The notes under the pieces: generated by a model
The model's database searches: none
Seen by the model: only the letters and a program-made list of their open reading frames with translations
Told to the model about the DNA's origin: nothing
Part shown: positions 1 to 64,000 of the stretch, piece by piece
Numbering within the stretch: the first letter of the stretch is position 1
How the letters are laid out: the number at the start of each line of letters is the position of its first letter
DNA from: an uncultured Halobacteriovorax sp.
GTDB lineage: Bacteria > Bdellovibrionota > Bacteriovoracia > Bacteriovoracales > Bacteriovoracaceae
Direction of reading: 5' to 3'
DNA length: 64,000 nt
NCBI GenBank assembly: GCA_913061265.1
Contig: CAJXVS010000006.1
Coordinates: 124,001-188,000 of the forward strand
Made by a program: the position numbers and the translations under genes

Positions 1-377
1 TTGAGCTGCATAGGATGAGTTAAGCGTCCCTGAAGCCCTAACCAATAATCAGATTTCTTAGCTAGTTCATTGATAGAATACTTTTGAAAGAAGCTGGGAG
101 TAATCCTCGCTTTAGTTGCCTCTTCGGCTATGGCCTTGGCACCGTTTTCACAGAACTCTGCCACTGATCTATTCTTAGGTTCAGGCCAAGCACAACCAGG
201 ACAATCAAAGCCACCGACTTGGTTTATCTTTCTAAGACTGGAGATAGAGTTTAGGGGACCCACTTTTTTAAAAGTATGGGACAGAGAAGAAAGCACAGCT
301 GGAATTCCTCCGGCTTTTGTACTTAGTTCACTAACTTCAATATCTTCTGGTTTCTCCTGGGGAGTTTTCCATTTCAT
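1..377 (-). CDS. FdhF/YdeP-family molybdopterin oxidoreductase (N-terminal part, cut by window edge)
   Basis: The frame opens at ATG 377 and runs off the left edge, giving about 125 residues. It contains GGFDCPGCAWPEP, FCENGAKA and GLQGRLTHPM, which are hallmark N-terminal motifs of the YdeP-like branch of formate-dehydrogenase-H-type enzymes. Such proteins bind a bis-MGD molybdenum cofactor in the cytoplasm; the substrate of the YdeP branch is not settled. The start lies inside the last 41 bases of fdhD in another frame, so the two genes are probably translated together. FdhD supplies sulfur to this type of cofactor, which supports the call. The catalytic C-terminal part is outside the window. 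Confidence 0.85.
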   Translation of the reverse strand, partial: MKWKTPQEKPEDIEVSELSTKAGGIPAVLSSLSHTFKKVGPLNSISSLRKINQVGGFDCPGCAWPEPKNRSVAEFCENGAKAIAEEATKARITPSFFQKYSINELAKKSDYWLGLQGRLTHPMQL

Positions 378-1218
378 AGATTCTTACTCGGTCACTTCCG
401 GAATAGACATTCATCTTTCCGTTTCTTAAAAAACCCACAAGGGTAATATTTAATTTCTTAGCTAATTCAACGGCCAAAGAACTTGGGGCGCCGATGGCAG
501 CAACAATAGAGATCCCTGCCATAGAAGCTTTTTGTATCAATTCAAAGCTGGCCCTTCCGCTTAATAAAAGAACCAAATTCTTAAGAGGGAGCTCAAGACC
601 CTCACGCAATGAAGCTCCTATCACTTTATCTAAAGCATTATGGCGCCCAACATCTTCACGAAGAAGAGTTACTTCACCTCGCGCATCAAAGAGAGCACTA
701 GCATGAAGACCACCTGTATGAGCGAAGACTTTTTGCGCTTCATCTAAGGCCTTTGGTAAGTGGTACAAAAACTCCTGAGAAATCTCAAGGCCACCTTCAA
801 TACAGTCGCTATAAGGATTTTGAGTCATCAAGGCTTCAATACTCGTCTTGCCACAAACGCCGCAAGAAGAACTGGTATAAAAATGTCTTTCTAACTTTGA
901 AAGATCTATTTTTGCATCATCTCTTAAAAAGAGCCTAACAATATTGCCCTTATCTCCGCAGTGTTTAATCTCTTCAACTTGATCAACGGACTTGATGATG
1001 CCTTCAGAAAATAAAAAGCCGAAGGCCAAGTCAAAGTCAGAGCCTGGAGTTCGCATCGTTATGGAGACGGTCTTCTCTTCGCGGCTCCTATGCATGCCGC
1101 GGCTTTTTGAATAGTTCAGCCTGATCTCTAAGGGCTCTTCAATCGCCACCTGATCACTTAGGCCTAGGGCCACGGAACCGGTTAATCTGAGAATAGGGAG
1201 TTCAATTGTCTCTTTCAT
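337..1218 (-). CDS. fdhD: Formate dehydrogenase accessory sulfurtransferase FdhD
   Basis: 293 residues, the usual FdhD length. FdhD transfers sulfur from a cysteine desulfurase to the molybdenum cofactor of FdhF-like enzymes. The conserved active-site loop SSSCGVCGK is present with Cys119 and Cys122, followed by HTGGLHASAL and the LREDVGRHNALDKVIG block that contacts the cofactor nucleotide, and a C-terminal GRASFELIQKA segment. The downstream overlapping gene encodes an FdhF/YdeP-like oxidoreductase, its expected client. No clear Shine-Dalgarno site precedes ATG 1218. Confidence 0.95.
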   Translation of the reverse strand: MKETIELPILRLTGSVALGLSDQVAIEEPLEIRLNYSKSRGMHRSREEKTVSITMRTPGSDFDLAFGFLFSEGIIKSVDQVEEIKHCGDKGNIVRLFLRDDAKIDLSKLERHFYTSSSCGVCGKTSIEALMTQNPYSDCIEGGLEISQEFLYHLPKALDEAQKVFAHTGGLHASALFDARGEVTLLREDVGRHNALDKVIGASLREGLELPLKNLVLLLSGRASFELIQKASMAGISIVAAIGAPSSLAVELAKKLNITLVGFLRNGKMNVYSGSDRVRIYEMENSPGETRRY

Positions 1219-1285
1219 AGAAACGAAATTCTCGCAGAGAATGAAGAGATGATCAACAGGTTAAATGATTGAAATTATTGAGTGA

Positions 1286-2320
1286 TTACCAGAAATTCTG
1301 ATCTTTTCCCCAGCGCGAGGGATTAAGGCTCTTTTTAGAGAAGTTCTTACTAACGTAAAAGCTGCTTACAACTTCTCCGCTAGCATAGATTCTTCCGAAG
1401 AATCCATCCTTACCAGGAGTCTTAATGAGATGAATCATACGATTCTTCCCTTTAGATAAAACCATGCCTCTACAAGGCCCTAGTCCATTGGTGCTATGAT
1501 TCTTTGGATGCTCTGCTTTAAAGACTTCATCTAAGTAAAGGCCAATCTTTGTAGATAGTGAAAGATTTAACAACACTCCCCCTTCCTTACTTTTTGATCC
1601 TTCAGTTAAACGAATCTTTATAGGCCCTTGTTCTCCTGATCTTGTTCTATAGATACCATCCACTTCACCTAAGTAGGATTTTACAAAAGACTTTGGAAGA
1701 CCTTCAAGCTTTTCTGAATAGGGTTGACTCCCCCAAAGATCACTAAAGATATCAAATGAGAAGTAGCCCTGAGGTCCTCTTCCTGATTTCTTAAAGATAT
1801 TATCTTCAAAGCCAATAAACTTTTCTTTTTGACTATCATTAACAAGCTTTGGTTTATTTAAAAAGCCACCATAAGTTTCCGTGCAAGTTTTTAGATCTTT
1901 AATTAATTTATCTCGTTTTTCATCAGAGCCATCATTAAGATAGACCTCGGGTCCTGTTGATTTAGGAAGGGCCGGGCAAAGAGTTAAAACTTCTTTTAGG
2001 TATTGATCATAAGACTTTGGATTCTCAACTAGGACTTTCTCTGATGCAGATAACTTAAAGCCTAGGTTGGCCATAAACATAAGCATTAGTTTTTCCATGA
2101 TCTCATCAGATGCTTCAAGCTTCTTCGCGGGATCAACTTCTTTATAATAATTCTTTAAGATGGATTCTTTTAGTTCAAGATACTCAGTATCAGAAGGCTT
2201 AACGACTACCATAACCGGTTCTTCGATTTCGACCTCTTCATTTTCTCCATAGAACTTTGAGATTCCAAAGCCTAGGGAAAAGACAAAGCAGATAAAGAGG
2301 AATTTAAGAAAATGATTCAT
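1286..2320 (-). CDS. Hypothetical secreted protein
   Basis: 344 residues with an N-terminal hydrophobic signal (about residues 5-22) followed by an acidic stretch, then a soluble region. I recognise no family. The central part has several cysteines (in CPALPK, KTCTETYGG and GPCRGM), so disulfides in the periplasm are possible. The start overlaps the stop of the TrhA-like gene by four bases (ATGA), so the two are translationally coupled; no functional link is evident. Confidence 0.7.
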   Translation of the reverse strand: MNHFLKFLFICFVFSLGFGISKFYGENEEVEIEEPVMVVVKPSDTEYLELKESILKNYYKEVDPAKKLEASDEIMEKLMLMFMANLGFKLSASEKVLVENPKSYDQYLKEVLTLCPALPKSTGPEVYLNDGSDEKRDKLIKDLKTCTETYGGFLNKPKLVNDSQKEKFIGFEDNIFKKSGRGPQGYFSFDIFSDLWGSQPYSEKLEGLPKSFVKSYLGEVDGIYRTRSGEQGPIKIRLTEGSKSKEGGVLLNLSLSTKIGLYLDEVFKAEHPKNHSTNGLGPCRGMVLSKGKNRMIHLIKTPGKDGFFGRIYASGEVVSSFYVSKNFSKKSLNPSRWGKDQNFW

Positions 2321-3174
2321 AAGATCTTCGAATGCTTTAAGCTTATTTCAACCGGGGTCATTTCTTTATGAAAGTTCTTATTCACCCAGTCTTGAATTAA
2401 CTTATGCAGCTCTTCTAAAGAGTTTGCCTTTAAATCGATAAGTTCATTCTCACCAATGGCGCGAAACTCTCCTGTTTGCACATATTCTTTTATTTGAATC
2501 AAGAGCACTTCAGATTTTGGCCTATGGGCATTCTTATAAATAAACATCCAGTGACTAAAGGCCCCAAGAAGAACAAAGAGGTGAAAGATTTCATGAGGGC
2601 CTATAACGCCAGGCCAGATCACAGGCCAACGAGTGAATTCAAGAACCGCCCCTAGTGAATAGGCAATGCCTCCAGCTCCAATATATTTATAACTAGATTT
2701 AGGATAGTACTTATAGAACATCCAAATCGAGATAACCCCGATCCAGCCTAGAAATAAAAAGAAGAACAGGCTGAGCCATTCAGGAATATTAGTAAAGAAG
2801 ATCATCTCTAAGGTCAGGCCAGTAATAGCAATAAACCAAACGGGAATCAAGATTCCCCAGCGCTTAACTCCTCTAAAGAGAATAAGATGCATGGGAGTAA
2901 AAGATCCTGCAATTAAGATCCATATAGCGGCATGATCGAGGTGGCGAAGAACAAAACGCGGCGTGTTTCCGGGTTCTAATAAATGATAAACTCCGCTCAT
3001 TGAAAAAAGAAAGACGAGGCTAAAGCTATAGATACCAAGACCAATCTGCCTTTGACGGTTACCTTTTCCCTTACGCGCTAAAATGATACCAAAAACAAAG
3101 AAGAAACCTGCTCCTAGTAAATGAGTTAAACTACTAAAAGGTTCACTAAAACCTGGAATCGCAATGATCTCCAT
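2317..3174 (-). CDS. Hemolysin III / TrhA family membrane protein
   Basis: 285 residues with about seven membrane helices. The motifs MSGVYHLL, RHLDHAAIWILIAGSFTP and HEIFHLFVLLGAFSHW match the PAQR/hemolysin III (YqfA, TrhA) family, including the conserved His and Asp residues thought to bind zinc. TrhA proteins help regulate membrane fatty-acid composition in E. coli. A soluble tail of about 65 residues follows the last helix, longer than in typical bacterial members. It shares one base with the upstream acetyltransferase and four with the downstream gene. Confidence 0.9.
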   Translation of the reverse strand: MEIIAIPGFSEPFSSLTHLLGAGFFFVFGIILARKGKGNRQRQIGLGIYSFSLVFLFSMSGVYHLLEPGNTPRFVLRHLDHAAIWILIAGSFTPMHLILFRGVKRWGILIPVWFIAITGLTLEMIFFTNIPEWLSLFFFLFLGWIGVISIWMFYKYYPKSSYKYIGAGGIAYSLGAVLEFTRWPVIWPGVIGPHEIFHLFVLLGAFSHWMFIYKNAHRPKSEVLLIQIKEYVQTGEFRAIGENELIDLKANSLEELHKLIQDWVNKNFHKEMTPVEISLKHSKIL

Positions 3175-3686
3175 TAAGACTCTCCTAGAGCTAAGCTCAT
3201 ATGAACATCATCTAGGAGTTCATTAACACCTTGAGTGGCCTTAGGCTCAACTCCCCATTCAACAAAACCAAACTTTTGATAAAGCTCAATGGCCTTCTTA
3301 TTCTTAGCATCTACACTTAAACGGATATTAAAAACCTTATCTTGTTTCTTAGCGTGGTCGATAGACTTCTTCAAAAGGGCCTTAGCAACACCATTACGCC
3401 TCACATCCGGGTGAACATAGATTCCCCAAATATTCATCCTGTGGTTTAACTTAGGCAGATTGTCGCGGTACATCCCAAGGATGCCAAGAAGCTTGTCATC
3501 CATATAAAAACCAAAGATGAGGTTATCTGGATTTTCGCTACCTAAAAGTTCTTGAAAGTAAGCGGGACCGGTTTCTTTTTCTTGCTCATAGCTAATTAAA
3601 AAGGAATCGGGAGATTCTTTAAGCCCTTGAAGGCGTAAATCAATAAAGGAGTCTAAATCTAATTCAGATAGGGGGCGAACTTGCAT
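3174..3686 (-). CDS. GNAT family N-acetyltransferase
   Basis: 170 residues with the GNAT fold: the strand-loop IYVHPDVRRNGVAKALLKKSIDHAKK carries the acetyl-CoA binding R-x-x-G-x-A pattern, followed by LSVDAKNKKAIELYQKFGFVEWG, the typical motif B. The substrate cannot be told. I chose ATG 3686 over a TTG at 3692 because a TATATT hexamer ends seven bases before this ATG and there is no Shine-Dalgarno site, which suggests a leaderless message. It heads an apparent operon with the TrhA-like gene. Confidence 0.88.
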   Translation of the reverse strand: MQVRPLSELDLDSFIDLRLQGLKESPDSFLISYEQEKETGPAYFQELLGSENPDNLIFGFYMDDKLLGILGMYRDNLPKLNHRMNIWGIYVHPDVRRNGVAKALLKKSIDHAKKQDKVFNIRLSVDAKNKKAIELYQKFGFVEWGVEPKATQGVNELLDDVHMSLALGES

Positions 3687-3693
3687 GGACAAT

Positions 3694-3699
3694 AATATA
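3694..3699 (-). promoter_or_regulatory. -10-like TATATT seven bases before ATG 3686
   Basis: TATATT followed by seven bases and then the ATG of the acetyltransferase; no Shine-Dalgarno sequence fits between. The start of transcription would fall at or next to the start codon, as in leaderless mRNAs. Confidence 0.45.
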
Positions 3700-3745
3700 C
3701 AGTTAAGCCCGCAAAAAAACTAGAATCGAAAGACCTCTAGGCGCG

Positions 3746-4663
3746 TTATTTTAGCTTAAAGAAGCGCCCGAGAAGATCTGCTGCACAGACCCCATGATTG
3801 ATGATCCACTTACCAGTCTTTCCACAACCATTCTTTGAGTCCACAGGAAGCCCATGGCCCATTCCCTTTAGGATCACGGTCTCGACCACTGATCCTCTTT
3901 TTGAGTTGGAGTATGAAGTATGCAGCATCTTTGAATTATCGGTAATAACTGACCCTTTCTCGATTTGATGAATGGCGTTCCACTGCTCTTTTAACTCAGT
4001 GGCATTATCTGGAGAAACATAAGGATCTTCAGTTCCTTGTAGGATCATCACCTTTGGGTAATCCCCTCTGTGCCTATAAGCCGCTTTTACTAACCATTTC
4101 CATTCAGCTCCAGTTCTATCGATGGACTTCATGCACTTAAAAGCACCAAACACATCACTTGCACAACCAAAAGGAATCCCAGCGACAGTAGCGCCGGCCT
4201 TAAACATGTCCGGGTAAGTGGCGAGCATGACCGCGGCCATTGCTCCTCCGGCGGAGAGGCCCGCTATGAAGACTTTTTTCTTTGAAGCTAGGCCTTTAAC
4301 TTGAAGATAACGAATCATCTGGGCAATAGAGCCAGACTCCCCTCTGTTTCTTAAGAAGTCGAAGGGTGAGAACCAATTAAAACATGCTTGAGAATTATTG
4401 AATTTTGTCTGCTCAGGAATAAGAAGAAGGCTACCAGAGCTTTCTGCCAATTGGGCAAAGCCGGTTTCATTATCAATATCTTGAGCTCGCTGATTACATC
4501 CATGAAGAAGAACAATAAGGGGAGCATTTGGTTTAACGTTCTTTGGCGTATAGACGAACATACGAAGAAGGCCTTCATTGAGTCCAAAGTAAGGGATCTC
4601 TTTTGTACCTGCGATAGCTGAAATTGAAATGATGGCGCTGATAGCAATGATAAGGTTCTTCAT
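3746..4663 (-). CDS. Secreted esterase of the PHB depolymerase/LpqC-like alpha/beta-hydrolase family
   Basis: 305 residues with a signal peptide (about 1-18). The segment PLIVLLHGCNQRAQDID is the oxyanion-hole motif of extracellular poly(3-hydroxybutyrate) depolymerase-like esterases, and GLSAGGAM carries the nucleophile serine. QGTEDPYVSP and the late GMGHGLPVD supply the likely Asp and His. Length fits catalytic-domain-only members without a substrate-binding domain, so natural substrates could be polyesters or feruloyl-type esters. A GGAG Shine-Dalgarno site precedes ATG 4663. Confidence 0.9.
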   Translation of the reverse strand: MKNLIIAISAIISISAIAGTKEIPYFGLNEGLLRMFVYTPKNVKPNAPLIVLLHGCNQRAQDIDNETGFAQLAESSGSLLLIPEQTKFNNSQACFNWFSPFDFLRNRGESGSIAQMIRYLQVKGLASKKKVFIAGLSAGGAMAAVMLATYPDMFKAGATVAGIPFGCASDVFGAFKCMKSIDRTGAEWKWLVKAAYRHRGDYPKVMILQGTEDPYVSPDNATELKEQWNAIHQIEKGSVITDNSKMLHTSYSNSKRGSVVETVILKGMGHGLPVDSKNGCGKTGKWIINHGVCAADLLGRFFKLK

Positions 4664-4730
4664 CTATTCTCCTTCTCTTTATTTAACATGACACGGTCAT
4701 CACTTAAAGAGTCATTGAAAGAATTTGAGA

Positions 4731-4813
4731 GCAAAGAATCTCCTAAGAGTCTGAAATAATTAAGTCTCATTAAAGAAACTCTTAGGATGAATCATGATTC
4801 TGCTAGGCTTTGC
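4731..4813. other. Long imperfect stem-loop, candidate structured RNA or leader
   Basis: TCCTAAGAGT (4741-4750) pairs perfectly with ACTCTTAGGA (4778-4787) around a 27-base loop. AGAATC (4735-4740) can extend it with GATTCT (4796-4801), or GCAAAG (4731-4736) with CTTTGC (4808-4813). The structure lies between the esterase start and the micro-ORF chain. On the minus strand it would be in the esterase leader. There is no U-tract, so it does not look like a terminator, and I could not match it to a known RNA family. Confidence 0.4.
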
Positions 4814-4843
4814 AGCATAAGTTTAGGCTTAAGAAATGGAGTA

Positions 4844-4901
4844 AGATTCCCCTCGAATCTAATATAAGCGGCGCTTACCCAATGCTGGAGAAGCCCCGCC
4901 G
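4844..4901. other. Two adjacent hairpins after the micro-ORF chain
   Basis: AGATTC (4844-4849) pairs with GAATCT (4855-4860) over a five-base loop. CGGCGCTT (4869-4876) pairs with AAGC (4891-4894) and GCCG (4898-4901) with a small bulge. They follow the stop of the 24-codon ORF on the minus strand by about ten bases and could terminate or protect that transcript, although the T-run is weak. Confidence 0.35.
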
Positions 4902-4911
4902 TAAATAAAAA

Positions 4912-4986
4912 TTAAGCGACTGTGATCAATGCGATATAAAAGATAAACAAACAAAACAAAATGGTATCCTTGCCGTCGTTGTTCAT
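4912..4986 (-). CDS. 24-residue predicted membrane microprotein (third ORF of a coupled chain)
   Basis: ATG 4986 lies in ATGA overlapping the TGA of the preceding 57-codon ORF, with AAGGA six bases upstream. The product has a polar N-terminus MNNDGKDT and then one hydrophobic stretch long enough to span a membrane, ending in TVA. Single-helix proteins of this size act as subunits or inhibitors of larger membrane complexes in other bacteria; no such partner is visible here. The support is the stacked ATGA overlaps, the ribosome site and the hydrophobic composition. I recognise no homologue. Confidence 0.5.
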   Translation of the reverse strand: MNNDGKDTILFCLFIFYIALITVA

Positions 4987-5156
4987 GACCTATCCTTTTT
5001 TAAAAAACTAAAAGTAAAAACCCTGTCAAAAAAATCCAGAGCCCCTGTATGAGAAAGAAAGCTTGTAGGTCTTCTTGGTGGAAGGAAACTCCTATCTACC
5101 AACCAAGTCTTACTGAAAAATTCAGTATGGCTGCTTCTGTAATCCCTTGAGTTCAT
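4983..5156 (-). CDS. 57-residue hypothetical protein (second ORF of a coupled chain)
   Basis: I set the start at ATG 5156, which overlaps the TGA stop of the preceding ORF (ATGA) and has GGAGG five bases upstream; an in-frame ATG ten codons earlier lacks this. The product is basic and aromatic, with FLPPRRPTSF in the middle and a hydrophobic-aromatic C-terminal part (DFFDRVFTFSFLKK). The stop TGA again overlaps the next ATG. I recognise no family. Three consecutive ATGA/ribosome-site junctions by chance are unlikely. Confidence 0.45.
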   Translation of the reverse strand: MNSRDYRSSHTEFFSKTWLVDRSFLPPRRPTSFLSHTGALDFFDRVFTFSFLKKDRS

Positions 5157-5374
5157 CCTTTCCTCCCATGTAAAAGAGAGAGGCATATCTCTCTTTTTCT
5201 GTATCTTTCTCTATCGCTGCTTGAGCGAGCAAAGCGAGAAGGATTTAACGTCCACCTCCGTCCAAGAGGGAACCGGGACGAAGGTCCTCCCTCTCGCTCT
5301 GCCGTTTCAAAAGTATTGTCCAAAGAGGTAGTCCCTTCAGTGATTAAAAAATGTGTAACTAGTAGTGCCGCCAT
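5153..5374 (-). CDS. 73-residue hypothetical protein (first ORF of a coupled chain)
   Basis: ATG 5374 is preceded by GGGGAG with an eight-base spacer and by a TATACT -10 at 5396-5401. The phased TTGCGTAAGT repeats lie directly upstream. The product starts MAALLVTHFLITEG and then becomes Arg/Ser-rich and low in obvious fold signals, so it could be a leader peptide as well as a functional protein. It ends in TGA overlapping the next start. No homologue is recognised. Confidence 0.4.
   Translation of the reverse strand: MAALLVTHFLITEGTTSLDNTFETAEREGGPSSRFPLGRRWTLNPSRFARSSSDRERYRKREICLSLLHGRKG
5172..5199. terminator. Perfect hairpin with T-run on the plus strand
   Basis: AAAAGAGAG (5172-5180) pairs with CTCTCTTTT (5189-5197) across an eight-base loop and is followed by T on the plus strand. 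It looks like an intrinsic terminator for plus-strand transcription, yet it sits within the end of the 73-codon minus-strand ORF, just before the next ribosome site. It may instead modulate translation there. Confidence 0.35.
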
Positions 5375-5401
5375 AAGTTTGTCTCCCCGTTAATAAGTAT
5401 A

Positions 5402-5455
5402 TTACGTAAGTTTTGCGTAAGTGCAACAGCTTTTTGCGTACCTTTTGCGTAAGTA
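5402..5455. promoter_or_regulatory. Four phased direct repeats of TTGCGTAAGT
   Basis: Eleven-base units lie at 5402-5412, 5413-5423, 5434-5444 and 5445-5455 (consensus TTGCGTAAGTN), with start spacings of 11, 21 and 11 bases, close to helical turns. They lie immediately upstream of the -10 of the minus-strand micro-ORF chain and about 50 bases upstream of the plus-strand hydrolase. The same ten bases occur as an inverted pair around the uvrA promoter at 54038-54071. A shared regulator is inferred. Confidence 0.6.
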
Positions 5456-5503
5456 GAATAATTTTAGATACTTAAGGGGAGAATTAAGGCCATAATCCCC
5501 TTT

Positions 5504-6142
5504 ATGAAACTTCAAAGTGAACTGATTTACGCCCGCTCTGAGATCGATATCTCCCAGCAACCTAAGACTGACTTTAAGATCATGCTTGTCATGCATGGCT
5601 ATGGAGATTCATTAGTTCCTTACCGAATCTTTACTCAAGAAGTGAATATAACTAACTGCCATTACCTACTTTTAAATGCTCCTCTAGAATACTTTGGGGG
5701 CTATGCTTGGTATCACCTCCCTCCAGAAGATCCTAAAGAATCAATAGCTGCCCCTGTAAAATTAATCTTAGATGAAATTAATTTCCTTTTAGAAGAAGGC
5801 TTTAAGAAAGAAGACATCCTACTTTGTGGTTTCTCTCAAGGGGGCTGCATGGCGCTTTCGGCTGCCATGGCCTTTGGTGAAAAGCTTGGCGGTGTAATCG
5901 CCTTATCTCCTAAGACTTATCCTTTTATGCTGGATGATCTTACAAAAAGTTTTTTAGAGACTCCAACTTTTATAGCTCACGGTACAGAAGATTCAGTCAT
6001 CCCTTTTCAAGATGTAAACTCTTGGGCGAGCAATCTCCTTAAGTCTCACTCAAACTTAAGATTTGAGAAGTATTCCATGGGACATGAAATTGATATCGAT
6101 GAGATTCATGACCTAAGAGATTGGCTTAACGAGCAGCTCTAA
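5504..6142 (+). CDS. Phospholipase/carboxylesterase-family alpha/beta hydrolase
   Basis: 212 residues, no signal peptide, the usual size of cytoplasmic phospholipase/carboxylesterase (YpfH, EstB, acyl-protein thioesterase-like) enzymes. VMHGYGDS gives the oxyanion motif, LCGFSQGGCMAL the nucleophile serine, and HGTEDSVIPF the catalytic Asp. The late MGHEIDIDEI segment contains the catalytic His. The substrate is unknown. No Shine-Dalgarno site precedes ATG 5504; CATAAT ends seven bases upstream. Confidence 0.9.
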   Translation: MKLQSELIYARSEIDISQQPKTDFKIMLVMHGYGDSLVPYRIFTQEVNITNCHYLLLNAPLEYFGGYAWYHLPPEDPKESIAAPVKLILDEINFLLEEGFKKEDILLCGFSQGGCMALSAAMAFGEKLGGVIALSPKTYPFMLDDLTKSFLETPTFIAHGTEDSVIPFQDVNSWASNLLKSHSNLRFEKYSMGHEIDIDEIHDLRDWLNEQL

Positions 6143-6217
6143 AGCCTTATTTTAACTATTTAGCTTATTTACTTTAGTTATTCTCTCAAGCTCCGATAAA
6201 GAGTTGAGAGAAAATAT

Positions 6218-7501
6218 ATGAAAAAACTAATTTATCCTTTTATTGTTTTAATTGCAGTTTCTGTATCAATGAGTTCATTTGCTCTAGATGACAATAGCGG
6301 CGACTCAAGACCAATGTGTAACTTTGGTGGTTGGATGTCTCTCTTTGATAAAGAGGGAAATTGCATGCCTCCCTGGAAAAGATTCGTAAAAGAAGACGAT
6401 GGCATTGCCGACTTTGGTCAGCCTTATACGTCTAAGTTCTCTTGTGGAAAGAATCTTTTTCGCTGTAACCCCTTAGTCTTTGGACCAGCAAACGATGGAA
6501 AGGGTCATTGTGTTTTAACAAATGATAAAGATGCAAATTTAGCTACGAAGGCCTGCCTAGAAAAAAGTAATCCCAAGGCCATTCAAGAACAAATTGTTAG
6601 GTTATCAAAAGATCCTGAAAAGCACGCTCAATTTATTGGTGTTGCTGCTGAAACAATAAGGTTTTGTAAATCTCAAACTGGTGGAGCTGAATACTGTAAT
6701 GAACTTGAAAGTATTTTATCCTCTTCTTCAAAACGTTTAGCGGATTGTACAAAGGGCTCGGACCTTTATGACTTTCTCCCATTTGTCGTATCTCCTTTGA
6801 ACGAAGATGAAATTAATCAAATCACCAATAACCTAGTTCCAGGTTTTGAAAAATACTTGATTGAGAAGCAACGTAAGATTGATGAAGCGAAAGCGCATAA
6901 TAAACTTATCTATGATAAGGCCCTCGCTACATTCGTTGGTGCACCTAAGACTGCTCTTATGATTAAGACCATTAAAGGCAATACAACCAAGTGTCTTGAT
7001 AGATCTTGTTACAGAGATCAAAAGGACAAGACATCTAAGTCAATTAAAGGAAATGCCTACTGGAAAAAGAACGCTAAAGGTAAAAACCGGTTAGTGAAAA
7101 AAGCCCATGGCTCCCTGGCCTTTTGTTACAGGTACGTAAAGTATGGCCTAACTGGAAAAGATAATTATGTTGATAGTAAGTGGGACATAGGCGGAGTTAA
7201 TGCCGTCCATGCTGGGAAATACTTAAAAGATTTAGGCTTTCAAAATATAATGAATGATCCTAATTTCCCTGATGTTGATATTCATAATGCTCCTATAGGC
7301 TCTATAATAGTTTATAAGAAAAAAGGCGCAGCAAAAGGAAGACCTGGGCATATTGAAATTAAAACTGCTGAAGATGAGTACACAAGTGACTTTATAAATG
7401 ACAGTCCAACTACTGTCGGTGGACAGCGAATTCCAATTGGAATTTACGTAGATCTACCAAAAGATCAATTATCAAAACTAGTTGAGGTACCGAATGAATA
7501 A
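6218..7501 (+). CDS. Secreted protein with C-terminal CHAP/NlpC-P60-like domain
   Basis: 427 residues with a signal peptide (about 1-22). The first 280 residues are cysteine-containing and not recognised. From about residue 290 the sequence LAFCYRYVKYGL, then APIGSIIVYKKK and GRPGHIEIK, resembles the Cys...His arrangement of CHAP or NlpC/P60 peptidoglycan amidohydrolases, with Cys near 303 and His near 379. A role in cell-wall cleavage is inferred; the fold is only suggested by motif order. It overlaps the next gene by eight bases, so the two are probably coupled. Confidence 0.65.
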   Translation: MKKLIYPFIVLIAVSVSMSSFALDDNSGDSRPMCNFGGWMSLFDKEGNCMPPWKRFVKEDDGIADFGQPYTSKFSCGKNLFRCNPLVFGPANDGKGHCVLTNDKDANLATKACLEKSNPKAIQEQIVRLSKDPEKHAQFIGVAAETIRFCKSQTGGAEYCNELESILSSSSKRLADCTKGSDLYDFLPFVVSPLNEDEINQITNNLVPGFEKYLIEKQRKIDEAKAHNKLIYDKALATFVGAPKTALMIKTIKGNTTKCLDRSCYRDQKDKTSKSIKGNAYWKKNAKGKNRLVKKAHGSLAFCYRYVKYGLTGKDNYVDSKWDIGGVNAVHAGKYLKDLGFQNIMNDPNFPDVDIHNAPIGSIIVYKKKGAAKGRPGHIEIKTAEDEYTSDFINDSPTTVGGQRIPIGIYVDLPKDQLSKLVEVPNE

Positions 7502-7874
7502 TTTAATTAAAATCATATTTTTAGTCTTATTTTCTACTTCTCTTTATGCAAGTAGTTCTCTTGATAAATTAAAATCTATTAAGAGCGTAACTTCCAAAAA
7601 CAAAGAGCAAGTCTTTAGAGTCATTAATACTGCTGGGGAATCTCTTAATAAGAAGTTTGATAAAGATGTCTTAAAAGAGTTAGGACGAGTTTTTCCATTA
7701 CTACACAAAGTGGATTCAAACTATTATATCTTAGAAAGTTTTACAAAGGTCTTGAAGACTGATTCTAAACGCTTTGAAAAAGAAATGAAAAAGCACTTAC
7801 CCAAAAAAGATTTCGAGATATTAAAAGATAATATTCAAATGCTTTTGAATGAAATCAAAAATGGAAATGGATAA
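7494..7874 (+). CDS. Hypothetical secreted protein
   Basis: Start placed at ATG 7494 (MNNLIKIIFLVLF), which gives a clean signal peptide; an ATG four codons earlier would add charged residues before it. The mature part of about 105 residues is lysine-rich, helical and without cysteines. It overlaps the end of the CHAP-like gene by eight bases (ATGAATAA). It may be a partner or immunity-type protein for the upstream enzyme; that is only suggested by coupling. Confidence 0.65.
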   Translation: MNNLIKIIFLVLFSTSLYASSSLDKLKSIKSVTSKNKEQVFRVINTAGESLNKKFDKDVLKELGRVFPLLHKVDSNYYILESFTKVLKTDSKRFEKEMKKHLPKKDFEILKDNIQMLLNEIKNGNG

Positions 7875-7875
7875 T

Positions 7876-8301
7876 TTAAATTTTTGAAGGGGGCCTATCC
7901 CCTTTAAAGCTTATTTTTTTATCCATACCTATGACGATCGTTCTAGGTAGCGTATCAATCCCATAAGATTTAGCAACTGTTTTAGTCTTATCCATTAAGA
8001 TTTTATAATTAAACTTATAACGCCTTAAAAACTTCTTAACAAACTTCTCACTCTCACCGCTATTAATTCCAATAAAGAGGGCCTTGGGGTATTTTTTCTT
8101 AAGAGCGTGGAGCTCAGGCAGCTCAGTTATGCACGAGGTGCACCAGCTGGCCCAAAAGTTTAAGACAATGGTCTTTTTTCCGAGGTGATCTTTTAACTTA
8201 AACTCTTTTTTATCTTTATAAGTGGTTAAGTTAAAGTCTTTAACCTCTGAAGAGAAAGCTGAGAGAGAGAAAAGTAAGTATAGTCCAAGTAGTTTTTTCA
8301 T
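7876..8301 (-). CDS. TlpA/ResA-like thioredoxin-fold protein
   Basis: 141 residues: signal peptide (about 1-17), then NFWASWCTSCITELPELHAL with a redox CxxC, and the cis-proline region LPRTIVIG. This is the AhpC-TSA/redoxin thioredoxin fold exported to the periplasm. It is the last gene of the DUF4266-DUF3570-ApbE operon, overlapping the ApbE gene by four bases. It probably keeps a cysteine pair in that system reduced or oxidised. The C-terminus is somewhat short compared with ResA. Confidence 0.9.
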   Translation of the reverse strand: MKKLLGLYLLFSLSAFSSEVKDFNLTTYKDKKEFKLKDHLGKKTIVLNFWASWCTSCITELPELHALKKKYPKALFIGINSGESEKFVKKFLRRYKFNYKILMDKTKTVAKSYGIDTLPRTIVIGMDKKISFKGDRPPSKI

Positions 8302-9248
8302 ATGCTTTGCTCCAATATTTGATGGGACTTCTTACTTCTAAGAACATCCCCATTTTCATTAATGATAAATCCATTTAATTCATTCTTGTTCATAAATTCA
8401 AGGCCCCTCTCTTGCCCCATGATCATAATGGAGGTCGCCGTGGTGTCTGCTCTTTCAGCTGTTTCAGAAAAGATTGAAACTGAAACTAAGTCCCTTGAAG
8501 AGCTTCCTGTCTTAGGGTCTAGGATATGATGATAGGCCTTGCCTAGCTTATGAATAAAGTTATTATAATTTCCTGAAGTGGCAAGGGCGCCATTATGAAT
8601 CTTAAAATAGGCGCAGGACTTTGTGGGATCTTCAGAAAAAGGGTTCCTCACCCCGACTTGCCAGGCCCTTGGGGCGTCAGCTCTTGAATCAACTCTAATG
8701 TCGCCAGAGCCGTTAAAGTAAAAATTACTTAATCCCCGCATCTTTAAAAGTTCGAAGCCTCTATCAACGGCGTAACCCTTTCCGATTCCACCGAGGCCTA
8801 TCCTCATCTTTCTATGAGGTAAGAAGACTGTACTCTTAGTATGATCTAATTCGATACTCTTATAATCAATATAAGAAGCGGCCTCTTTCATCTCACTTTC
8901 ATTAGGAGTGGTAGAAGCTCTTTTATGCTCCCTCCAAAGATGCCCAACGCTAGCAAAGGAGATATCAAAGGCGCCGTTTGTTTCATCTGATAATTTAAGA
9001 GACCTCTCAATGATCTGAAAGACTTCTTCGTCAACTTCAACGGGGGCAATCCCAGCTTTCATATTGATCTGATTAAAAGGTGAAGGTCTAAAGTCAGTCA
9101 GAAGATCTTCTACTCGCGCCACTTCATTAAAAGCAAGTCTTGCAATCTCTTTAATCTCTTCATGACCATGCACAGAGCCGGGATAGATCTTAAATTGAAA
9201 CTCTCCTCCCATATGCTTTGAATTGATTTCGATTATTTGCTTATCCAT
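8298..9248 (-). CDS. apbE: FAD:protein FMN transferase (ApbE family)
   Basis: 316 residues. ApbE attaches FMN covalently to Ser/Thr residues of target proteins. Visible family motifs are GAFDISFASVGHLW, GLGGIGKGYAVDRGFELL and the metal-binding region SETAERADTTATSIMIMG. Unlike many members it has no obvious signal peptide or lipobox at the N-terminus, so it may act in the cytoplasm or be exported in another way. It overlaps the DUF3570 gene by one base and the thioredoxin gene by four. No classical flavinylation target is seen in the operon. Confidence 0.93.
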   Translation of the reverse strand: MDKQIIEINSKHMGGEFQFKIYPGSVHGHEEIKEIARLAFNEVARVEDLLTDFRPSPFNQINMKAGIAPVEVDEEVFQIIERSLKLSDETNGAFDISFASVGHLWREHKRASTTPNESEMKEAASYIDYKSIELDHTKSTVFLPHRKMRIGLGGIGKGYAVDRGFELLKMRGLSNFYFNGSGDIRVDSRADAPRAWQVGVRNPFSEDPTKSCAYFKIHNGALATSGNYNNFIHKLGKAYHHILDPKTGSSSRDLVSVSIFSETAERADTTATSIMIMGQERGLEFMNKNELNGFIINENGDVLRSKKSHQILEQSI

Positions 9249-10402
9249 TAGAATTCAGTACCGACCCCTAATTGAACAATTAAATAATTGAGATCATGAC
9301 TTCTTTTATAATAATAAAGCCCCGAAGTAAGAGTGAAATCAAGGAGCTCAACCTTACTTATCTTTTTATCACCGATGATCTGTTCATAATGAATCCCAAG
9401 TCTATGTGAATCAAATGAAGAAAGATCTGAATCCGCCGTCATCAAGGTCTTTGAAGTAGGCAGCTCTTTATAATAATACTTTGTCTGATCTTGAGAGTAA
9501 TACCTATAGCTAGGAACCACAAAGGCATTGCCTTCTAGGAAGGTCATCCGAAGACCTGCTTCTGCCGTATGGGCCTTGACATCCCAGTCATCCATATAAT
9601 AGCGGTAGTTAAAATGCACGGCCATCTCATCGCTAAAGCCATGAACATACTTTGTACTCAAAGCGTGACGGTCCCGCCCATTAGGCAGGCGCTCTTCAAC
9701 TCTTGAAAAAGCATTGCCATAGGGATTGTCTAGAACCTTAACCGAGTTTGAAATATTATTTAGCTTTCCGTTCATAGTGATAAACGTATAACCAAAAGAG
9801 ATGATATCTCTTACGCTCAATAATTGAGAAGCCGAGATGTCCATGGCCGAGATGACTCTTCCTTTAAATTCACTAGTCTTATTTGTTTGAAGATCAAAGT
9901 CTTTGGCCTGATCGAGATAAAGCTGAGGAGTTAAACTCACAACAAAGTTCTCATCCTTGAAACGCCCTTCCCAAGTGCCGCTAAAATTTAAAGATTTATA
10001 ATCATACTCTGAAGAAACACCAATATTGGCGCCATAGGCCCAGGTCTTCTTATCTTTTGCTATTCCGATCTTTCCGCCAATTCTTCCTTGGCGTCCAATC
10101 CCCTCGCCACTAGCCCCTGTGTTTCCATCAAGCTTTGTATCTGAAGCTGCTGTCCAAGTATCAAAGGCGAGGTGAACTTTTACATCAGTATTTTCATCGA
10201 TCTTATAATCAACAAAGAGCATAGGCTCTAGAACACTAACGTCTTCCTTGTTTGAATTATCAAAGACCTGATGACCTTCGGTTCCATCTTGAAAATAAGC
10301 ATTGATAAAGAACTTGGCCTTAGAGTTTATTGAAGCTAAGACATTTTGAATGCCGAGTAGCAGAAAGATTATTCCTATCCAAAGCTTTCTAGTTACAACC
10401 AC
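9248..10402 (-). CDS. DUF3570 family outer-membrane beta-barrel-like protein
   Basis: 384 residues with a signal peptide, alternating amphipathic strands throughout and a terminal aromatic residue (GVGTEF), as in outer-membrane barrels. The N-terminal FINAYFQDGT...VSVLEPMLFVDYKID pattern and the neighbourhood (DUF4266 lipoprotein, ApbE, thioredoxin) match the DUF3570 family. The function of the family is unknown. The GTG start at 10402 lies within the last codons of the DUF4266 gene. Confidence 0.78.
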   Translation of the reverse strand: MVVTRKLWIGIIFLLLGIQNVLASINSKAKFFINAYFQDGTEGHQVFDNSNKEDVSVLEPMLFVDYKIDENTDVKVHLAFDTWTAASDTKLDGNTGASGEGIGRQGRIGGKIGIAKDKKTWAYGANIGVSSEYDYKSLNFSGTWEGRFKDENFVVSLTPQLYLDQAKDFDLQTNKTSEFKGRVISAMDISASQLLSVRDIISFGYTFITMNGKLNNISNSVKVLDNPYGNAFSRVEERLPNGRDRHALSTKYVHGFSDEMAVHFNYRYYMDDWDVKAHTAEAGLRMTFLEGNAFVVPSYRYYSQDQTKYYYKELPTSKTLMTADSDLSSFDSHRLGIHYEQIIGDKKISKVELLDFTLTSGLYYYKRSHDLNYLIVQLGVGTEF

Positions 10403-10595
10403 AGCCGCCCCCTACTGAAGCAGATCCGCCCGCGGCCCCTTCACGATAAGAATTCACTTCTTCTAAAAAGACTGACTCCTCTGGGGTGGGGTTTAATTGC
10501 ATTAGTCTTGAGGAGATAAGCCCTCTATCGATCTGTTTTACGTTGGCGCAGCTAGTTCCTAAGAATAAGAGGCCTAGCAATATGGCGGTCTTCAT
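10389..10595 (-). CDS. DUF4266 family small lipoprotein with C-terminal GGGCGCN
   Basis: I set the start at ATG 10595, which has GGAGCAGG upstream and gives the lipobox LGTSC directly; a longer frame exists. The product is 68 residues: lipid-modified Cys, then QIDRGLISSRLMQLNPTPEES, and a Gly-rich tail ending GGGCGCN. The tail with its C-x-C is typical of DUF4266. It is the first gene of the four-gene operon and is probably the small substrate or adaptor of the system. Function unknown. Confidence 0.82.
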   Translation of the reverse strand: MKTAILLGLLFLGTSCANVKQIDRGLISSRLMQLNPTPEESVFLEEVNSYREGAAGGSASVGGGCGCN

Positions 10596-10641
10596 AACCT
10601 GCTCCTTAATAATTCCATTCACTTACCTCTAAGTATGTAAT

Positions 10642-10647
10642 TATTCT
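10642..10647 (+). promoter_or_regulatory. -10-like TATTCT six bases before ATG 10654
   Basis: TATTCT, six bases, then ATG of the RRM protein, with no Shine-Dalgarno site. Same layout as the other leaderless candidates. If transcription starts a little later, ATG 10690 could be used instead. Confidence 0.35.
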
Positions 10648-10653
10648 ATCCGG

Positions 10654-11103
10654 ATGCCAAGATGGTTTTTCCCTGATATAAGACAGCTTATGGAAAAGAA
10701 AATAAACACAGGCATTCACTCAGTATACGTTGGTAACCTAAGCTATAACCGCGATGAAAACGGTATCTTAGGGCTCTTTAAACAATACGGGTTTATCAAA
10801 GAGATTAAATTAATGCGCGAAGGCAAAGAAGATAAAAGTAAAGGTGTCGCCTTTGTTGATATGGTCAATATTAGAGATGCCCAAAGGGCCATTGACGCTC
10901 TTAACGGAACTCAAGTTGATGGGAGAACTTTAAAAGTCTCCATGGCCTCAACTCAAGGCTTTGTTCCAAAAGATAAACTTGAAGAACAAGAAGATAAGCC
11001 TTTTCAATTAAGCCGTAAGAAAGAACTAGGGCTTATGAAAAAAGAGCGCCGAATAAGTGCTACAAAAGGACTGAAAGCTCTTTTTGATTCACAGAAGAAA
11101 TAA
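10654..11103 (+). CDS. RRM-type RNA-binding protein
   Basis: 149 residues with one RNA recognition motif: SVYVGNLSYNRDENGILGLFKQYG (RNP2 region) and KSKGVAFVDMVN (RNP1, with aromatic residues at binding positions). A basic, lysine-rich tail of about 50 residues follows. Bacterial single-RRM proteins of this kind bind RNA and are often cold-induced. The start may be 10654, supported by a -10-like TATTCT six bases upstream, or ATG 10690, which is closer to the domain; neither has a ribosome site. Confidence 0.88.
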   Translation: MPRWFFPDIRQLMEKKINTGIHSVYVGNLSYNRDENGILGLFKQYGFIKEIKLMREGKEDKSKGVAFVDMVNIRDAQRAIDALNGTQVDGRTLKVSMASTQGFVPKDKLEEQEDKPFQLSRKKELGLMKKERRISATKGLKALFDSQKK

Positions 11104-11109
11104 TTCCTT

Positions 11110-11115
11110 TAAGAT
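11110..11115 (+). promoter_or_regulatory. -10-like TAAGAT six bases before ATG 11122
   Basis: TAAGAT, six bases, ATG. No Shine-Dalgarno site lies between the RRM stop and this start, consistent with a leaderless transcript. Confidence 0.4.
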
Positions 11116-11121
11116 AAGATC

Positions 11122-11802
11122 ATGAAATTAATAATGACCGGTGGCGGGGACTCTCGCCACTTTAGTGAAATTGATAAGAAGTTTATTAAGCTCTTATCAA
11201 AGTCTCCTACTCTTCTTTTTATTCCTCTCGCTGGAAGTAAACGTTCTTGGAAGAACTCTCTCGCCCGTATCAAAGAGACCTTTTCTACTATTCATTTTGA
11301 TAATATCGAAAGCTGCTCGAACCTGCATGATCTGACTTGGGAATACCTTAAAGGCTTTGACGCTATCTACATCGATGGTGGGAATACCTTTCAGTTAATA
11401 GACTTTATCAGAGACACCCATGCCTTTGAGCTGCTTCACCGTTTTATTCATAAAGGCGGCGTGATCAACGGCGATAGTGCTGGGGCCATCGTTCTTGGCA
11501 GCCATATTGAGACCGCCCACTTTGGCCTTCACGGCGATCAAAACAAGGCAGGGGTCATAAGCTATCAGGGCCTTAACCTTCTTGGAAACTGGGCCATTCA
11601 TTGTCATTATAAGAAATCAGAAAATAAAGAGATCAAGAAGTTTGTGAAGGACTTTGGCTTTCCTGTCTTGGCCCTTCATGATGAGTCTTCAGTCTATATT
11701 AAAAACCGCCGCCTTAAAGTTATTGGAAAGAAATCAGTAACTGTTTTTACGGAAAAAGAGGTTCGGGTTATTAAAAATGAAGAGAGCTTTCTCTTAAGCT
11801 AA
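11122..11802 (+). CDS. Peptidase S51 / type 1 glutamine amidotransferase-like protein
   Basis: 226 residues. The N-terminal MTGGGDSRHF, LLFIPLAGS, YIDGGNTFQL and GVINGDSAGAIVLG match peptidase family S51 (dipeptidase E, cyanophycinase) with the nucleophile Ser in GDSAGA. GNWAIHCHYKKSENK may supply the His. No signal peptide, so a cytoplasmic peptidase acting on small peptides is likely. The gene is monocistronic and ends at a hairpin between convergent genes. Confidence 0.88.
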   Translation: MKLIMTGGGDSRHFSEIDKKFIKLLSKSPTLLFIPLAGSKRSWKNSLARIKETFSTIHFDNIESCSNLHDLTWEYLKGFDAIYIDGGNTFQLIDFIRDTHAFELLHRFIHKGGVINGDSAGAIVLGSHIETAHFGLHGDQNKAGVISYQGLNLLGNWAIHCHYKKSENKEIKKFVKDFGFPVLALHDESSVYIKNRRLKVIGKKSVTVFTEKEVRVIKNEESFLLS

Positions 11803-11807
11803 TACAG

Positions 11808-11836
11808 AAGGTGCCCTGCCAATTGCGAGGCACCTT
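11808..11836. terminator. Hairpin between convergent genes
   Basis: AAGGTGCC (11808-11815) pairs with GGCACCTT (11829-11836). No U-tract on either side, so termination by it alone is uncertain, but its position between converging genes fits. Confidence 0.45.
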
Positions 11837-11850
11837 AGTCTACGTTATTC

Positions 11851-12201
11851 TTAAAGATTATTGACATTGATAACAGCTGAGACATCAGTTGCCTTACAAG
11901 CTGATAGAAGGGCCATGTTTATACCAAGGTTTGTATAAGTATAAGCGAGGTCAATCCCCTTTCCATTTACTTTAACTTCAAAATAATTCTCATAACCAGT
12001 ATGAGCATATCCTAGAGAAGTAATTTCTTTTTTAACAGGAGTTATCTCTCCGCATGGCTCGCATAACTCAATGATTGAGTTTGATAGAGCTAGTTTAGAG
12101 ACGGCAACTTGGGCTTGCTTCTTAGTGATATAAGCACATTGATCAGCAAAGGCCGTCGTTGATACTAAAAGTGCAATTGAAAGTAAGATGAGGTTCTTCA
12201 T
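11851..12201 (-). CDS. Hypothetical secreted protein
   Basis: 116 residues with a signal peptide ending FADQ and four cysteines, two of them close together (CEPCGE). AAGGA precedes the ATG. Mature size about 96 residues, probably periplasmic or secreted and disulfide-bonded. I recognise no family. The neighbour upstream is another small secreted protein 19 bases away. Confidence 0.7.
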   Translation of the reverse strand: MKNLILLSIALLVSTTAFADQCAYITKKQAQVAVSKLALSNSIIELCEPCGEITPVKKEITSLGYAHTGYENYFEVKVNGKGIDLAYTYTNLGINMALLSACKATDVSAVINVNNL

Positions 12202-12220
12202 ATTTATTCCTTTATGTTAG

Positions 12221-12640
12221 TTAGTTTCTAATATTTGAGCATTCTTTAATGATTCTCTTAACAACAAAGTCTGACCCGTAATCATCACTCAATCTATAAG
12301 AGGCAACTACTCTTTCAGATCCAAATACTGGGTGGTATCCATCAGAGTCCATGTCCTCAATGACTTCACAACTAAGGACTTCGATATCATCGTGAGCGCC
12401 CCCAACATAGCGGTTGCTAATGACTCCGGCATCAAGTCTTAGTTGATGACATACCTTTGAGATTGACCCCATATAACAGAAGTTCTTCTCATGTTTTTTA
12501 TCTGTAATGGCGTAGTCAAAGCTTGAGTCAGAAAAGCCAATGGTCACTTCACCTTTAACTGTCGAAGTAATTATTTGAGTGTTCGTTGCAAAGGCTGCTG
12601 ACGAAAGAAATAGGGCAAAGATTATAAGTGACGTTTTCAT
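12221..12640 (-). CDS. Hypothetical secreted protein
   Basis: 139 residues with a signal peptide (about 1-18), GGAG before the ATG, four cysteines and a mixed strand-rich mature part. No family recognised. It lies in the same direction as the next small secreted protein and may be co-transcribed with it. Confidence 0.7.
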   Translation of the reverse strand: MKTSLIIFALFLSSAAFATNTQIITSTVKGEVTIGFSDSSFDYAITDKKHEKNFCYMGSISKVCHQLRLDAGVISNRYVGGAHDDIEVLSCEVIEDMDSDGYHPVFGSERVVASYRLSDDYGSDFVVKRIIKECSNIRN

Positions 12641-12754
12641 AGGGCTCCAAGTGTGTTTTTGCTCACCCTACTCCCTTCAATACCCTATGAAAATTTGAAC
12701 TCTTTTGCCCTGTAATATTTGCAGAGTAAGAAGAAGGCCTGTCCTTCCTTACCC

Positions 12755-13918
12755 TTATTTAGCTATTAAATACTCATTTACTAGGCTTATAACGGCTTCT
12801 CTAACTGCTCTGCTTGCATCAGCCCCTCCAATATTACTCACAACAGCGACTGCGTAGTTCTCTTTAGGTGAGATCCACATCTCGCCATAGTTCATCGTAT
12901 TACTACCATTATGAAAAATAAGCCTGTCACCCTTCGCCCATTTAGGTTTCATCTCTATCCACCCGAGGCCAAAGACTTGGTCTTTAAGGGGGCTGTGTAG
13001 TTTCTTAAAAGAAGAGGTCTTTAAATAATCTGAATTGCCTTGCGATCCCTTTAAGTGCTCTTGAATATATCTTCCCCAGTCTACTATAGAGCAGTGGACT
13101 TTACCCGCAGGAGCAATAGCATCAGGATTATCGGCGTAAGGACCAGGGTTAACACTAACCACTTTTCCATTTTGAGAAACATGACCTCGTGGTTGATTAT
13201 AACGGCCAGGCTCTCCTGCGGCACCAAAGCCACAACTTTCCATTCCTAAGTCTGTAAATAAAGACTTTTTAATAATGTCTTCATATTTTCCTTTCATTTT
13301 CTTTTCAATGGCGTGCCCTACCAAAGTAATCCCGGCATTTGAATAATTTGATTTTAAACCAATTTTGAAACTTGGTTTTTCTATAAGGACAGTTTTAGCT
13401 AAAAGGCTTCTTTGGGAAAGAGCACTTTCCGAGTCATCGCTTTGCATCTTCCAAAACTGGCTCCACATTTTTGGATAAGATTCTATAAGGTTAGAAGTAA
13501 CTCCCCCTTGATGACGCAAAAGCTGTTCAAGAGTAGAAGCCTTAAAGTCTTTATGGATCGTTAAATCACTAAAGACTAATTCTAAAGAGTCATTCCAACT
13601 GAAATGTCCTTCCTCTATCATCTTGGCCAACAGAGTTGCTGTCATCGACTTAGTATTTGAACCTAAATGAAACTTATCAAAGATAGTAACGTCTTCGTGT
13701 GCTTCAATGGCCCTTAGGCCTGAAGCACCTACATTGATGATATTTTCATTATTAACAACGATTGCTGCTATCGCTGGAAGCTTGTATTTAACTCGAATGG
13801 CTTCGAGCTTTTGAGTAAACACTGTATTATCTTTTAAGCTTTGGGGCTTTCGACTTGAGGCGCATGCAACAATAGGGATAAGAAGAATGGTGATGAGTAA
13901 GGTCGTTGTTTTTTTCAT
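12755..13918 (-). CDS. Serine hydrolase lipoprotein of the class C beta-lactamase fold
   Basis: 387 residues. Lipobox VAC at residue 19, then the nucleophile tetrad SNTK (87-90), the YSN motif in SNYSNAGITLVGHAIEKKM, and FHNGSN as the third element in place of KTG. This is the EstB/PBP4*/beta-lactamase family; members are esterases or peptidases acting on cell-wall peptides or small substrates, and resistance cannot be inferred. The start overlaps the stop of the ArsR-type regulator by four bases, so regulator and enzyme are coupled. Confidence 0.92.
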   Translation of the reverse strand: MKKTTTLLITILLIPIVACASSRKPQSLKDNTVFTQKLEAIRVKYKLPAIAAIVVNNENIINVGASGLRAIEAHEDVTIFDKFHLGSNTKSMTATLLAKMIEEGHFSWNDSLELVFSDLTIHKDFKASTLEQLLRHQGGVTSNLIESYPKMWSQFWKMQSDDSESALSQRSLLAKTVLIEKPSFKIGLKSNYSNAGITLVGHAIEKKMKGKYEDIIKKSLFTDLGMESCGFGAAGEPGRYNQPRGHVSQNGKVVSVNPGPYADNPDAIAPAGKVHCSIVDWGRYIQEHLKGSQGNSDYLKTSSFKKLHSPLKDQVFGLGWIEMKPKWAKGDRLIFHNGSNTMNYGEMWISPKENYAVAVVSNIGGADASRAVREAVISLVNEYLIAK

Positions 13919-14493
13919 TTATTTTCCTTTTTTTTAATATGAATTCTTTTAAGGGGTCCGTAATCAATATGATGAGGATAAAGGCTAAGATTGAGAGCAT
14001 AGCTTTCACCATCTAGATCTTCTAAAGCGGAGAACTCATCTATGAGTTCCTTTAATTTTTTTGAGAAGATCTGAAATGATTTTTTATTAATATTAGTTTT
14101 CTTGATAAGTCCAATCAACTCTTCAGAGTCATCGCCTTCTAACTGAGAGATATTTTTTCCTAAATCATTTTTTAGAAAGCTTAGGACCTTAGAGTTTGCC
14201 CCATGTGTTTCTTGCTCGATGATAAAAGAAGAGGCGGAGGCTATATAGTATCTTTCCACTACTCTTCCTATATCCCTCTCTTCGTGAATATTTATGATCC
14301 GTGCTTTTTCTAGCTTCTTAAAGTGATGAGTTAGATTTGCGGGGTGAACATTCATTTTTCGAGCAATATGAGTGATGGTCATAGGCTTTGCCGAAAGAAG
14401 CTCTATTATTTTACTTCGCACGGGATGTAAAAAGGCCTTCAGCTGAAGCTCTGTCTTAAGAATTTTAACTTTCTTATTTTCCATACCTATCAT
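13915..14493 (-). CDS. ArsR-family winged-helix regulator
   Basis: 192 residues. LKAFLHPVRSKIIELLSAKPMTITHIARKMNVHPANLTHHFKKL is a winged-helix domain of the ArsR/HTH_20 type, with a following wing and the YYIASA segment. The C-terminal half has no metal-binding cysteine pairs, so it is not a classical metal sensor. The start codon at 14493 sits inside a perfect palindrome, which suggests autorepression; ATG 14484 is an alternative. It is coupled to the beta-lactamase-fold lipoprotein. Confidence 0.85.
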   Translation of the reverse strand: MIGMENKKVKILKTELQLKAFLHPVRSKIIELLSAKPMTITHIARKMNVHPANLTHHFKKLEKARIINIHEERDIGRVVERYYIASASSFIIEQETHGANSKVLSFLKNDLGKNISQLEGDDSEELIGLIKKTNINKKSFQIFSKKLKELIDEFSALEDLDGESYALNLSLYPHHIDYGPLKRIHIKKKENK

Positions 14494-14511
14494 TAGAATA
14501 ATTTCTAATGA
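14490..14511. promoter_or_regulatory. Perfect palindrome over the regulator start, likely autoregulatory operator
   Basis: TCATTAGAA (14490-14498) and TTCTAATGA (14503-14511) form a perfect 9-bp inverted repeat with a 4-base spacer, covering the ArsR-type gene's start. This is the usual size for a winged-helix dimer site. Confidence 0.6.
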
Positions 14512-14586
14512 TCTGTCAATATAAGTTAAGTCCCAGAAATTATGACAAAGCTTACCAAGCTACGCTTTAAGCGGCCTTTTTCCAAA

Positions 14587-14635
14587 CATTCCATTTAAGA
14601 ATACTAAGCATGCCCAAACCATGCTTCCTGGAATG
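14587..14635. other. Nested dyad upstream of the Tat-signal protein
   Basis: AAGCATG (14606-14612) pairs with CATGCTT (14620-14626), and CATTCCA (14587-14593) with TGGAATG (14629-14635). A TATAAA -10 for the next gene lies at 14648-14653, so the dyad is upstream of the promoter and may be an operator or the terminator of something else. Confidence 0.4.
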
Positions 14636-14675
14636 GCTACATGCAGCTATAAATACTTAACGACGAGGAGTCCAT

Positions 14676-15050
14676 ATGAAAAGAAGAGAATTTTTTAACA
14701 AAGCCGCCATCTCAGGCCTGGGTCTTGGTGCCGCAGCTTTGTTGCTACCTAAAGAGGCTATTGCTGATCTTAACGAAAACTCAGAAGTAGGTGTTCTTCA
14801 TGAAATCTCAAGAAATCATGGGCATGAACTAGTTATGAATCTTAACGACCTCTTGGTTGTTTTTAGAAGGTTAAAGCTTGAGGAGAAGATCACTATCGAT
14901 ATTAAAGGTAAAAGCAGGCATGCTCACTCTATTGAGTTAACCTTTGATCAGGCCCTAAATATCTTACTTGGAGAAACGCTAGTTATCCTAAGTTCTAAAG
15001 ACGCAGGTCACTCTCATAGTGTTTCAGTTACTTTGAAGATTGAAGAGTAG
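14676..15050 (+). CDS. Small Tat-type secreted histidine-rich protein
   Basis: 124 residues. The N-terminus MKRREFFNKAAISGLGLGAAALLLP resembles a twin-arginine signal (RR followed by F) as found on cofactor-binding periplasmic proteins. The mature part has histidines in pairs: NHGHEL, RHAHS and GHSHS, suggesting metal binding. The family is not recognised. GAGGAG is well placed before the ATG. It ends three bases from the converging cyclase gene. Confidence 0.65.
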   Translation: MKRREFFNKAAISGLGLGAAALLLPKEAIADLNENSEVGVLHEISRNHGHELVMNLNDLLVVFRRLKLEEKITIDIKGKSRHAHSIELTFDQALNILLGETLVILSSKDAGHSHSVSVTLKIEE

Positions 15051-15053
15051 GCC

Positions 15054-16811
15054 CTACATATTATAGAGCTTAGGCTCCTTGGTCGGTTTCTTAGGGGTAC
15101 TCCCCTTAACTTTATAAACTGAAATTTCTACATTTTTTCCTTTCAGTTTTATATTGCCGCCGGCCTCGAAAACAAACCTATCACTTAGGAGTTCTTGAAC
15201 AGACTGGGATATAAGAAAGTCTGTTTTTAGCTCCTTGGTCATAGATTCAAGGCGGGCCGCAATGTTTACGGTATCACCGATGATGGTGTATTCCATCCGC
15301 TGATCAGAGCCAATATTTCCTGCGATCGATTCACCAAAATTGAGACCCATGCCTGCGGCGATTGGATCTAATTCTCTTTCTTTTCTTTCCTTATTCATTA
15401 ATTGAAGCTCTTCTCTCATTTCTAGGCAGGCCATGACTGCATTAAAAGCATCATCTTCTTCTAAGAAGGGAACGCCCCATGTGGCCATAATGGAATCCCC
15501 AATAAATTTATCAATGACTCCCCCGCGGTTTTGGATGATCTTTACCATGCGTCCCATATAGTCATTCAACATGAGGACAACTTCTTCAGGCGAGAGGCCT
15601 TCACTAAAAGTAGTAAAGCCACGAAGATCAGTGAAAAGTACTATGGATGAGACCTTCTCTCCCCCAAGTTTTACTTCTCCAGAGAGGATCTTATCTGTCA
15701 CTTGAGTTCCGTGGTATTTAATAAAGACTTCATGAAACTTCTCTTTTTCTTGAAGACCTACTGTCATTTGATTGAAGGCTCGGGCAAGATCTGAGAGTTC
15801 ATCTCCTCCACTTTTGGCCACATTTACACTGGTCTCTAATTTTCCTTTCGCTACTTCTTCAGCGGCATCTTTTAGCCTAAGTATAGGAGCGACTAAATAG
15901 CCGGAGAAAAGAGAGCCACAAAGCATGGCTGAGCAAAAAAGAATAAAGGCCAACCAAGAAGACATCTTTATTACTTTTCTAGAAGATTCAAGGGCAATAA
16001 GAACGGGCACTTCGGCCACGACTCCCATGCCAGCAAAGCCGATCTTTCTAAAGGCGGCTAATCGTTCTTCTTCAGTCTCAGTATCGGTATACTGAAACTG
16101 CTTATTGGGAATTTCCGTTGCCAGGAGTTCCTTCATATTACTAAGAGGAGCAAGAGTGTTGATCTCACTTAGTTTTTTATCAGAATGAGTAATCAGAAAA
16201 CCATTTTGATCCACAAGATAGGTAGAAACTCCTTCAGATTTTTTAAAGCTCTGAAAAAGCTCTTCAGTCTTAAAGACTCCAAGCCTAGCCCTTGTTGAGG
16301 GGCTATTAGGAATATTAGGTAGTGCAATTATCATAAGACCATTGTGACTTTTAGTTCCTTTAATTAAACCAACTTGCTCTTGTCCTGAAAAAAGTTTTTC
16401 TAGGTTAATCCCAAAGTTTGGAGAGATTAAAAAGCTTCGAAGATCTTCTTTATTCTTTTCGAAATAATATTGAAATGAAGGAATAATATGTGTTGAGAGA
16501 ATATTAATCCCTTGCGAACTTTTCTCTACTTCAAAAAAAGCATGGAGTTTTAAGTTCTTTTCCTTATTTTTAGAATCTTTACTTTGCCCCTGCATCTTCT
16601 GAACATAGCCTTTGAAAATCTCTCTTGTTTCTGAGGATAAACTTTTGGCCTCGTGATAACTTAGCTGCTGGACTAAGAGAATATTATCTTTTTGAAAGAG
16701 CCGAACTGAGAAAAAAGTAAGAAGAGAGATACTTACAAGGAGTAAAATGGCAATAAGCCCAATTAGTTTATAGCCCAATGTTAGGCGTTTTATCCTTAAA
16801 CTAAACTTCAT
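15054..16811 (-). CDS. Membrane-bound class III adenylate/guanylate cyclase with sensor and HAMP domains
   Basis: 585 residues: helix near 15-35, an extracytoplasmic sensor region up to about 280, a second helix (SWLAFILFCSAMLCGSLF), a HAMP linker, and from about 385 a class III cyclase domain with VLFTDLRGFTTFSEG, GDSIMATWG and YTIIGDTVNIAARLE. The metal-binding Asp residues and the GDTVNIAARL block are intact, so it should be active. It makes cAMP or cGMP in response to an external signal. It is divergent from the FecR-domain gene. Confidence 0.93.
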   Translation of the reverse strand: MKFSLRIKRLTLGYKLIGLIAILLLVSISLLTFFSVRLFQKDNILLVQQLSYHEAKSLSSETREIFKGYVQKMQGQSKDSKNKEKNLKLHAFFEVEKSSQGINILSTHIIPSFQYYFEKNKEDLRSFLISPNFGINLEKLFSGQEQVGLIKGTKSHNGLMIIALPNIPNSPSTRARLGVFKTEELFQSFKKSEGVSTYLVDQNGFLITHSDKKLSEINTLAPLSNMKELLATEIPNKQFQYTDTETEEERLAAFRKIGFAGMGVVAEVPVLIALESSRKVIKMSSWLAFILFCSAMLCGSLFSGYLVAPILRLKDAAEEVAKGKLETSVNVAKSGGDELSDLARAFNQMTVGLQEKEKFHEVFIKYHGTQVTDKILSGEVKLGGEKVSSIVLFTDLRGFTTFSEGLSPEEVVLMLNDYMGRMVKIIQNRGGVIDKFIGDSIMATWGVPFLEEDDAFNAVMACLEMREELQLMNKERKERELDPIAAGMGLNFGESIAGNIGSDQRMEYTIIGDTVNIAARLESMTKELKTDFLISQSVQELLSDRFVFEAGGNIKLKGKNVEISVYKVKGSTPKKPTKEPKLYNM

Positions 16812-16904
16812 TAAATCTCTCCATTATGTATTATCGGTTTCTAGGAAGTCATCTTTAGTCCTTAATATTACTCATTTTTACTTGAGGTAAACCGATCAGA
16901 ACTC

Positions 16905-18896
16905 ATGTTATTAAGCTCTTTCGACAGTTTTAGAGTTCAAATCCTCGCTTTAAGCGTTCTTTCAAGCGCTGGGGTGTTGTTTGGCTCTGTTAAACTTCAT
17001 GGTGAACTCAATAGAAGAGAAGGTCCTGGTACAGGGGAAGTCATTGCTCGTGTTCAAGAATTTAGCGGAATCGTTCAAAGAAAAAGGGCCCGTAGGTACT
17101 CATGGTCTAGAGTTTTAGTTGGAGATGGATACTATCACCGTGAATCACTCCAAACCGGAGAGAGTAGCCAGGTGGAGCTTCTTCTCAGTTCAGATAAAGC
17201 CAATATAAAGTTAAAAGTAGAAGAGAATAGCTTAGTCGTTTTTAATTCAGAATCAGAGTTTGGTTTAGAAGTTATTGATGGAGCGATTGAGGTTCTTAAA
17301 GAAGATCAGACCTATCATATTTTTAAACAACGAGATCAGTTAAAGAGAATTAGAGTTAGTGTAGCTCTTGAGTCCCCTTCCCTTGGTGCGGAGTTTTTCA
17401 CTAAAAGAGATGAAAAAACTTCCGTCAAAATGAAGTGGAGTCTGAAGAAAGGTTCAATGAGTCCAACAAGTAATACAGTGCTTGAACTCTCAGACAATCC
17501 AGAGTTTATTGGCTCGCCTATTTATTCAAAAAATATCTATCTTCAAAAAGAGACGATTATAGACTTGGGATCTGGTCATTACTACTGGAAGCTTTCTAAT
17601 ACTAAAGAGACTCTAAGCCGCACAGGTCAGTTTAAGGTAACTGAAGTTCGGCCACTTAATTTATTATCTATCCAAAGTAAAACCCCAGGAACAGCTGATT
17701 TTTATTGGCGCGCTCCTAATTATCTTCTGAAAAAAGAAACGGGAGAACACTTTATCCAAATTGCCTTAGACGCCAGCTTTAAGAATAGAGTTAGAGAGCA
17801 TAAGATCTCCCCCTCTCAGCAATTCAGCACAATTAATGAAGAGGATGAGCGTCTTTTATTTACTCGCTTAAAAAGTATTTATCCTAGTTTTTCTGTCTTT
17901 AGCGATAAAGCTTCTTTTAAGATGAAAGATGGAAATATAAGTAATATTTCGTTTCTCAATCAAAATAAACCTAAGCAAATAGCGAAACTCAGTCAGGTTA
18001 AAAATCAGATAAAAAAAGAACCTGCCCCTGAAGAAACTCAAGTTGAGATCATCACTGAAGAAGTCGATTTAGTAAAATTAACTCAAGAAGAAATTAAGAT
18101 TGAGAATACGATCTCAAATATTAATGATGACGATAACCGTTTCCCACTTTCCATTAAAGAGCAAAAAGAAAATCTTTTATTCTCTTGGGAATACCCTGTC
18201 AGTAAGCTTATTAAAAGCTGGGAGATCTGGAGGGTAGAAGAAAATGGGAAGCTAGTGACTTTGTTAGCTTCAAAAATTGATAAGTCCGCTCGAGAGGCCT
18301 ACCTTTCTTTTGATGAAATAAAGGAAGGCACTTTATTGGCCGTAATTGGCAATCTTCCCGATGAAAAATATATAACTTCTACCATTGCTAAATACTCTAG
18401 AAAGGCACCTCTTCCATTAGCTTCCATTAATATTCAAGAGAGTATGCGAATTGAGAAAGGTGGCTTTATTGATACAAATAAAATTCATGCCACTTGGAAA
18501 AGCGCCGGTACTGCTGATTACTATGTTATGAGGCTCTTTCAAGGAGATAAGATCCTCCACTCGAAGGTCGTAAGCCCCCATCTGCGAGAGGTCATAATCA
18601 ATTATAAACTCGATGTTTATGATCCAAATATTAAAGTCGATATCAGAGCTGTTAGGGCCAAAAGGTACTCCTCCCCTATAAGTGATAAAGTTTGTCTCGC
18701 TGACGTGAATAAGGATAATCAGGTCAATCACTTAGATTCTGAATATCTTGAAGAAAATCAAAAAAATGAAGTGAAGTACATTTTCTCAAACTCAAATATT
18801 GAAGTAGGTGGAATTGGTGATGTTAGTGTTAATGGAGTTATAGATGAAGATGACCTATTAGTGGTTAAGTATTTCACAGGAAAAGATTGCTTTTAG
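16905..18896 (+). CDS. FecR-domain protein with C-terminal dockerin-like calcium motifs
   Basis: 663 residues: membrane helix at about 10-28, then a FecR-type domain (GEVIARVQEFSGIVQRKR...VGDGYYHRESLQTGESSQVELLL), a long strand-rich region of fibronectin-like pieces, and a tail with two EF-hand-like loops, DVNKDNQVNHLD and DVSVNGVIDEDD, about 30 residues apart. That spacing is that of dockerin or calcium-binding type I repeats. FecR domains without a sigma factor often face the periplasm as structural or sensing modules. It is divergent from a cyclase, a pairing that may be functional. Confidence 0.75.
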   Translation: MLLSSFDSFRVQILALSVLSSAGVLFGSVKLHGELNRREGPGTGEVIARVQEFSGIVQRKRARRYSWSRVLVGDGYYHRESLQTGESSQVELLLSSDKANIKLKVEENSLVVFNSESEFGLEVIDGAIEVLKEDQTYHIFKQRDQLKRIRVSVALESPSLGAEFFTKRDEKTSVKMKWSLKKGSMSPTSNTVLELSDNPEFIGSPIYSKNIYLQKETIIDLGSGHYYWKLSNTKETLSRTGQFKVTEVRPLNLLSIQSKTPGTADFYWRAPNYLLKKETGEHFIQIALDASFKNRVREHKISPSQQFSTINEEDERLLFTRLKSIYPSFSVFSDKASFKMKDGNISNISFLNQNKPKQIAKLSQVKNQIKKEPAPEETQVEIITEEVDLVKLTQEEIKIENTISNINDDDNRFPLSIKEQKENLLFSWEYPVSKLIKSWEIWRVEENGKLVTLLASKIDKSAREAYLSFDEIKEGTLLAVIGNLPDEKYITSTIAKYSRKAPLPLASINIQESMRIEKGGFIDTNKIHATWKSAGTADYYVMRLFQGDKILHSKVVSPHLREVIINYKLDVYDPNIKVDIRAVRAKRYSSPISDKVCLADVNKDNQVNHLDSEYLEENQKNEVKYIFSNSNIEVGGIGDVSVNGVIDEDDLLVVKYFTGKDCF

Positions 18897-18972
18897 ATTC
18901 TCATCTACCTTACTAAACCCCACCAATAGTCTTTAAAATTATTCACCTAAGGCTCGATAATGTAAAAAAGAA

Positions 18973-19006
18973 AGGACCCCCATCCTACTTTGAGAAAGGG
19001 GGTCCT
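18973..19006 (-). terminator. Intrinsic terminator
   Basis: AGGACCCCC (18973-18981) pairs with GGGGGTCCT (18998-19006). On the minus strand the stem is followed by TTCTTTTTT, giving a strong terminator for the HTH/secreted-protein pair; the plus-strand T-run is short. Confidence 0.8.
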
Positions 19007-19015
19007 CTTTAGTCT

Positions 19016-19381
19016 CTACTTAACAACCAAAGCTTCTATCTGACTTGCGCCGACTTTATGGGTGCCGAACTCCAAGAAGCTGACATCAGTTAGGCTTTTA
19101 GCGTTCGAGGGATGTTTGAACTCTACGTGATCTGCTTTATTGATTTCGAATACTTTTGTTTTTGTGATGACTAATTTTACGCGGTCAAGATTCATTCTCT
19201 TTCCAGCCCCTGTTAACTCACCAAAGAGGATCTTATGACCTGAGTCTGTTAGATCTGTTACTGAGTACTCATGCTGAACGAGAAGCTTAGCTGCTCCGGC
19301 TCCTGTGACTTCTCCTGCGTAGCTCACTTCCATCATCCACGCTAAGACCATTAAAAAAGTAACTAGGGTTAATCCTTTCAT
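19016..19381 (-). CDS. Hypothetical secreted protein
   Basis: 121 residues with a signal peptide ending SYAG. The mature part has two short GAG-containing turns and strand-rich sequence; no family recognised. Its start overlaps the stop of the HTH protein by four bases (ATGA), so it is translated with that regulator and may be its effector or target. Confidence 0.65.
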   Translation of the reverse strand: MKGLTLVTFLMVLAWMMEVSYAGEVTGAGAAKLLVQHEYSVTDLTDSGHKILFGELTGAGKRMNLDRVKLVITKTKVFEINKADHVEFKHPSNAKSLTDVSFLEFGTHKVGASQIEALVVK

Positions 19382-20142
19382 TGTAACTCTCCTGCCTCAG
19401 CTTCAAAGCTAAGTGTGTCTGACATATCAAGTGTGAAAAATGGGATAGTCCCTTCGTAAAAAGGAGACCTCATAATATCGTATATCTTTTTGATGGCATC
19501 TTTTTGAACTGTTTTAATCTTTTGAATCCCTTCTTCGTTAAGAGTTTCACTCATAGTGTAGAAAAGGTTTTGACCTCTACTTATCTGGCTTGGCTTATAG
19601 AACTTAACCAGCTCTGGTAAATGCCCAGCTGCAATCTCAACATCTAATGAGAAGTCTTTTTGAGTAGCGTGGATCTCATCTTCTTTTGAAGTAAGGATTC
19701 CAAGGGTAAGCATATTCGTAAGCCTCTCAAGGCCGACCTTACCGTACATCTCGCTGACAAAAAGCTTTGTTGTGCCTTTTCTATTAGCTGCTAATTTATA
19801 GATAAAATAGCTCATCTGATCCCTAAGAACTTCGTTTAAATCGTTATCATAAGTATGGGGAGTTTCTGATTCAATAAAATGGCTAAAGGTATCCTGGAGC
19901 ATCTCTCCTACCGGGCCATCGATCATCTTAACAAGCTTTGAGAGTTTCTTTTCTTTAGTCACAGTGCTTAGAATATTTAAGACTGTGTGAGGTGCTGGGT
20001 CGCCCTTGATAGAGCTGCTGAGAAGTCTTCTTAAAGTAGAAGCTCCTACCCCTGAGCGCATGGCCAGTCCATTGATGGAAACATTCGGATGTTTCTCAAA
20101 GTAGGACTCAACAATATCTTTCAACTGTTCACATTGGGTCAC
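19378..20142 (-). CDS. HTH-containing regulator (TIGR02147-like architecture)
   Basis: 254 residues from a GTG with GGAGGGAGAG upstream. Residues about 20-45 (SINGLAMRSGVGASTLRRLLSS) form a Cro/XRE-like helix-turn-helix, followed by a mostly helical C-terminal domain of about 170 residues. The layout recalls TIGR02147/DUF4423 proteins that are common in Bdellovibrio-like and Fibrobacter genomes, though I see no diagnostic motif. It is coupled to the following secreted protein. Confidence 0.6.
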   Translation of the reverse strand: MTQCEQLKDIVESYFEKHPNVSINGLAMRSGVGASTLRRLLSSSIKGDPAPHTVLNILSTVTKEKKLSKLVKMIDGPVGEMLQDTFSHFIESETPHTYDNDLNEVLRDQMSYFIYKLAANRKGTTKLFVSEMYGKVGLERLTNMLTLGILTSKEDEIHATQKDFSLDVEIAAGHLPELVKFYKPSQISRGQNLFYTMSETLNEEGIQKIKTVQKDAIKKIYDIMRSPFYEGTIPFFTLDMSDTLSFEAEAGELQ

Positions 20143-20288
20143 TGGGCTCTCCCTCCATTAGACCTATTACTAAGTCCTTTGTGCCTTTATTTTTTAATGA
20201 GCACAATGGAGGCGCTTACCTAAACTCTTAAAACCTTATTAAATGTCATAATTTTTCAGAAACTAACCTCATTTTTTAAGCGTTATAG

Positions 20289-20323
20289 AGAGAATAAGGG
20301 GCCAATCTGACCCCTTATTCTCT
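20289..20323. terminator. Long-stem hairpin after the DUF4360 gene
   Basis: AGAGAATAAGGGG (20289-20301) pairs perfectly with CCCCTTATTCTCT (20311-20323) over a nine-base loop. It lies six bases beyond the stop of the minus-strand DUF4360 gene. The U-tract is weak on both strands. Confidence 0.6.
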
Positions 20324-20328
20324 ATATA

Positions 20329-21240
20329 TTATCTCCTGCCTCTACGAGTTGGACGTACCGGACGATCAGGTCTCATCCTTGAAGGCATGCATTTTCCAAA
20401 CCTTGGATTGAAGGTGAATCCCCTTCTACATTGCGTTCTAGGAGGCTTTACACTACCGCCGTTATTTCCTCCACCGCCGTTATTTCCTCCACCGCTGTTA
20501 CCACCGTAACAGGCCTGAGTATTAAGTTTGATCTTCATCTTCCCTACAATGTCCGCACTATCGAGAGAAAGAAAAGCTGTTGCATCAGTATCTCTATAAT
20601 TTCTATGAACCTGAGCTTTTAAAACGTTCTTTAAGATCATCTTTGTCTTCTTCTTCCCTCTTATTGAACATTCGGAATTTAAATCCACAGTCTTTGTCTG
20701 AGAGAAATTCCAATCCTCATCAACATCCCCTTTTCTCCAGACCTTTCTTAGAACAGTTCCCTTAACTCTATGTTCTCTATTGGTAGGTCCCGTGAAGTTT
20801 AAGAACTTTGAATGAAAGAGCGCTTGAGTCCCTTCGTCCATATAAGTAGCACCTCTATAATCGATGCTGATATCTGCGCTTATGATCTTATGCCCTTCAG
20901 GAATATCCGCATGGATAACAATCTTACAAACCTTATTTGCTGTGAACTGATCATGCCTACTCGTAGGAGAAGTATTATCATCATCAAACTCATCGTTCTC
21001 ATTATCCCCGTCAAACTGAGGAACCTGAACCATCATTTCATTAAAGAGTAATGAGGCGGTTTGTTGGTTTTCTGTTTTGATAACTTCAACAGTTCCGTCA
21101 GGACAGCCAGAACCTTTAGTCGTGATCGCCCCAAATTGAAAATCTGTTTCTGCGCCAAAAGATTCAGCGGCGAAGATCACCAGGCTTAACATAATAAGTA
21201 TGGGGATCATTGGTTTTAGGCTTTCGATATTATACTTCAT
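20329..21240 (-). CDS. DUF4360-like secreted protein with Gly/Asn linker and basic tail
   Basis: 303 residues: signal peptide (to about 29), then GSGCPDGTVEV, CKIVIHADIPEGHKIISADISIDYRGATYMDEG and LDSADIVGKMKIKLN, which align in order with the neighbouring DUF4360 protein. Unlike it, this copy has an acidic insertion (DGDNENDEFDDDN), a glycine/asparagine repeat linker and a basic Pro/Arg tail with two cysteines. DUF4360 proteins are secreted with unknown role. GGAG precedes the ATG. Confidence 0.75.
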   Translation of the reverse strand: MKYNIESLKPMIPILIMLSLVIFAAESFGAETDFQFGAITTKGSGCPDGTVEVIKTENQQTASLLFNEMMVQVPQFDGDNENDEFDDDNTSPTSRHDQFTANKVCKIVIHADIPEGHKIISADISIDYRGATYMDEGTQALFHSKFLNFTGPTNREHRVKGTVLRKVWRKGDVDEDWNFSQTKTVDLNSECSIRGKKKTKMILKNVLKAQVHRNYRDTDATAFLSLDSADIVGKMKIKLNTQACYGGNSGGGNNGGGGNNGGSVKPPRTQCRRGFTFNPRFGKCMPSRMRPDRPVRPTRRGRR

Positions 21241-21347
21241 CTCTCTCTCCTTATAATGATGCTGTTGTTTGCATCTTTACTAGGTTCTTTTTAAACCGCT
21301 TTATCTTTCTCTTAAAGATCAAACTTGCCCTTTGAAAGAAAAGGACA

Positions 21348-21386
21348 CCACGTGGAGCAGGCTTTTATAGGGACTACTCCACGTGG
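21348..21386. promoter_or_regulatory. Paired CCACGTGG palindromes between divergent DUF4360 genes
   Basis: CCACGTGGAG (21348-21357) and CTCCACGTGG (21377-21386) form a perfect 10-bp inverted repeat, and each half is itself the palindrome CCACGTGG. The two palindromes are 31 bases apart, about three helical turns. They lie in the 273-base gap between divergent paralogous genes and probably bind a dimeric regulator at two sites. Confidence 0.6.
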
Positions 21387-21513
21387 CGCAGATAATGGAC
21401 GCATTTGCTTTTCTTGCTTGAAAATATTTTTTTAGAAGCATAACTTGGATCCAACGAATGAGTAGCTCTACATTTGACCTACTTTTTAAAACACTTTCTT
21501 CGGGAGGGAGAAA

Positions 21514-22131
21514 ATGAAAAAAATCCTATCACTATTATTCTTAGCTTCTGCACTCACAACTACTGCCTTCGCTGATGACATTCAGTTAGGTGAACCTGGT
21601 TATGCTGGAAAGGGTTGTCCATCAGGATCAGCATCCGTCACTTTATCACCAGACAACAAGGCGCTCTCCATTTTATTTGATGAGTACTATGTAGAGGCCG
21701 GCGGGCGAAAAAGATTACAACGAAAGAACTGTACTATCGCCATTCCTGTTCATGTTCCAACAGGGTTTTCAGTTTCATTAATTGACGTTGATTATAGAGG
21801 TTATGTCATGGTGCCAAGAGGCGGGATGGCCAGGTTTACTGCGGAATACTTCTTTGCTGGGAAGCGAGGACCAAGATACAACAAAACTTTCAGAGGTGGA
21901 TTTGATAACGATTACACTATTCAAAACAAGCTAGGTGTTTTCGCTAACGTATGGTCTGCCTGTGGAGCCGATGTTAATTTAAGAGTCAACACGGCCATGC
22001 TTTTAAAGACAAACCGTCAAGGGGATGATGCTTTAGCGACTGTTGATTCAGCTGACATCTCTGCCGGAATTGTCTACCACCTTAAGTGGAAAAGATGTGG
22101 TGCCTCTGATGACTTTGATGATTTTTTCTAG
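21514..22131 (+). CDS. DUF4360 family secreted protein
   Basis: 205 residues with signal peptide (to about 20). GKGCPSGSASVTLSPDNKALSILFDEYYVEAG, RKNCTIAIPVHVPTGFSVSLIDVDYRGYV and ARFTAEYFFAGKRG are the DUF4360 core. Four or more conserved cysteines suggest disulfides. The role of the family is unknown; fungal and bacterial members are secreted. GGGAGGGAG is well placed before the ATG, and an intrinsic terminator follows. Divergent from a more diverged paralogue. Confidence 0.88.
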   Translation: MKKILSLLFLASALTTTAFADDIQLGEPGYAGKGCPSGSASVTLSPDNKALSILFDEYYVEAGGRKRLQRKNCTIAIPVHVPTGFSVSLIDVDYRGYVMVPRGGMARFTAEYFFAGKRGPRYNKTFRGGFDNDYTIQNKLGVFANVWSACGADVNLRVNTAMLLKTNRQGDDALATVDSADISAGIVYHLKWKRCGASDDFDDFF

Positions 22132-22178
22132 AGAGATCTAAGACAGGACAGAATTAATCTTCCTACACAACACACAGA

Positions 22179-22202
22179 AGGCCCCAAATGGGGCCTTTTT
22201 TT
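22179..22202 (+). terminator. Intrinsic terminator
   Basis: AGGCCCC (22179-22185), AAAT loop, GGGGCCT (22190-22196) and a run of seven T. Ends the DUF4360 transcript. Confidence 0.92.
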
Positions 22203-22246
22203 GGTTAAAAGCCTAATCAAAACTTTTCAAAGAGCTTACCCCTCGT

Positions 22247-22252
22247 TAGAAT
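22247..22252 (+). promoter_or_regulatory. -10-like TAGAAT six bases before ATG 22259
   Basis: TAGAAT, six bases, ATG. No Shine-Dalgarno site. Candidate promoter of a leaderless mRNA for the PuuD-like gene; it lies 45 bases after a terminator, so an own promoter is required. Confidence 0.5.
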
Positions 22253-22258
22253 TTATTC

Positions 22259-23167
22259 ATGATTGAACACTTAACAGACTGGGCCCTCCTCTTAGGGAGA
22301 TGGGTGCATATTACAACCGCCGTTTGCTGGATTGGGACCTCTATCTTTTTTATGTGGATGGACCGCTCCTTTGAAAAGAACCACTCTAACGACCGTGAAG
22401 GTCATGTGGGTGATCTCTGGATGGTTCACGGTGGTGGATTCTATAAAGTTGAAAAGATGCTTATGGGGCCAACTAAAGTGCCTGAAGTTTTACACTGGTT
22501 TAAGTGGGAAGCTTACTGGACTTGGATGTCTGGGATGTTTCTTCTTATTATGATGTTTTATATCGATGGTGGAACTCATTTAGTAGATGAAGACCTCTTA
22601 GATATCTCAGGCCTACAGGCCATGGGAATTGGTCTTGGAAGTATCTTTGGCTCTTGGATCTTTTATGATCAGTTATGGGAATCAAAGCTAGCTAAAAAAG
22701 CGGGTCTCGCTCATACCATCACCATTTTATATGCCGCTGGGATGATCTACGTTCTCTGTCATACTATCTTGCATAGAATCGCCTTTATTCATATTGCAGC
22801 TGTCCTTGGAACTTGGATGGTGGGTAATGTCCTTCTTAGAATCATTCCTAGAATGAAGAAGATGGTTGAGTATAGTAAAAATGGTCAGCCTATCAATCCT
22901 GATTGGGCCATCAATGCTAAGAATAGATCCACTCATAATACTTATTTTACCTTGCCTATTATTTTCATCATGTTTACCAATCATTTTCCGAATATCTACG
23001 CCCATGACTATAACTGGATCCTTTTGATCATGATGACAGCTGCGGGCGCCGCAATCAGGCATTATTTTGTCATTAGAGTGAAGCAGAAAACCAAGGCTCA
23101 AGTCTTTGCAGCCATTGGTGTCTTACTTGTCCTAGCTACCATTGCAATATCCTACCTAGAGGCTTAA
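22259..23167 (+). CDS. PuuD-like urate hydroxylase membrane domain protein
   Basis: 302 residues with about eight membrane helices. LLGRWVHITTAVCWIGTSIFFMWMDRSFE, DLWMVHGGGFYKVEKM and WFKWEAYWTWMSG match the membrane domain (PF06181) of urate hydroxylase PuuD, a cytochrome-linked enzyme of purine degradation. The C-terminal cytochrome c domain of full-length PuuD is absent; the protein ends after the last helix. Such short forms are common and their activity is uncertain. Transcribed with the following glycosyltransferase-like gene. Confidence 0.85.
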   Translation: MIEHLTDWALLLGRWVHITTAVCWIGTSIFFMWMDRSFEKNHSNDREGHVGDLWMVHGGGFYKVEKMLMGPTKVPEVLHWFKWEAYWTWMSGMFLLIMMFYIDGGTHLVDEDLLDISGLQAMGIGLGSIFGSWIFYDQLWESKLAKKAGLAHTITILYAAGMIYVLCHTILHRIAFIHIAAVLGTWMVGNVLLRIIPRMKKMVEYSKNGQPINPDWAINAKNRSTHNTYFTLPIIFIMFTNHFPNIYAHDYNWILLIMMTAAGAAIRHYFVIRVKQKTKAQVFAAIGVLLVLATIAISYLEA

Positions 23168-23185
23168 GCGCAAAAAGGATTACAG

Positions 23186-24781
23186 ATGAGATTGGGTTTA
23201 ACATTTTTGATGATCATTCCCTTTCTCCTCTTCTTTGTTTGCCAAAAGAAGTTTAGAAAAGCTCCTCTTATTATATCTATCATCATTGGCCTTTGCTCTA
23301 TCACTCTCTTCTTACAGATTCCTTTTGATAAAGCTTTTTATGGTTTTATTTCTAAAGAATGGTTTGTTGCTCAGCAATTAAGTGATGGGCTAAGCCTCTA
23401 TAAAGAAATTGCATGGCTCTACGGGCCTATCCCGCCCTTTTTTAACCTCTTTAGTAACTTTTTAACCCAGACAAGTGGACCGATGGGTTATCTCTATTCT
23501 CTTATTTTGTTGAACATCATCATCATTGGTTTTTATGGCCTCTATGTAAAAAAAGAGAGCACTTCCCCTGGATTACTAGTCGCTCTTAGCATCGCCCTTA
23601 ATATCTACACTCTCGCTGGTCTATCAGTTGGAGGAAGCATCTACTTATTAGAGGTCATCTTTTTTATCTTATTGTTACTACTCGATCGATCAAACATACC
23701 AAGGCCTAAAAAATATATCCTCCAAGGTGTTGTCCTTGGCATGGCCTGGCTCTCTAAGCCTCTGGCTCCGGCCATGGCGCTTATCGCTTTTTTTATTGTT
23801 GATCTTCTTGATGATAGTGATGAGAGGTTTATCCCCTCCCTTTACAGAGGTATAAGCCTCTTCTTTGTGCTTCTTGGAAGCGGACTTGTTATGTGTTTAA
23901 AAGGTTTTGACTTAAGCCTCGTCTTTAGAAGCCTCGTTCCCTTGTATTTCTCAAAATATTATCAAACCCTAAACATGCAGCCTCTTCAAAATTACTTAGA
24001 GGTCTATTATGCTTCATTTGATTTAAGATATATTATTCTTAGGATTTACTACTACATTCTTCCCTTCTCAGTCTTAACGGCAATAGTATTCGCCTTAAGA
24101 TCGAGACCTTCTAAGGATTTTAGAAAGATGGCCCTACCGCTCTTTTTCTGGATCCTCTCCTTTTGTTTACTTTGGCGGCAATTTGATAACCACCGTCCCT
24201 TTGACTTTCTCCTCATCCTTCCTGTTTATTTATTGTTAAAGGATTTAGAAGCAAAGAAAAAAGTCATCGCACTTCTTATCCTCGGGGCCTGCTTAAGCCC
24301 AAGCTTCTACTTAAGAGCAGGAAACCTAACTAAAAGTATCGGTAAGTCTTATAAGAAGTTACTAGGTACTAAGATTAGTGATGAGAGTTATCAGGCCTTA
24401 GATAAGTTATTTCTTTTAAGTAGTAAGTATAAAAATCTGCCTCAACTGGCCCTTGGTTATGGTGCTAGCTTCTATGGAGTTACTCATCAAAAACCACTTT
24501 GGCGTCATAATAATCACCTCTACTCTTTTGAAAGCGAGAAAGATGTTCTCGATCTATCAACACATATAAAGAAGAAGTTCCTGCTTATTGATATTGCTCC
24601 TAATTATGATCACACTGGGCTATGGCATCTTTTTGGAAGAGAAGACTTTAATACGGAAAAAGCCTCATTTTCTACAAGTCCTTTAAAAGAAGAGCTTTTC
24701 AAGTATTTAAAGAACAATAGTAAATTGATAACTGAAGAGAGAACGAATAATTTTAGGTATTCGGTTTTTTTAATTGAATAA
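23186..24781 (+). CDS. Polytopic membrane glycosyltransferase (GT39/GT83-like C superfamily)
   Basis: 531 residues with about ten membrane helices. After the first helices comes QLSDGLSLYKEIAWLYGPIPPFF, the acidic/aromatic loop pattern of polyprenyl-phosphate-dependent glycosyltransferases (GT-C fold). It probably moves a sugar from a lipid carrier onto an envelope lipid or protein. AAGGA precedes the ATG. The 3' end overlaps the convergent glycerate kinase gene by about 29 bases. Confidence 0.7.
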   Translation: MRLGLTFLMIIPFLLFFVCQKKFRKAPLIISIIIGLCSITLFLQIPFDKAFYGFISKEWFVAQQLSDGLSLYKEIAWLYGPIPPFFNLFSNFLTQTSGPMGYLYSLILLNIIIIGFYGLYVKKESTSPGLLVALSIALNIYTLAGLSVGGSIYLLEVIFFILLLLLDRSNIPRPKKYILQGVVLGMAWLSKPLAPAMALIAFFIVDLLDDSDERFIPSLYRGISLFFVLLGSGLVMCLKGFDLSLVFRSLVPLYFSKYYQTLNMQPLQNYLEVYYASFDLRYIILRIYYYILPFSVLTAIVFALRSRPSKDFRKMALPLFFWILSFCLLWRQFDNHRPFDFLLILPVYLLLKDLEAKKKVIALLILGACLSPSFYLRAGNLTKSIGKSYKKLLGTKISDESYQALDKLFLLSSKYKNLPQLALGYGASFYGVTHQKPLWRHNNHLYSFESEKDVLDLSTHIKKKFLLIDIAPNYDHTGLWHLFGREDFNTEKASFSTSPLKEELFKYLKNNSKLITEERTNNFRYSVFLIE

Positions 24782-25787
24782 CTCTTAGATCATTTAGGTT
24801 ATATCCCGTAGGACCTATCTGAATAAGAAGCTCGTACTTCTTAAAGAGCTTATAAGTATCAAAATTACTGATGGCCTCTTCTAGTTCGTCCTTAGGAATC
24901 CTTCCATCAAGCCAAGCACCAGCGGAGTCCGTTGGGCCATCAATTCCATCACTACCTAAGCTTAAGATTTCAAACTTAATGTTCTTCTTCATAAGCTCCA
25001 GTCCCATAAGGGCAACCCAGTGCATATTTCGTCCGCCTATTCCTTTCTTTGAAACTCTTAAAGTTGATTCACCATAAGTTAAAAGATTTTCATGGGAGGC
25101 CAAGAGCTTAAGGTGCTTCTTTATATTACCTTCTATATCTTCATTCACTTCTTCTAAATGAAAGTCTTTAAAAATCTTCTTACTTACTTTTGCTAGATGA
25201 CTTCTCTCTAAAACGATCTCAAAGCTATGATCTAGTTCTTTAGAGATCACAGGAGAAGAGCCAATAACTTCAATATTATTTCCCTGTACATCAGATTCTA
25301 CAAAACAATGCACTTTAGCCGGAAGATAGAGTTCACCTAGCTTTCCGCCTTTTACTTGGCTTAGCTTCTTTCTCTCTTCGTTAATCTCATGGATCTTCTT
25401 TCCTGATAAGAGAAGGTCTCCATAGATTCTTTGCAGCTCCTCAAGACCAATTCCTTCTATGGGAAGCTCCATGAGTGAGCTAGTTCCTCCTGAGAGGCAA
25501 AAAAGGACAAGGTCATTCTCACCTAACTTAGAGGCCGCCTTCATAAGCTTTTTTGCAGAATTTATGGATTTGGTATTAGGAATAGGATGCCCATCATGAG
25601 GACCTATGATGACCTCAGATTTAAATTTAAGGCCTAAGTCTTTTAACTCACTCGCCATGCGGTTAGCAGATTTACCAACAGCATGAAGGTGAAGATTCTT
25701 TTTATGATTTTCTTTAAGAAACTCTAAGTCATATTTAGGCGTTAGATGATTTAAGACCTCTAACGCCTTGAAGACTAGATTACTCAC
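24753..25787 (-). CDS. Glycerate 2-kinase (GckA/TtuD, DUF4147-MOFRL type)
   Basis: 344 residues from GTG 25787. HAVGKSANRMA, HDGHPIPNTKS, LSGGTSSLMELP in the N-terminal DUF4147 domain and YGESTLRVSKKGIGGRNMHWV with LGSDGIDGPTDSAGAW in the MOFRL domain identify the class II glycerate kinase family, which makes 2-phosphoglycerate. It is shorter than most members (about 420), with a trimmed N-terminus. It overlaps the end of the DUF547 gene by eight bases. Confidence 0.9.
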   Translation of the reverse strand: MSNLVFKALEVLNHLTPKYDLEFLKENHKKNLHLHAVGKSANRMASELKDLGLKFKSEVIIGPHDGHPIPNTKSINSAKKLMKAASKLGENDLVLFCLSGGTSSLMELPIEGIGLEELQRIYGDLLLSGKKIHEINEERKKLSQVKGGKLGELYLPAKVHCFVESDVQGNNIEVIGSSPVISKELDHSFEIVLERSHLAKVSKKIFKDFHLEEVNEDIEGNIKKHLKLLASHENLLTYGESTLRVSKKGIGGRNMHWVALMGLELMKKNIKFEILSLGSDGIDGPTDSAGAWLDGRIPKDELEEAISNFDTYKLFKKYELLIQIGPTGYNLNDLRVIQLKKPNT

Positions 25788-27264
25788 AGCCTACTACGAT
25801 CTTTCTTATGCTTCGTCTTACGCTTTTTGTATTTTGACGAAACTTGAGAGTGAGCTCTTCAGGATGAAACTTTGCTTCATGCCTGATCTTATCTTTATGA
25901 GTCCAAGTAAAGAAGCCTTCGTCATCAACTGTGGCCTTTGCTGTAAAGTCTACTTCAACTTCTGAGGCAACTTCTTTTTTATCAATAGAACTAAGTGTTC
26001 CTCTAATTGAATAAGTATCAGTGATTGAGTTTCTAAGGATGCAAAGTTTTGCTTCTGTTACTGTGTTCTTTGTTAATTTATGTTCTTTCCCGCTGATAAG
26101 GTTTCCGCAGATAGATACGACTTTCTCATCATCAGAGAGGATCATCTTTGCACATGGGCCAGTTGTTGGCTCTTTTGAATCATCTCCGTTAACAACAACC
26201 CCATCTCCTGAACCTTCTCCGCCAGTGGTTGGTACAATTGGTTTAGGGAGATCAGGTCTAACGATAACTTGGTCGTTTTGATTAAGAGAATTAAGAGTCC
26301 AGTCATACTTAAGACTTTTTGTCTTAAAAAGAACTTCTCCACCATGATGCTCGATAAATCCTTTTACAGACCCTTTATCAGCTTCAAATTCTTCTGAGTA
26401 CCAAGAAAAAATCTTAGTAAGGTAAGTTCTTTTTTTACCTTGGTCATTAACCAGCATTCTTGGAAGTTTTAATGAAGCGTTCGTTATATAATCTAGTTGA
26501 TCTTCAAGTAATTCTTCTCTGTAGGCCTTGTTTAAAGTAATCGGGCATCCTTTAGAGACGCAGATCACAGCAAAATGAGTTCTACCATCAGCTCTTTCTG
26601 TTAGATCTGAAAGATATTCTTTTTCAACAGTATTTAATGAAACAAGCTCTTCACCATGAACACGAATAAAACGAGCATCAAAAATCTGATGAGGGTTTAA
26701 ACCAGTGCTTAAGTCTAGAATTGACTTAATTTTTGATCCATTTTTATTGATATAAAAACGATTGATCAATCTAATGGCAAAATAATTATAGGCATTAATA
26801 TAAAATGATTTTTTATAAGCATCCGACTTTCCGATAAGGGCGCTACGGTCCCTAAACTTTCTTTCTATCTTAGTCACAAGGTCTTTAAAGATAGGCTCTT
26901 TCTTTTTAAGAAGGTCATGAAGTCTTTCATAATCAACTCTTGTATCAAAGGCCTCACCTACTTTATTAATAGGAAGAACAAAGGTACCAAAGAAGATATC
27001 AAGAAGATCTTCTAATGATTTCTCTTCAACAACTACTGCTGGAGTATCAGCATCATCTTGATCATTTACTTGTGGAGTATCTACTGAATCAGTAGCGCTT
27101 TGATCCTCATCCTCGTCATCTAAACTAAGAACTGTATCAACTTTTTCAGTTTCTACATTTGTTCTTGATGCGATGGGGGCGAGTTCTTCCTTTTGATACT
27201 TACAACCTTGTAAGACAAATAGGACCATTAAAAATAAGACCATGATATTGGCGGTGTGTTTCAC
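25780..27264 (-). CDS. DUF547 lipoprotein (large, two-part)
   Basis: 494 residues from a GTG with GGAG upstream. Lipobox LQGC, an acidic linker, then a DUF547 domain: SFYINAYNYFAIRLINR, HGEELVSLNTVEKEYL and HFAVICVSKGCP. After a Gly/Pro linker comes a C-terminal strand-rich region of about 110 residues with three cysteines that I do not recognise. DUF547 proteins are exported and of unknown function. It is one of three DUF547 genes in the window. Confidence 0.85.
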   Translation of the reverse strand: MKHTANIMVLFLMVLFVLQGCKYQKEELAPIASRTNVETEKVDTVLSLDDEDEDQSATDSVDTPQVNDQDDADTPAVVVEEKSLEDLLDIFFGTFVLPINKVGEAFDTRVDYERLHDLLKKKEPIFKDLVTKIERKFRDRSALIGKSDAYKKSFYINAYNYFAIRLINRFYINKNGSKIKSILDLSTGLNPHQIFDARFIRVHGEELVSLNTVEKEYLSDLTERADGRTHFAVICVSKGCPITLNKAYREELLEDQLDYITNASLKLPRMLVNDQGKKRTYLTKIFSWYSEEFEADKGSVKGFIEHHGGEVLFKTKSLKYDWTLNSLNQNDQVIVRPDLPKPIVPTTGGEGSGDGVVVNGDDSKEPTTGPCAKMILSDDEKVVSICGNLISGKEHKLTKNTVTEAKLCILRNSITDTYSIRGTLSSIDKKEVASEVEVDFTAKATVDDEGFFTWTHKDKIRHEAKFHPEELTLKFRQNTKSVRRSIRKIVVGCE

Positions 27265-27357
27265 TTATTACTCCTCAGTATATAATGTCTAATTTATATA
27301 ACGCGAAGCATCATTAAACAGGCCACCCTGTAGTATTTACAATGCAATATTAAGGAC

Positions 27358-28596
27358 TTACAAAATTATCTGAACAATAGCACCCGTCATCATCGTGGCC
27401 AAGGTCCCTGCAATAAGGCTTTTAAAGGATAATCCCACGATCTCTGAGCGCCTTGATGGTGCCAAGGTCCCCATGGATCCAACGATCAACCCTAAGCTGG
27501 CAAGGTTAGCAAAGCCGCACATGGCGTAGGTCATAACCAGCCTACTCTTCTCACTAAGATCTGATGCTTCGAGAGACGCAAGCTTTTGATAACTTACAAA
27601 TTCATTGAGAACAGTTTTGGTACTCATGAGATTGGCCGCCACTTCTACTTCACTCGGAGAGATACCCATAAGCCAGACAAAGGGTATAAAGATAAAGCTA
27701 ACGAGGTATTCTAAAGTGATCTCCCCTCCAGGGAGAAAAGCTAAGAACTGATTGGTTAAGTGTACTAGAGCAAATAAAACAATGATCATGGCGACAATAC
27801 TTAAGAGTAACTGAATCCCATCCATGGTGCCTTTAACAAGAGCGTCCATGATGCTTGTCGTTTCAATTGTTATAATCGCCTCTCCCTCTTTTTCATCACT
27901 ACTTCGTCCTGGAACAAAAAGATGCCCTATTAAGATAGCAGCAGGAGTACTGACTAGTGAGGCGACTAAGATATGGCCTAAACTATCAGGAATGGCCTTA
28001 GAGATAATCGAAGCGTAGAGAACCATCACGGTCCCCGCCACCGTACTCATCCCAGCAGTCATCACAATGAATAAAGAGCTTCGGCTCATGGAAAGAAGAT
28101 AGGGCTTAATGAGAAGTGGCGCTTCAACAATACCAAGAAAAACATTGGCCGAAACACCAAGTCCTTGAACACCACTGATATTCAAGGTTCTTTGAAGAAG
28201 CTTACTTAAGAGCTTAACTATCTTTTGAAGGATACCAAGGTGAAAGAGCATGCTCGATAGTGCGCTCATGATTAAAACAATGGGAAGAACTCTAAAGGCC
28301 ACGATAAAACTTGCCCCTTTGGAGCTTTCATTAAAAGGAAGAGGCGCGCCAGCGAGGTAGCCAAACATAAAAGAGGCCCCGGCCATAGTCGCCTTTTCAA
28401 TCATTAAGACTCCTTGATTCAAAACGATAAAGATATTTTGAAGAAACGGGACTTTTAAAAAGAGAAGAGCGAAAAGGATTTGTAGACCAATAGCGATCCC
28501 CACTTTCTTCCACGAAACAGACTTCCTATCTTCACTAAAGAGAAAGGCAATTCCAATAAAAACCAAGAGGCCTAAAATACTTTGAACATAATTCAT
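27358..28596 (-). CDS. NupC-family concentrative nucleoside transporter
   Basis: 412 residues from ATG 28596, which has AAGGA eight bases upstream; a start nine codons earlier lacks this. About ten membrane helices with FMFGYLAG, GVSANVFLGIVEAPLLIKPYL, SRSSLFIVMTAGMSTVAGTVM and GISPSEVEVAANLMSTKTVLNEFV, the hallmark segments of CNT transporters, which import nucleosides with H+ or Na+. Start codon lies 14 bases from the divergent CDP-alcohol phosphatidyltransferase start. Confidence 0.93.
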   Translation of the reverse strand: MNYVQSILGLLVFIGIAFLFSEDRKSVSWKKVGIAIGLQILFALLFLKVPFLQNIFIVLNQGVLMIEKATMAGASFMFGYLAGAPLPFNESSKGASFIVAFRVLPIVLIMSALSSMLFHLGILQKIVKLLSKLLQRTLNISGVQGLGVSANVFLGIVEAPLLIKPYLLSMSRSSLFIVMTAGMSTVAGTVMVLYASIISKAIPDSLGHILVASLVSTPAAILIGHLFVPGRSSDEKEGEAIITIETTSIMDALVKGTMDGIQLLLSIVAMIIVLFALVHLTNQFLAFLPGGEITLEYLVSFIFIPFVWLMGISPSEVEVAANLMSTKTVLNEFVSYQKLASLEASDLSEKSRLVMTYAMCGFANLASLGLIVGSMGTLAPSRRSEIVGLSFKSLIAGTLATMMTGAIVQIIL

Positions 28597-28598
28597 GT

Positions 28599-28604
28599 TA
28601 TAAT
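28599..28604 (+). promoter_or_regulatory. Consensus -10 TATAAT six bases before ATG 28611
   Basis: A perfect TATAAT followed by six bases and ATG. There is no Shine-Dalgarno site and no room for a leader. The hexamer also lies in the leader of the divergent nupC-like gene. Confidence 0.55.
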
Positions 28605-28610
28605 TCCTTA

Positions 28611-29165
28611 ATGACAATACCAAACGCCCTGACCTTTTTAAGAATCATGGCCACTCCCATTTCGCTGTATTTCTATCTTATAGGAAACTTTCAAGCATGC
28701 GCAATCTTGGTTGTCTTTATAGCTCTTAGTGACTTCTTTGATGGACTCATTGCTAGGGCCTTAGATCAATGCACAGAACTTGGGGCGCTTCTTGACCCAG
28801 TTGCAGATAAGTTTTTTGAAATGAGTTTTACTTTGGTCCTTGGCTACTTAGGAGATCTTCCTTGGTTTTATGTATTTTTATTAAACTTAAGAAACTTATC
28901 TCAGCTGCTCGCAATTCCTATCTTGATGTGGTGGAAGAAGATAAAGTTTAAAGTTGAACCTAAGTTACCGGCTAAGATAGGAAGCGCTCTTGGCATGATA
29001 CTTATTCTTTTCATTGTTCTCTTAAAGCTAACCAATATGACGGCGCTTCTCTACCCCATTAAGGTTTTAGTTTCAGTAAGTGCCGGATTTGAGATCTATA
29101 TGCTTGTGACTTACCTTCCAAGATTCGTTCAGATCTATCAGGGAAGTCATGATACTTTTGATTAA
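28611..29165 (+). CDS. CDP-alcohol phosphatidyltransferase
   Basis: 184 residues with about five membrane helices. SDFFDGLIARALDQCTELGALLDPVADKFFE is the CDP-alcohol signature (D-G-x2-A-R-x8-G-x3-D-x3-D) with all four Asp. Enzymes of this family join a CDP-linked diacylglycerol or alcohol to an alcohol; PgsA-like or cardiolipin-synthase-like activity is plausible. The start fits the PNALTFLRI opening of PgsA-like proteins. Probably a leaderless mRNA. Confidence 0.92.
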   Translation: MTIPNALTFLRIMATPISLYFYLIGNFQACAILVVFIALSDFFDGLIARALDQCTELGALLDPVADKFFEMSFTLVLGYLGDLPWFYVFLLNLRNLSQLLAIPILMWWKKIKFKVEPKLPAKIGSALGMILILFIVLLKLTNMTALLYPIKVLVSVSAGFEIYMLVTYLPRFVQIYQGSHDTFD

Positions 29166-29168
29166 TAA

Positions 29169-29675
29169 TTACTGAAAAAGATCTCGGCCTAAATAACTTG
29201 AATAGTCCTTAGATTCTCGTAGAGCTGGATACTTCTTTAAGCAGCTCTCGCTTCTTTTATCTTTCATAAAAAAGCTGTTTGGGACATTTGAACTTTCAAT
29301 GACTTCTGTATAGATCCTTTTCCAAGTAAGAGTATTGGCCTCTTCTTCTTTTAAGAAAACATTTGGATAGGCCACATAGCCATTTTTATTGGCGTCAGGA
29401 TGATCTGGTTCATACTTCATAATGGGTGGACTATTATCGCTTAAGATCTCGCAAATCCCTTCCTTGCAGCCCTTAACGATCTTTTTCTTATAAGGACCCC
29501 CTTCAGCTGTTCTTGTTGTTTTGGCGTTAGCAATATTTGAACTGATCACTCTAATACGTTGATACAAAACACTTAAGTCTTGGCAATAAAGATCAATTTC
29601 TTTTTCAGATATTTGAGGCTGGCTCGCACAACTAGTGACAAGGAGAAAGAGAGAGAAAAACTTTAGCTTAAGCAT
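29169..29675 (-). CDS. FlgC-derived lipoprotein
   Basis: 168 residues. Lipobox VTSC with Cys16, AAGGA before the ATG. Residues 43-65 (VISSNIANAKTTRTAEGGPYKKK) and 84-106 (PPIMKYEPDHPDANKNGYVAYPNV) match FlgC, the flagellar proximal rod protein, and 109-130 align with the FlgC C-terminal helix. True FlgC is exported by the flagellar apparatus and has no lipoprotein signal. Here the N-terminal rod helix is replaced and a cysteine-containing tail is added, and no flagellar genes are nearby. Confidence 0.8.
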   Translation of the reverse strand: MLKLKFFSLFLLVTSCASQPQISEKEIDLYCQDLSVLYQRIRVISSNIANAKTTRTAEGGPYKKKIVKGCKEGICEILSDNSPPIMKYEPDHPDANKNGYVAYPNVFLKEEEANTLTWKRIYTEVIESSNVPNSFFMKDKRSESCLKKYPALRESKDYSSYLGRDLFQ

Positions 29676-29696
29676 AAACTCAATCCTTAAGAATCT

Positions 29697-30176
29697 TTAT
29701 AAAAGTTTTATTTGATCACTGATCCGGATGATACCGGATTTTGTGATAAGCGCTCTAAGGCCGCCTTTTTGATTTTCTTTTAGCCACTTAAAGCTTCCAG
29801 CCCCAGCAGCGGTGTCCATCCAAGCACAAGGAAAGCAATCGCTCGATCCTTCAAACTCTGCTTCTCCTATAGAGAACTTCTTACCAATTAATTCTAAGGG
29901 GTCAATTTTGGAGATGATGAGGTTTCTTCTAAAGACTTCAAAGTCTGCTTTTACTCCTGTCACTGAACTAAGTTCAAGAAGTGCTTCTTCACTCATCAAA
30001 GAGACCTGACCGCCGTATTCTTTTTTAAAGTCGTAGAAGCGATCTCCAACAAGACCTGATCCTTCATGACATTCAGCTTCAAGAGGAGAAAAAGTGGGAG
30101 CTGGCCCCGGCTCACCTTTTTTATGTTTCCAATAATTTGATTCGGGAGAAATATAGATTTTCTTTAAAATGGCCAT
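29697..30176 (-). CDS. MOSC domain protein
   Basis: 159 residues: HEGSGLVGDRFYDFKKEYGGQVSLMS, FRRNLIISKIDPLELIGKKFSIG and the conserved Cys region DCFPCAWMDTAAGAG match stand-alone MOSC domains related to the C-terminal part of molybdenum cofactor sulfurase. These proteins bind molybdenum cofactor or carry sulfur. The first gene in the window (FdhF/YdeP-like) and fdhD also use this cofactor, though far away. No strong ribosome site. Confidence 0.88.
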   Translation of the reverse strand: MAILKKIYISPESNYWKHKKGEPGPAPTFSPLEAECHEGSGLVGDRFYDFKKEYGGQVSLMSEEALLELSSVTGVKADFEVFRRNLIISKIDPLELIGKKFSIGEAEFEGSSDCFPCAWMDTAAGAGSFKWLKENQKGGLRALITKSGIIRISDQIKLL

Positions 30177-30219
30177 GACAAAAATTACTCGTCTTTTTAG
30201 CCTCTGTCAAAACGAAGGA

Positions 30220-30894
30220 TTAGACGTAGCGAACACCTACTTTAAACATACCAGGAAGTTCAGGTAATTCACGAATAGACATGACTTCCCCTTTCATAAT
30301 GGGATTAAGCTCTTTGCCGTTCATCTCGGAGAATTCGAGAAAATCCCCTTTATGAAAAGAGCCTGGATCATCAATTCTAAAACTCAACCCACTTTGAGAA
30401 ATATCCCCTAAGAAATAGATCTCTCCTTTTACAGCAGCTTCATCTTGGAAGTTAACTTTAATGAACTTATCACCTTCAATCTCTTGCCGGTTATGAGTCC
30501 GCTCATGGGTATGAGCTTCTTCATTTTCTTTTTCCACAAACTCAAGCCCATCGACAAAAGACTCATTCACTCTCATTACTTTCTTAGGTAAAGTGAAAAC
30601 AATATAGTCTTTCTCTATTTCTCTAACTGATAGCTTTGTAGCCACAAGCTTACTTTGAGAATATAAAAAAACATTATCTCTTGAAGAGACATGAAATCCT
30701 TTTGCAGCAGTAGGATGAATTTGAACCAGTTTCTTGATGGGATCAACTTTTTTAAGAAGAGCGTGATGAACAACACGCTCTCCAATATTTTGCCAAATCC
30801 AAACCTTTTCTTTTGTAGTTTGGATAGCTTTTAAGAGATCAATGATTTCTAAATCATCTGTAATCTCTTCAATATTTTCTTTCTCTTCACTCAT
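30220..30894 (-). CDS. PilZ-like domain protein
   Basis: 224 residues, cytoplasmic. The C-terminal half contains FIKVNF...GEIYFLGDISQSGLSFRIDD and a following F-x-K-G-D-x-L-x-F pattern, the D/N-x-S-x2-G core of PilZ domains that bind cyclic di-GMP. The N-terminal half resembles a YcgR-N-like barrel (VHPTAAKGFHVSSRDNVFLYS-type strands). The arginine motif before the domain (RTHNRQE) is degenerate, so ligand binding is uncertain. 15 bases separate it from the upstream protease gene. Confidence 0.6.
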   Translation of the reverse strand: MSEEKENIEEITDDLEIIDLLKAIQTTKEKVWIWQNIGERVVHHALLKKVDPIKKLVQIHPTAAKGFHVSSRDNVFLYSQSKLVATKLSVREIEKDYIVFTLPKKVMRVNESFVDGLEFVEKENEEAHTHERTHNRQEIEGDKFIKVNFQDEAAVKGEIYFLGDISQSGLSFRIDDPGSFHKGDFLEFSEMNGKELNPIMKGEVMSIRELPELPGMFKVGVRYV

Positions 30895-30908
30895 ATTTTC
30901 GTTAGCTG

Positions 30909-32177
30909 TTACTGTGGCCTTAGAGTTATATTAACAGAGTCTGAGAAATTTCCAATAACTCTTCTGTTTCTATCTAAAGGGAGCACTCTAAATTGATAAG
31001 ATCCCCAGCCTGGAAGTTGGCGCGCCGGCACTAAAGAGTATGTTCCTTTTTTAGCGGAGATCACTTCATACCCCCCCCCGTTAACTTGATCAATATTAGA
31101 GCCGTTAGGGTTTGAAAACACAGTATTAGGCTTAGTCGCCTCTAAGACAAATCCCTTTGCTCCAGAGATCTTAGAGACATCTATGTAGATCGGAATCACC
31201 TGGTTTGGATTTGTTGAGACAATACTTGTTTGTCCATTAACTGTTGGAGTTGGAACTTCTGAATCCCCTCCACCATTATCACCACCGCCACCAGTTGTTG
31301 GCTTATACCAGCATAGTGGTCTTTGCCCATAGGCGTAAGTTGTGTCTTCTCGGTTACAAGTTCCCTTATTAGGGTTTGATTGACCAATCTCATCGTCATC
31401 ATCGACGGGGCAGATTGAGCCGGCGAAATAAGTATCGAGCCTACATTGTGGTGCCGGATGCTTATGATAAGTAGTGCTGACAACATTTGGGTCAGGGCGA
31501 TCAAACTCAGGATTATTTCCATTTGAAAATAATGAAGCGGCCGAGAGCCCTGCCATTGAAATTCTTTGGCAAAGTGCTTGTTCACCTTCGTTTTTAAAAC
31601 TAGCTTCACACTTTGTCTTAACAGTTTGAGGCACATTCATATTTTTAATGATGTCTTTATTATCATCTTTTCTAAAAACTTTTCTTAGGCATTTAAGATT
31701 GGCAAAGTAGTCTGATTGACCTTCACTGGCTGCCCATTGACCTGGGTACTTTGGAGAGCCACCTATATGATGACCTACTTCATGACAGGCCACGAGTGCA
31801 AAACCATCAGAGGTCATAACCTGATGACGAGCAAGGCCTCCAAACATTTTGACAATATAGTTATTGCCTTGCCTTTCAGCGTAGGCATTTACTTCAGCAT
31901 TATTCCAATCTCTTTGAAAGACTAGGTTGCCACCGTGCTGTCTTACAATGGGATCATAGACTTCTTTGATCTTATCTAAAACCATATTAAACTCAGATTC
32001 ATCAATGCCTTGAAGGCCCTTGAGCCTCTTTTCAAATTTATCAAAAGGCGGGATCTTCATATCGTTTTTCGGAAGAAATCCATGTCCATCGACACAAGCA
32101 AAGGCTTGGACTGAGTAAAGAGAGGTAACTAGAAGAGCGACGCCTAGTAGGCGTGAACAAGTTCCAGAGAGTTTCAT
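30909..32177 (-). CDS. Secreted HExxH zinc metalloprotease
   Basis: 422 residues with a signal peptide (to about 26). ACHEVGHHIGGSP is the HExxH zinc site, followed about 20 residues later by SEGQSDYFAN giving a third ligand Glu, as in gluzincins. Several cysteines follow, then a Gly-rich linker and a C-terminal Ig/fibronectin-like domain. The coding strand has a G9 run at 31071-31079 near codon 366, which could cause slippage. It probably degrades proteins outside the cell. Confidence 0.8.
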   Translation of the reverse strand: MKLSGTCSRLLGVALLVTSLYSVQAFACVDGHGFLPKNDMKIPPFDKFEKRLKGLQGIDESEFNMVLDKIKEVYDPIVRQHGGNLVFQRDWNNAEVNAYAERQGNNYIVKMFGGLARHQVMTSDGFALVACHEVGHHIGGSPKYPGQWAASEGQSDYFANLKCLRKVFRKDDNKDIIKNMNVPQTVKTKCEASFKNEGEQALCQRISMAGLSAASLFSNGNNPEFDRPDPNVVSTTYHKHPAPQCRLDTYFAGSICPVDDDDEIGQSNPNKGTCNREDTTYAYGQRPLCWYKPTTGGGGDNGGGDSEVPTPTVNGQTSIVSTNPNQVIPIYIDVSKISGAKGFVLEATKPNTVFSNPNGSNIDQVNGGGYEVISAKKGTYSLVPARQLPGWGSYQFRVLPLDRNRRVIGNFSDSVNITLRPQ

Positions 32178-32299
32178 TGCAGGCTCACTGTTGTAGGTTT
32201 GTATGCCTACTCTTCGCCATTAATTTCTACTGAAGTAAGGAAAGCCCCATGAACAGGGTGGATACGGAAAAAGCTGCCATTTTGATTACTATTAAGAAC

Positions 32300-33082
32300 C
32301 TATTTTTTAGCCCTTAGCTTTTGTGGACGTTTTCCCACGGGTAATCCAAGATCATGATCGAGGTGCCAGCGGTCGACTAAAAGATCATCTCTTTCAATCC
32401 GGTAATGACCAAGTTCTTGGTCAAGTTCGCTTAGCCTTCTGATTAATTCTTTTTGAAGTCTTATTTGATCTTGTTTCTTGGCAAGCAGCATCTCTAGTGC
32501 TTTTTGCTTACCTTTTTCTATTTCAACAATCTTTAAATCATAATCACTAGCGGTCAAAACCTTTTGCTGATCATAACTCCAGATAAAATGATTCACGCCA
32601 TTTAATTGTTTGAAGAAGTCTTTCTTTCTTTTTAAAAGAACAATTCTATATTTAGAAGCTTCTTTAACTCTGCTTAGGAGTTGCTTTGAATTAAAATGAA
32701 GAAGAGTCCCTCTTCTAAAGTAATCACTATCATTCCAGCAGGAGTAGAGATCCTTTACAAAGATCACGAAGAATTTCTCCTCCACGTTCCTTACATAGCC
32801 TTGGCAATAGTCCGTGTCCTTTGAAGCTACTGTAAAGTTAACCTTATCCCCTGCTCTAAAGAATTTTATATTCTTATCTTCAGATGAGATCTTTAGAATA
32901 TTAGACCCCTTATCTCTATCAGAAACTCTCCCTGTAAACTGAGAGTAGTCGTATTCGTTATCATACCAGCTATCAAGCTTCTCGATCTTAAAGCGATCTT
33001 CCTGCGTTAAGCCACTTTGAGCTACAGCATTAAAAGATATTAACAATAGAATGATGGCGAACTTATAATGCAACTGATCCAT
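32300..33082 (-). CDS. Hypothetical secreted protein with C-terminal coiled coil
   Basis: 260 residues: signal peptide (to about 21), a strand-rich region with FTGRVSDRDKGSNILKI and AGDKVNFTV resembling an OB/SH3-like barrel, then a long charged helix from about 150 to 240 with heptad-like Leu spacing and a basic tail. No family recognised. The layout recalls flagellar-motor or peptidoglycan-associated accessory proteins, but that is a guess. Downstream of nothing on the same strand within 120 bases. Confidence 0.6.
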   Translation of the reverse strand: MDQLHYKFAIILLLISFNAVAQSGLTQEDRFKIEKLDSWYDNEYDYSQFTGRVSDRDKGSNILKISSEDKNIKFFRAGDKVNFTVASKDTDYCQGYVRNVEEKFFVIFVKDLYSCWNDSDYFRRGTLLHFNSKQLLSRVKEASKYRIVLLKRKKDFFKQLNGVNHFIWSYDQQKVLTASDYDLKIVEIEKGKQKALEMLLAKKQDQIRLQKELIRRLSELDQELGHYRIERDDLLVDRWHLDHDLGLPVGKRPQKLRAKK

Positions 33083-33146
33083 TTCCTTTTTAAGTAAAAA
33101 CAGCTAATGTCTCTCCATTATAACATAAGAAGAAAAGGAGTCCTAA

Positions 33147-33791
33147 GTGGAGTTTTTTATTGATACCGGAATGGTTGATGAGATTAAAGAAGCAGCAAAA
33201 TGGGGAATAATTGACGGAGTTACTACGAATCCTTCTCTTATAGCAAAGTCTGGAAGAAGCCAGGCAGATGTTATCAAAGAAATTTGTGGGATCATCAATG
33301 GTCCTATCTCAGCTGAAGTTATTTCAACTGATACGGAAGGTATGCTTAAAGAAGCTTACGAGATTGCTAAATGGCACGAGAATATCGTTGTTAAGCTGCC
33401 TCTAACAGAAGCTGGTATCGCTGCCTGCGCCACCTTAAGTAAAGATAAAATCAAAACAAACGTGACACTATGCTTTAGCTCTAACCAAGCTCTGCTAGCG
33501 GCTAAGGCCGGAGCTACTTATATCTCTCCCTTCCTCGGAAGACTTGATGATATTGGTCATAATGGATTGCAATTGATCGAAGAGATCAGAACGGTTTATG
33601 ACAACTATGGTTTTATGACTAAGATCTTAGCCGCCTCAATTCGTCACCCTCTTCACCTTAGAGACTGTACTCTTCTTGGTGCGGACGTAGCGACTATGCC
33701 GTACAAAGTTATCGAGTCATTATACAAGCATCCCCTTACTGATAGGGGTCTTGACGCTTTTTTATCTGATCACGCCAAGGCAAATAGCTAA
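33147..33791 (+). CDS. Transaldolase / fructose-6-phosphate aldolase (TalC/Fsa type)
   Basis: 214 residues from a GTG with AAGGAG upstream. [43 protein letters not shown] (Schiff-base Lys in VKLP), [19 protein letters not shown] and [12 protein letters not shown] are the small transaldolase family motifs. It works in the non-oxidative pentose phosphate pathway. TATAAC upstream (about 33120) is a likely -10. Confidence 0.95.
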
Positions 33792-33850
33792 GTCCTTGTT
33801 TTGTAGTCAAATATAAAGAGTAATTCACTCAAGAAACTCTGAGATTACCC

Positions 33851-33856
33851 GATAAT
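33851..33856 (+). promoter_or_regulatory. -10-like GATAAT six bases before GTG 33863
   Basis: GATAAT, six bases, then GTG of the matrixin-like gene, without a proper Shine-Dalgarno site. Leaderless candidate with a non-ATG start. Confidence 0.4.
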
Positions 33857-33862
33857 ATAGGT

Positions 33863-34705
33863 GTGAGATATATAACTCTTATCCTATTGCTCGGGTTTCT
33901 TAGTTCTTGTTTACAAAAACAAGGGACAGCTAAGATCTCAACTGGTGGCTCTGGACCGATTGCAGCTGGTACACCTATCAGATGGTCAGCAGCTACCTTA
34001 GCAGCTCCCCTAGACCTAAAGACTTCAGATTCATTCACCAATGACTTCGCAGCGGCAGACTTAGATGCTGATGGCGACCATCCTATTGATCAAATGGGTA
34101 AACTTTGGAATGACTCTCATTCATATACCTTCTTAAAAGTACCAAGTGATACTGTAGGCAATTTAGCTTATGGAGATGTCTCTAGTTTTAGAGATGGGCA
34201 GATGGGTATCTATAAAAGTTTTACCTGGTTCTCAAACGTAAGCTCTAGCGCCCTTGCTATCACTCAGTTCTTTGGCTTTAGACGAAATGTAGGAACCTCT
34301 AGTGAGTATGTTGAACTCCAGCACGCAGATATTATTGTTAACTATAGAGACTATAATTTTTCAACTGATACAACTGATAATAATGCCTATGACCTTCACT
34401 CTGTTATCTTACATGAGCAAGGCCACTTGATAGGCCTGCCCCACAACTGGGATTGGGCACAACCGTCAATCATGCAACCGTTCTTAGGAATTACAGAAAA
34501 CAAAAGGACAGTTACGGCCGCTGATGTAGCCTCCGTTGCTGATCTTTATTATGTAGGAGCTCCTCTTACTGGTGGTGGCGGAGGTGGATTTGCGGCTTAC
34601 TCTCCAAATCCTGATGAAGGTGCTGAAGTGAGTGGAACCTTTGAGCTTCGTGCTGATGGATCATGCCATCACTATATCAACAATGAAAAAGTTCTAGTAC
34701 ACTAG
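33863..34705 (+). CDS. Matrixin-like metalloprotease lipoprotein
   Basis: 280 residues from GTG. Lipobox LSSC at about 17, then a catalytic domain with VILHEQGHLIGLPHNWD, the HExGHxxGxxH zinc motif of metzincins, followed by SIMQPF as the Met-turn and ADVASVADLYY, typical of matrixins (M10A). A Gly-rich linker and short C-terminal segment follow. It is anchored in the membrane and acts outside the cytoplasm. The adjacent hydroxylase gene begins four bases after its stop. Confidence 0.9.
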   Translation: MRYITLILLLGFLSSCLQKQGTAKISTGGSGPIAAGTPIRWSAATLAAPLDLKTSDSFTNDFAAADLDADGDHPIDQMGKLWNDSHSYTFLKVPSDTVGNLAYGDVSSFRDGQMGIYKSFTWFSNVSSSALAITQFFGFRRNVGTSSEYVELQHADIIVNYRDYNFSTDTTDNNAYDLHSVILHEQGHLIGLPHNWDWAQPSIMQPFLGITENKRTVTAADVASVADLYYVGAPLTGGGGGGFAAYSPNPDEGAEVSGTFELRADGSCHHYINNEKVLVH

Positions 34706-34709
34706 TATT

Positions 34710-35483
34710 ATGAATGAAGGAATTATAAGACCCCTAATCTTTGCCTTATGCCTCTTAACTATTGGTTTCCTAGAGGCCTCCTTTGAATACAGAAAGAGAT
34801 TAAAAAAACGCTCTGAAAGATGGCCGGCTAATATTTCAATCATTGTTCTTGGAACAATCATTGTTAAATTAATCTTTCCTATGGGAGCAGTAGGCGTAGC
34901 CTATTGGTGTGAAGTGAATAACTTTGGTCTCTTTAATTGGCTTGGACTCTCCTACTTACCAAAATTTATCTTAACAATTATTTTCCTAGACCTTGTTATT
35001 TATTACCAACATGTTCTCACCCATAAGATTCCTTTTCTCTGGAAGTTTCATCAAGTCCACCATAGTGATAGAGACCTCGATATAACTTCAGCCATTCGTT
35101 TTCACCCAGTGGAAATTGTTCTGTCCATGATGCTTAAGACTATGGTCATAAGTTTAATGGGAGCCGATGCTAAAGGAGTACTGGTCTTTGAACTTATCCT
35201 CTCTTCCATGGCGATCTTTAATCATGCCAATCTTTATATTCATCCACGTTTAGAGAAGCTTTTAAGATATGTTTTCGTCACTCCACAGATGCATATTATC
35301 CACCACTCTGAAGAGCAGTTTGAGTCTGATTCTAACTACGGGTTTAATTTTTCTTTTTGGGATAGGATTTTTAAAACTTATACGGAGTCTTGGAAATCAA
35401 AGGCCGTCATTGGTCAAAGAATGTATCAAAGGGATAAGGATCAAGAGTTGGTAAGCCTGTTAAAGCAGCCCTTTATAAAATAG
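34710..35483 (+). CDS. Sterol desaturase / fatty acid hydroxylase superfamily protein
   Basis: 257 residues with four membrane helices and histidine clusters HVLTH, HQVHHSD, FHPVE and HIIHHSEE, the eight-His di-iron set of the fatty acid hydroxylase superfamily. It hydroxylates or desaturates a lipid in the inner membrane. It starts four bases after the matrixin-like stop; TACACT lies six bases upstream, weak. The 3' end overlaps the convergent histidine kinase by eleven bases. Confidence 0.92.
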   Translation: MNEGIIRPLIFALCLLTIGFLEASFEYRKRLKKRSERWPANISIIVLGTIIVKLIFPMGAVGVAYWCEVNNFGLFNWLGLSYLPKFILTIIFLDLVIYYQHVLTHKIPFLWKFHQVHHSDRDLDITSAIRFHPVEIVLSMMLKTMVISLMGADAKGVLVFELILSSMAIFNHANLYIHPRLEKLLRYVFVTPQMHIIHHSEEQFESDSNYGFNFSFWDRIFKTYTESWKSKAVIGQRMYQRDKDQELVSLLKQPFIK

Positions 35484-36561
35484 GCTCTTTATCCAAAGAG
35501 ATAACAAAACAAGTCTTAGGACCTTCTTTTAAGAAAAGCTCCCCATCATGACCTTCCATAATCCTTTTTGAAATACTAAGCCCAAGCCCAGTTCCCTTAC
35601 CTGCTTCTTTAGTCGTAAAGAAAGGCTCCATGATCTTTTCTCTAAGACTATCAACAATAGGCTCTCCACTATTTTCTACTTCTAAGAAAACCTTTTTATC
35701 ATCTTCATGAATGGTTAGTGAGATTACTTTTTCATCACTGTCTTTAACAGCGTCAAAAGAATTATTTAAAAGATTTAAAAGGACTTGGCTAATCTGCCCG
35801 GGCCTAACAGAAACAATCGTTTCTGCTGAAGGACCTAGGTCCATATTAAAAATAATATTATTGATCTTTAGTCGTTGCTGACAAAGATGAAGTGCGTCCA
35901 TGACGACTGACTCTAAAGTAACAGGCTCTTTCGCGTCTAGCGTACTATCTCTTGAAATAGATTTTAGGCCTTTAATAATAAGTGAGATCCGGTTGCAAGT
36001 ATGAAGGATGTCATCAACTTCACTGGAGAGCTTCTCAGGGCTAAGTTTTCCTTTTTCATTCATCTTTCTTAAGACTTGAGCCTTCCCTGAAATAATGGCC
36101 AAAGGATTATTCATTTCATGGGCAATACCAGCGGCCATCTCTCCTACAGCGGAGAGCTTTGAAGAAGCAGAGAGAAGAGCTCGCTGCTCTAAAATATTTT
36201 TTTCAGCTTCTTTCTTATCAGAGATATCCCTACTGTAAGATCCAAGCCCAGTGGGCTTTCCATCTTCAAAGACTAGGTTAACTGAAAGCTCTGCGTGAAA
36301 AGTTGAATTGTCTTTCTTCTTTTGAACAATTTCACCCATCCAAGAGCCAGTGCTCTTTATGGCCTCAACAATTTCTTCGGTATTATGGGTTTCATGAGAA
36401 TTAAAGATATCTACGCTTTTTCCAACGAGTTCTTTTTCTCTGTAGCCATAGAGGCTATCAGCAGCAGGATTAGTAAAAAGGATATTCCCCTCAAGATCGG
36501 CAAAAACAAAAGCTTGTGGGCACCAAGTGATTAATGATTCAAAATTTACTTTTGTGGACAA
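35473..36561 (-). CDS. PAS-domain sensor histidine kinase
   Basis: 362 residues from TTG 36561, no membrane helix. A PAS domain (about 10-120: FVFADLEGNILFTNPAADSLYGY), HisKA with GEMAAGIAHEMNNPLAIISG carrying the phosphorylated His, and HATPase_c with the N box QVLLNLLNNSFDAV and EPFFTTKEAGKGTGLGLSI. Cytoplasmic orphan kinase; no response regulator is adjacent. It may feed into a distant regulator. Confidence 0.95.
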   Translation of the reverse strand: MSTKVNFESLITWCPQAFVFADLEGNILFTNPAADSLYGYREKELVGKSVDIFNSHETHNTEEIVEAIKSTGSWMGEIVQKKKDNSTFHAELSVNLVFEDGKPTGLGSYSRDISDKKEAEKNILEQRALLSASSKLSAVGEMAAGIAHEMNNPLAIISGKAQVLRKMNEKGKLSPEKLSSEVDDILHTCNRISLIIKGLKSISRDSTLDAKEPVTLESVVMDALHLCQQRLKINNIIFNMDLGPSAETIVSVRPGQISQVLLNLLNNSFDAVKDSDEKVISLTIHEDDKKVFLEVENSGEPIVDSLREKIMEPFFTTKEAGKGTGLGLSISKRIMEGHDGELFLKEGPKTCFVISLDKEPIL

Positions 36562-36606
36562 AGAAAAAACCTTTTAAAGATTAACTACATATTAATCTTA
36601 AAGGTT

Positions 36607-36858
36607 TTAAGCCCCTTTTGAAATCTTTTCGATAATTTCTTTTTCTAACTTAGAGACTTTTTCTTCGTCGGCGACGGACCTTTCAAGGATTGTCTTTTTC
36701 ATGACTTTACTCATAAATTCAACTTGCTTCTTATAAACAGCGCAGGCCTTGCACATTCCAATATGCATCCAATACATCATTTTTTGGGCGATGCTAAGCT
36801 TGCGGTCTTCATCACAGCAAATCTCACTCATCTCTTTACAGTTAAACATAAACTTCAA
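36607..36858 (-). CDS. Anti-sigma factor with zf-HC2-like zinc finger
   Basis: 83 residues. HIGMCKACAVYKKQ gives the H-x3-C-x2-C zinc motif of ZAS/zf-HC2 anti-sigma domains, preceded by another cysteine pair (EICC). No membrane helix, so a soluble, possibly redox- or metal-responsive anti-sigma factor. TTG 36858 fits GGAGG six bases upstream; ATG 36849 is an alternative. It follows the ECF sigma factor by 12 bases. Confidence 0.82.
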   Translation of the reverse strand: MKFMFNCKEMSEICCDEDRKLSIAQKMMYWMHIGMCKACAVYKKQVEFMSKVMKKTILERSVADEEKVSKLEKEIIEKISKGA

Positions 36859-36870
36859 GGGTACCTCCCC

Positions 36871-37470
36871 TTACAACTGAGCGGTCTTTTCAACACACTC
36901 TCTCAGCCTGTTCTTCCCGCGAAAAAGAAGCTGTCTTAAATTAGTGTTTGTGACGTCTAAAATGTTACAAACCTCTTCTGTCTCCTTCTCTTCAACTACT
37001 CTAAGGGTAAAGGCTGCTTTTTGTTGAAGAGGGAGACCTTCCATACATTTTTTAATGATATCAATCATTTGAACTTCATTTACATGTCTTTCAGGATCAC
37101 TAATGGGATTACTCCAGTGATCCTTATCCGAGAACCGAGACTCCATCACATCTTCAATAGGGTCAGTCTTCTCAAACTTCCCATTTTGCCTATAGGCCTC
37201 TGAGCACTTATTATAGAAGATACCAAAGAGAAAAGTCCTTACATGGGAGCGCCCTTCAAATTTAGGCAGGATCTCAAAGAAGGTGGCCCAGGTATTATGA
37301 CAGATGTCTTGAACCTTCTCTTCCGCCATATTCATCCCCATCCCCGTTCTATAGAGATGAGTCGTATAAGCGTTGACCACTTCAGTTATGGCCCCATGAT
37401 CGCGCTCATTTAGTTTCTTAAGGAATTCTGGACTTCGAAAGTGTTCGAATTGTTTAGCCATACGCATCAA
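36871..37470 (-). CDS. ECF-type RNA polymerase sigma factor
   Basis: 199 residues. Region 2 (CHNTWATFFEILPKFEGRSHVRTFLFGIFYNKCSEAYRQ) and region 4 (CMEGLPLQQKAAFTLRVVEEKETEEVCNILDVTNTNLRQLLFRGKNRLRE) are clear. It is followed by a zinc-finger anti-sigma gene and is divergent from the arsM operon, whose promoter region (37471-37566) it may serve. Start codon could be TTG 37470 or ATG 37467. Confidence 0.93.
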   Translation of the reverse strand: MMRMAKQFEHFRSPEFLKKLNERDHGAITEVVNAYTTHLYRTGMGMNMAEEKVQDICHNTWATFFEILPKFEGRSHVRTFLFGIFYNKCSEAYRQNGKFEKTDPIEDVMESRFSDKDHWSNPISDPERHVNEVQMIDIIKKCMEGLPLQQKAAFTLRVVEEKETEEVCNILDVTNTNLRQLLFRGKNRLRECVEKTAQL

Positions 37471-37566
37471 GCCTTTAATATCACGGTGCGGGGGTATTAG
37501 AAATAATAAGGGCCATCATGTAACATTCTGGCTACTTCTCCCACTAATAATATAAAGGGTAAAACT

Positions 37567-38646
37567 ATGACTGAAAACAACAAAAAAAATATCGATGTGC
37601 AGGAATACTATGGAAAGGTTCTTCAAAAATCTGAAGACTTAAAGACCAACGCTTGTTGCACTATTGTTAACTATCCAAAACATATTAAAGAGATCATGGC
37701 CCTCATCCATGATGAAGTTATGGCCAAGTACTATGGTTGTGGGCTGACAATTCCCCAAGGACTTAAGGGCTGTAAGGTCTTAGACCTAGGAAGCGGATCG
37801 GGAAGAGATTGTTACCTGATGAGCGCACTAGTAGGCGAAGAAGGAGAAGTTGTTGGAGTTGATATGACTGACGAGCAACTAAAAGTGGCGTGGGATCATG
37901 AAGAGTATCACGCCAAGCAATTTGGGTATAAAAAACCTAATACAAAATTCCTTAAAGGCTATATTGAAAAACTCGATGAACTAGACCTGCCCGATAATTA
38001 CTTTGATGTCATTGTCTCAAACTGTGTCATCAACTTAAGCCCTGATAAAGAGGCTGTCTTAAAAGAGGCCTATAGGGTTTTAAAGCCAGGGGGCGAGCTT
38101 TATTTCTCTGATGTTTATTCAGATAGAAGAGTTCCAGAGCATCTTCGTGAAGACGAAGTCCTTTGGGGAGAATGCTTAAGTGGCGCTCTTTATTGGAATG
38201 ACTTTCTAACTCTATCTAAGAAGGTAGGATTCAATGATCCAAGAACTGTTGAGACCGCTCCTATCACTATTGAATCAGCAGAAGTGGAAGAGCGTGTAGG
38301 AAATATTAAATTCTATTCAGTTACTTACAGGCTCTTTAAACTTCCTGAACTTGAAGCAGATTGTGAAGAGTATGGTCAAGCGGTCATCTATAAAGGCACC
38401 GTCGAGCATGAGCCAAAAAACTTTGTCCTTGATGGGAATCACGTGATTGAAAAAGGTAACCTCTTTAAGATCTGTGGAAACTCTTGGAAGATGCTTCAGA
38501 ATACTCGTTTTAAGGATCATTTTGAATATATTGGGGATTTTGAAAACCATTATGGAATCTTTGAAGGCTGTGGAACCTCAGCCCCTTTCAATAGCGCCCC
38601 TTTAAAAGGTAGCGATGAATCAGGTAACGGCGGGAGTTGTTGTTAA
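37567..38646 (+). CDS. arsM: Arsenite S-adenosylmethionine methyltransferase ArsM
   Basis: 359 residues. DVQEYYGKVLQKSEDLKTNACC, motif I VLDLGSGSGRDCYL (71-84), VSNCVINLSPDKEAVLKEAYRVLKPGG and LWGECLSGALYWNDF match ArsM, with Cys58, Cys153 and Cys203 in positions expected for As(III) binding. The C-terminal domain ends GGSCC, as in several ArsM proteins. It methylates arsenite to mono-, di- and trimethyl forms. AAAGGG precedes ATG. First gene of an operon with DUF547 and radical SAM genes. Confidence 0.93.
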   Translation: MTENNKKNIDVQEYYGKVLQKSEDLKTNACCTIVNYPKHIKEIMALIHDEVMAKYYGCGLTIPQGLKGCKVLDLGSGSGRDCYLMSALVGEEGEVVGVDMTDEQLKVAWDHEEYHAKQFGYKKPNTKFLKGYIEKLDELDLPDNYFDVIVSNCVINLSPDKEAVLKEAYRVLKPGGELYFSDVYSDRRVPEHLREDEVLWGECLSGALYWNDFLTLSKKVGFNDPRTVETAPITIESAEVEERVGNIKFYSVTYRLFKLPELEADCEEYGQAVIYKGTVEHEPKNFVLDGNHVIEKGNLFKICGNSWKMLQNTRFKDHFEYIGDFENHYGIFEGCGTSAPFNSAPLKGSDESGNGGSCC

Positions 38647-39404
38647 TGAAAGTCTTATTTCTTAGTTTCTTTATTAGTTTAAACCTTTTTGCCTTTGACC
38701 AAACTCATAATGAGTTTGAAAAGATCTTAAAAGACTCAGTCGTTTTCGAAGGCAATCAGTCTTTCGTTAATTATAAAAAGATAAAAGCCTCCCCAGAGGC
38801 ATTGAAGAAGTACTTATCTAGTTTATCAAGTGTTAAACAATCTGATTTTGAAAATTGGAATGCTGGTGAGCGCTTAGCCTTTCTCATCAATGCCTATAAC
38901 GCTTTTACCATTAAGCTTATTGTCGATAACTACCCTACTCAAAGTATTAAAGACTTAGGGGGTTTCTTAAAGAGTCCATGGAAAAAAGAATTCTTTACTC
39001 TTTTTGGAAAACAAACTCATCTTGATGGAATTGAGCACGACTTAATCCGTAAGAAGTTCGACGAACCAAGAATTCACTTTGCTGTGGTCTGCGCTTCTAT
39101 TGGTTGTCCTCCTATTCAAAGGTTTGCTTTTAGGGCCTCTGAAATTGAAAAACAATTCAAGATCGCGACGAAGACCTTTCTTATGGATCAGAACAAGAAC
39201 TCCTATGATAAAAAGAAAAAGAAGCTTAGGCTCTCAAAGATCTTTAAGTGGTATGGAGATGACTTTAACAAGAAGTATGGAAGTTATTTAAGGTTTATCA
39301 GCACTAGAATCACTGAAGATAAAAGCCTACAAAAGAAGATTGCCGCAGATAAGGTCAATTCGAGTTGGAACTCTTATGACTGGGACTTAAACGAGAAAAA
39401 ATAA
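38646..39404 (+). CDS. DUF547 domain secreted protein
   Basis: 252 residues from ATG 38646, which overlaps the arsM stop (TAATG). Signal peptide (about 1-16), then GERLAFLINAYNAFTIKLIVDNYP, HLDGIEHDLIRKKF and HFAVVCASIGCPPIQ, the DUF547 core. The family is of unknown function but recurs next to arsM and radical SAM genes in arsenic-metabolism loci. Stop overlaps the next start by one base (TAATG). Confidence 0.88.
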   Translation: MKVLFLSFFISLNLFAFDQTHNEFEKILKDSVVFEGNQSFVNYKKIKASPEALKKYLSSLSSVKQSDFENWNAGERLAFLINAYNAFTIKLIVDNYPTQSIKDLGGFLKSPWKKEFFTLFGKQTHLDGIEHDLIRKKFDEPRIHFAVVCASIGCPPIQRFAFRASEIEKQFKIATKTFLMDQNKNSYDKKKKKLRLSKIFKWYGDDFNKKYGSYLRFISTRITEDKSLQKKIAADKVNSSWNSYDWDLNEKK

Positions 39405-40348
39405 TGACAAAACTCTCCGTTGATAAATTCAAAGATAAGCTCACAACTGCCAAAGGCGAGAAGCGTGCTTTCGTTCCCATGGTTTCCATGGAGACTCTTT
39501 GGTTTAACACGGGGACACTTTGTAATCTTAAATGCGCCAATTGCTATATTGAATCCTCACCTACAAACGATCGATTAGTTTATTTAGAAAAATCTGATGT
39601 AGCTCCTTTTCTTCAAGAGATTAAACTCAATAAAGAGAAGAAGATTAATGTTCAAAGGGTTGGCTTTACTGGTGGAGAGCCTTTTATCAACCCTCATATG
39701 TTTGAGATCTTAGAAGAGACCTTTAAACACTCTCTTGGTGCTTTAGTTCTAACCAATGCTTATAAAGTTATCTTTAGATCCGAGAAGAAGTTCTTGGCCT
39801 TAAAAGAAAAGTATAACGATCTTCTCAGCCTTAGAATTTCTCTCGATCATTATACAAGCGAAGTTCACGAGAAGGAGCGAGGAGTTGATACCTTTGCTCC
39901 AACCATAAAGGCCATTAAGTGGCTTTATGACCAAGGTTTTAATATCTCTATCGCCGGAAGAAGCCTTACTTCAGAGTCATCTGACGAAGCAAGAGCAGGT
40001 TATCAGAAACTGTTAAGTGATTCAGAGATTCATTTAAACCTAACAGCTGCAAACCTTGTTATTTTTCCAGAGATGGACGCCATGGAAGATGTTCCTGAGA
40101 TCACGATTGATTGCTGGGGTATTTTAAAGAAAACTCCCGCCATGCAGATGTGCTCAAGTGAGAGGATGATCGTAAAGAAAAAAGGAAAAGGAGCCGCGCA
40201 AGTTCAGGCCTGTACTCTTTTAGCTTATGACGAAGAGTTTAATATGGGCTCGACCTTAGAAGAATCATTTAGCCCGGTTTATTTAAATCATCCCTTTTGC
40301 GCTAAGTTCTGCGTTCTTGGTGGGGCAAGCTGCTCTTCAACCGAATAA
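39404..40348 (+). CDS. Radical SAM protein in the arsM operon
   Basis: 314 residues. TLCNLKCANCYIESSP gives the CxxxCxxC 4Fe-4S site (Cys40, 44, 47), and VGFTGGEPF the SAM-binding GGEP. A C-terminal cysteine group (CWG, CSSE, ACTL, HPFCAKFCVLGGASC) suggests an additional cluster. ArsS, the radical SAM enzyme of arsenosugar synthesis, is a larger protein with different spacing, so this is at most a functional analogue. Coupled to DUF547 and arsM; 3' end overlaps the convergent glycosyltransferase by 47 bases. Confidence 0.85.
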   Translation: MTKLSVDKFKDKLTTAKGEKRAFVPMVSMETLWFNTGTLCNLKCANCYIESSPTNDRLVYLEKSDVAPFLQEIKLNKEKKINVQRVGFTGGEPFINPHMFEILEETFKHSLGALVLTNAYKVIFRSEKKFLALKEKYNDLLSLRISLDHYTSEVHEKERGVDTFAPTIKAIKWLYDQGFNISIAGRSLTSESSDEARAGYQKLLSDSEIHLNLTAANLVIFPEMDAMEDVPEITIDCWGILKKTPAMQMCSSERMIVKKKGKGAAQVQACTLLAYDEEFNMGSTLEESFSPVYLNHPFCAKFCVLGGASCSSTE

Positions 40349-41603
40349 GCTCAATGATCGATAAGGGAAACCAGATATGAGTCAGAAACTCCCCTAGGTA
40401 ATGATAGTCTTCAAATCCATAGTGAGTATAACAAAAGGCTGAGATCACTCCGTAGAAAACCCCTGTGTTTAATCTTAAAAGAAGGGCGGGGAAAACAAAC
40501 CAAATGGCATACCATCCGTTATAGACTGGGGTGAAGAACATAAGTCCCGCAAAGATAAGATAAAAAAGTTTTAAGCAAAACTCTTTTGAAAGCTCCCAGT
40601 CATTTTTAAAAAGTCGATAAAGACAAAACCCCGTAAGAATAAAAAGATAGCCGCCATAAAACTGTCCGGTTAAGCCCCTTGCCTCATCATCATAGAGTTC
40701 AAAGACTCTTGTCAGAATTGAATAAAAGCCAGGGTTCCAAACCCAATCAATAGTAAATTCGCGAACTCCCATTAAGCTTGATAGGCCAACAAACCACTCT
40801 AAGAAAAGAGGAAGAGAGATGGCCGTAACTAAGATAGGAGTAATTCTTTTGAGAAGATCTTTTTTTTCTTTCAATTCTAAAAAAAGAAGAAAAGGAAGCG
40901 CCGCTACTCCTAAGACCTTTGTCCAAATAGAGAGAAAAATGAAGACCACTCTTTTTTGAAAGTTCCCCTTCTTTTCCATTAAGAATAAGAGGAAGAAGAA
41001 GGCCGCCAGTAGATCGATATGAATGGCCTGAATAAATTCTTTAATAAAAAAGGGAAACAGGGCGACTAGCATCCATGGTTTGGTATGATCTTTTAGTTTT
41101 AAGAAACAAAAATAGACCAGAACAGCGTTGAGTAGCATAAGTATTCTAAGGCCAACTTCAAGCCCAAAGATTCCTCCAAGTCCAAAGAAGATTATTCCAA
41201 GTGGAGGGTAAACCGTAGTTAGATGATCAAACCCAATAAGCTCTCTTCCTTTGAAGATAAGATGATCCAAAAGGCTGCTATTAGGAGCATGTAAATAAGG
41301 GTTCTCTCCTCTCAAGAAAGCATTTCCTTCCCACAAGTATCTATAGTGATCATTTTCATAAAGAGGCTCGCTAAATAAAATGATGAAGACTCCAAAGATA
41401 AAACTTCCAAGAGGAAGCTTAAACTCCTTGAGCCAATCCTTTTTTTGAAAATAGAGGCTCAGCCCTAAAATAAAGAGGCTAAGCAATATATAGTAGCCTC
41501 CCCCTTCGTAGTGAGGGCCGGGGCTTTTGAAAATAATACCGAGAACGCTAAGAGCGGCACAAGTTAGAGGCCAAAGAAATAAAATTATGTTAGAAGTGTT
41601 CAC
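40302..41603 (-). CDS. Polytopic membrane glycosyltransferase (GT87-like)
   Basis: 433 residues from GTG 41603, about eleven helices. FSEPLYENDHYRYLWEGNAFLRGENPYL is the characteristic acidic loop of GT-C mannosyl/arabinosyl-type transferases, followed by YPPLGIIFFGLG. It probably uses a polyprenyl-phosphate sugar. TAAAAT lies six bases before the start and no Shine-Dalgarno site is present, pointing to a leaderless message. It is divergent from a GT2 enzyme that could make its lipid-linked donor. Confidence 0.82.
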   Translation of the reverse strand: MNTSNIILFLWPLTCAALSVLGIIFKSPGPHYEGGGYYILLSLFILGLSLYFQKKDWLKEFKLPLGSFIFGVFIILFSEPLYENDHYRYLWEGNAFLRGENPYLHAPNSSLLDHLIFKGRELIGFDHLTTVYPPLGIIFFGLGGIFGLEVGLRILMLLNAVLVYFCFLKLKDHTKPWMLVALFPFFIKEFIQAIHIDLLAAFFFLLFLMEKKGNFQKRVVFIFLSIWTKVLGVAALPFLLFLELKEKKDLLKRITPILVTAISLPLFLEWFVGLSSLMGVREFTIDWVWNPGFYSILTRVFELYDDEARGLTGQFYGGYLFILTGFCLYRLFKNDWELSKEFCLKLFYLIFAGLMFFTPVYNGWYAIWFVFPALLLRLNTGVFYGVISAFCYTHYGFEDYHYLGEFLTHIWFPLSIIELIRLKSSLPHQERRT

Positions 41604-41609
41604 CTTATT

Positions 41610-41615
41610 ATTTTA
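41610..41615 (-). promoter_or_regulatory. -10-like TAAAAT six bases before GTG 41603
   Basis: TAAAAT, six bases, then the GTG start of the GT87-like gene on the minus strand; no Shine-Dalgarno site. Confidence 0.4.
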
Positions 41616-41627
41616 ACAGGATTAATC

Positions 41628-42338
41628 TTGAATAGACCAGAAGCAGATACAGTTATCATCATCCCAGCCTACAATGAAGAGGCGTCGATCTCTTATGTTC
41701 TAGATGATCTTCCAAAGGATCGCTTAAAGGCGATTATTGTGGTCAATAATAATAGTACGGATAACACAGCAAGGGTGGCTTCGGATCATGGGGCTACCGT
41801 CATCCTAGAGGAGACTATGGGTTATGGTCAGGCCTGCCTTACTGGAATTGAAAAGGCCCTTACCTATAAGCCTTCTATCATCGCTTTTGTAGATGGGGAT
41901 TATTCAGACTTTCCTTCAGAGTTAACGAGAATCTTAGAAGAAATTGATAAAGGGGCCGACCTTGTTATTGGTAGTAGAACAAGAGGTGGAGCTGAAGCAG
42001 GGGCTCTTCTTCCCCAAGCAGTCTTTGGAAACTGGCTCGCAACTAGCTTGATGCGCCTCTTCTTTAAAGGCCTCGTCTTTACTGACTTAGGTCCCTTTCG
42101 CGCTATAACAACCAAGGCCCTCTTAGAGATTCAAATGAAAGACCGAGACTTTGGCTGGACCGTTGAGATGCAGATCAAGGCCTTAATTCATAAGTTAAAA
42201 TGTTCTGAGATTTCAGTGGGCTATAAAAAAAGAATTGGTGTCAGTAAGATTACAGGAACATTAAAAGGAACTGTAAAAGCCGGTTATAAGATTTTAGGTT
42301 TAATCTTTTATCTAAGGTTAAGAAGCTTTTTTCGGTAG
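41628..42338 (+). CDS. GT2 glycosyltransferase (dolichyl-phosphate glucose/mannose synthase-like)
   Basis: 236 residues from TTG 41628 with AGGA upstream. VIIIPAYNEEASI, VVNNNSTDNTA, and AFVDGDYSD give the GT-A fold with a DxD-type metal site; ITTKALLEIQMKDRDFGWTVEMQIKA matches polyprenyl-phosphate sugar synthases. It would make the donor for a GT-C enzyme such as the divergent neighbour. No membrane helices, so peripheral. Possible link with the adjacent arsM operon for a sugar step is inferred. Confidence 0.9.
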   Translation: MNRPEADTVIIIPAYNEEASISYVLDDLPKDRLKAIIVVNNNSTDNTARVASDHGATVILEETMGYGQACLTGIEKALTYKPSIIAFVDGDYSDFPSELTRILEEIDKGADLVIGSRTRGGAEAGALLPQAVFGNWLATSLMRLFFKGLVFTDLGPFRAITTKALLEIQMKDRDFGWTVEMQIKALIHKLKCSEISVGYKKRIGVSKITGTLKGTVKAGYKILGLIFYLRLRSFFR

Positions 42339-43289
42339 AACAATCTTCGAGAATTGATCAAGAAGCCCTTTATCAAACTTCCCTACACTCTCTCTCATAA
42401 TATTGACCGCTTCACTGACTGAGAACCCTTCTCTATAAGAGCGTTTTGTAATCAAAGAACTAAAGGTATCTGCAATAGAGACCATCTTTGCAGGTGGATA
42501 GATATCATTATCTCGAAGACCATTAGGATAGCCCGCTCCATTTGGTTGTTCGTGATGTTGAACAACAATCTGCAAGACTTCAGATCTGATTCCTCTTATT
42601 CTATCGAGGAGTTGACGGCCAACTTCAGGATGGCGGTTCATCTCTTTTCTCTGCTCCGGCGTCAGTTGATCTTCATCTTCAGGATCAAAGGTTAACTGGC
42701 TCACTCCCACATCGTGCAAAAAGGCACCAAGGCCTATAACAGTTAGATTTGTTTCTGAATTAATTCCGTGGGCCTTGGCCAGTAAGACCGAGAAGATGCT
42801 TACCATCACAGAGTGCTTCATAATATAAGGCTGATTTGAGAGCATGCTCATGATGCCTAAGATCCCTTTGGGATCCTTATCAAGAATATCTAAACAACCT
42901 TCAACCACATTAGTGGCATTATAAACCGCCCGCTCATCTACATTCATTTTATCGATCATTTCGTGAACTGTGAACTGAGCCAAATCTCTTAGGAGCTCTC
43001 TAGCTTCAGTGTTAGAGAACTTTTTGCTATTACCAACAAGCTGATCGCCTAGGCGTTCTACAAAGTTGCCGTAGATTTCATAATCACTAAGCGTAAGATA
43101 AAAATGCGTAATCCCTTTATCTTCATAGAGCGTTACCCTATCCCAATCGATGAGGTCGCCTTTTTTAAAGATCTTTGTGTATGAAGATTCTGTTCTTTGG
43201 ATATAGATATCGAAATTCAGGGCCCGGTTAAAGCGCTTTAAAATATTCAATGAAATATCAATATGAGTGCGGGTTTGAGGTTCAGACAT
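42318..43289 (-). CDS. HD-GYP cyclic di-GMP phosphodiesterase
   Basis: 323 residues, soluble. The C-terminal HD-GYP domain has HD at 192-193 (FLHDVGVSQL), then RHPEVGRQLL, VVQHHEQPNGAGYP with HH 245-246 and GYP 253-255, and SIADTFSSL. All metal ligands of active cyclic di-GMP hydrolases are present. The N-terminal 120 residues form an uncharacterised sensor-like domain. A TATAAT seven bases before ATG and no ribosome site suggest a leaderless mRNA. Confidence 0.93.
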   Translation of the reverse strand: MSEPQTRTHIDISLNILKRFNRALNFDIYIQRTESSYTKIFKKGDLIDWDRVTLYEDKGITHFYLTLSDYEIYGNFVERLGDQLVGNSKKFSNTEARELLRDLAQFTVHEMIDKMNVDERAVYNATNVVEGCLDILDKDPKGILGIMSMLSNQPYIMKHSVMVSIFSVLLAKAHGINSETNLTVIGLGAFLHDVGVSQLTFDPEDEDQLTPEQRKEMNRHPEVGRQLLDRIRGIRSEVLQIVVQHHEQPNGAGYPNGLRDNDIYPPAKMVSIADTFSSLITKRSYREGFSVSEAVNIMRESVGKFDKGLLDQFSKIVLPKKAS

Positions 43290-43296
43290 AGGCTCT

Positions 43297-43302
43297 ATTA
43301 TA
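43297..43302 (-). promoter_or_regulatory. Consensus -10 TATAAT seven bases before ATG 43289
   Basis: TATAAT on the minus strand, seven bases before the HD-GYP ATG, with TTGAAC 16 bases further upstream as a -35. No Shine-Dalgarno site in between. Confidence 0.6.
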
Positions 43303-43343
43303 GGCCTGATCAGAACAGGTTCAAAGAACCAAATTGAGATAAA

Positions 43344-43368
43344 AAAGGCCCAGTTATGCTGAGCCTTT
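43344..43368 (-). terminator. Intrinsic terminator of the spondin-domain gene
   Basis: AAAGGC (43344-43349) pairs with GCCTTT (43363-43368), with an inner CAG/CTG pair; six T follow on the minus strand. It lies eight bases after the spondin-type stop. Confidence 0.8.
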
Positions 43369-43376
43369 CTCTCTCT

Positions 43377-44027
43377 TTATTTAACTAATTCTATTTTAAT
43401 CTTTGCCGGAGCCCCTTCAAAACCATAAGTCTCAAGGTCAATATCTCCGCTTCCTGTTAAACCTTTAAACTCGGATACTACTCCTTCAGCGTTAGCAGTG
43501 TCTCGTGCACCATGACTTCCACATGGAGGTCCAGGAACTTTTTCACAAGACTCACTATTGAACTCAGTACCAGCATCATAAGCTTTTAGATCTAGGACTT
43601 TCACTCTAGAAGGAAGCCTGACATTCATGGCCGCTACAAAAGCATCATTAGTCGTGGCAAGCATTGCAACAAGACTAAGTTTTACTTTAGAAGCATTCTT
43701 AGTTTTGATTAAGATCTCAAGTGATTGACCGGGCCTTATATTACTATCCCCTGTTACATAATTATCGACTCTACTTCTTCCTAGGGCGCGAAGTTCATCC
43801 TCTAGAACGTCTGTACCACCGTCTTCAGCGAGTAAAGTAAGACCAGGACTAGCAGGCTTACCTACTTCAAAAAGAGCTGAGCTAGGGCTATGTAGGGCCA
43901 CAACTGGCATTGTTAAGACCTGAGCTTTTGTTAGGTTTGTAATAGTAATTAAGAACTTCTTTGTTTTACTTCCAGAGGCACTTGCTAGTGCTGGGATTAA
44001 TAATGCTGCGACGAGTAATAATTTCAT
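43377..44027 (-). CDS. Secreted spondin_N domain protein
   Basis: 216 residues with a signal peptide (about 1-17) and GGAGG before the ATG. KFLITITNLTKAQVLTMPVVALHSP, LFEVGKPASPGLTLLAEDG, and LVAMLATTNDAFVAAMNVRLP match the Spondin_N domain (F-spondin-like) found in bacterial secreted or surface proteins. One cysteine pair (ESCEKVPGPPCG). Probable adhesion or matrix role by analogy. Confidence 0.85.
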   Translation of the reverse strand: MKLLLVAALLIPALASASGSKTKKFLITITNLTKAQVLTMPVVALHSPSSALFEVGKPASPGLTLLAEDGGTDVLEDELRALGRSRVDNYVTGDSNIRPGQSLEILIKTKNASKVKLSLVAMLATTNDAFVAAMNVRLPSRVKVLDLKAYDAGTEFNSESCEKVPGPPCGSHGARDTANAEGVVSEFKGLTGSGDIDLETYGFEGAPAKIKIELVK

Positions 44028-44149
44028 ATAACCTCCAAGGTATAACTTATGTGTAACAAATTCATCAAACGTGACACTAATCTATGGCCAAGTTATGATT
44101 GTTAACATATTTACAAATAAATCATAGCATAGGTCAAGAGGGATTTGTC

Positions 44150-45085
44150 ATGAGTAAGTTTATTTTAATTATTTCTTTTCTCGCACTAAGTGGATGCTAT
44201 CAATTAGCAGAGCTTCCCCCACTTGATGGAGGCATTACAGCGAACCTCTTGGTTTGCGCTAAAGAAGATGTAAAAGGTCCATTTAAGACTTTTGCCACTA
44301 TAGAAGAGAACTTTGCTACTTTCTTTAAAACTAGCGTCGTCTCAAGTGATGGATCAGCACTCCCCATTGATTTAGATTATGATTCAAATCCAAGCTATGA
44401 CACTCGAGTCGATTATGTTGCTCTTCTAAAAGATAAAGAGACTCCTGAATCAAAGGCCTTAAGAAACTCAATCCTAGGTCATCTAAAGGCCGTAGACCTT
44501 GAAACTCTCACGAGTGATGAACAAGTTGCCCTCCTTATCAATGCCTATAATTTCTTGGCCATCGATATTGTGCTTCAGAATTCTTGTGAGGGATTGATTG
44601 ATTCAATCGCTAATCTTGGAGGAGTCGATTCCTTTAAAGCTTTTTCTGATAGTAGTAACTTTGGATACTTTATAGGTGAAGAAAAATTAAGCTTAGATAA
44701 TATTGAAAAAGATAAGATCGCAGAGTTAACAAACTTTGAGGACGCAAGGATTCACTTCGCCGTCATCTGCGCCAGTGCCGGCTGCCCTGTTCTTCTTCAT
44801 CTTCCTTTTGATAAGATAAATTTAGAGGGACAGCTTAGCTTTATAACTAGAGCCGGGCTTAGACTTCCAAGAATGTTTCATAATGACTCAGGAAGTAGCT
44901 TCCTAAGTCAAATCTTTGATTGGTATCTCGATGACTTTATCTCGGATATCGCAAGAACTATAGAGTTTGATACTGACGAAGAGTTTATTGAAGAGTTTAT
45001 TAAGCGTTATACTGCTGACGGAACCGAGTTTAAAAGAGATAATATTGATTATGTTAACTATGACTGGAGCTTGAATAAATTATGA
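44150..45085 (+). CDS. DUF547 lipoprotein
   Basis: 311 residues from ATG 44150 (GAGGG upstream), giving the lipobox LSGC; an upstream ATG in frame would bury the signal. DUF547 core: DEQVALLINAYNFLAIDIVL, EEKLSLDNIEKDKI and HFAVICASAGCPVLLH. First gene of an operon with a beta-barrel protein (four-base overlap) and a small acidic protein, so it probably acts at the outer membrane. Confidence 0.9.
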   Translation: MSKFILIISFLALSGCYQLAELPPLDGGITANLLVCAKEDVKGPFKTFATIEENFATFFKTSVVSSDGSALPIDLDYDSNPSYDTRVDYVALLKDKETPESKALRNSILGHLKAVDLETLTSDEQVALLINAYNFLAIDIVLQNSCEGLIDSIANLGGVDSFKAFSDSSNFGYFIGEEKLSLDNIEKDKIAELTNFEDARIHFAVICASAGCPVLLHLPFDKINLEGQLSFITRAGLRLPRMFHNDSGSSFLSQIFDWYLDDFISDIARTIEFDTDEEFIEEFIKRYTADGTEFKRDNIDYVNYDWSLNKL

Positions 45086-46179
45086 AGATATTAATTGGTT
45101 TAAGTATTTTTCTAATGGCGGGGCAAGCACAAGCTAAGAAGCCTATTCCCTATACTTTCGAGGTAATGGGACAAAATAATTCTAATATTGATAAAATCAA
45201 TAACCCCGTTAAAAAGAATGTCTATAGCCAGAAGATGCAGGTCAAAACAAAGCTTAAGTTTAGACCGATGAAGAAAGTTATCCTCTTAAACCTTCCTTCA
45301 ATAGACCTTGAATACACTCCTTCCCTTACTGAAAAAGTAAGATCACTAAATATAAGTAATACCCTAATTGGACTTTATCTACCTAAGCGTGGGCTGATCT
45401 ATTCAGGAAGTTTTAACGCCAATTATACAAAGTCTATCTTTACCAACGAAGACCAAGAGATCGAAAACTCTAAGAACTACTCCTTTGGTCTTGATGGTGG
45501 CGCTGCTAAAGATCTCTTTAAGAAATACAACCTTGGTTTTAACCTAGGAATTAAGCTACAAAACTACTTAGAACCCAGTAACCCAAATGATCCCCTTCCT
45601 CTTAAAGATAATAACCTTCGTCTTTCAGGAAAGATTACTCAGAAGTATAAGATCAATAAGAAGAATCTTCTTGGGATGAACTTAAATTATACAAATAAGA
45701 TCTATAAAGAAAAAAGGGCCTTAAATTCTACAGGCAACCAGGTCAGCACAAAGGTTGAGACCATTCATACTTATGAGGCTGAAGCTTATTACACTTTTTC
45801 TCATGGAAAACTAAGAATAACTCCCGAATTAGGTTTCGCGCAAAATAAAGATACTGTTGAAAATGGCAGAACCTATCGCGGTCTCTTTTACCAAGTTGAT
45901 ATCCGCCACCGTTTTCAATACTTTAGTTTAAGCACCCGCTATTCAAACAAGATCAGGGACTATAAGACTCAATTAGTTGACACTGCTGATACAACTGGAG
46001 CCTCCCCCCTTTTAGAGGCCAGGATCGTAAGCTTTTATAATCAAATAGAAATCCCTTTTGGTAAGAAATCTCAATATCAAGTTCTTGCCGGTTATGACTA
46101 TCAGGGATTAAAATCAAATAGAATATCAGATGATAACGCTAACGAAATCATCAAGCTCGGTCTTAGGCTAAGCTTTTAA
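45082..46179 (+). CDS. Outer-membrane beta-barrel protein
   Basis: 365 residues, signal peptide ending AQAK, then many alternating strands (LIYSGSFNANYTKS, LGFNLGIKLQNYL, YSFGLDGG, FQYFSLSTRYSNK) and a terminal Phe (LRLSF), all features of an outer-membrane barrel. No specific family. Start overlaps the DUF547 stop by four bases. Confidence 0.8.
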   Translation: MKILIGLSIFLMAGQAQAKKPIPYTFEVMGQNNSNIDKINNPVKKNVYSQKMQVKTKLKFRPMKKVILLNLPSIDLEYTPSLTEKVRSLNISNTLIGLYLPKRGLIYSGSFNANYTKSIFTNEDQEIENSKNYSFGLDGGAAKDLFKKYNLGFNLGIKLQNYLEPSNPNDPLPLKDNNLRLSGKITQKYKINKKNLLGMNLNYTNKIYKEKRALNSTGNQVSTKVETIHTYEAEAYYTFSHGKLRITPELGFAQNKDTVENGRTYRGLFYQVDIRHRFQYFSLSTRYSNKIRDYKTQLVDTADTTGASPLLEARIVSFYNQIEIPFGKKSQYQVLAGYDYQGLKSNRISDDNANEIIKLGLRLSF

Positions 46180-46191
46180 AATGAGGTTTAT

Positions 46192-46425
46192 ATGAAAGTA
46201 CTAATTTCTCTAATCACTTTATTTCTTTTAACTCTTTCAGTGGCAAATGCCTCTGGCGGTGGTGGCGGCTCTTACGAAGGTGATAGCGGATCCTCAGACT
46301 TAGCCGAAGAGCTAGCTGAAGAAGAAATTGAAGAAGCGAAAAAAGAGGCCCAAGAAGAAGCTGTTGAAGAAGCGAAGAAGCAGGCCTTAGACGAAGAGTC
46401 TAGCGAAAGCCAAGACGAAGAATAA
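46192..46425 (+). CDS. Small secreted glutamate-rich coiled-coil protein
   Basis: 77 residues: signal peptide (to about 20), a Gly-rich segment, then about 45 residues almost only Glu, Ala, Lys and Ser with heptad-like spacing, predicted as a single acidic helix. GAGG precedes ATG. It ends the DUF547/barrel operon before a strong terminator. It may be a periplasmic or surface spacer peptide. Confidence 0.65.
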   Translation: MKVLISLITLFLLTLSVANASGGGGGSYEGDSGSSDLAEELAEEEIEEAKKEAQEEAVEEAKKQALDEESSESQDEE

Positions 46426-46432
46426 GCTTAAA

Positions 46433-46478
46433 TTTTTAGGCCCTTGAGAAGCGTTCAGCGGTTCCTCGGGCCTAAAAA
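46433..46478 (+). terminator. Hairpin terminator after the DUF547 operon
   Basis: TTTTTAGGCCC (46433-46443) pairs perfectly with GGGCCTAAAAA (46468-46478). The terminal A/T pairs give a bidirectional terminator-like structure. Confidence 0.7.
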
Positions 46479-46584
46479 CCTCAACCATCTATGACATTGA
46501 TTTAATCAATACATTCCTTACAATTTATGCATTTTATTAATATTCAGTTTACCCCGACAATGGTTATAGACCATGGAGGTAATA

Positions 46585-46944
46585 ATGAAGACACAAACAC
46601 TTGAACTACTTGACTATGAAAAAAGAAACTGGGCCCTTTTAGAAGATTTAACAAAAAAGCATAGTCCTCTAAAAAGCTACGACACAGAAGAAAATTACTA
46701 TAAAGGAATTATCACTCCGATTTCTTGGTGTAAAAATGGAATGCCTGTTAAGCATAGCCTTTTTATGGAAGAAGGTATTGAAATGGTTCTAGAGCCTCAT
46801 AATGAAGAGATTTGCTTTCTAGGATATTCAAATAAAACGGTCCTGATTAAAGGAGCCCTTTCTCAATCAGATTTTTTGGGAGACTACCTTCTTCACGTAA
46901 CGGAACCGCCTATTCTAGGTATTGATTTAAAACATAGTGGATAA
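46585..46944 (+). CDS. Hypothetical cytoplasmic protein
   Basis: 119 residues from ATG 46585, chosen because GGAGG lies five bases upstream (an ATG four codons earlier overlaps that site). No signal peptide, mixed composition, two cysteines, ends SG. No family recognised. The middle WCKNGMPVKHSLF and C-terminal GIDLKHSG have no obvious motif. Followed by a hairpin terminator. Confidence 0.7.
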   Translation: MKTQTLELLDYEKRNWALLEDLTKKHSPLKSYDTEENYYKGIITPISWCKNGMPVKHSLFMEEGIEMVLEPHNEEICFLGYSNKTVLIKGALSQSDFLGDYLLHVTEPPILGIDLKHSG

Positions 46945-46955
46945 AATCAACACTG

Positions 46956-47028
46956 ACGGTACCTTTGGCGAAGACCATTAATAAAATAGAGGATCTCTCC
47001 CCTCTAGCTAAGGTACCGTTATCTTTTT
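46956..47028 (+). terminator. Compound hairpin with T-run
   Basis: ACGGTACCTT (46956-46965) pairs with AAGGTACCGT (47010-47019), enclosing an inner hairpin TAGAGG/CCTCTA (46987-46992, 47001-47006). TTTTT follows at 47024-47028. Terminator-like on the plus strand after the hypothetical gene. Confidence 0.65.
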
Positions 47029-47058
47029 AGGCTATTCTTTAGATGTTTTAAACCTTTT

Positions 47059-47241
47059 AAACTGCCCTACTACAATGCTGACATTGCTTAGTTATCACTG
47101 CATACGATCAGAAACATTGCTATTGTGAAATTCCTATAGGGGCTGATCGTGGCCCTGAGCATTTGCTACGCAAATATTCAGCGCTTTGTTCTAGAGAGAA
47201 TTTTGTGGGCTTTTAACAACACCACTAAGGTAGGGCAGTTT
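47059..47241 (+). ncRNA. Candidate structured RNA closed by a 12-bp stem
   Basis: AAACTGCCCTAC (47059-47070) pairs perfectly with GTAGGGCAGTTT (47230-47241). Within the 159 bases between, several further helices can form: CAATG/CATTG (loop CTGA), ACGATCAG/CTGATCGT, ATTTGC/GCAAAT with flanking CTGA/TCAG, and GCCC/GGGC. TATTCT at about 47033 could be a plus-strand -10. Size resembles 6S RNA but the folding is multibranched. It matches no family I can name (not tmRNA, RNase P, SRP). Strand is tentative. Confidence 0.45.
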
Positions 47242-47258
47242 ATAAAGCTTTTCAAAGT

Positions 47259-49655
47259 CTACTTTGAATTACAGTAAATATCAGAGTACTTCTGAGCTTT
47301 TAGGTACTTCTCAGAAGAGTCCTTATCATTTAAATGAGTTGAAAGACCAAAGCTTCCATACTGACTTTGAGACTGGGCCATGATGAAGTTGATATGGGTC
47401 TTCCCGCCATTTTCCCCCCAACCTTTATAAAGCTTCTCATAAACCTCACCCATCTTTTCATGATTGTTAGCTTTATGAATAAGGTCGATTAAGGCCTTTT
47501 TCTTCTCTGGTGTTATCGATGCTTTTAAATCTGAAGGCATTGTATCTAGAGTTAAGTGTTGACCGCCTTCATAGGCAACCAGGTCAATCCCCGCCTTTTT
47601 AAAATCATCACTGATGAGAACTTCATTTTGTTTCTTAACCTGCTCTAAGACATGATCGACCCCTTCAGGGTTCTCAGGGTTTAATAAAGTGTCTAAGAGA
47701 TCATCTTCACTCTTAGCCTCATACATTCCCGTCTTACCTTTTAAGAATTTTTTGCAGTGATCACCCTCTTTATCACTATTTCCCCAGCAGCCATGAAAGT
47801 AAGTGGCCGTGGCAACAGCGTCTACTTTATCTAATTCGTCTCTATCTTTTAAGATCCTAAGCATGCTTTTAGTTCTATTAGGGTCTTTTTGATTGGTTCC
47901 TAAAGTTCTAATAATGGACTCCTCACCAAGTTCACTTTCGAAGATATCAAAGACCTCTACACTCTTATTCACATAAGTCTTAACTTCCGCTTCTGTCTTT
48001 TCCTGAACCTTGATTCTTAAAGGGTTTAATAGGCCGTTAAACTTTTGAACCACGGCCTTGACCGCTTCATTGTCATCTCCAGCAGCGGCCCGCTCTTTTT
48101 TATAAGTAGCACTTAAAGAATTAATACTTGAAATTAACTCTCCACGAGAAACGTCTGGATGTGGATCTACAGTGGCCGCATTTATATACTTTGAGCCCCA
48201 AAAGCGTCCATTCCAAACTTCATTACTATATTCAACATTAATCTTTATCTCTGGGTTTTTCTCTTTGAGTTTCTTCAATCTTCCCGCTAAGTCTTTTACA
48301 TATTCTTTAGAGGCATTATGAGGAATATTAATCCATGGATTTGCGCCCGTTTGTTCTAAGAGATCCACCATCACTTCCATAGGCACTCCTCTCCAGTTAC
48401 GTTTATCCGTATCGTGAGAGACTCCCCAAGTAGCGTCAGAGACCTTTGCTCTATTACTACTTGTTCGATCATAACTCGTATCAGTTAAGCAGCCCTTGGC
48501 ATCAGAGGAGAGAGTGTTCCAATTATATTTTTTAGGATTCGATTCAATACTTTTTGCCTGCATTTTTCTACAAACTTCAGGCATCCGAGGAGAAGCGTAC
48601 ATTAAGTTCATTGTTCTAATAACTTTAAAAGGCTTTAAATAATCGAGATAGGCCTGATTAAAAACAGTCTTATCAGGACTCTCTTCGATCTTCTCTTCGT
48701 AAGGACCAGGAAGGATGATCTTCATTCCTTCAAGACACGAATTCTCCTTCTCTCCTTTAACACTTACTGTAATACCATTTCCTCCGAGCTTCTTATCAAT
48801 AGAGACCTTGAGGCATTTTCTTTTTGAGTTATTCTTAGTTCTGTTTTTTCCATCAGGGCAATCCATTAATTCTGCCCCTTTAACGGAGAGGCTAACGTCC
48901 CCTGAGTAATGAACGGGATAGATTCCATTAGGAACACTTCCCTCCACGGCCGATTGCAGAAGATTCGTTTTGATTTTATCTCCCTTCTTAGCAAAACAAG
49001 GCCAGCCATTCTTCTCTTTAACAAGATCAGGCCGATCTGATTCAAAGGGCCTTGCTGTTTTAAAGATATCAGCAAAAGGAACAGCGTTTCCTACACTTGG
49101 TGATTCCGCTTGAGGGGCCGTAAGGTTGATTCCCATTTCAAGTTGCGCCTTAGTCTTCGGATTCTTTTGGCAAGTTTTCTTTTTACTCTCAAGAGTAAGA
49201 GACTTATTTGACTTTAGCTTAAGACAATCTTCTTCTAAGCTTGTTACTTCCGCTTCACTTAAAAAACCAGGAGCCAGTTTGATTAATTTTAAAAGATAGG
49301 TTGCTTCAATTTGCTTGACTGAATCTTTTACTTCCCCGCAATTTTGAGCGCAGTTTTTAAGTTTTTCTTCAGACTTATGCAGATCAGATGCTATCTTACC
49401 AAGACTTTTGTTTTGGCCAAAGGCCTTACAGTCTTCAAGACTCTCCTTCTCTTCAACCTTTGAATCTAAACTTAAAAGACAAGTCTTCTCGTTTAAAAGG
49501 TTGATAAGGTTTCTACTCTTATAAAAATATTCTTTTTTACTATGTTTAGATAAAATCGTATCAATCTCAGCTATCCTCTCGATTGACCCTGCCATTAGGT
49601 TCACGGGATTGAGGAAAAAGAAGATCGACAATAGAGTAAGTGTGTTTAGTTTCAT
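47259..49655 (-). CDS. Large secreted GH clan-A-like protein
   Basis: 798 residues, signal peptide (about 1-22). The N-terminal 330 residues are cysteine-rich and unknown. From about 360 the pattern is that of a glycoside-hydrolase TIM barrel: NPWINIPHNASKEYVKDLA, VEYSNEVWNGRFWG (NE with likely acid/base Glu near 480), YFHGCWG and VAYEGGQHL (possible nucleophile Glu). This resembles cellulose/glycan-binding GH-A proteins of marine bacteria. GATAAG six bases before ATG and no ribosome site: leaderless candidate. Confidence 0.7.
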   Translation of the reverse strand: MKLNTLTLLSIFFFLNPVNLMAGSIERIAEIDTILSKHSKKEYFYKSRNLINLLNEKTCLLSLDSKVEEKESLEDCKAFGQNKSLGKIASDLHKSEEKLKNCAQNCGEVKDSVKQIEATYLLKLIKLAPGFLSEAEVTSLEEDCLKLKSNKSLTLESKKKTCQKNPKTKAQLEMGINLTAPQAESPSVGNAVPFADIFKTARPFESDRPDLVKEKNGWPCFAKKGDKIKTNLLQSAVEGSVPNGIYPVHYSGDVSLSVKGAELMDCPDGKNRTKNNSKRKCLKVSIDKKLGGNGITVSVKGEKENSCLEGMKIILPGPYEEKIEESPDKTVFNQAYLDYLKPFKVIRTMNLMYASPRMPEVCRKMQAKSIESNPKKYNWNTLSSDAKGCLTDTSYDRTSSNRAKVSDATWGVSHDTDKRNWRGVPMEVMVDLLEQTGANPWINIPHNASKEYVKDLAGRLKKLKEKNPEIKINVEYSNEVWNGRFWGSKYINAATVDPHPDVSRGELISSINSLSATYKKERAAAGDDNEAVKAVVQKFNGLLNPLRIKVQEKTEAEVKTYVNKSVEVFDIFESELGEESIIRTLGTNQKDPNRTKSMLRILKDRDELDKVDAVATATYFHGCWGNSDKEGDHCKKFLKGKTGMYEAKSEDDLLDTLLNPENPEGVDHVLEQVKKQNEVLISDDFKKAGIDLVAYEGGQHLTLDTMPSDLKASITPEKKKALIDLIHKANNHEKMGEVYEKLYKGWGENGGKTHINFIMAQSQSQYGSFGLSTHLNDKDSSEKYLKAQKYSDIYCNSK

Positions 49656-49866
49656 AGGCTACTTATCGACACTTTTAGGGAATTCCTTTAAGCAGAAAAC
49701 ATATTAAATTTGCCTACTTACACCATTTTTATCAACTTATTTTCTAGATTCTTAAAAGGTCTTTGATGGCCCAATTAAATGCCCCTCAAGTTGAGCCTAT
49801 TTCCAGCTAAGCTTTTGAAATCATATTCAGTAAATGGATACGCTTTATCCAAACACCTTATTAGCC

Positions 49867-49872
49867 GATACT
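49867..49872 (+). promoter_or_regulatory. -10-like GATACT six bases before ATG 49879
   Basis: GATACT, six bases, ATG of a gene whose product begins directly with a signal peptide at this codon. No ribosome site. Confidence 0.4.
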
Positions 49873-49878
49873 ATCTCT

Positions 49879-51546
49879 ATGAAGCTTCTCTTAATATTCC
49901 TTTATTTAAACACAACAATGGCCGCTGACTTTCTTTCAGGCAGTGCTATCGACGCCATTGAAAATAGCGAGGATGTCGAGAAGTTAAACGTTGGAATCTT
50001 TCAAGATATTAACAGTACCTATAAGGGCCAGAAGAAAAATTGCGGCTATGTAAACTTTCCTGAAGAAAATGAAAGCCTCTTTGGTCCCATGGGAAAATAC
50101 ACCCGCCTTAAACATTTTTATGATCTTAAGCGAGAGGTCAAAGGCCTAGAGCATTCAAAAGACCCTGAAAATGATATTGAATTTGTCAGAAGAAAAAAAG
50201 AATTCACGAGCGCAACCGATGGAACCAAAAGACTCTATGACGAAGTCCTCTCCAGATTAGGCGATATAGAAATCAGAACGCAAGGAATGAAAGATATTCT
50301 TAAAGATTATAAATCCTTTGAAAAGAATATTGTGAACATTGGAGAAGGTGGATCTATCATCGCCCCTAATGAATCAAGTGAAGTCTTCAGAAGAATCTCG
50401 AAAGCTAAGATAAGCTTTGACCGGGAACTAGATGAATTTCACCGCGCCCACGATCACTATTTTTCTTATGGTGATGGTGTTCTTAAAACTGCGAAGAAAG
50501 CCAAACGAGACTATCCAAGAAGAAAAAGCCACCTCAAGGACCTTTATAAAGACGAAGAATTAATGGCCCTGGCGAAGGAATTCCCAGAGAATAAGCTCGA
50601 AGAGATCTTTCGCTCTAAAGAAGACTTTAAGAGAAGTAAGAATCTAACTATCATCTTTGAAGGCACCGGTCAGTACTCTCCTATTTTAGAGAAGAACATA
50701 AAAGTCCTTCAATCTTCACTAGGAATCAATCCTTCTCAAGAAGAAATTCAAAAGGCCACGAACAAGGCTCAAAAGATATCTAATGATAATGGCTACTTTG
50801 CAGGTCATAATGATATCCCGACCTGGTCTGGAACAATTAGAGGCCCTATTGCAAAAGGACTCTATGCCAAGAAAAAGAATTCTAATAACCTAAGAGGTGG
50901 ACAGTGGTTATACCTACCTTCAGAGAACTCTGACTTTACTGGTATGGGACAAAATTTAGTTTCAGGCAATGATATGGTCCTAAGAAAAGAAGCTTTCTCA
51001 AGAGGCTTTGAGTGCCTTAAGAAATACCTTAAGAAGTACCCGGATACAAACTTAAGTATTGTAGGTCATAGTAGCGGTGTTAAAGCTGCCATTGATTTTA
51101 CAGACAGGCTTAAAGAAAATGGCATCAATGCCAAGCCAGATATTTTAGGTATTGATCCTGTGAATGATATGATCAAAGGCGGAATCGAAGGGGCCATCTC
51201 TGGTAGTATTGTAAGCTTGATAGGCCTTGGTGAAGACTTAGAAGCTGCCTGTACTCCTGGCAGTGCTCCTTATGAACGAGAGAAGTATAATGGCGCTATC
51301 ATGTCTGAAGAAAAAGACGCCCTCACTAAGCCTAAGAACTCAGGTATCTTTAAAGCTTTCTATCAAACCCAAGATAGAGAAGGTCTTGGCGTTCAAGGCT
51401 TTCTAAAGTTTGGTATTCACGGCTCTCCTATTAAAGGAGGAGACAATAAGAAGTTAAGTTTTTCTAATTCATTAAATCAACATCATGGGGCAATCACTCA
51501 AGAAGAACCTGTTCTCGATGCCTTTCGGCACGTCGTCTCTCACTAA
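49879..51546 (+). CDS. Secreted alpha/beta-hydrolase-like protein (GHSSG motif)
   Basis: 555 residues from ATG 49879, which places a signal peptide (MKLLLIFLYLNTTMAAD) at the N-terminus; a start 15 codons earlier would precede it with polar residues. The first 230 residues are charged and helical. LTIIFEGTGQYSP and later LSIVGHSSGVKAAIDF (Ser near 398) suggest a lipase-type nucleophile elbow, and GIDPVNDM and late HHGAI/FRHVVSH residues could complete a triad. Family not recognised. Confidence 0.65.
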   Translation: MKLLLIFLYLNTTMAADFLSGSAIDAIENSEDVEKLNVGIFQDINSTYKGQKKNCGYVNFPEENESLFGPMGKYTRLKHFYDLKREVKGLEHSKDPENDIEFVRRKKEFTSATDGTKRLYDEVLSRLGDIEIRTQGMKDILKDYKSFEKNIVNIGEGGSIIAPNESSEVFRRISKAKISFDRELDEFHRAHDHYFSYGDGVLKTAKKAKRDYPRRKSHLKDLYKDEELMALAKEFPENKLEEIFRSKEDFKRSKNLTIIFEGTGQYSPILEKNIKVLQSSLGINPSQEEIQKATNKAQKISNDNGYFAGHNDIPTWSGTIRGPIAKGLYAKKKNSNNLRGGQWLYLPSENSDFTGMGQNLVSGNDMVLRKEAFSRGFECLKKYLKKYPDTNLSIVGHSSGVKAAIDFTDRLKENGINAKPDILGIDPVNDMIKGGIEGAISGSIVSLIGLGEDLEAACTPGSAPYEREKYNGAIMSEEKDALTKPKNSGIFKAFYQTQDREGLGVQGFLKFGIHGSPIKGGDNKKLSFSNSLNQHHGAITQEEPVLDAFRHVVSH

Positions 51547-51665
51547 TTCTCTTAACTTCCCGTTAAAGATTTTCTCTTACAAGTGTGTCATCTAAGGAAG
51601 ATTCCCCCATCCCCTTAAATTATCTATGACTTAGCCTCTTAATCTCAGGTAAACGAAAACGTAAG

Positions 51666-51696
51666 ACTAAAGGCCTTTAGCCATGATTTAGTTTTT
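51666..51696 (+). terminator. Bulged hairpin with T-run
   Basis: ACTAAAGGC (51666-51674) can pair with GCC (51680-51682) and TTTAGT (51687-51692), followed by TTTT. The first part is also a perfect palindrome CTAAAGGCCTTTAG (51667-51680). Possible terminator for the upstream gene. Confidence 0.4.
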
Positions 51697-51729
51697 CTTC
51701 TCTCCTATAACTTGGTCATCAAAACAACT

Positions 51730-51750
51730 GCTGAGCAATAACTGCTTAGC
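51730..51750 (+). other. Leader hairpin before the small secreted protein
   Basis: GCTGAGCA (51730-51737) and TGCTTAGC (51743-51750) form an 8-bp stem with one G-T pair, ten bases before the ribosome site of the next gene. It could affect translation or message stability. Confidence 0.35.
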
Positions 51751-51768
51751 GAAAACTTAGGAGTTTAT

Positions 51769-52086
51769 ATGAAAAAATTTATCGCCCTTACTTTGGCCCT
51801 TTTATCACTTAGTTCATTTGCTGGTGGATACGACAGACTAGAACTAGTTCGTGTTAAAGGCGCTACTGCTTCACAGGCTTACTCAAAAGCACAAAGCATT
51901 GCTAACCAAGTAAATGATGCAAAATGGAGCACTAAGCTCTCTTTCCTTAGAACTTGTAACCCAACTGCGGGTGATTTTGATGACGGAAACTTCCGTAGAA
52001 AAGCTCATACTTCTACAAGTATGGTTTCACTCAATCATGTAACAGGAATGTATACAGGAATTGTTAAAGTTAGATGCGAAGACTAA
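51769..52086 (+). CDS. Small secreted protein
   Basis: 105 residues with a signal peptide ending FAGG and a mature part of about 85 residues with two cysteines (RTCNPT, VRCED). LVRVKGATASQAYSKAQSIANQVND suggests a strand-helix fold like small periplasmic domains of the DUF541 or BON kind, not certain. AGGAG precedes ATG and an intrinsic terminator follows, so it is a separate transcript. Confidence 0.75.
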   Translation: MKKFIALTLALLSLSSFAGGYDRLELVRVKGATASQAYSKAQSIANQVNDAKWSTKLSFLRTCNPTAGDFDDGNFRRKAHTSTSMVSLNHVTGMYTGIVKVRCED

Positions 52087-52095
52087 TCTAAGAGA

Positions 52096-52120
52096 AGCTC
52101 CTAGAAATAGGAGCTTTTTT
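52096..52120 (+). terminator. Intrinsic terminator
   Basis: AGCTCCTA (52096-52103), GAAA loop, TAGGAGCT (52108-52115) then T to 52120. Ends the small secreted protein's transcript. Confidence 0.93.
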
Positions 52121-52145
52121 ATTATAAAAAGGGTCGCGATTAGTT

Positions 52146-52151
52146 TAGAAT
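52146..52151 (+). promoter_or_regulatory. -10-like TAGAAT six bases before ATG 52158
   Basis: TAGAAT, six bases, ATG. It sits 26 bases after a strong terminator, so an own promoter is needed and there is no room for a leader with a ribosome site. Confidence 0.55.
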
Positions 52152-52157
52152 TATCCT

Positions 52158-52625
52158 ATGAAGCTTCTTTTTTACTCGATTCTCTTTTTATTTTCATCAA
52201 CCTCTCAAGCTAAGTTTGCGGCCTACACTATTCAGATCCCATGCGAGACGATTGAGCTTAAGATTATCAGCTGTAAAGAGGCCTTTATTTCAAATAAGAC
52301 TAAGTTACGTGAAGCTCAGTTAGAGAACAAAGCTATTATCTTTGAGAAAAAGGGCATCCTTATCAAAGCCTTCCCTTTAAAAAGAGAGGCTGCAAAATGC
52401 GGCGAACAACAAAAAATGGACCTTAAGCGCTACAAACAAGATGATCTCAAAGAAACCTTCTTTGTAAGCGGAGCGACTTGTAAGGCCGACCAAAAGAAGC
52501 TTACGGTCTTTCGCCCTAACTACTATTGCGATACTCCCGGCACTCCTACTATCTTTGGCTGCTTTATCAATAAGCAAGAGCTTCAAAATAAATACGAATA
52601 TACAGAGCTCCCAATCAATCCATAG
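52158..52625 (+). CDS. Hypothetical secreted protein
   Basis: 155 residues, signal peptide (to about 18), seven or so cysteines in the mature part (CETIELKIISCKE, KCGEQ, TCKADQ, YYCDTPG, FGCFI), so probably disulfide-rich. No family recognised. Probably leaderless. Confidence 0.7.
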   Translation: MKLLFYSILFLFSSTSQAKFAAYTIQIPCETIELKIISCKEAFISNKTKLREAQLENKAIIFEKKGILIKAFPLKREAAKCGEQQKMDLKRYKQDDLKETFFVSGATCKADQKKLTVFRPNYYCDTPGTPTIFGCFINKQELQNKYEYTELPINP

Positions 52626-52722
52626 CATAGATAAATCAGGCAATAATGACTCGGGAAATGCGTCAATTCTAAAATATTAATTTCTGAAAACTTAACAAGA
52701 TCCAAAAAGTAATTATAAAAAG

Positions 52723-52757
52723 CCTAAGCCTGACGCTTATAAACCGCCAGGCCTAGG
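52723..52757 (-). terminator. Intrinsic terminator
   Basis: CCTAAGCCTG (52723-52732) pairs with CAGGCCTAGG (52748-52757) with two mismatches/bulges; on the minus strand CTTTTTAT follows. Ends the adjacent minus-strand gene. Confidence 0.75.
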
Positions 52758-52759
52758 TC

Positions 52760-53914
52760 TTACTTTTGAAGGTCCAAAACTTTAAATATTAAAGAAGTAC
52801 TTGGGTATTCCTTTTCTTTGTCAAAGTTTACCGGAAGATTTAGCAAGGTAAAGGGAACTAAATTTGTAAAAACTTCGTTCCAAAGCATTTGGGCAACTCT
52901 TGTTTCTTGATAAAGTTTAAGAGTTCTTTCATCTTTTTCAAAAACCGCATCAACTTTCCCATCAATTAACCAAGCGTTGTCATTAAAACAATTGACTGAG
53001 ATTATACCATTATTGACTAGAATATTTAGGTTGTGCTCGTTTAATTTTATAAGCCCGTATGACTCATAAGTAATTTTGCCTTTTGAATTATTTAAGTGGC
53101 TAGATCTTGTGACATACCTATTCATAGAAGAGTACTGAAATTTTAAATATTCATCCTCTCCACATTGACTCATCTCAAAAGGAAAAACATGAAAAGGAAT
53201 TTTTAATTCTTCATTTTCAATTTCACTTCGGACAAAAAGGGCATCTCTTCCTACTTCGATAATATTTTTTAAACCCTTTGTGATATAAACTTTTCCATTA
53301 AAGTTAGATTCAATATTATCTTGCGCTCTATATCTTCTTTTTAAAAACATATTATAAATGCCAAAAGCAGAATCCGTTTCTTTAGGTACTGTGTAACCAT
53401 CTTGGTTTCTTCTCATCTTAATTAAAATATCTCGGCTTAGTTTTAATTTCGAAAGGCCTTGGTCTAACTCTAAATCATATTTGATTAAGAATTCTTTTTG
53501 CTTAATAAGAACTCCTCTAATATCATCGATATATTCTTCGGTTTGTAATATAACTGTTTCAAAATCATTATCTCTGGCCAAGAAATGAGAATCTTTAGCA
53601 TTATTAAAATTCGTAATTCCTAAAAGAAAGCCTTTCACCTCTAACAAAGCGTTTTCATCCTCAATTGGCATCTTATCTATTTTTTCATTCACTTCTTGTA
53701 AGAGTTTTGCATAACTTAGCTTTAGAGAATCAAGCTGAACCAAAAGATCTTCAGCCTTTTGTGCATCTTTTATGTAGGAATTCTTTTTAGAGAGCTCCTC
53801 AATTTTATTTAAAATACTGCTATTATCATTTACCTCAGCAAAAAGAGCCGTACTAAGAAGTAAGCATGTAGCCACAATTGAACAGTTTCTTTTAATTTTT
53901 TTAAGCATTAACAT
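52760..53914 (-). CDS. Hypothetical secreted protein with N-terminal coiled coil
   Basis: 384 residues from ATG 53914, which has GAGG five bases upstream; a start 12 codons earlier would place charges before the signal peptide. After the signal (to about 28) comes a charged helical region to about 150 (KIEELSKKNSYIKDAQKAEDLLVQLDSLKL), then a strand-rich domain with two cysteines. No family recognised. More AT-rich than its neighbours and uses many AAT/AAA codons. Confidence 0.65.
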   Translation of the reverse strand: MLMLKKIKRNCSIVATCLLLSTALFAEVNDNSSILNKIEELSKKNSYIKDAQKAEDLLVQLDSLKLSYAKLLQEVNEKIDKMPIEDENALLEVKGFLLGITNFNNAKDSHFLARDNDFETVILQTEEYIDDIRGVLIKQKEFLIKYDLELDQGLSKLKLSRDILIKMRRNQDGYTVPKETDSAFGIYNMFLKRRYRAQDNIESNFNGKVYITKGLKNIIEVGRDALFVRSEIENEELKIPFHVFPFEMSQCGEDEYLKFQYSSMNRYVTRSSHLNNSKGKITYESYGLIKLNEHNLNILVNNGIISVNCFNDNAWLIDGKVDAVFEKDERTLKLYQETRVAQMLWNEVFTNLVPFTLLNLPVNFDKEKEYPSTSLIFKVLDLQK

Positions 53915-54037
53915 TTCGACCTCACTTAGTTTATTTTCTCTATAGTACAAATCTGGTTAAAATGATGAACAGTGAGCTTCTGACTTTCTGACAAATGGCC
54001 TCAATTCTCCCCTAGTCCTTACTTATGCCCATCCTAG

Positions 54038-54071
54038 ACTTACGCAAAGCTTGCTATAAATATGCGTAAGT
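54038..54071 (+). promoter_or_regulatory. uvrA promoter bracketed by inverted TTGCGTAAGT motifs
   Basis: ACTTACGCAA (54038-54047) and ATGCGTAAGT (54062-54071) form inverted half-sites whose centres are 24 bases apart. Between them lies an extended -10, TGCTATAAA (54052-54060). A protein bound to both sites would cover the promoter, as expected for a repressor. uvrA is a classic SOS gene in many bacteria, so a LexA-type operator is possible; the sequence differs from the TTACN3GTAA box known for Bdellovibrio LexA. Confidence 0.6.
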
Positions 54072-54112
54072 GGTAGAACTTAGACTTACTAAATTAAAAA
54101 CTGGAATCAAAA

Positions 54113-56992
54113 GTGAAAGCTACCAATACTAAAAAGAGTAAAGTTAAAGAAATAAGCAGCATCCAAGTCATAGGTGCAAGAGAGCATAATTTAAAGAATA
54201 TTGACGTGGAGATCCCTAAGAAAAAACTTGTGGTGATCACCGGAGTTTCTGGTTCTGGAAAATCCTCTTTAGCTTTTGATACCATCTATGCTGAAGGTCA
54301 AAGACGCTATGTAGAGTCTCTCTCCTCGTATGCCCGTCAATTTCTCGGGCAAATGGAAAAGCCCAAATTTGATACCATCAGAGGACTGGCTCCCACTATT
54401 GCGATTGAACAAAAGTCAGCCTCAAAGAACCCTCGCTCCACTGTAGGAACCATAACAGAGATCTATGATTATCTAAGAGTTCTCTTCGCCCGTGTAGGAA
54501 CTCAGTACTGTCATATTTGTTCTAAAGAAGTAGGAAAAGGCACCGCTCAAAATATGGTGGAGCAGATCCTAAAGCTTCCTCAGGAAACTAAATTCTTATT
54601 AATGGCGCCTTTAGTTGAAAATCGAAAGGGTGAATTTAAGGACCTCTTAAAACAAATCAAGGCCGATGGTTTCTCGAGAGTGAGAATCGACGGAGTGGTT
54701 CAGCAGATTGGTGATATTCAATCTCTTGCTAAGAATAAAAAGCATAATCTTGAAGTGGTCGTAGATCGTTTAAAAGTAAAGAAAGAGCCCGCCTTTAAGA
54801 AAAGGCTCTTAGATAGTTTAGAGCTTTGTCTTAAAACCGGCGAAGGCCAGCTTATTGTTCATATTGAAAATCGTGAAGACATTAAAATGAGTGAAGAGCG
54901 CTCTTGCTGTGGTCATGCCTTCCCTGAATTAATCCCTCAGCTCTTTAGCTTTAACTCCCCTCACGGCATGTGCGAAAAATGTAATGGTATCGGCTCTGTT
55001 ATTTCTATCGATGAGAAGAAGCTAGTCGTAGACGAAAACGCCTCTATTTCCATGGGAGCTGTTCGCGCTTGGGATAATTACTTTGATAAAGAGGGAAATA
55101 AAAAGGACATGTCATGGGGACTCGCGCGCCTAAATGCTCTTGAAGCGGACTGGGGGCTAGATCTCTATAAACCATGGAAGAAGATCCCTAAGAAATTAAG
55201 AGAGAGAGTTCTTAATGGAAGTGATGATCCTAAGCATGAATTAAACCTCGTTTGGGAAGGAGATAAGGGCGAATATCAATGGAACGCTCAGTATGAAGGA
55301 CTGATCACCCGCCTTATGCGTCTTTATATGAAACATCAAACCCAAGGGCGAAAGTCATGGGTGGCCAAGTACACCTCAACTCTTCCTTGTGATACTTGTC
55401 AGGGTCAAAGACTAAAGCCTTCTGTTAATTCAATTCTGGTTAAGAAAAAATCAATCAATGATATAACCGCTATGAGCATCTCTGAATCCTTTAACTTCTT
55501 TAGTAAGTTAAAGCTTACGGGAAATAAAAAGATCATCACAGAAGAGCTCTTAAAAGAGATCACAACCAGGCTTGGCTTTCTTGTCAACGTGGGTCTTAAT
55601 TACTTATCTATGGATAGATCAGGGCCCACCCTCTCTGGAGGAGAGGCGCAAAGAATCAGGCTCGCCTCTCAGATTGGATCTGAACTAACAGGTGTTCTCT
55701 ATATTCTCGACGAGCCTAGCATCGGTCTTCACCAACGAGATAATATAAAACTCATCGATACCCTCTGCCATCTGCGAGATATTGGAAACTCTTTAATCGT
55801 CGTTGAGCATGATCAAGAAACCATGGAATCCGCGGATTGGATCTTAGACGTAGGTCCTGGCGCCGGCCGCCTAGGTGGTCAGATCATCGCCGAAGGAACT
55901 CCCGCTCAGTTAAAGAAAAACAAAAGATCTATCACAGGAAAATTCCTCGCGGGAAAAGAGCAAATTGAAATCCCAGAGGAGAGAAGAACCTCTTCAAAAG
56001 AGTGGATTGAAATCCTAGGAGCAAAAGCTAATAACCTTAAGAATGTTGATTGCAAGATCCCTATCGGATTATTCACTTGTGTCAGTGGTGTTTCTGGAGC
56101 GGGAAAATCCTCCCTCATCAATCAGATCTTATACCCAGCTCTTAGTAAGATGCTTCATAACACCGACATAGAAGTTGGCGAGCATAAAGAAATTAAGGGA
56201 CTCGCCAATATTGATAAGGTTATCAATATTGATCAAAAGCCCATTGGGAAAACCCCTAGAAGTAACCCTGCCACTTACACAAAGGTCTTTGATCTTATCA
56301 GAGACCTCTTCGCTATGACCCCTGAATCAAAAAGCCTCGGCTATAAAAAAGGACGATTTTCCTTTAACGTTAAAGGTGGTCGCTGCGAGGCCTGTGAAGG
56401 TGACGGACATATAAAAGTAGAGATGCATTTTCTAGCTGACGTTTTAGTTCCCTGCGAGGAGTGTAAAACAAAACGCTTTAACGAGGGAACTCTTCGCATT
56501 AAATTCAAGGATCACTCTATCGCCGACGTTCTCGATCTTTCAGTTGAACAAGCCAGAGTGCTTTTTGAAAACCAACCACAGATAAAAAAAGTCCTTGATA
56601 CTTTAATTGAAGTTGGCCTTGATTATATAAAGTTAGGTCAACCCGCCACTCACCTCTCTGGTGGAGAAGCGCAAAGAATCAAGCTAGCAAAAGAGCTCTC
56701 AAAAAGAGGAACCGGAAAGACCCTCTATATTCTAGATGAGCCAACTACTGGTCTTCACTTTCAAGATATAAGAAAACTCCTTGCCGTGCTTCAAAAGCTC
56801 ACAGATGCAGGAAATACTATTGTCGTCATCGAACATAACCTAGATGTAGTTAAGACCGCAGATTGGGTCATCGATCTAGGCCCTGAAGGTGGCTCTGGTG
56901 GTGGAGTCATCATCGCCAGTGGACCTCCAGAAAAGGTGGCATCGAGCAAGAAGAGCCCTACAGGGGCCTATTTGAAAGATATCTTAAAATAA
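54113..56992 (+). CDS. uvrA: UvrABC excinuclease ATPase subunit UvrA
   Basis: 959 residues from GTG 54113. First Walker A GVSGSGKSSLAF near 40, zinc module 1 (CCGHAFPELIPQLF...CEKCNG), first signature LSGGEAQRI near 507, second Walker A GVSGAGKSS near 658, zinc module 2 (CEACEGDG...CEECK), second signature LSGGEAQRIKLAKELS near 847 and LYILDEPTTGLHF. All ATPase and damage-sensor elements are intact. Acts in nucleotide excision repair with UvrB and UvrC. Promoter region carries a shared motif (54038-54071). Confidence 0.99.
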   Translation: MKATNTKKSKVKEISSIQVIGAREHNLKNIDVEIPKKKLVVITGVSGSGKSSLAFDTIYAEGQRRYVESLSSYARQFLGQMEKPKFDTIRGLAPTIAIEQKSASKNPRSTVGTITEIYDYLRVLFARVGTQYCHICSKEVGKGTAQNMVEQILKLPQETKFLLMAPLVENRKGEFKDLLKQIKADGFSRVRIDGVVQQIGDIQSLAKNKKHNLEVVVDRLKVKKEPAFKKRLLDSLELCLKTGEGQLIVHIENREDIKMSEERSCCGHAFPELIPQLFSFNSPHGMCEKCNGIGSVISIDEKKLVVDENASISMGAVRAWDNYFDKEGNKKDMSWGLARLNALEADWGLDLYKPWKKIPKKLRERVLNGSDDPKHELNLVWEGDKGEYQWNAQYEGLITRLMRLYMKHQTQGRKSWVAKYTSTLPCDTCQGQRLKPSVNSILVKKKSINDITAMSISESFNFFSKLKLTGNKKIITEELLKEITTRLGFLVNVGLNYLSMDRSGPTLSGGEAQRIRLASQIGSELTGVLYILDEPSIGLHQRDNIKLIDTLCHLRDIGNSLIVVEHDQETMESADWILDVGPGAGRLGGQIIAEGTPAQLKKNKRSITGKFLAGKEQIEIPEERRTSSKEWIEILGAKANNLKNVDCKIPIGLFTCVSGVSGAGKSSLINQILYPALSKMLHNTDIEVGEHKEIKGLANIDKVINIDQKPIGKTPRSNPATYTKVFDLIRDLFAMTPESKSLGYKKGRFSFNVKGGRCEACEGDGHIKVEMHFLADVLVPCEECKTKRFNEGTLRIKFKDHSIADVLDLSVEQARVLFENQPQIKKVLDTLIEVGLDYIKLGQPATHLSGGEAQRIKLAKELSKRGTGKTLYILDEPTTGLHFQDIRKLLAVLQKLTDAGNTIVVIEHNLDVVKTADWVIDLGPEGGSGGGVIIASGPPEKVASSKKSPTGAYLKDILK

Positions 56993-57053
56993 ATGAAATA
57001 AAAGGGCCCCCTCAAGAGTCTTAGTTAAGTAAACAAAAGACAAAGGAGAAACC

Positions 57054-57392
57054 ATGTCAAAAAAGAGCAATTTAAACAAAAGCCTACTTATTACAGCGGC
57101 CCTTTTAGGCCTATCTGCGGCAAACGCCAGCGATAGTAAGAAAACCGTCATCAAAGAAAAGAAGGCCTCGAGCTTTCCAAAGTCAGTAAGCAGACCAGTT
57201 CCTGGAGAGATCATTGTAAAATGCGCCGGGATAGCTAAGAAAGGTCAGAATCACTGCGGTGCCAATGGGCATACTTGTGGCGGTAAGGCTAAGGTAGACT
57301 TTGATAAAAACGAATGGGTTTATGTTCGTAAAGACGTATGCGACGTGACTCCTGGTAAGATTGTAGGAAAGAAACGCGTGATCAAAGGCTAG
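57054..57392 (+). CDS. Bufferin-like (DUF2282, BufA1-type) secreted precursor peptide
   Basis: 112 residues with signal peptide (about 1-26). The mature part has four cysteines, Cys57, 68, 75 and 96, in [27 protein letters not shown]...[10 protein letters not shown], matching the DUF2282 pattern K-C-x-G-x-A-x-A-G-x-N-x-C...H-x-C-x-G...C. BufA1-type bufferins are modified by an MNIO (DUF692) enzyme and sequester copper. Neither bufB nor bufC is next to it. Instead an ECF sigma factor and anti-sigma gene follow by six bases. GGAG precedes ATG. Confidence 0.85.
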
Positions 57393-57397
57393 AATAA

Positions 57398-57835
57398 TTG
57401 TTAAATAAAAGCGACCTGAACAAACTCTATAGATACGCCCTCGTCCTCACTAATCAGGACGAGGAAGCCTATGATTTAGTTCATAGCGCTATCTTAAAGA
57501 TTGAAGGCCGTTTTATTTTAAAAGAGTTGGCCTACGCAAAAACTGTTGTTCGCCATCTCTTTTTTGATCATAAAAAAAAAGAGGCCGCATCAGAGGAGTT
57601 AGTCCCTGATGCCATGTCCATTGATCAAAGCTTTGAAGAGATCATCATACATAAAGATGAAGTCGAAGCGCTCCTAAAAGAACTAAAGCCCCTTGAACGA
57701 GAGCTCTTGTTCTTAATCATTGTGGAAGGTCACTCTTACAAAGAAGCCTCCAAGATTACTGGTGAGAAGATCAATACATTACTGACAAGATTCAAAAGAA
57801 TCAAAGATAAGCTTCGATCAAGGATTAAACAGTGA
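57398..57835 (+). CDS. ECF-type sigma factor
   Basis: 145 residues from TTG 57398, six bases after the bufferin-like gene. Region 2 is DLNKLYRYALVLTNQDEEAYDLVHSAILKI..., and region 4 is ALLKELKPLERELLFLIIVEGHSYKEASKITGEKINTLLTRFKRIKDKLR. Region 2 is short. Overlaps the anti-sigma gene by four bases. It probably drives this operon, including the bufferin gene, in response to a signal sensed by its partner. Confidence 0.88.
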   Translation: MLNKSDLNKLYRYALVLTNQDEEAYDLVHSAILKIEGRFILKELAYAKTVVRHLFFDHKKKEAASEELVPDAMSIDQSFEEIIIHKDEVEALLKELKPLERELLFLIIVEGHSYKEASKITGEKINTLLTRFKRIKDKLRSRIKQ

Positions 57836-58374
57836 AAAGTGAATTGAAAGAATTCTATGAAAAGAAATCACTTTCCTCTGAAAAGATGGAATCCCTTCTT
57901 AATCTTCAAAAAGAACTTAAAGAAAACTCTCCTAGAAAAAGGGCCCCTCTCTTCGCTGGGCTTATTGCCGCTTCAATCGCTCTTCTTGTCTTTATTCAAT
58001 TTAATGGACAAGCTCTTGATCAAAAGATTTTTTCTGAAGTGGCCTATAATCATAATAAAGACATGCCACCAGAGGTCTTAACCAAAGACTATGAGCTCAT
58101 CAACGAGGCCCTAGATAAACTGGACTTCAAGGTCATCAAAAGCCAAAGGCTTGCAGTAAACTATGAATTAGTTGGAGCCCGCTATTGCTCAATCCAAGGC
58201 AAGATCGCCGCTCAGTTAAAGCTTGTTGATTTGCGTACAAAGAAAAGAATCACTGTTTATCAGTTCATTCCTAGCTTTGACCCTTTAAGTTCTGTTGGCG
58301 AGATTGATGGTGTTAAAGTTGAAGTATGGCATGAGGCTGGAATCTCTTTTGCTGTTGCCAGTGAAAACCCTTAA
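57832..58374 (+). CDS. Single-helix membrane anti-sigma factor
   Basis: 180 residues from GTG 57832, coupled to the ECF gene. A short cytoplasmic part (1-37), one membrane helix (LFAGLIAASIALLVFIQF) and a periplasmic domain with GARYCSIQGKIAAQLKLVDL, a segment seen in anti-sigma factors that accompany copper/redox ECF factors. Its single periplasmic Cys may be the sensor. No NrsF-type multi-helix fold. Confidence 0.78.
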   Translation: MKSELKEFYEKKSLSSEKMESLLNLQKELKENSPRKRAPLFAGLIAASIALLVFIQFNGQALDQKIFSEVAYNHNKDMPPEVLTKDYELINEALDKLDFKVIKSQRLAVNYELVGARYCSIQGKIAAQLKLVDLRTKKRITVYQFIPSFDPLSSVGEIDGVKVEVWHEAGISFAVASENP

Positions 58375-58508
58375 AAAGGCTATTTAAAGCCATAATTCTA
58401 CCATTCCTGCCTATTTATTCTATCATTTTTACAGTTTGCTTGATCCAAATACAAATCTGGAATAATTTAGAAGTTCTAAAAAGCTACAAGAATTAAGGAA
58501 TATTGGAC

Positions 58509-59381
58509 ATGTATAAGTGCATTGATTCGGGCATTGATTTCGAAAAATTTGATAATACACCCTTCAAGTTTTCTCATAAGATTTTGAATCATAAGGCCCT
58601 CTCTATTGAGAGTTTATCTAAGGCCCTACCTCGTATGCCAAAGGGTCATGTTAAGTACTCTAAAGGTTTCGATGATATTGGTGGTGATTTTGATAATGCC
58701 GAGACGACGCATAAAAATAATTTAACTTTAAAAGAAACAATTGAAAATATTAAAACCAGCAACTCTTATATTACAGTTAATAGAGCCGAAGTAGATCCTT
58801 CATTTAAAGAACTTTATGATGATTTGATTGAAGACGCTGAAAGAATGATGAAGCTAAAGGGAGTTGGGACAAAGGCCCTTGTTCCAAAGATCTTTTTATT
58901 TATTGCCTCTCCAGGGGCATTCACTCCCTTTCATTTAGACAGGCACACCACTTTTCTTTTTCAAATGAGAGGAAGCAAGCAAGTTGCCGTGTTCCCACAA
59001 TTTAACCCAAAAGTAGTAGAGCCAACTCAACGTGAATGCTATGCCGACTATGGCGGACTAGATCTGACTTGGTCTGAAGAGATGGATCAATACGCCTATA
59101 AATTTGATTTTGCCCCAGGAGAAGGAATTCATATTCCCTTTATAAGTGGGCACTATGTTAAAAATGGAACAGAAGACGTCTCAATCTCGATGTCCATTAT
59201 TTTTAGAACCAAGCAAAGCCAAACATGGTTAGATGCTATGGGCTTCAACAATAGGCTAAGAAAGCACTTTGCAAAGTTAGGCATACGTCTCAAAGCAATT
59301 GGTACAAAGGGATCCCTAGACAGGCTTAAGGCCTTTCTTTTTCCTGTGGTAGACAAATTAACAGAGCTTAGAAAGTCATAG
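58509..59381 (+). CDS. Cupin_8/JmjC-like 2-oxoglutarate oxygenase
   Basis: 290 residues from ATG 58509 (AAGGA nine bases upstream; TTG 58503 is too close). PGAFTPFHLDRHTTFLFQMRGSKQVAVF carries the HxD iron site, GEGIHIPFISGHYVKNG the distal His. It belongs to the cupin-like JmjC hydroxylases that modify proteins or small molecules with 2-oxoglutarate and oxygen. A partner substrate is not evident. It lies on its own after the sigma operon. Confidence 0.85.
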   Translation: MYKCIDSGIDFEKFDNTPFKFSHKILNHKALSIESLSKALPRMPKGHVKYSKGFDDIGGDFDNAETTHKNNLTLKETIENIKTSNSYITVNRAEVDPSFKELYDDLIEDAERMMKLKGVGTKALVPKIFLFIASPGAFTPFHLDRHTTFLFQMRGSKQVAVFPQFNPKVVEPTQRECYADYGGLDLTWSEEMDQYAYKFDFAPGEGIHIPFISGHYVKNGTEDVSISMSIIFRTKQSQTWLDAMGFNNRLRKHFAKLGIRLKAIGTKGSLDRLKAFLFPVVDKLTELRKS

Positions 59382-59404
59382 GTCATGTGGACTTAGGTTC
59401 TGGG

Positions 59405-59526
59405 GGATAAGGTGCCAGCAGACTTGTGCAGTAAGTTTTTCATCTTTTAATTTTACTATGAATTAGAATTTTAACCTAGGGGTAAGCTAGAGATAGAGTA
59501 TGGATAAGTCTGCTGGCACCTTATCC
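59405..59526. mobile_element. MITE-like inverted-repeat element, copy 1 (122 bp)
   Basis: Ends are perfect 21-bp inverted repeats: GGATAAGGTGCCAGCAGACTT (59405-59425) and its complement (59506-59526). No coding capacity. Differs from the copy at 61572-61693 by one base (G/A in CTAGRGATAG-like position). No transposase in the window; REP-associated tyrosine transposases or a full IS elsewhere may move it. No clear target duplication. Confidence 0.85.
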
Positions 59527-59535
59527 AGGTGATAA

Positions 59536-59634
59536 AAGAATCACAAAACAAATGTTCAACCTATCGATGATGACAAACCGCTTCTACCAAAACCAGAAGC
59601 TAGCTATGATAAAGTGAAAGAAAAACGACAATAA
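59536..59634 (+). pseudogene. Gene fragment next to MITE copy 1
   Basis: About 32 open codons without a start, reading KNHKTNVQPIDDDKPLLPK and then PEASYDKVKEKRQ before TAA. A similar stretch (PRPRTSCGKVKNKRW) can be read at about 62738-62790. Both look like remnants of one gene, possibly its C-terminus. It begins ten bases beyond the MITE copy 1 end. Confidence 0.35.
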
Positions 59635-59739
59635 TAAATAGCGTCAAAAACCTAAGAACCAGCTCAATTCAAATACTTATCGTGAGAATTATTAGCGAAC
59701 TATTTACCAACACAGTTTGAGTAGATCTTTCCTTATCCG

Positions 59740-60447
59740 TTATTCAAGCTCTTTAAGCGACAAATCTCTGTCTTTATCTTTCGCTTTTTTAATAAGAACT
59801 TCTTTCATTATCCCACAAAGCTTACTACTCACTCTTGTGCAATATTCATTAAGGTTTTTTTTCATTCTCTTCTTAGAGTGCTCAACCCACGCAGAGGCAG
59901 CATACCCGCAAAACTTATCCGCTCTAAGCTCAAAGCAAACCTTCTCTGCAAGGGCTGCTCGAGGTTCCCCCTTCGTTAAGCTTAAAGAGCACCTTTTCAC
60001 TCCTAGTAATTTACATTTATGCCAAGACAGCTCCGACAGATGTTTCGATGCTTTTATTCCAAAACTATCTAAACTTAGCCTAACATAGTCACCACAACCA
60101 CTTGAGCCAAGATTTCTAAAGTTTTCTCTATAATCAATCTCAATGCATGACCTTCTGTAATACTCTATTGCCTCGCCTACATTTCCTTTCTTCTCTTCTT
60201 CGTAACCTCTCTCATTACAAAGCGAATCATCTTTACCATATTTTGTAATACATTTCTTACCTTTCTTTTCGAATAGTTCTAGTTTTTCCCAGTTAATTTT
60301 TAAACCTTCAGGCGTAAGTGGCCTAACTTTTCTTTTATATAAATATCTATTTGGGTACTTTTGACTTTCATCATTTTCAGATGAGTGTAAAAAACCACAA
60401 GAAGAAAGCATTAGTATTCCTAAAGTTAGTAACTTAAAAATATTCAT
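59740..60447 (-). CDS. Cysteine-rich Sel1-like lipoprotein (paralogue A)
   Basis: 235 residues. Lipobox LSSC at 17, then YPNRYLYKRK, INWEKLELFEKKGKKC, and repeated units C-x(6-9)-C-x3-G-Y-x-E/K-x-G-x(4)-A-x2-Y-x(4)-C, the spacing of Sel1-like repeats. Clear paralogue of the gene at 62802-63515 (same order, about 14 cysteines). It may sit on the periplasmic face and bind other proteins. AGGG precedes ATG. Island gene, much more AT-rich than core genes. Confidence 0.75.
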   Translation of the reverse strand: MNIFKLLTLGILMLSSCGFLHSSENDESQKYPNRYLYKRKVRPLTPEGLKINWEKLELFEKKGKKCITKYGKDDSLCNERGYEEEKKGNVGEAIEYYRRSCIEIDYRENFRNLGSSGCGDYVRLSLDSFGIKASKHLSELSWHKCKLLGVKRCSLSLTKGEPRAALAEKVCFELRADKFCGYAASAWVEHSKKRMKKNLNEYCTRVSSKLCGIMKEVLIKKAKDKDRDLSLKELE

Positions 60448-60516
60448 ATATAATTCCCTATTATAATGTCTTATTATTCTTCACAGCCAGAAGGAGCAAA
60501 GATTTGTGAGCACATA
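60448..60516. other. Gap before the second inverted-repeat element
   Basis: Leader region of the paralogue A gene: TATAAT-like bases at about 60463 on the minus strand and AGGG before its ATG. Nothing else supported. Confidence 0.4.
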
Positions 60517-60767
60517 GGTACGCGGGTCCTTTTTGCAATTTCTATGACTTACATAATTATATCACTAAATACTTCTGCAAAAATTGATTTTTATATTTCA
60601 ATCATAAATGAGTAAGGTTCTGTTTCAGAAATATCACCTAACTGCTCTTAGAGATCTGCTTTTGATAAGTCTAATCCCCTTAGAGAAGAGAGCTTAAGAG
60701 AATGCCTAGTAAAATCACTTAGAATAAATTTATAAATACTTGAAACTGTAAAAAGGACCCGCGTACC
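60517..60767. mobile_element. Second inverted-repeat element (251 bp)
   Basis: GGTACGCGGGTCCTTTTT (60517-60534) and its perfect complement (60750-60767); similarity extends about ten more bases with three mismatches. The interior of about 195 bp is AT-rich and noncoding. The end sequence is unlike the first family. It lies five bases before a solitary end of that family, so the two are probably nested in one hot spot. Confidence 0.75.
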
Positions 60768-60771
60768 TCAC

Positions 60772-60797
60772 TGGATAAGTCTGCTGGCACCTTATCC
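60772..60797 (+). repeat. Solitary right end of the MITE-like family
   Basis: TGGATAAGTCTGCTGGCACC (60772-60791) and the following CTTATCC-type bases to 60797 are identical to the right end of the two full elements. No matching left end nearby. Confidence 0.75.
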
Positions 60798-60923
60798 ATA
60801 AAAGTGCTCAAAAAGGTGAGGTAAAATTATATCTATAACCCTTTGAAACTTACTAGGAAATTGGCACTTTTGGCCTACTCAGATTGCGAAAAAAAGGGGT
60901 TTTGGCGGCTATTAGAGGTGCTT
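60798..60923. other. No gene seen between solitary end and next ORF
   Basis: Short AT-rich stretch after the solitary MITE end. It contains no supported gene or hairpin that I can defend. Confidence 0.4.
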
Positions 60924-61385
60924 TTACCTTTTCAACTCCCGCAAGGCTCCCCCAGGCAATGTCCACAAAAACTTACTCGACTTAGTAGGCTTAACCATTC
61001 TTCCCCCACTTTCATATCCAGACTTACTACGCATTATCGCCCAATAGTAGAACTTAGACTCTCCACTTGAAGGATCAGTGCTTAAGTTTTTCCCTTCACA
61101 GCTAAACAATACGTCCCTTATAGATTCCTCCAAAACCTCTTTAACTAAATCTTCATTTTGATAATCTTCTGAGTATAAAAAAATTCTTAGTTTTTTAGCA
61201 TGTCCCTTATATTCCACTTTCACATTAGAAATACTTTTTGAATAGCGTTCTTTTATTCTAAGTTCACCATCTTTTAAGCAAGACTTATTAATTTCCATAT
61301 CCCAAAATAAATTAGGATTTATGTTGAAAGTAACGAGGGCTATAGAACCTAGTCCAATACAGCCATAGAGTATTTTTTTTATCAT
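60924..61385 (-). CDS. Hypothetical membrane-anchored or secreted protein
   Basis: 153 residues. Hydrophobic N-terminus (IKKILYGCIGLGSIALVTF) that could be an uncleaved anchor, then a mostly polar domain with two further cysteines. No homologue recognised. AGG precedes ATG. It lies between transposable-element remnants on both sides. Confidence 0.55.
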   Translation of the reverse strand: MIKKILYGCIGLGSIALVTFNINPNLFWDMEINKSCLKDGELRIKERYSKSISNVKVEYKGHAKKLRIFLYSEDYQNEDLVKEVLEESIRDVLFSCEGKNLSTDPSSGESKFYYWAIMRSKSGYESGGRMVKPTKSSKFLWTLPGGALRELKR

Positions 61386-61447
61386 TGACCTAGCTCTCTT
61401 TTTTTAAAACCTTTTTTAGGTAGTGAGTATACTATAACGAACCACTC

Positions 61448-61567
61448 TTAGTTACCCGTACAATCGGGGCTTGTAAAAACTCCAGTTTTTACGTTACCTT
61501 CAGAGTCTGTTATAACTATATTATAACTTGCTCCACCATATGCTGTCGCCTCTTGCCTTGTGGATAA
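61448..61567 (-). pseudogene. C-terminal gene fragment truncated at MITE copy 2
   Basis: About 38 codons open toward the MITE, ending TAA at 61448. The frame reads EATAYGGASYNIV, then ITDSEGNVKTGVF and TSPDCTGN. This looks like a protein C-terminus, without any start codon, and is cut by the inverted-repeat copy at 61572. Family unknown. Confidence 0.55.
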
Positions 61568-61571
61568 GGTT

Positions 61572-61693
61572 GGATAAGGTGCCAGCAGACTTGTGCAGTA
61601 AGTTTTTCATCTTTTAATTTTACTATGAATTAGAATTTTAACCTAGGGGTAAGCTAGAAATAGAGTATGGATAAGTCTGCTGGCACCTTATCC
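61572..61693. mobile_element. MITE-like inverted-repeat element, copy 2 (122 bp)
   Basis: Same ends and length as copy 1 (59405-59526) with one base difference in 122. The left flank repeats the end once more (GGATAAGGTT) and the right flank has ACCTTATCC, so an outer pair of partial ends encloses it. This may be a remnant of an earlier insertion or a slipped duplication. It interrupts a gene fragment at its left. Confidence 0.85.
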
Positions 61694-61777
61694 ACCTTAT
61701 CCAAGATAAAAGAAGTGAGGCTTCGTCGGATAATGTTAATTAAAATCGAGGTGATAAGGTTTTGAAGCTAGAGGCTC

Positions 61778-62236
61778 TTATTCTTTATCTCCAGACTCCC
61801 TTAAAATATTATATCTACTGTAGGCTTCGCAGGACATCTTACATTCACCCAAACAGCTTTTTTCGGCGAATGGCACTGATTCTAAGTACTCTTCTTTTTT
61901 TATGTAGATTTCGGCAGCTTCGCTACATGAAAAACAATGCCCTAGCTCGCATCCTTTTAAATAAAATTTAAGTTTTATTTCATCATCTTCTGAAGTTTCT
62001 CCTCCTGAATAACAACTGTTTCCATAATTCAATTCGAAACAACTATGCTTGGATAGTAAAAATGAAGCTTTAAGTTCCCCTAGTTCATATAAGGTATCTG
62101 AAGCTTGGCTACATGTCTCTCCACGTCTGGTTTCGTTACCGTCAAAGCATTTTTTTGCCATATAGTCCGCACCTTCCTTCTTCTTACCTTCTTTAATTAA
62201 TCGAAAACCAACTTTTCCACATTGATTCAAGTCCAC
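61778..62236 (-). CDS. Cysteine-rich Sel1-like protein (possibly 5'-truncated)
   Basis: 152 residues from GTG 62236, but the frame stays open for 62 codons further upstream to a TAG at 62423 without any ATG. The upstream part reads as plausible protein, ending ELKSKLEREEKHLRELRECND. Repeats C-x-x-G-x(n)-C with Gly and Ala spacing as in Sel1-like units, 12 or so cysteines. It is related to the two lipoprotein paralogues. The gene may have lost its start and signal peptide. Confidence 0.6.
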   Translation of the reverse strand: MDLNQCGKVGFRLIKEGKKKEGADYMAKKCFDGNETRRGETCSQASDTLYELGELKASFLLSKHSCFELNYGNSCYSGGETSEDDEIKLKFYLKGCELGHCFSCSEAAEIYIKKEEYLESVPFAEKSCLGECKMSCEAYSRYNILRESGDKE

Positions 62237-62422
62237 TCCATCATTGCATTCACGGAGTTCTCTTAAATGTTTCTCCTCTCTCTCGAGCTTACTTTTCAGT
62301 TCCTCAAAGTTTGAGCCTTTTCTGGATGCAATAAGCGATTTAAGATAGAAGTTACTTATAGGATAGATTAAATTTGAACTAAAAATATAAAATTTCGTCT
62401 CGCCTTTATAAAGAAACCTTTT

Positions 62423-62638
62423 CTAATCATTATTCATACTGGTTGGTAAGACACAAAAAATCAAAATCATATGTTTAGCGAAAAAAAGTACGGCCAGACT
62501 AAATGAACATAAAGAAAAAGTTCCAACAATTGACTTCGTTGGCATCTTTTTTAGTAGAAGTATTATAACTGGAATTCCAATTACTAATATCTCAATATGC
62601 ATTAAGATATAATCTAAAGTTGTAAAGTGACTATTCAT
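62423..62638 (-). CDS. Small hypothetical membrane protein
   Basis: 71 residues with two hydrophobic stretches (LVIGIPVIILLLKK and the segment GTFSLCSFSLAVLFFAKHM). It ends with TAG in the same frame as the following Sel1-like ORF, so it might be the first part of one gene split by a nonsense mutation, or an independent small gene. No homologue recognised. Confidence 0.35.
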   Translation of the reverse strand: MNSHFTTLDYILMHIEILVIGIPVIILLLKKMPTKSIVGTFSLCSFSLAVLFFAKHMILIFCVLPTSMNND

Positions 62639-62718
62639 ATTACCGTTCCAAGCTTTCTTTATTTAGATATTAAACTACGATAATAGACAGGTAAAGTGCA
62701 CTCGTTAACTAATCCGGC

Positions 62719-62732
62719 CTAGCGCCTTATCC
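62719..62732 (+). repeat. Decayed end of the MITE-like family
   Basis: CTAGCGCCTTATCC matches the family end CTGGCACCTTATCC in 12 of 14 bases. Only the terminal part remains. Confidence 0.4.
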
Positions 62733-62801
62733 TTGCCGGTCAGTACCCCAAGACCAAGAACTAGTTGCGGTAAAGTGAAAAACAAACGGTGGCACCGAGA
62801 A

Positions 62802-63515
62802 TCATTTAAAGTCTTTTTCCAAAAGTTTTATCCCTTTCTCAGAAGCTTCTCTCAGCAAACCTTTTTTTAAATAACCACAACTCTTCAGACTACTTTTTTT
62901 ACAGTACTCGTCAAAATTTTTACGAGTCCGTTCGATAGAGTAGGGAAGCCATTCATAGGCTGCAATTTCGCACCAATTAGGTGTAAATTTAAAACAAACT
63001 CTTTCTGTCAGAATTGCTTTATGCCTACCTTTTGCAAAACCTTTTCTTGAGCAAGACTTCCCCTTGGTAAGCTTGCATTTAGCCCAATACAAGTCTATTA
63101 AGTGAGTTTTTACCTGATCGCTATACTTATCGTAACCCAGCTCTATAAAGTTTTTACAAGAGGTAGATAGAGAACTCGAAAAGTTGTCATCAAATGTTAC
63201 TTCTCTGCATGAAGTTCGGAAATACTCTCTAGCTTCAAAAGTGCTTCCATTTCCCTTCTCTTCATAACCCTTATCTACGCAAGATCCGATATTTTTAAAC
63301 TTGTTCGAGCTAACTCCAAGACAATCCTTTCCCTCTGTTTCGTAAAGCCCAAGCAGGCTCCAATTAATTCTTAAGTTTGAAGGAGCAGGTTTTCGATTTT
63401 CATCTTTGTAAATATCGCGATCCGGATATTTCAACCTCTCATTTGTATCACTCACTTGAGAAGCCAATGAAATTGAAGATAAGAGAATTAAACCCAAAGT
63501 GCAAAAAATATTCAT
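62802..63515 (-). CDS. Cysteine-rich Sel1-like secreted protein (paralogue B)
   Basis: 237 residues, signal peptide (about 1-18, ending LASQ) rather than a lipobox. The following YPDRDIYKDENRKPAPSN, INWSLLGLYETEGKDC and GYEEKGNGSTFEAREYFRTSC match paralogue A (59740-60447) in order and cysteine spacing, also the late NFDEYCKKSSLKSCGYLKKGLL. GGAGAGG precedes ATG. The pair indicates a locally duplicated family with diverging sequences. Confidence 0.75.
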   Translation of the reverse strand: MNIFCTLGLILLSSISLASQVSDTNERLKYPDRDIYKDENRKPAPSNLRINWSLLGLYETEGKDCLGVSSNKFKNIGSCVDKGYEEKGNGSTFEAREYFRTSCREVTFDDNFSSSLSTSCKNFIELGYDKYSDQVKTHLIDLYWAKCKLTKGKSCSRKGFAKGRHKAILTERVCFKFTPNWCEIAAYEWLPYSIERTRKNFDEYCKKSSLKSCGYLKKGLLREASEKGIKLLEKDFK

Positions 63516-63653
63516 ATACTGCCTCTCCAGCCAAAGGTGCCATGCTCTTTTGGCGATAATTTTGAATAAGTTTTGAGCAGTACTAACCCAAAAAAAAATT
63601 ACTTAATTAAACACTAAAGAGATTTCTTTTTTTTTAGTTTTGAGGTTTTATTT

Positions 63654-63678
63654 GGACAAGCCTGCTGGCACAATATCC
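63654..63678 (+). repeat. Decayed right end of the MITE-like family
   Basis: 25 bases match the right end GGATAAGTCTGCTGGCACCT... with about four differences (GGACAAGCCTGCTGGCACAA...). No left end nearby. Confidence 0.55.
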
Positions 63679-63683
63679 ATCTA

Positions 63684-63998
63684 TCATTTAGGAAGTGGGT
63701 AATACTTCTTAGTTACACCCTTTTCCGCACAGTCTTGCTTGCTATTACAATCCCTCAGAAAGGGGTTCTTCTGAACCTTCGACCTTTCCAGCTCCTCTTG
63801 AGAAAGGTCTCTAAAGCTTCCATTTTTATTAACTATTATACTATGAGGTGCATCTATAGGGTAATATAGCGATACCAACTTCCATTCTTTTTTCCTAAGT
63901 CTAAAACTAAACCTTCCTCCCTTGCCTCGAGTACTACGATGAGAAAAGTAATCCGTCAAAGTTATTAGCTGGGCATATTTTTCGTCATACTCCCCCAT
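63684..63998 (-). CDS. Hypothetical protein, possibly cut by the right edge
   Basis: 104 residues from ATG 63998, two bases from the window edge, so an upstream extension cannot be excluded. Basic, strand-rich, with FSFRLRKKEWKLVSLYYPIDAPHS, a pattern like NTF2/lumazine-type small periplasmic domains but not diagnostic. Two cysteines near the end (RDCNSKQDCAEKG). Belongs to the island. Confidence 0.5.
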   Translation of the reverse strand: MGEYDEKYAQLITLTDYFSHRSTRGKGGRFSFRLRKKEWKLVSLYYPIDAPHSIIVNKNGSFRDLSQEELERSKVQKNPFLRDCNSKQDCAEKGVTKKYYPLPK

Positions 63999-64000
63999 AA

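Follow-up and report, generated by a model that had tools for sequence, protein, structure and literature searches.

The window, as we term the whole 64,000-nt stretch of Halobacteriovorax DNA analysed here, carries a minus-strand locus that is best read, from its sequence and by analogy with known systems, as an SOS-induced mRNA in which a translationally coupled leader would gate the synthesis of a membrane peptide that brings growth or cell division to a halt. We give this reading an even chance of being correct.

The locus lies within an 840-bp gap that is bounded by genes for a PHB-type esterase (3746-4663) and a carboxylesterase-like protein (5504-6142); it consists of three consecutive minus-strand frames: ORF1 (73 codons; 5153..5374), a leader reading frame; ORF2 (57 codons, 75 in relatives; 4983..5156), an intermediate frame; and ORF3 (24 codons; 4912..4986). 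In the window copy, stop and start codons overlap as ATGA at both junctions, ORF1-ORF2 and ORF2-ORF3, and SD-like GGGGAG, GGAGG and AAGGA sequences precede ORF1, ORF2 and ORF3, respectively, with a spacing of 5 to 8 nt, confirming both the chain and the ribosome sites claimed by an earlier note on this DNA. Such a chain, scored as three stop/start-overlapping ORFs, each 20 codons or longer, on either strand, was matched by 4 of 4,000 dinucleotide shuffles of the gap. The codon usage of all three ORFs was unlike that of long genes. The GGAGG ahead of the MNSR start of ORF2 is kept in relatives; a start at an ATG in the hairpin loop, giving 67 codons, was dropped, as no ribosome site was present at a workable distance. 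The transcript probably ends at a predicted hairpin 3′ of ORF3 (4868..4900, minus strand), whose window copy lacks a long run of T; both relatives have hairpins of different sequence at the position after ORF3.

Homologous frames were found in the two further genus members sampled (G001 and G002), which supports a small-ORF transcription unit. The cassette was present in 3 of 3 sampled genus members, including the window genome, and in none of the 126 remaining genomes of the family. The downstream PHB esterase gene is kept in G002 and absent from this position in G001, and the upstream neighbour in both genomes differs from that in the window. A profile of ORF1 matched only the three genus members among 129 family genomes and detected no relatives beyond G001 and G002 in a wider genome-contig collection; searches of viral contigs (ORF2), phages (ORF1) and plasmids (ORF2) detected none. 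Family-wide matches to the ORF2 and ORF3 profiles (best E values, 1e-4 and 3e-3) were attributed to chance, those inspected being stop containing or inside other genes and having no LexA site nearby. For ORF1 to ORF3, Pfam and PHROGs yielded no family with an E value of 1 or less other than a single chance match at 0.13, and NCBIfam gave none at E ≤ 0.01; profile searches have little power for a query of 24 aa.

The repeats upstream of ORF1 are, by sequence, two tandem LexA operators. Their motif, CTTACGCANNNCTTACGCA, is directly repeated with a period of 11 bp. The four phased repeats described previously are present but group as two double sites. At 3 or fewer mismatches, the pattern TACGCAAAANNTACGCAAAA was found twice in the window versus 0.11 occurrences expected, and both operators are complete 19-bp sites. 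The distal operator, CTTACGCAAAAGGTACGCA (5435..5453, minus strand), has 2 mismatches to the motif in the window and 1 in both relatives, while the proximal operator, CTTACGCAAAACTTACGTA (5403..5421, minus strand), has 1 mismatch and is identical in all three genus members. Alignment with lexA, recA and uvrA promoters suggested a promoter at 5397..5425 (minus strand) composed of TTGCAC, a 16-nt spacer and TAATAT (or TATACT). The proximal operator overlaps this promoter, sitting between the −35 TTGCAC and the −10, an arrangement shared with the lexA and recA promoters and one in which a bound repressor would block RNA polymerase. As for the −10, the TATACT named in the earlier note is matched in quality by TAATAT, at a spacing of 16 from TTGCAC, on alignment with G001 and G002, whose −10 elements (TATTAT and TACTAT, respectively) come immediately after the proximal site. 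Directly upstream of the distal site, a stretch reading AAGTATC..(A)ATTATTCTA (window 5454-5475) is conserved in all three species and, in the opposite direction, resembles a weak divergent promoter (TTGCGT-16-GATACT).

At up to 2 mismatches to CTTACGCANNNCTTACGCA, the whole genome contained seven sites, while a reversed-pattern control gave 0. Two precede lexA-dinB (lexA being identified by NCBIfam TIGR00498), two precede the ORF1-3 locus, and one each precedes recA, an imuA-like gene and a further conserved short locus; two tandem sites 31 to 32 bp apart were seen only at lexA and the ORF1-3 locus. The ImuA-like gene, a weak NCBIfam match under its cut-off, precedes a gene of 478 aa that has no Pfam match and, after it, one for a DnaE-type polymerase. 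Because the same site precedes lexA-dinB, recA and the imuA-dnaE2 cassette of the same genome, control of the ORF1-3 locus by LexA and the SOS response, previously raised as a possibility, is well supported at the sequence level. A reading of the 11-bp repeats as sites for an OmpR-type activator was dropped after the same repeats were found at lexA and recA. The proposal of a regulator shared with uvrA was right in kind, with LexA as the probable regulator; the window uvrA (54113-56992) has a degenerate LexA site and an inverted half-site.

The same 11-bp direct repeat is the LexA site across the family (L041, L052, L050 and L141-L176), where, with genes identified by inspection of translations, it precedes lexA and recA, short S24/UmuD-like genes, genes resembling imuA and a uvrA; the sites at lexA, recA, umuD-like and uvrA genes include ones in other genera. 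In most of the lexA, recA and uvrA promoters, the site falls between a −35-like TTGA or TTGC and the −10. Searches of relatives with the gap also returned the repeat stretch alone, ahead of other genes; in G017 and G002 it precedes lexA, and in G017 a gene of the DNA polymerase IV type comes next. Two copies of the site on one contig of G001 (C10:45624 and C10:115631; L141 and L142) diverge from a UmuD/S24-like gene, with surroundings that are identical where compared. The LexA site of the imuA-like/dnaE cassette has an SRAP (SOS-associated peptidase) gene (L177:6083-6766) immediately upstream. At a second locus (L048:1502-1700, own genome C4:81683 onward; L146 and L147), a perfect LexA site is identical in the three genus members and is followed by a conserved stretch of ~150 nt that contains two hairpins whose pairing survives sequence changes, along with a short frame, MEVTMHTG...FKSE.REIRGPP, preceded by a good ribosome site; this locus is a candidate for another LexA-controlled RNA or RNA/peptide. 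In the account of Campoy (2005) cited in PMC8565304, LexA of Bdellovibrio bacteriovorus is reported to bind a TTAC-N3-GTAA palindrome, and the canonical SOS genes are reportedly not repressed by LexA. A direct-repeat LexA site over recA, lexA, imuA-like, umuD-like and uvrA genes contrasts with that case. No paper on LexA in Halobacteriovorax was found in the searchable literature, in which the sole paper naming LexA and Bacteriovorax together concerns the structure of DinG.

The earlier note had proposed an operon of three small proteins and a check for synonymous-biased change. That bias was detected for ORF3 and weakly for ORF2 but not for ORF1, which evolves as a structured RNA. Judged by its substitutions, ORF3 is under strong protein-level selection (overall pS 0.75-0.88 and pN 0.05-0.10, p = 4e-6; pS 0.75 and pN 0.08 for G001 versus G002; pS 0.87-0.88 and pN 0.05-0.10 versus the window copy). 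ORF1 had a pS of 0.05 and a pN of 0.04 between G001 and G002, showing no preference for silent changes, and its synonymous rate was about tenfold under that of the reference lexA, recA and imuA-like genes (pS 0.52-0.57 for the same pair); synonymous change amounted to 3/60 in ORF1 versus 76/146 in lexA (Fisher p = 1.5e-11). By this measure, with tenfold too few silent changes and no silent preference, what is conserved in ORF1 is its nucleotide sequence and not the encoded protein. Identity between G001 and G002 was mostly 0.93-1.00 from the operators to about +300, apart from one 30-nt window at 0.83, and was 0.57-0.77 in the upstream gene, 0.70 at a dip in mid-ORF2, 0.77-0.87 in ORF3, with changes mostly at third positions, and 0.3-0.5 after ORF3. 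The low divergence of ORF1 could partly reflect a recombination tract, which could mimic the pattern in one pair of genomes; yet the same functional blocks, namely, the operators, helix arms, hairpin and ORF2 start, are those conserved relative to the distant window copy.

The frames themselves were also retained. ORF1 and ORF2 are free of stops in the three species, and net length differences within the ORFs (33, 12, 24 and 21 nt, of which 12, 24 and 21 nt are in-frame indels of ORF2) are all multiples of 3; the 5′ untranslated region differs by 17 nt between species. The ORF2-ORF3 junction overlaps in all three species, written ATGA, TGATG or TAATG. These features suggest that the leader frames seem conserved for being translated and not for their product.

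Folding of the leader predicted a 15-bp helix between a 5′ arm, GCAGAGCGAGAGGGA (5288..5302, minus strand), and a 3′ arm, TCCTTCTCGCTTTGC (5229..5243, minus strand), with pair probabilities of 0.99-1.00, and a perfect hairpin, AAAAGAGAGATATGCCTCTCTCTTTT (5172..5197, minus strand), just upstream of the ORF2 ribosome site; over helix and hairpin together the values were 0.94-1.00. All 15 pairs of the helix are present in each of the three species, in a part of ORF1 whose amino acids are not conserved. Six pairs have changed, two on both sides and four on one side only, a covariation equalled by 51 of 500 shuffles in a comparison of three species, two of them close, with two compensatory pairs. 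The hairpin has identical nucleotides over nine codons in all three species. The leader folded better than shuffles (z scores of −3.8, −2.5 and −2.5), and in each species the predicted accessibility of the ribosome sites fell from ORF1 (0.55-0.61) to ORF2 (0.35-0.53) to ORF3 (0.18-0.24), the last being within the lowest 6 to 17% of windows. In the window the hairpin is terminator-like in both directions. Over 5172-5205, this hairpin at the end of ORF1 makes a better terminator when read on the plus strand, with its TTTTTCTG tail, than when read on the minus, and so could end an antisense RNA.

The product of ORF3, MNNDGKDTILFCLFIFYIALITVA, has a polar start followed by a very hydrophobic helix up to the C-terminal end (mean hydropathy of residues 8 to 24, 2.5-2.7), in agreement with the single hydrophobic helix described earlier; it is conserved and is the only one of the three products with clear protein-level selection. 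The core GKDTILFC-F-FYIAL is near-invariant over saturated synonymous sites, and the helix has no charged or strongly amphipathic face. ORF3 resembles type I toxins in size and helix (<60 aa, hydrophobic, single helix) and, by prediction, in having a structured mRNA with a sequestered toxin ribosome site. It also resembles SidA-type peptides, which are LexA-controlled, single-pass inner membrane peptides of ~30 aa, its location being predicted.

The preferred mechanism combines these elements. RecA-driven cleavage of LexA would release a promoter repressed via two tandem operators, and the first ~300 nt of the resulting mRNA would fold into the conserved structure while also carrying two translatable frames. 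A ribosome would enter at the accessible ORF1 site, translate through the helix and hairpin and, by way of the stop/start overlaps, probably reinitiate first on ORF2 and next on ORF3, the site of which would itself be buried. The 24-aa peptide would then insert into the inner membrane and most likely act on it, holding back growth or division until repair, much as a type I toxin would, with hok/mok-style coupling and tisB/dinQ-style SOS control; an antisense antitoxin is possible. A pure RNA would need no such frames, and the simplest account of them, we infer, is a relay in which translating ORF1 and ORF2 opens the ORF3 site and supplies it with ribosomes. The retained frames weigh against the conserved RNA being the main product, a regulatory RNA induced by the SOS response with ORF3 as a secondary passenger. 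The leader RNA is the most conserved part of the locus and the genus has the second LexA-controlled, RNA-like locus described above, but the clearest protein-level selection is on ORF3, and no Rfam family was found in the window; we regard this explanation as improbable. Scarcely more probable is an operon of three effector proteins. The frames and overlaps kept in three species with in-frame indels, the dN/dS of 0.36-0.49 for ORF2 and the conserved C-terminal residues of ORF1 would suit such an operon, but those invariant C-terminal codons coincide with the perfect RNA hairpin. Furthermore, ORF1 shows no codon-position signal versus the window copy (21, 28 and 28 changes at the three positions) and only 44 to 47% identity to it, and the AlphaFold model of ORF2 (pLDDT 57) has no confident fold.

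A more serious competitor, though one to which we give clearly less weight than to the toxin-like reading, is a checkpoint in which ORF3 binds a divisome membrane protein of the FtsW or FtsN type and blocks septation, with the leader only tuning the dose. SidA of Caulobacter is a 29-aa inner membrane divisome inhibitor acting on FtsW (PMC4211646), to which a 24-aa single membrane helix under LexA can be compared; the near-invariant core fits a specific protein partner, and no face of the helix is charged or strongly amphipathic. An elaborately structured leader, however, is more typical of type I toxins. Against a toxin stand the lack of the charged strip of TisB (PMC8309996) and the consensus promoter scans, which detected no conserved antisense promoter. 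Two operators and a guarded leader have been reported for dinQ and tisB, respectively, and we therefore lean toward ORF3 being a membrane-acting, type I toxin-like growth arrest peptide, a conclusion about as apt to hold as to fail. An antisense RNA was not found, and the locus is assigned to neither the type I toxins nor the SidA family. That it represents a new SOS effector locus of the Bdellovibrionota lineage, with two regulatory reading frames in a two-step coupling relay, a covarying leader, a new 24-aa family and no antisense antitoxin, is put forward tentatively.

Much is known of membrane micropeptides induced by the SOS response in enterobacteria, Caulobacter and Gram-positive bacteria; no report from the Halobacteriovorax-like lineage was found in searchable papers. 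The proposed mode of action resembles that of hok/mok, tisB, dinQ or sidA, although the peptide has no relative by sequence that we found. In hok/mok/sok of plasmid R1, translation of the toxin frame is coupled to that of a leader frame overlapping it, within an mRNA that is highly structured, an arrangement that the coupling proposed here would share. The hok gene is not under SOS control, is accompanied by antisense Sok and encodes ~50 aa, whereas the ORF3 locus is, by its sequence, SOS controlled, encodes 24 aa and has no antisense RNA that we found. With sidA, the likeness lies in a LexA-controlled inner membrane peptide of comparable size (location predicted for ORF3) and in the operator, since alphaproteobacterial LexA sites (GTTC-N7-GTTC) are direct repeats that share the 11-bp period of CTTACGCANNNCTTACGCA; we know of no structured multiframe leader for sidA. 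The dinQ/agrB locus of E. coli also has two LexA operators over the promoter, a gap of ~820 bp and short frames before or around a single-helix inner membrane peptide (PMC3567139). No sequence relation to it was found, and mRNA processing activates dinQ while the agrB antisense RNA restrains it, whereas the ORF3 locus has a chain of three overlapping frames. The tisB/istR-1 locus of E. coli resembles it in its LexA-controlled transcript, upstream frame (tisA) and structured leader (PMC7708055, PMC11264685) and in a buried ribosome site, the tisB product being a membrane peptide of 29 aa versus 24 aa here (PMC8309996). TisB is a membrane-acting type I toxin with a charged strip (PMC8309996) that ORF3, which has no database match, does not have; two LexA sites are present here and no antitoxin RNA was found, and translation of ORF3 appears to depend on overlapping frames while that of tisB depends on a standby site. 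The conserved upstream frame tisA is without a known role (PMC11264685), and the ORF1-3 locus, as a compact case of leader frames seemingly conserved for translation, poses the same question.

Follow-up and report, generated by a model that had tools for sequence, protein, structure and literature searches.

The promoter region of uvrA in the window, the whole 64,000-nucleotide stretch of Halobacteriovorax sp. DNA analysed here, carries two copies of a sequence that are very probably half-sites at which LexA binds a lineage-specific SOS operator. Across the family this operator usually takes the form of a direct repeat, CTTACGCA-N3-CTTACGC (TTAC-N7-TTAC, with an 11-bp period), located in the spacer between the -35 and -10 elements. 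The same element is found at lexA and recA of this genome and in relatives, which supports the proposal of a lineage-specific SOS operator made in an earlier note on this DNA. That note had taken inverted sites to be the form of the operator; the rule proves to be the direct repeat, with uvrA, where the sites are inverted, as an exception to it.

The probable direct-repeat operator and its predicted targets

The genome (3.97 Mb in 12 contigs) has one clear lexA (contig C5) and one recA (contig C3). The lexA promoter, AACATACGCATAAGTTACGCATTTAGTTCTTGACTTACGCATCGACTACGCATTAAAT, contains four TACGCA copies at periods of 11, 20, and 11, slightly looser than CTTACGCA; the recA promoter also contains four copies, GCGTAAG at periods of 21 and 17, followed by GCGCAAG at 11 (periods for both promoters were counted by hand). 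The element is therefore present in lexA's own promoter, as is characteristic of an autoregulated repressor, and in the recA promoter, as it is at 27 recA loci in relatives. By the earlier note, a different motif at these two promoters would have spoken against its proposal; both contain the same one.

Single half-sites are uncommon in the genome, and close pairs are rare. The CTTACGCA core occurs in only 53 genomic copies versus 31 for the reversed control, and exact TTGCGTAAGT occurs seven times, once upstream of recA. TTGCGTAAGT alone was rejected as an operator; two of the seven exact matches (on contig C8) are unpaired and away from a recognised promoter, one of them inside a long open reading frame. 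Close CTTACGCA pairs are found at only four genomic places, all of them promoters: recA, C4:81683 (micro-ORF), window positions 5414/5446 (micro-ORF chain), and uvrA; the number of pairs within 35 bp expected genome-wide is about 0.02. When CTTACGCA-N3-CTTACGCA was searched for with up to three mismatches, seven places had zero to two (C4:81683, C1:421530, recA, two in window 5403-5453, and two at lexA), and all remaining matches had three mismatches and were at control level. The target at C1:421530 had no match in Pfam or NCBIfam and is for that reason labelled only ImuA-like, from reading of its sequence.

A search of 59 family genomes for CTTACGCANNNCTTACGC with at most one mismatch yields 97 sites, versus 4 for the reversed pattern. 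Eighty of these 97 loci were read, and 67 of the 80 precede recA (27), lexA (21, of which 18 were located by ORF search and three by tblastn), umuDC (15), an ImuA-like gene (3), or uvrA (1). The umuDC-type loci encode a Y-family polymerase (Pfam IMS, IMS_C, and DUF4113) preceded by an S24 protein; at several of them a gene for SRAP (SOS-associated peptidase) is divergently oriented. The promoters of lexA, recA, umuDC, and the micro-ORFs have half-sites in head-to-tail orientation with an 11-bp period. At the majority of recA and lexA loci, the first bases of the repeat lie inside TTGACT and the rest fills the spacer as far as the -10 element, a placement suited to blocking RNA polymerase; at uvrA the equivalent placement is deduced from the extended -10.

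Conservation of the element extends beyond the exact motif. All 13 near-relative lexA promoters (L037-L049) have TACGCA-type half-sites in or beside the TTGACT...-10 interval, and such half-sites were not found at the unrelated LexA loci L050-L052. Family genomes without the exact motif mostly retain the 11-bp direct repeat at lexA, as TACGGA or TACGTA, and half-sites in other families of the phylum are TTACGCA or TTACACA. Two lexA upstream regions from other families in the phylum (L248 of G034 and L255 of G032) have a palindrome, CCATACA(A/T)TTGTATGG, and no direct repeat; this is a further operator type.

A position-weight matrix built from the relatives' operators was used to scan both strands of the window. 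The top four matches are at 5403-5421 (score 28.3), 5435-5453 (24.0), 54039-54057 (10.9), and 54052-54070 (7.4), and the next match scores 6.0. The first two are direct-repeat operators on the reverse strand, the canonical CTTACGCAAAACTTACGTA (5403-5421) and, 32 bp upstream of it, CTTACGCAAAAGGTACGCA (5435-5453). Both point leftward into a chain of three micro-ORFs, also on the reverse strand and joined by ATGA overlaps: A (5153-5374; 73 aa, ATG start), which has a homologous 84-aa ORF in G001 and G002; B (4983-5156; 57 aa), which overlaps the stop of A; and C (4912-4986), which encodes a 24-aa hydrophobic peptide, MNNDGKDTILFCLFIFYIALITVA. Both operators and all three micro-ORFs are kept in these two same-genus relatives. 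The earlier note's view that the uvrA operator is shared with the micro-ORF chain is supported: the two operators ahead of the chain are the strongest of the window.

Between the window and G001, changes in micro-ORF C by codon position are 2/0/13, with 11 synonymous and 3 non-synonymous codon changes; judged by this codon pattern, the 24-aa peptide is under purifying selection. TisB and SidA are small SOS-induced membrane peptides, which the predicted product of micro-ORF C resembles in kind. In the last part of micro-ORF A, immediately ahead of the ribosome site of B, is a hairpin, AAAAGAGAGATATGCCTCTCTCTTTT (window 5172-5198), which is kept in G001 and G002; its fold z-score is only -1.0, and it could be an attenuator or a translation control element. 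Elsewhere in the genome, a perfect canonical operator, TTGACTTACGCACGACTTACGCAAATAAT, precedes a short, conserved, leader-like ORF (MEVTMHTG...) at L014:1497-1707 (G000:C4:81683) and is also found in G001 and G002; the product of this locus may be an RNA, since the reading frame drifts among relatives.

An exceptional arrangement at uvrA

The window's uvrA (54113-56992, forward strand, GTG start as listed) encodes excinuclease ABC subunit A, identified by Pfam (UvrA_inter and UvrA_DNA-bind) and by the NCBIfam UvrA equivalog (1409 bits). Downstream of it, window 57054-57832 (forward strand) encodes a DUF2282 protein and an ECF sigma-like factor. The half-sites lie 66 to 42 bases ahead of the listed GTG start. 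Half-site 1, ACTTACGCAA (54038-54047, forward strand), has its CTTACGCA core at 54039-54046, one of the 53 exact cores in the genome; half-site 2, ATGCGTAAGT (54062-54071, reverse strand), is inverted and has its core at 54063-54070. The two bracket an extended -10-like TGC-TATAAA (54052-54060, forward strand), just as the earlier note had described. A simple promoter scan called no sigma-70 promoter at uvrA, so the reading of a promoter here rests on the extended -10 and its position; comparison of contexts also suggests a -35-like TAGACT (54035-54040, forward strand) at the position occupied by TTGACT in canonical operators.

The sequence upstream of uvrA, TAGACTTACGCAAAGCTTGCTATAAATATGCGTAAG, includes the intact half-site 1, then CTTGCTAT (54050-54057, forward strand) in the 11-bp register of the canonical operator, and then the perfect inverted half-site. 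CTTGCTAT is a degenerate direct partner, apparently a decayed half-site; only one half-site is good in the direct register, and the canonical geometry is absent from this promoter. The spacing of the inverted pair is TTAC-N23-GTAA, with 24 bp between the core starts. The uvrA orthologue of G018 (65% identity) has the canonical direct repeat, TTGACTTACGCATTACTTACGCATAATAT, with an intact CTTACGCA where the window has CTTGCTAT (registers were compared by eye on the operator itself). The window's uvrA site is probably a rearranged LexA operator, a conclusion that we hold less firmly than the corresponding one for lexA and recA; counted against it is the best direct-repeat score at uvrA, 10.9, versus 24-28 for the micro-ORF operators.

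The left half-site and its degenerate direct partner (54039-54057) might by themselves constitute a weak LexA operator, with the inverted copy incidental. The left half lines up, in register, with the canonical operator upstream of uvrA in G018, and extra inverted cores near operators are rare, being found at only 3 of the 79 operators of relatives that were read, at +27 or -18; none of the 79 matches the 24-bp inverted distance of uvrA exactly, and the nearest case is +27, at two loci. However, the probability that a second exact core falls within 40 bp of the first by chance is about 0.001, and the inverted core spans the -10/+1 region, a place at which a repressor would be expected to work. 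We consider an incidental inverted copy unlikely, and a rearranged operator that includes both exact half-sites is preferred. Inverted geometry as a general rule was rejected, because CTTACGCAA-N4-16-TGCGTAAG is found genome-wide only at uvrA.

The distribution of the motif among uvrA genes bears on whether the pair is meaningful at all. The genome has a second full-length uvrA (G000:C3:411693-414467; 50% identical to the window's uvrA); no half-site was found upstream of it, and SOS control of this copy was rejected. Two uvrA copies are also present in G018 and G023. The motif was not found upstream of the G023 orthologue or of the remaining family copies, leaving G018 as the only other carrier; a uvrA operator conserved family-wide was accordingly rejected, and SOS control of uvrA, where predicted, is patchy. 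The lack of an upstream motif at most of the family's uvrA genes, and at the second copy in this genome, would also suit a chance match, in which the window's uvrA is constitutive and only the sites at lexA, recA, and the other canonical loci are real. This is very improbable, given how few pairs of this kind would be expected genome-wide and that the one found precedes a repair gene whose orthologue has a canonical operator.

LexA as the predicted reader of the half-site

The genome encodes a cleavable LexA, judging from sequence: the protein matches the TIGR00498 equivalog at 170.5 bits (cut-off 110.95), and its Ala-Gly cleavage site and catalytic Ser and Lys align with those of E. coli LexA. 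Its closest named relatives are from Halobacteriovorax MAGs (81-82% identity). E. coli LexA contacts bases through residues 41 and 45, and the corresponding residues (E. coli numbering, assigned by alignment) covary with the operator among the genomes compared. Where residue 41 is Gly, operator base 5 is G in 83 of 84 half-sites, and where it is Asn or Phe, base 5 is A in 28 of 30; where residue 45 is Asp, base 6 is G in 19 of 24, and where it is Arg, Lys, or Asn, base 6 is C in 81 of 90. Related sequences contribute to these figures; a tree built from the remainder of LexA has 2-4 independent switches at residue 41 and 1-2 at residue 45, which are nearly always concordant and too few for significance. 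The joint changes at two recognition-helix positions and two operator bases make LexA the likely reader of the half-site. Another damage-responsive regulator could have targets in common with LexA and own these sites instead, but the presence of the motif at lexA's own promoter throughout the family, and the way in which it follows the recognition helix of LexA, make such a regulator highly improbable.

With LexA as the reader, we infer the following mechanism of binding, repression, and induction. LexA, presumably as a dimer, would bind two head-to-tail CTTACGCA copies whose starts are 11 bp apart; at a typical promoter these half-sites would take up the 17 bp that separate -35 from -10, and bound LexA would thereby keep RNA polymerase off. 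Upon DNA damage, RecA filaments would form and LexA would cleave itself at the Ala-Gly bond, releasing recA, lexA, umuDC, the micro-ORF chain, and the window's uvrA. At this uvrA the second direct half-site appears to have decayed and a new perfect half-site to have arisen, inverted, across the -10/+1 region; with a decayed direct half and a perfect inverted half, LexA would probably hold the promoter through two separately anchored contacts.

Relation to known LexA boxes

To our knowledge, the only published LexA box of this phylum is the Bdellovibrio palindrome, and no description of a TTACGCA direct-repeat operator was found in the open-access papers searched. The E. coli LexA regulon includes recA, lexA, umuDC, and uvrA, which overlaps the predicted targets here, and the LexA orthologues have the same cleavage and catalytic residues; in contrast, the E. 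coli box, CTGT-N8-ACAG, is a palindrome of another half-site, and the recognition helix here reads S39 F40 G41 S42 V43 Q44 R45 versus SPNAAEE in E. coli. In B. bacteriovorus, canonical SOS genes are reportedly not under LexA control, as the title of a 2005 paper by Campoy et al. has it; in the present lineage recA, umuDC, and, in some genomes, uvrA share the element of lexA, in contrast to such reports. The operator provides a searchable SOS element for Bacteriovoracaceae and many related families and points to small proteins predicted to be SOS-controlled. The natural series in which repressor and operator have changed together makes a candidate two-residue recognition code directly testable.

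The LexA box of Bdellovibrio bacteriovorus is described as the palindrome TTAC-N3-GTAA and that of Alphaproteobacteria as the direct repeat GTTC-N7-GTTC (PMC8565304, PMC3323433). The Bdellovibrio-type palindrome with its 3-base gap was found neither at uvrA, with TTAC-N23-GTAA, nor at lexA and recA, with direct repeats. Named relatives place the two lineages in the same phylum and the core half-site, TTAC, is identical, so the difference from the Bdellovibrio box that the earlier note had asserted holds for geometry and flanking bases and fails for the core; unlike the short palindrome, the element here is a direct repeat and is carried by recA, umuDC, and uvrA. The lexA promoters of family f6 (L267, L269, L270, and L272), which appears to be Bdellovibrio-like, contain TTACACTGTAA, fitting TTAC-N3-GTAA, as well as TTAC-N7-TTAC, and since both arrangements occur there the palindrome may represent a single pairing in a more extensive array.

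These comparisons can be joined into one reading, which we offer tentatively. TTAC-N7-TTAC may be ancestral as the LexA operator in much of the phylum (Bdellovibrionota, going by its named members), with bases 5 and 6 read by LexA residues 41 and 45; as the recognition helix changed, the half-sites (TTACGCA, TTACGGA, and TTACACA) would have drifted along with it at an unchanged geometry, the Bdellovibrio palindrome would represent one of the pairings in a mixed TTAC array, and the regulon would include a conserved small-protein chain ending in a 24-aa membrane-type peptide.

The alphaproteobacterial box is the closer parallel in form, being likewise a LexA-binding direct repeat with a 4-base core, a 7-base gap, and an 11-bp period; it differs in phylum and in its half-site, GTTC, versus (C)TTACGCA with an extra conserved GCA here. 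Direct-repeat LexA boxes being known in Alphaproteobacteria, the predicted operator is a variation on a known type: on sequence comparison, it is the core of the Bdellovibrio box set in the geometry of the alphaproteobacterial repeat.
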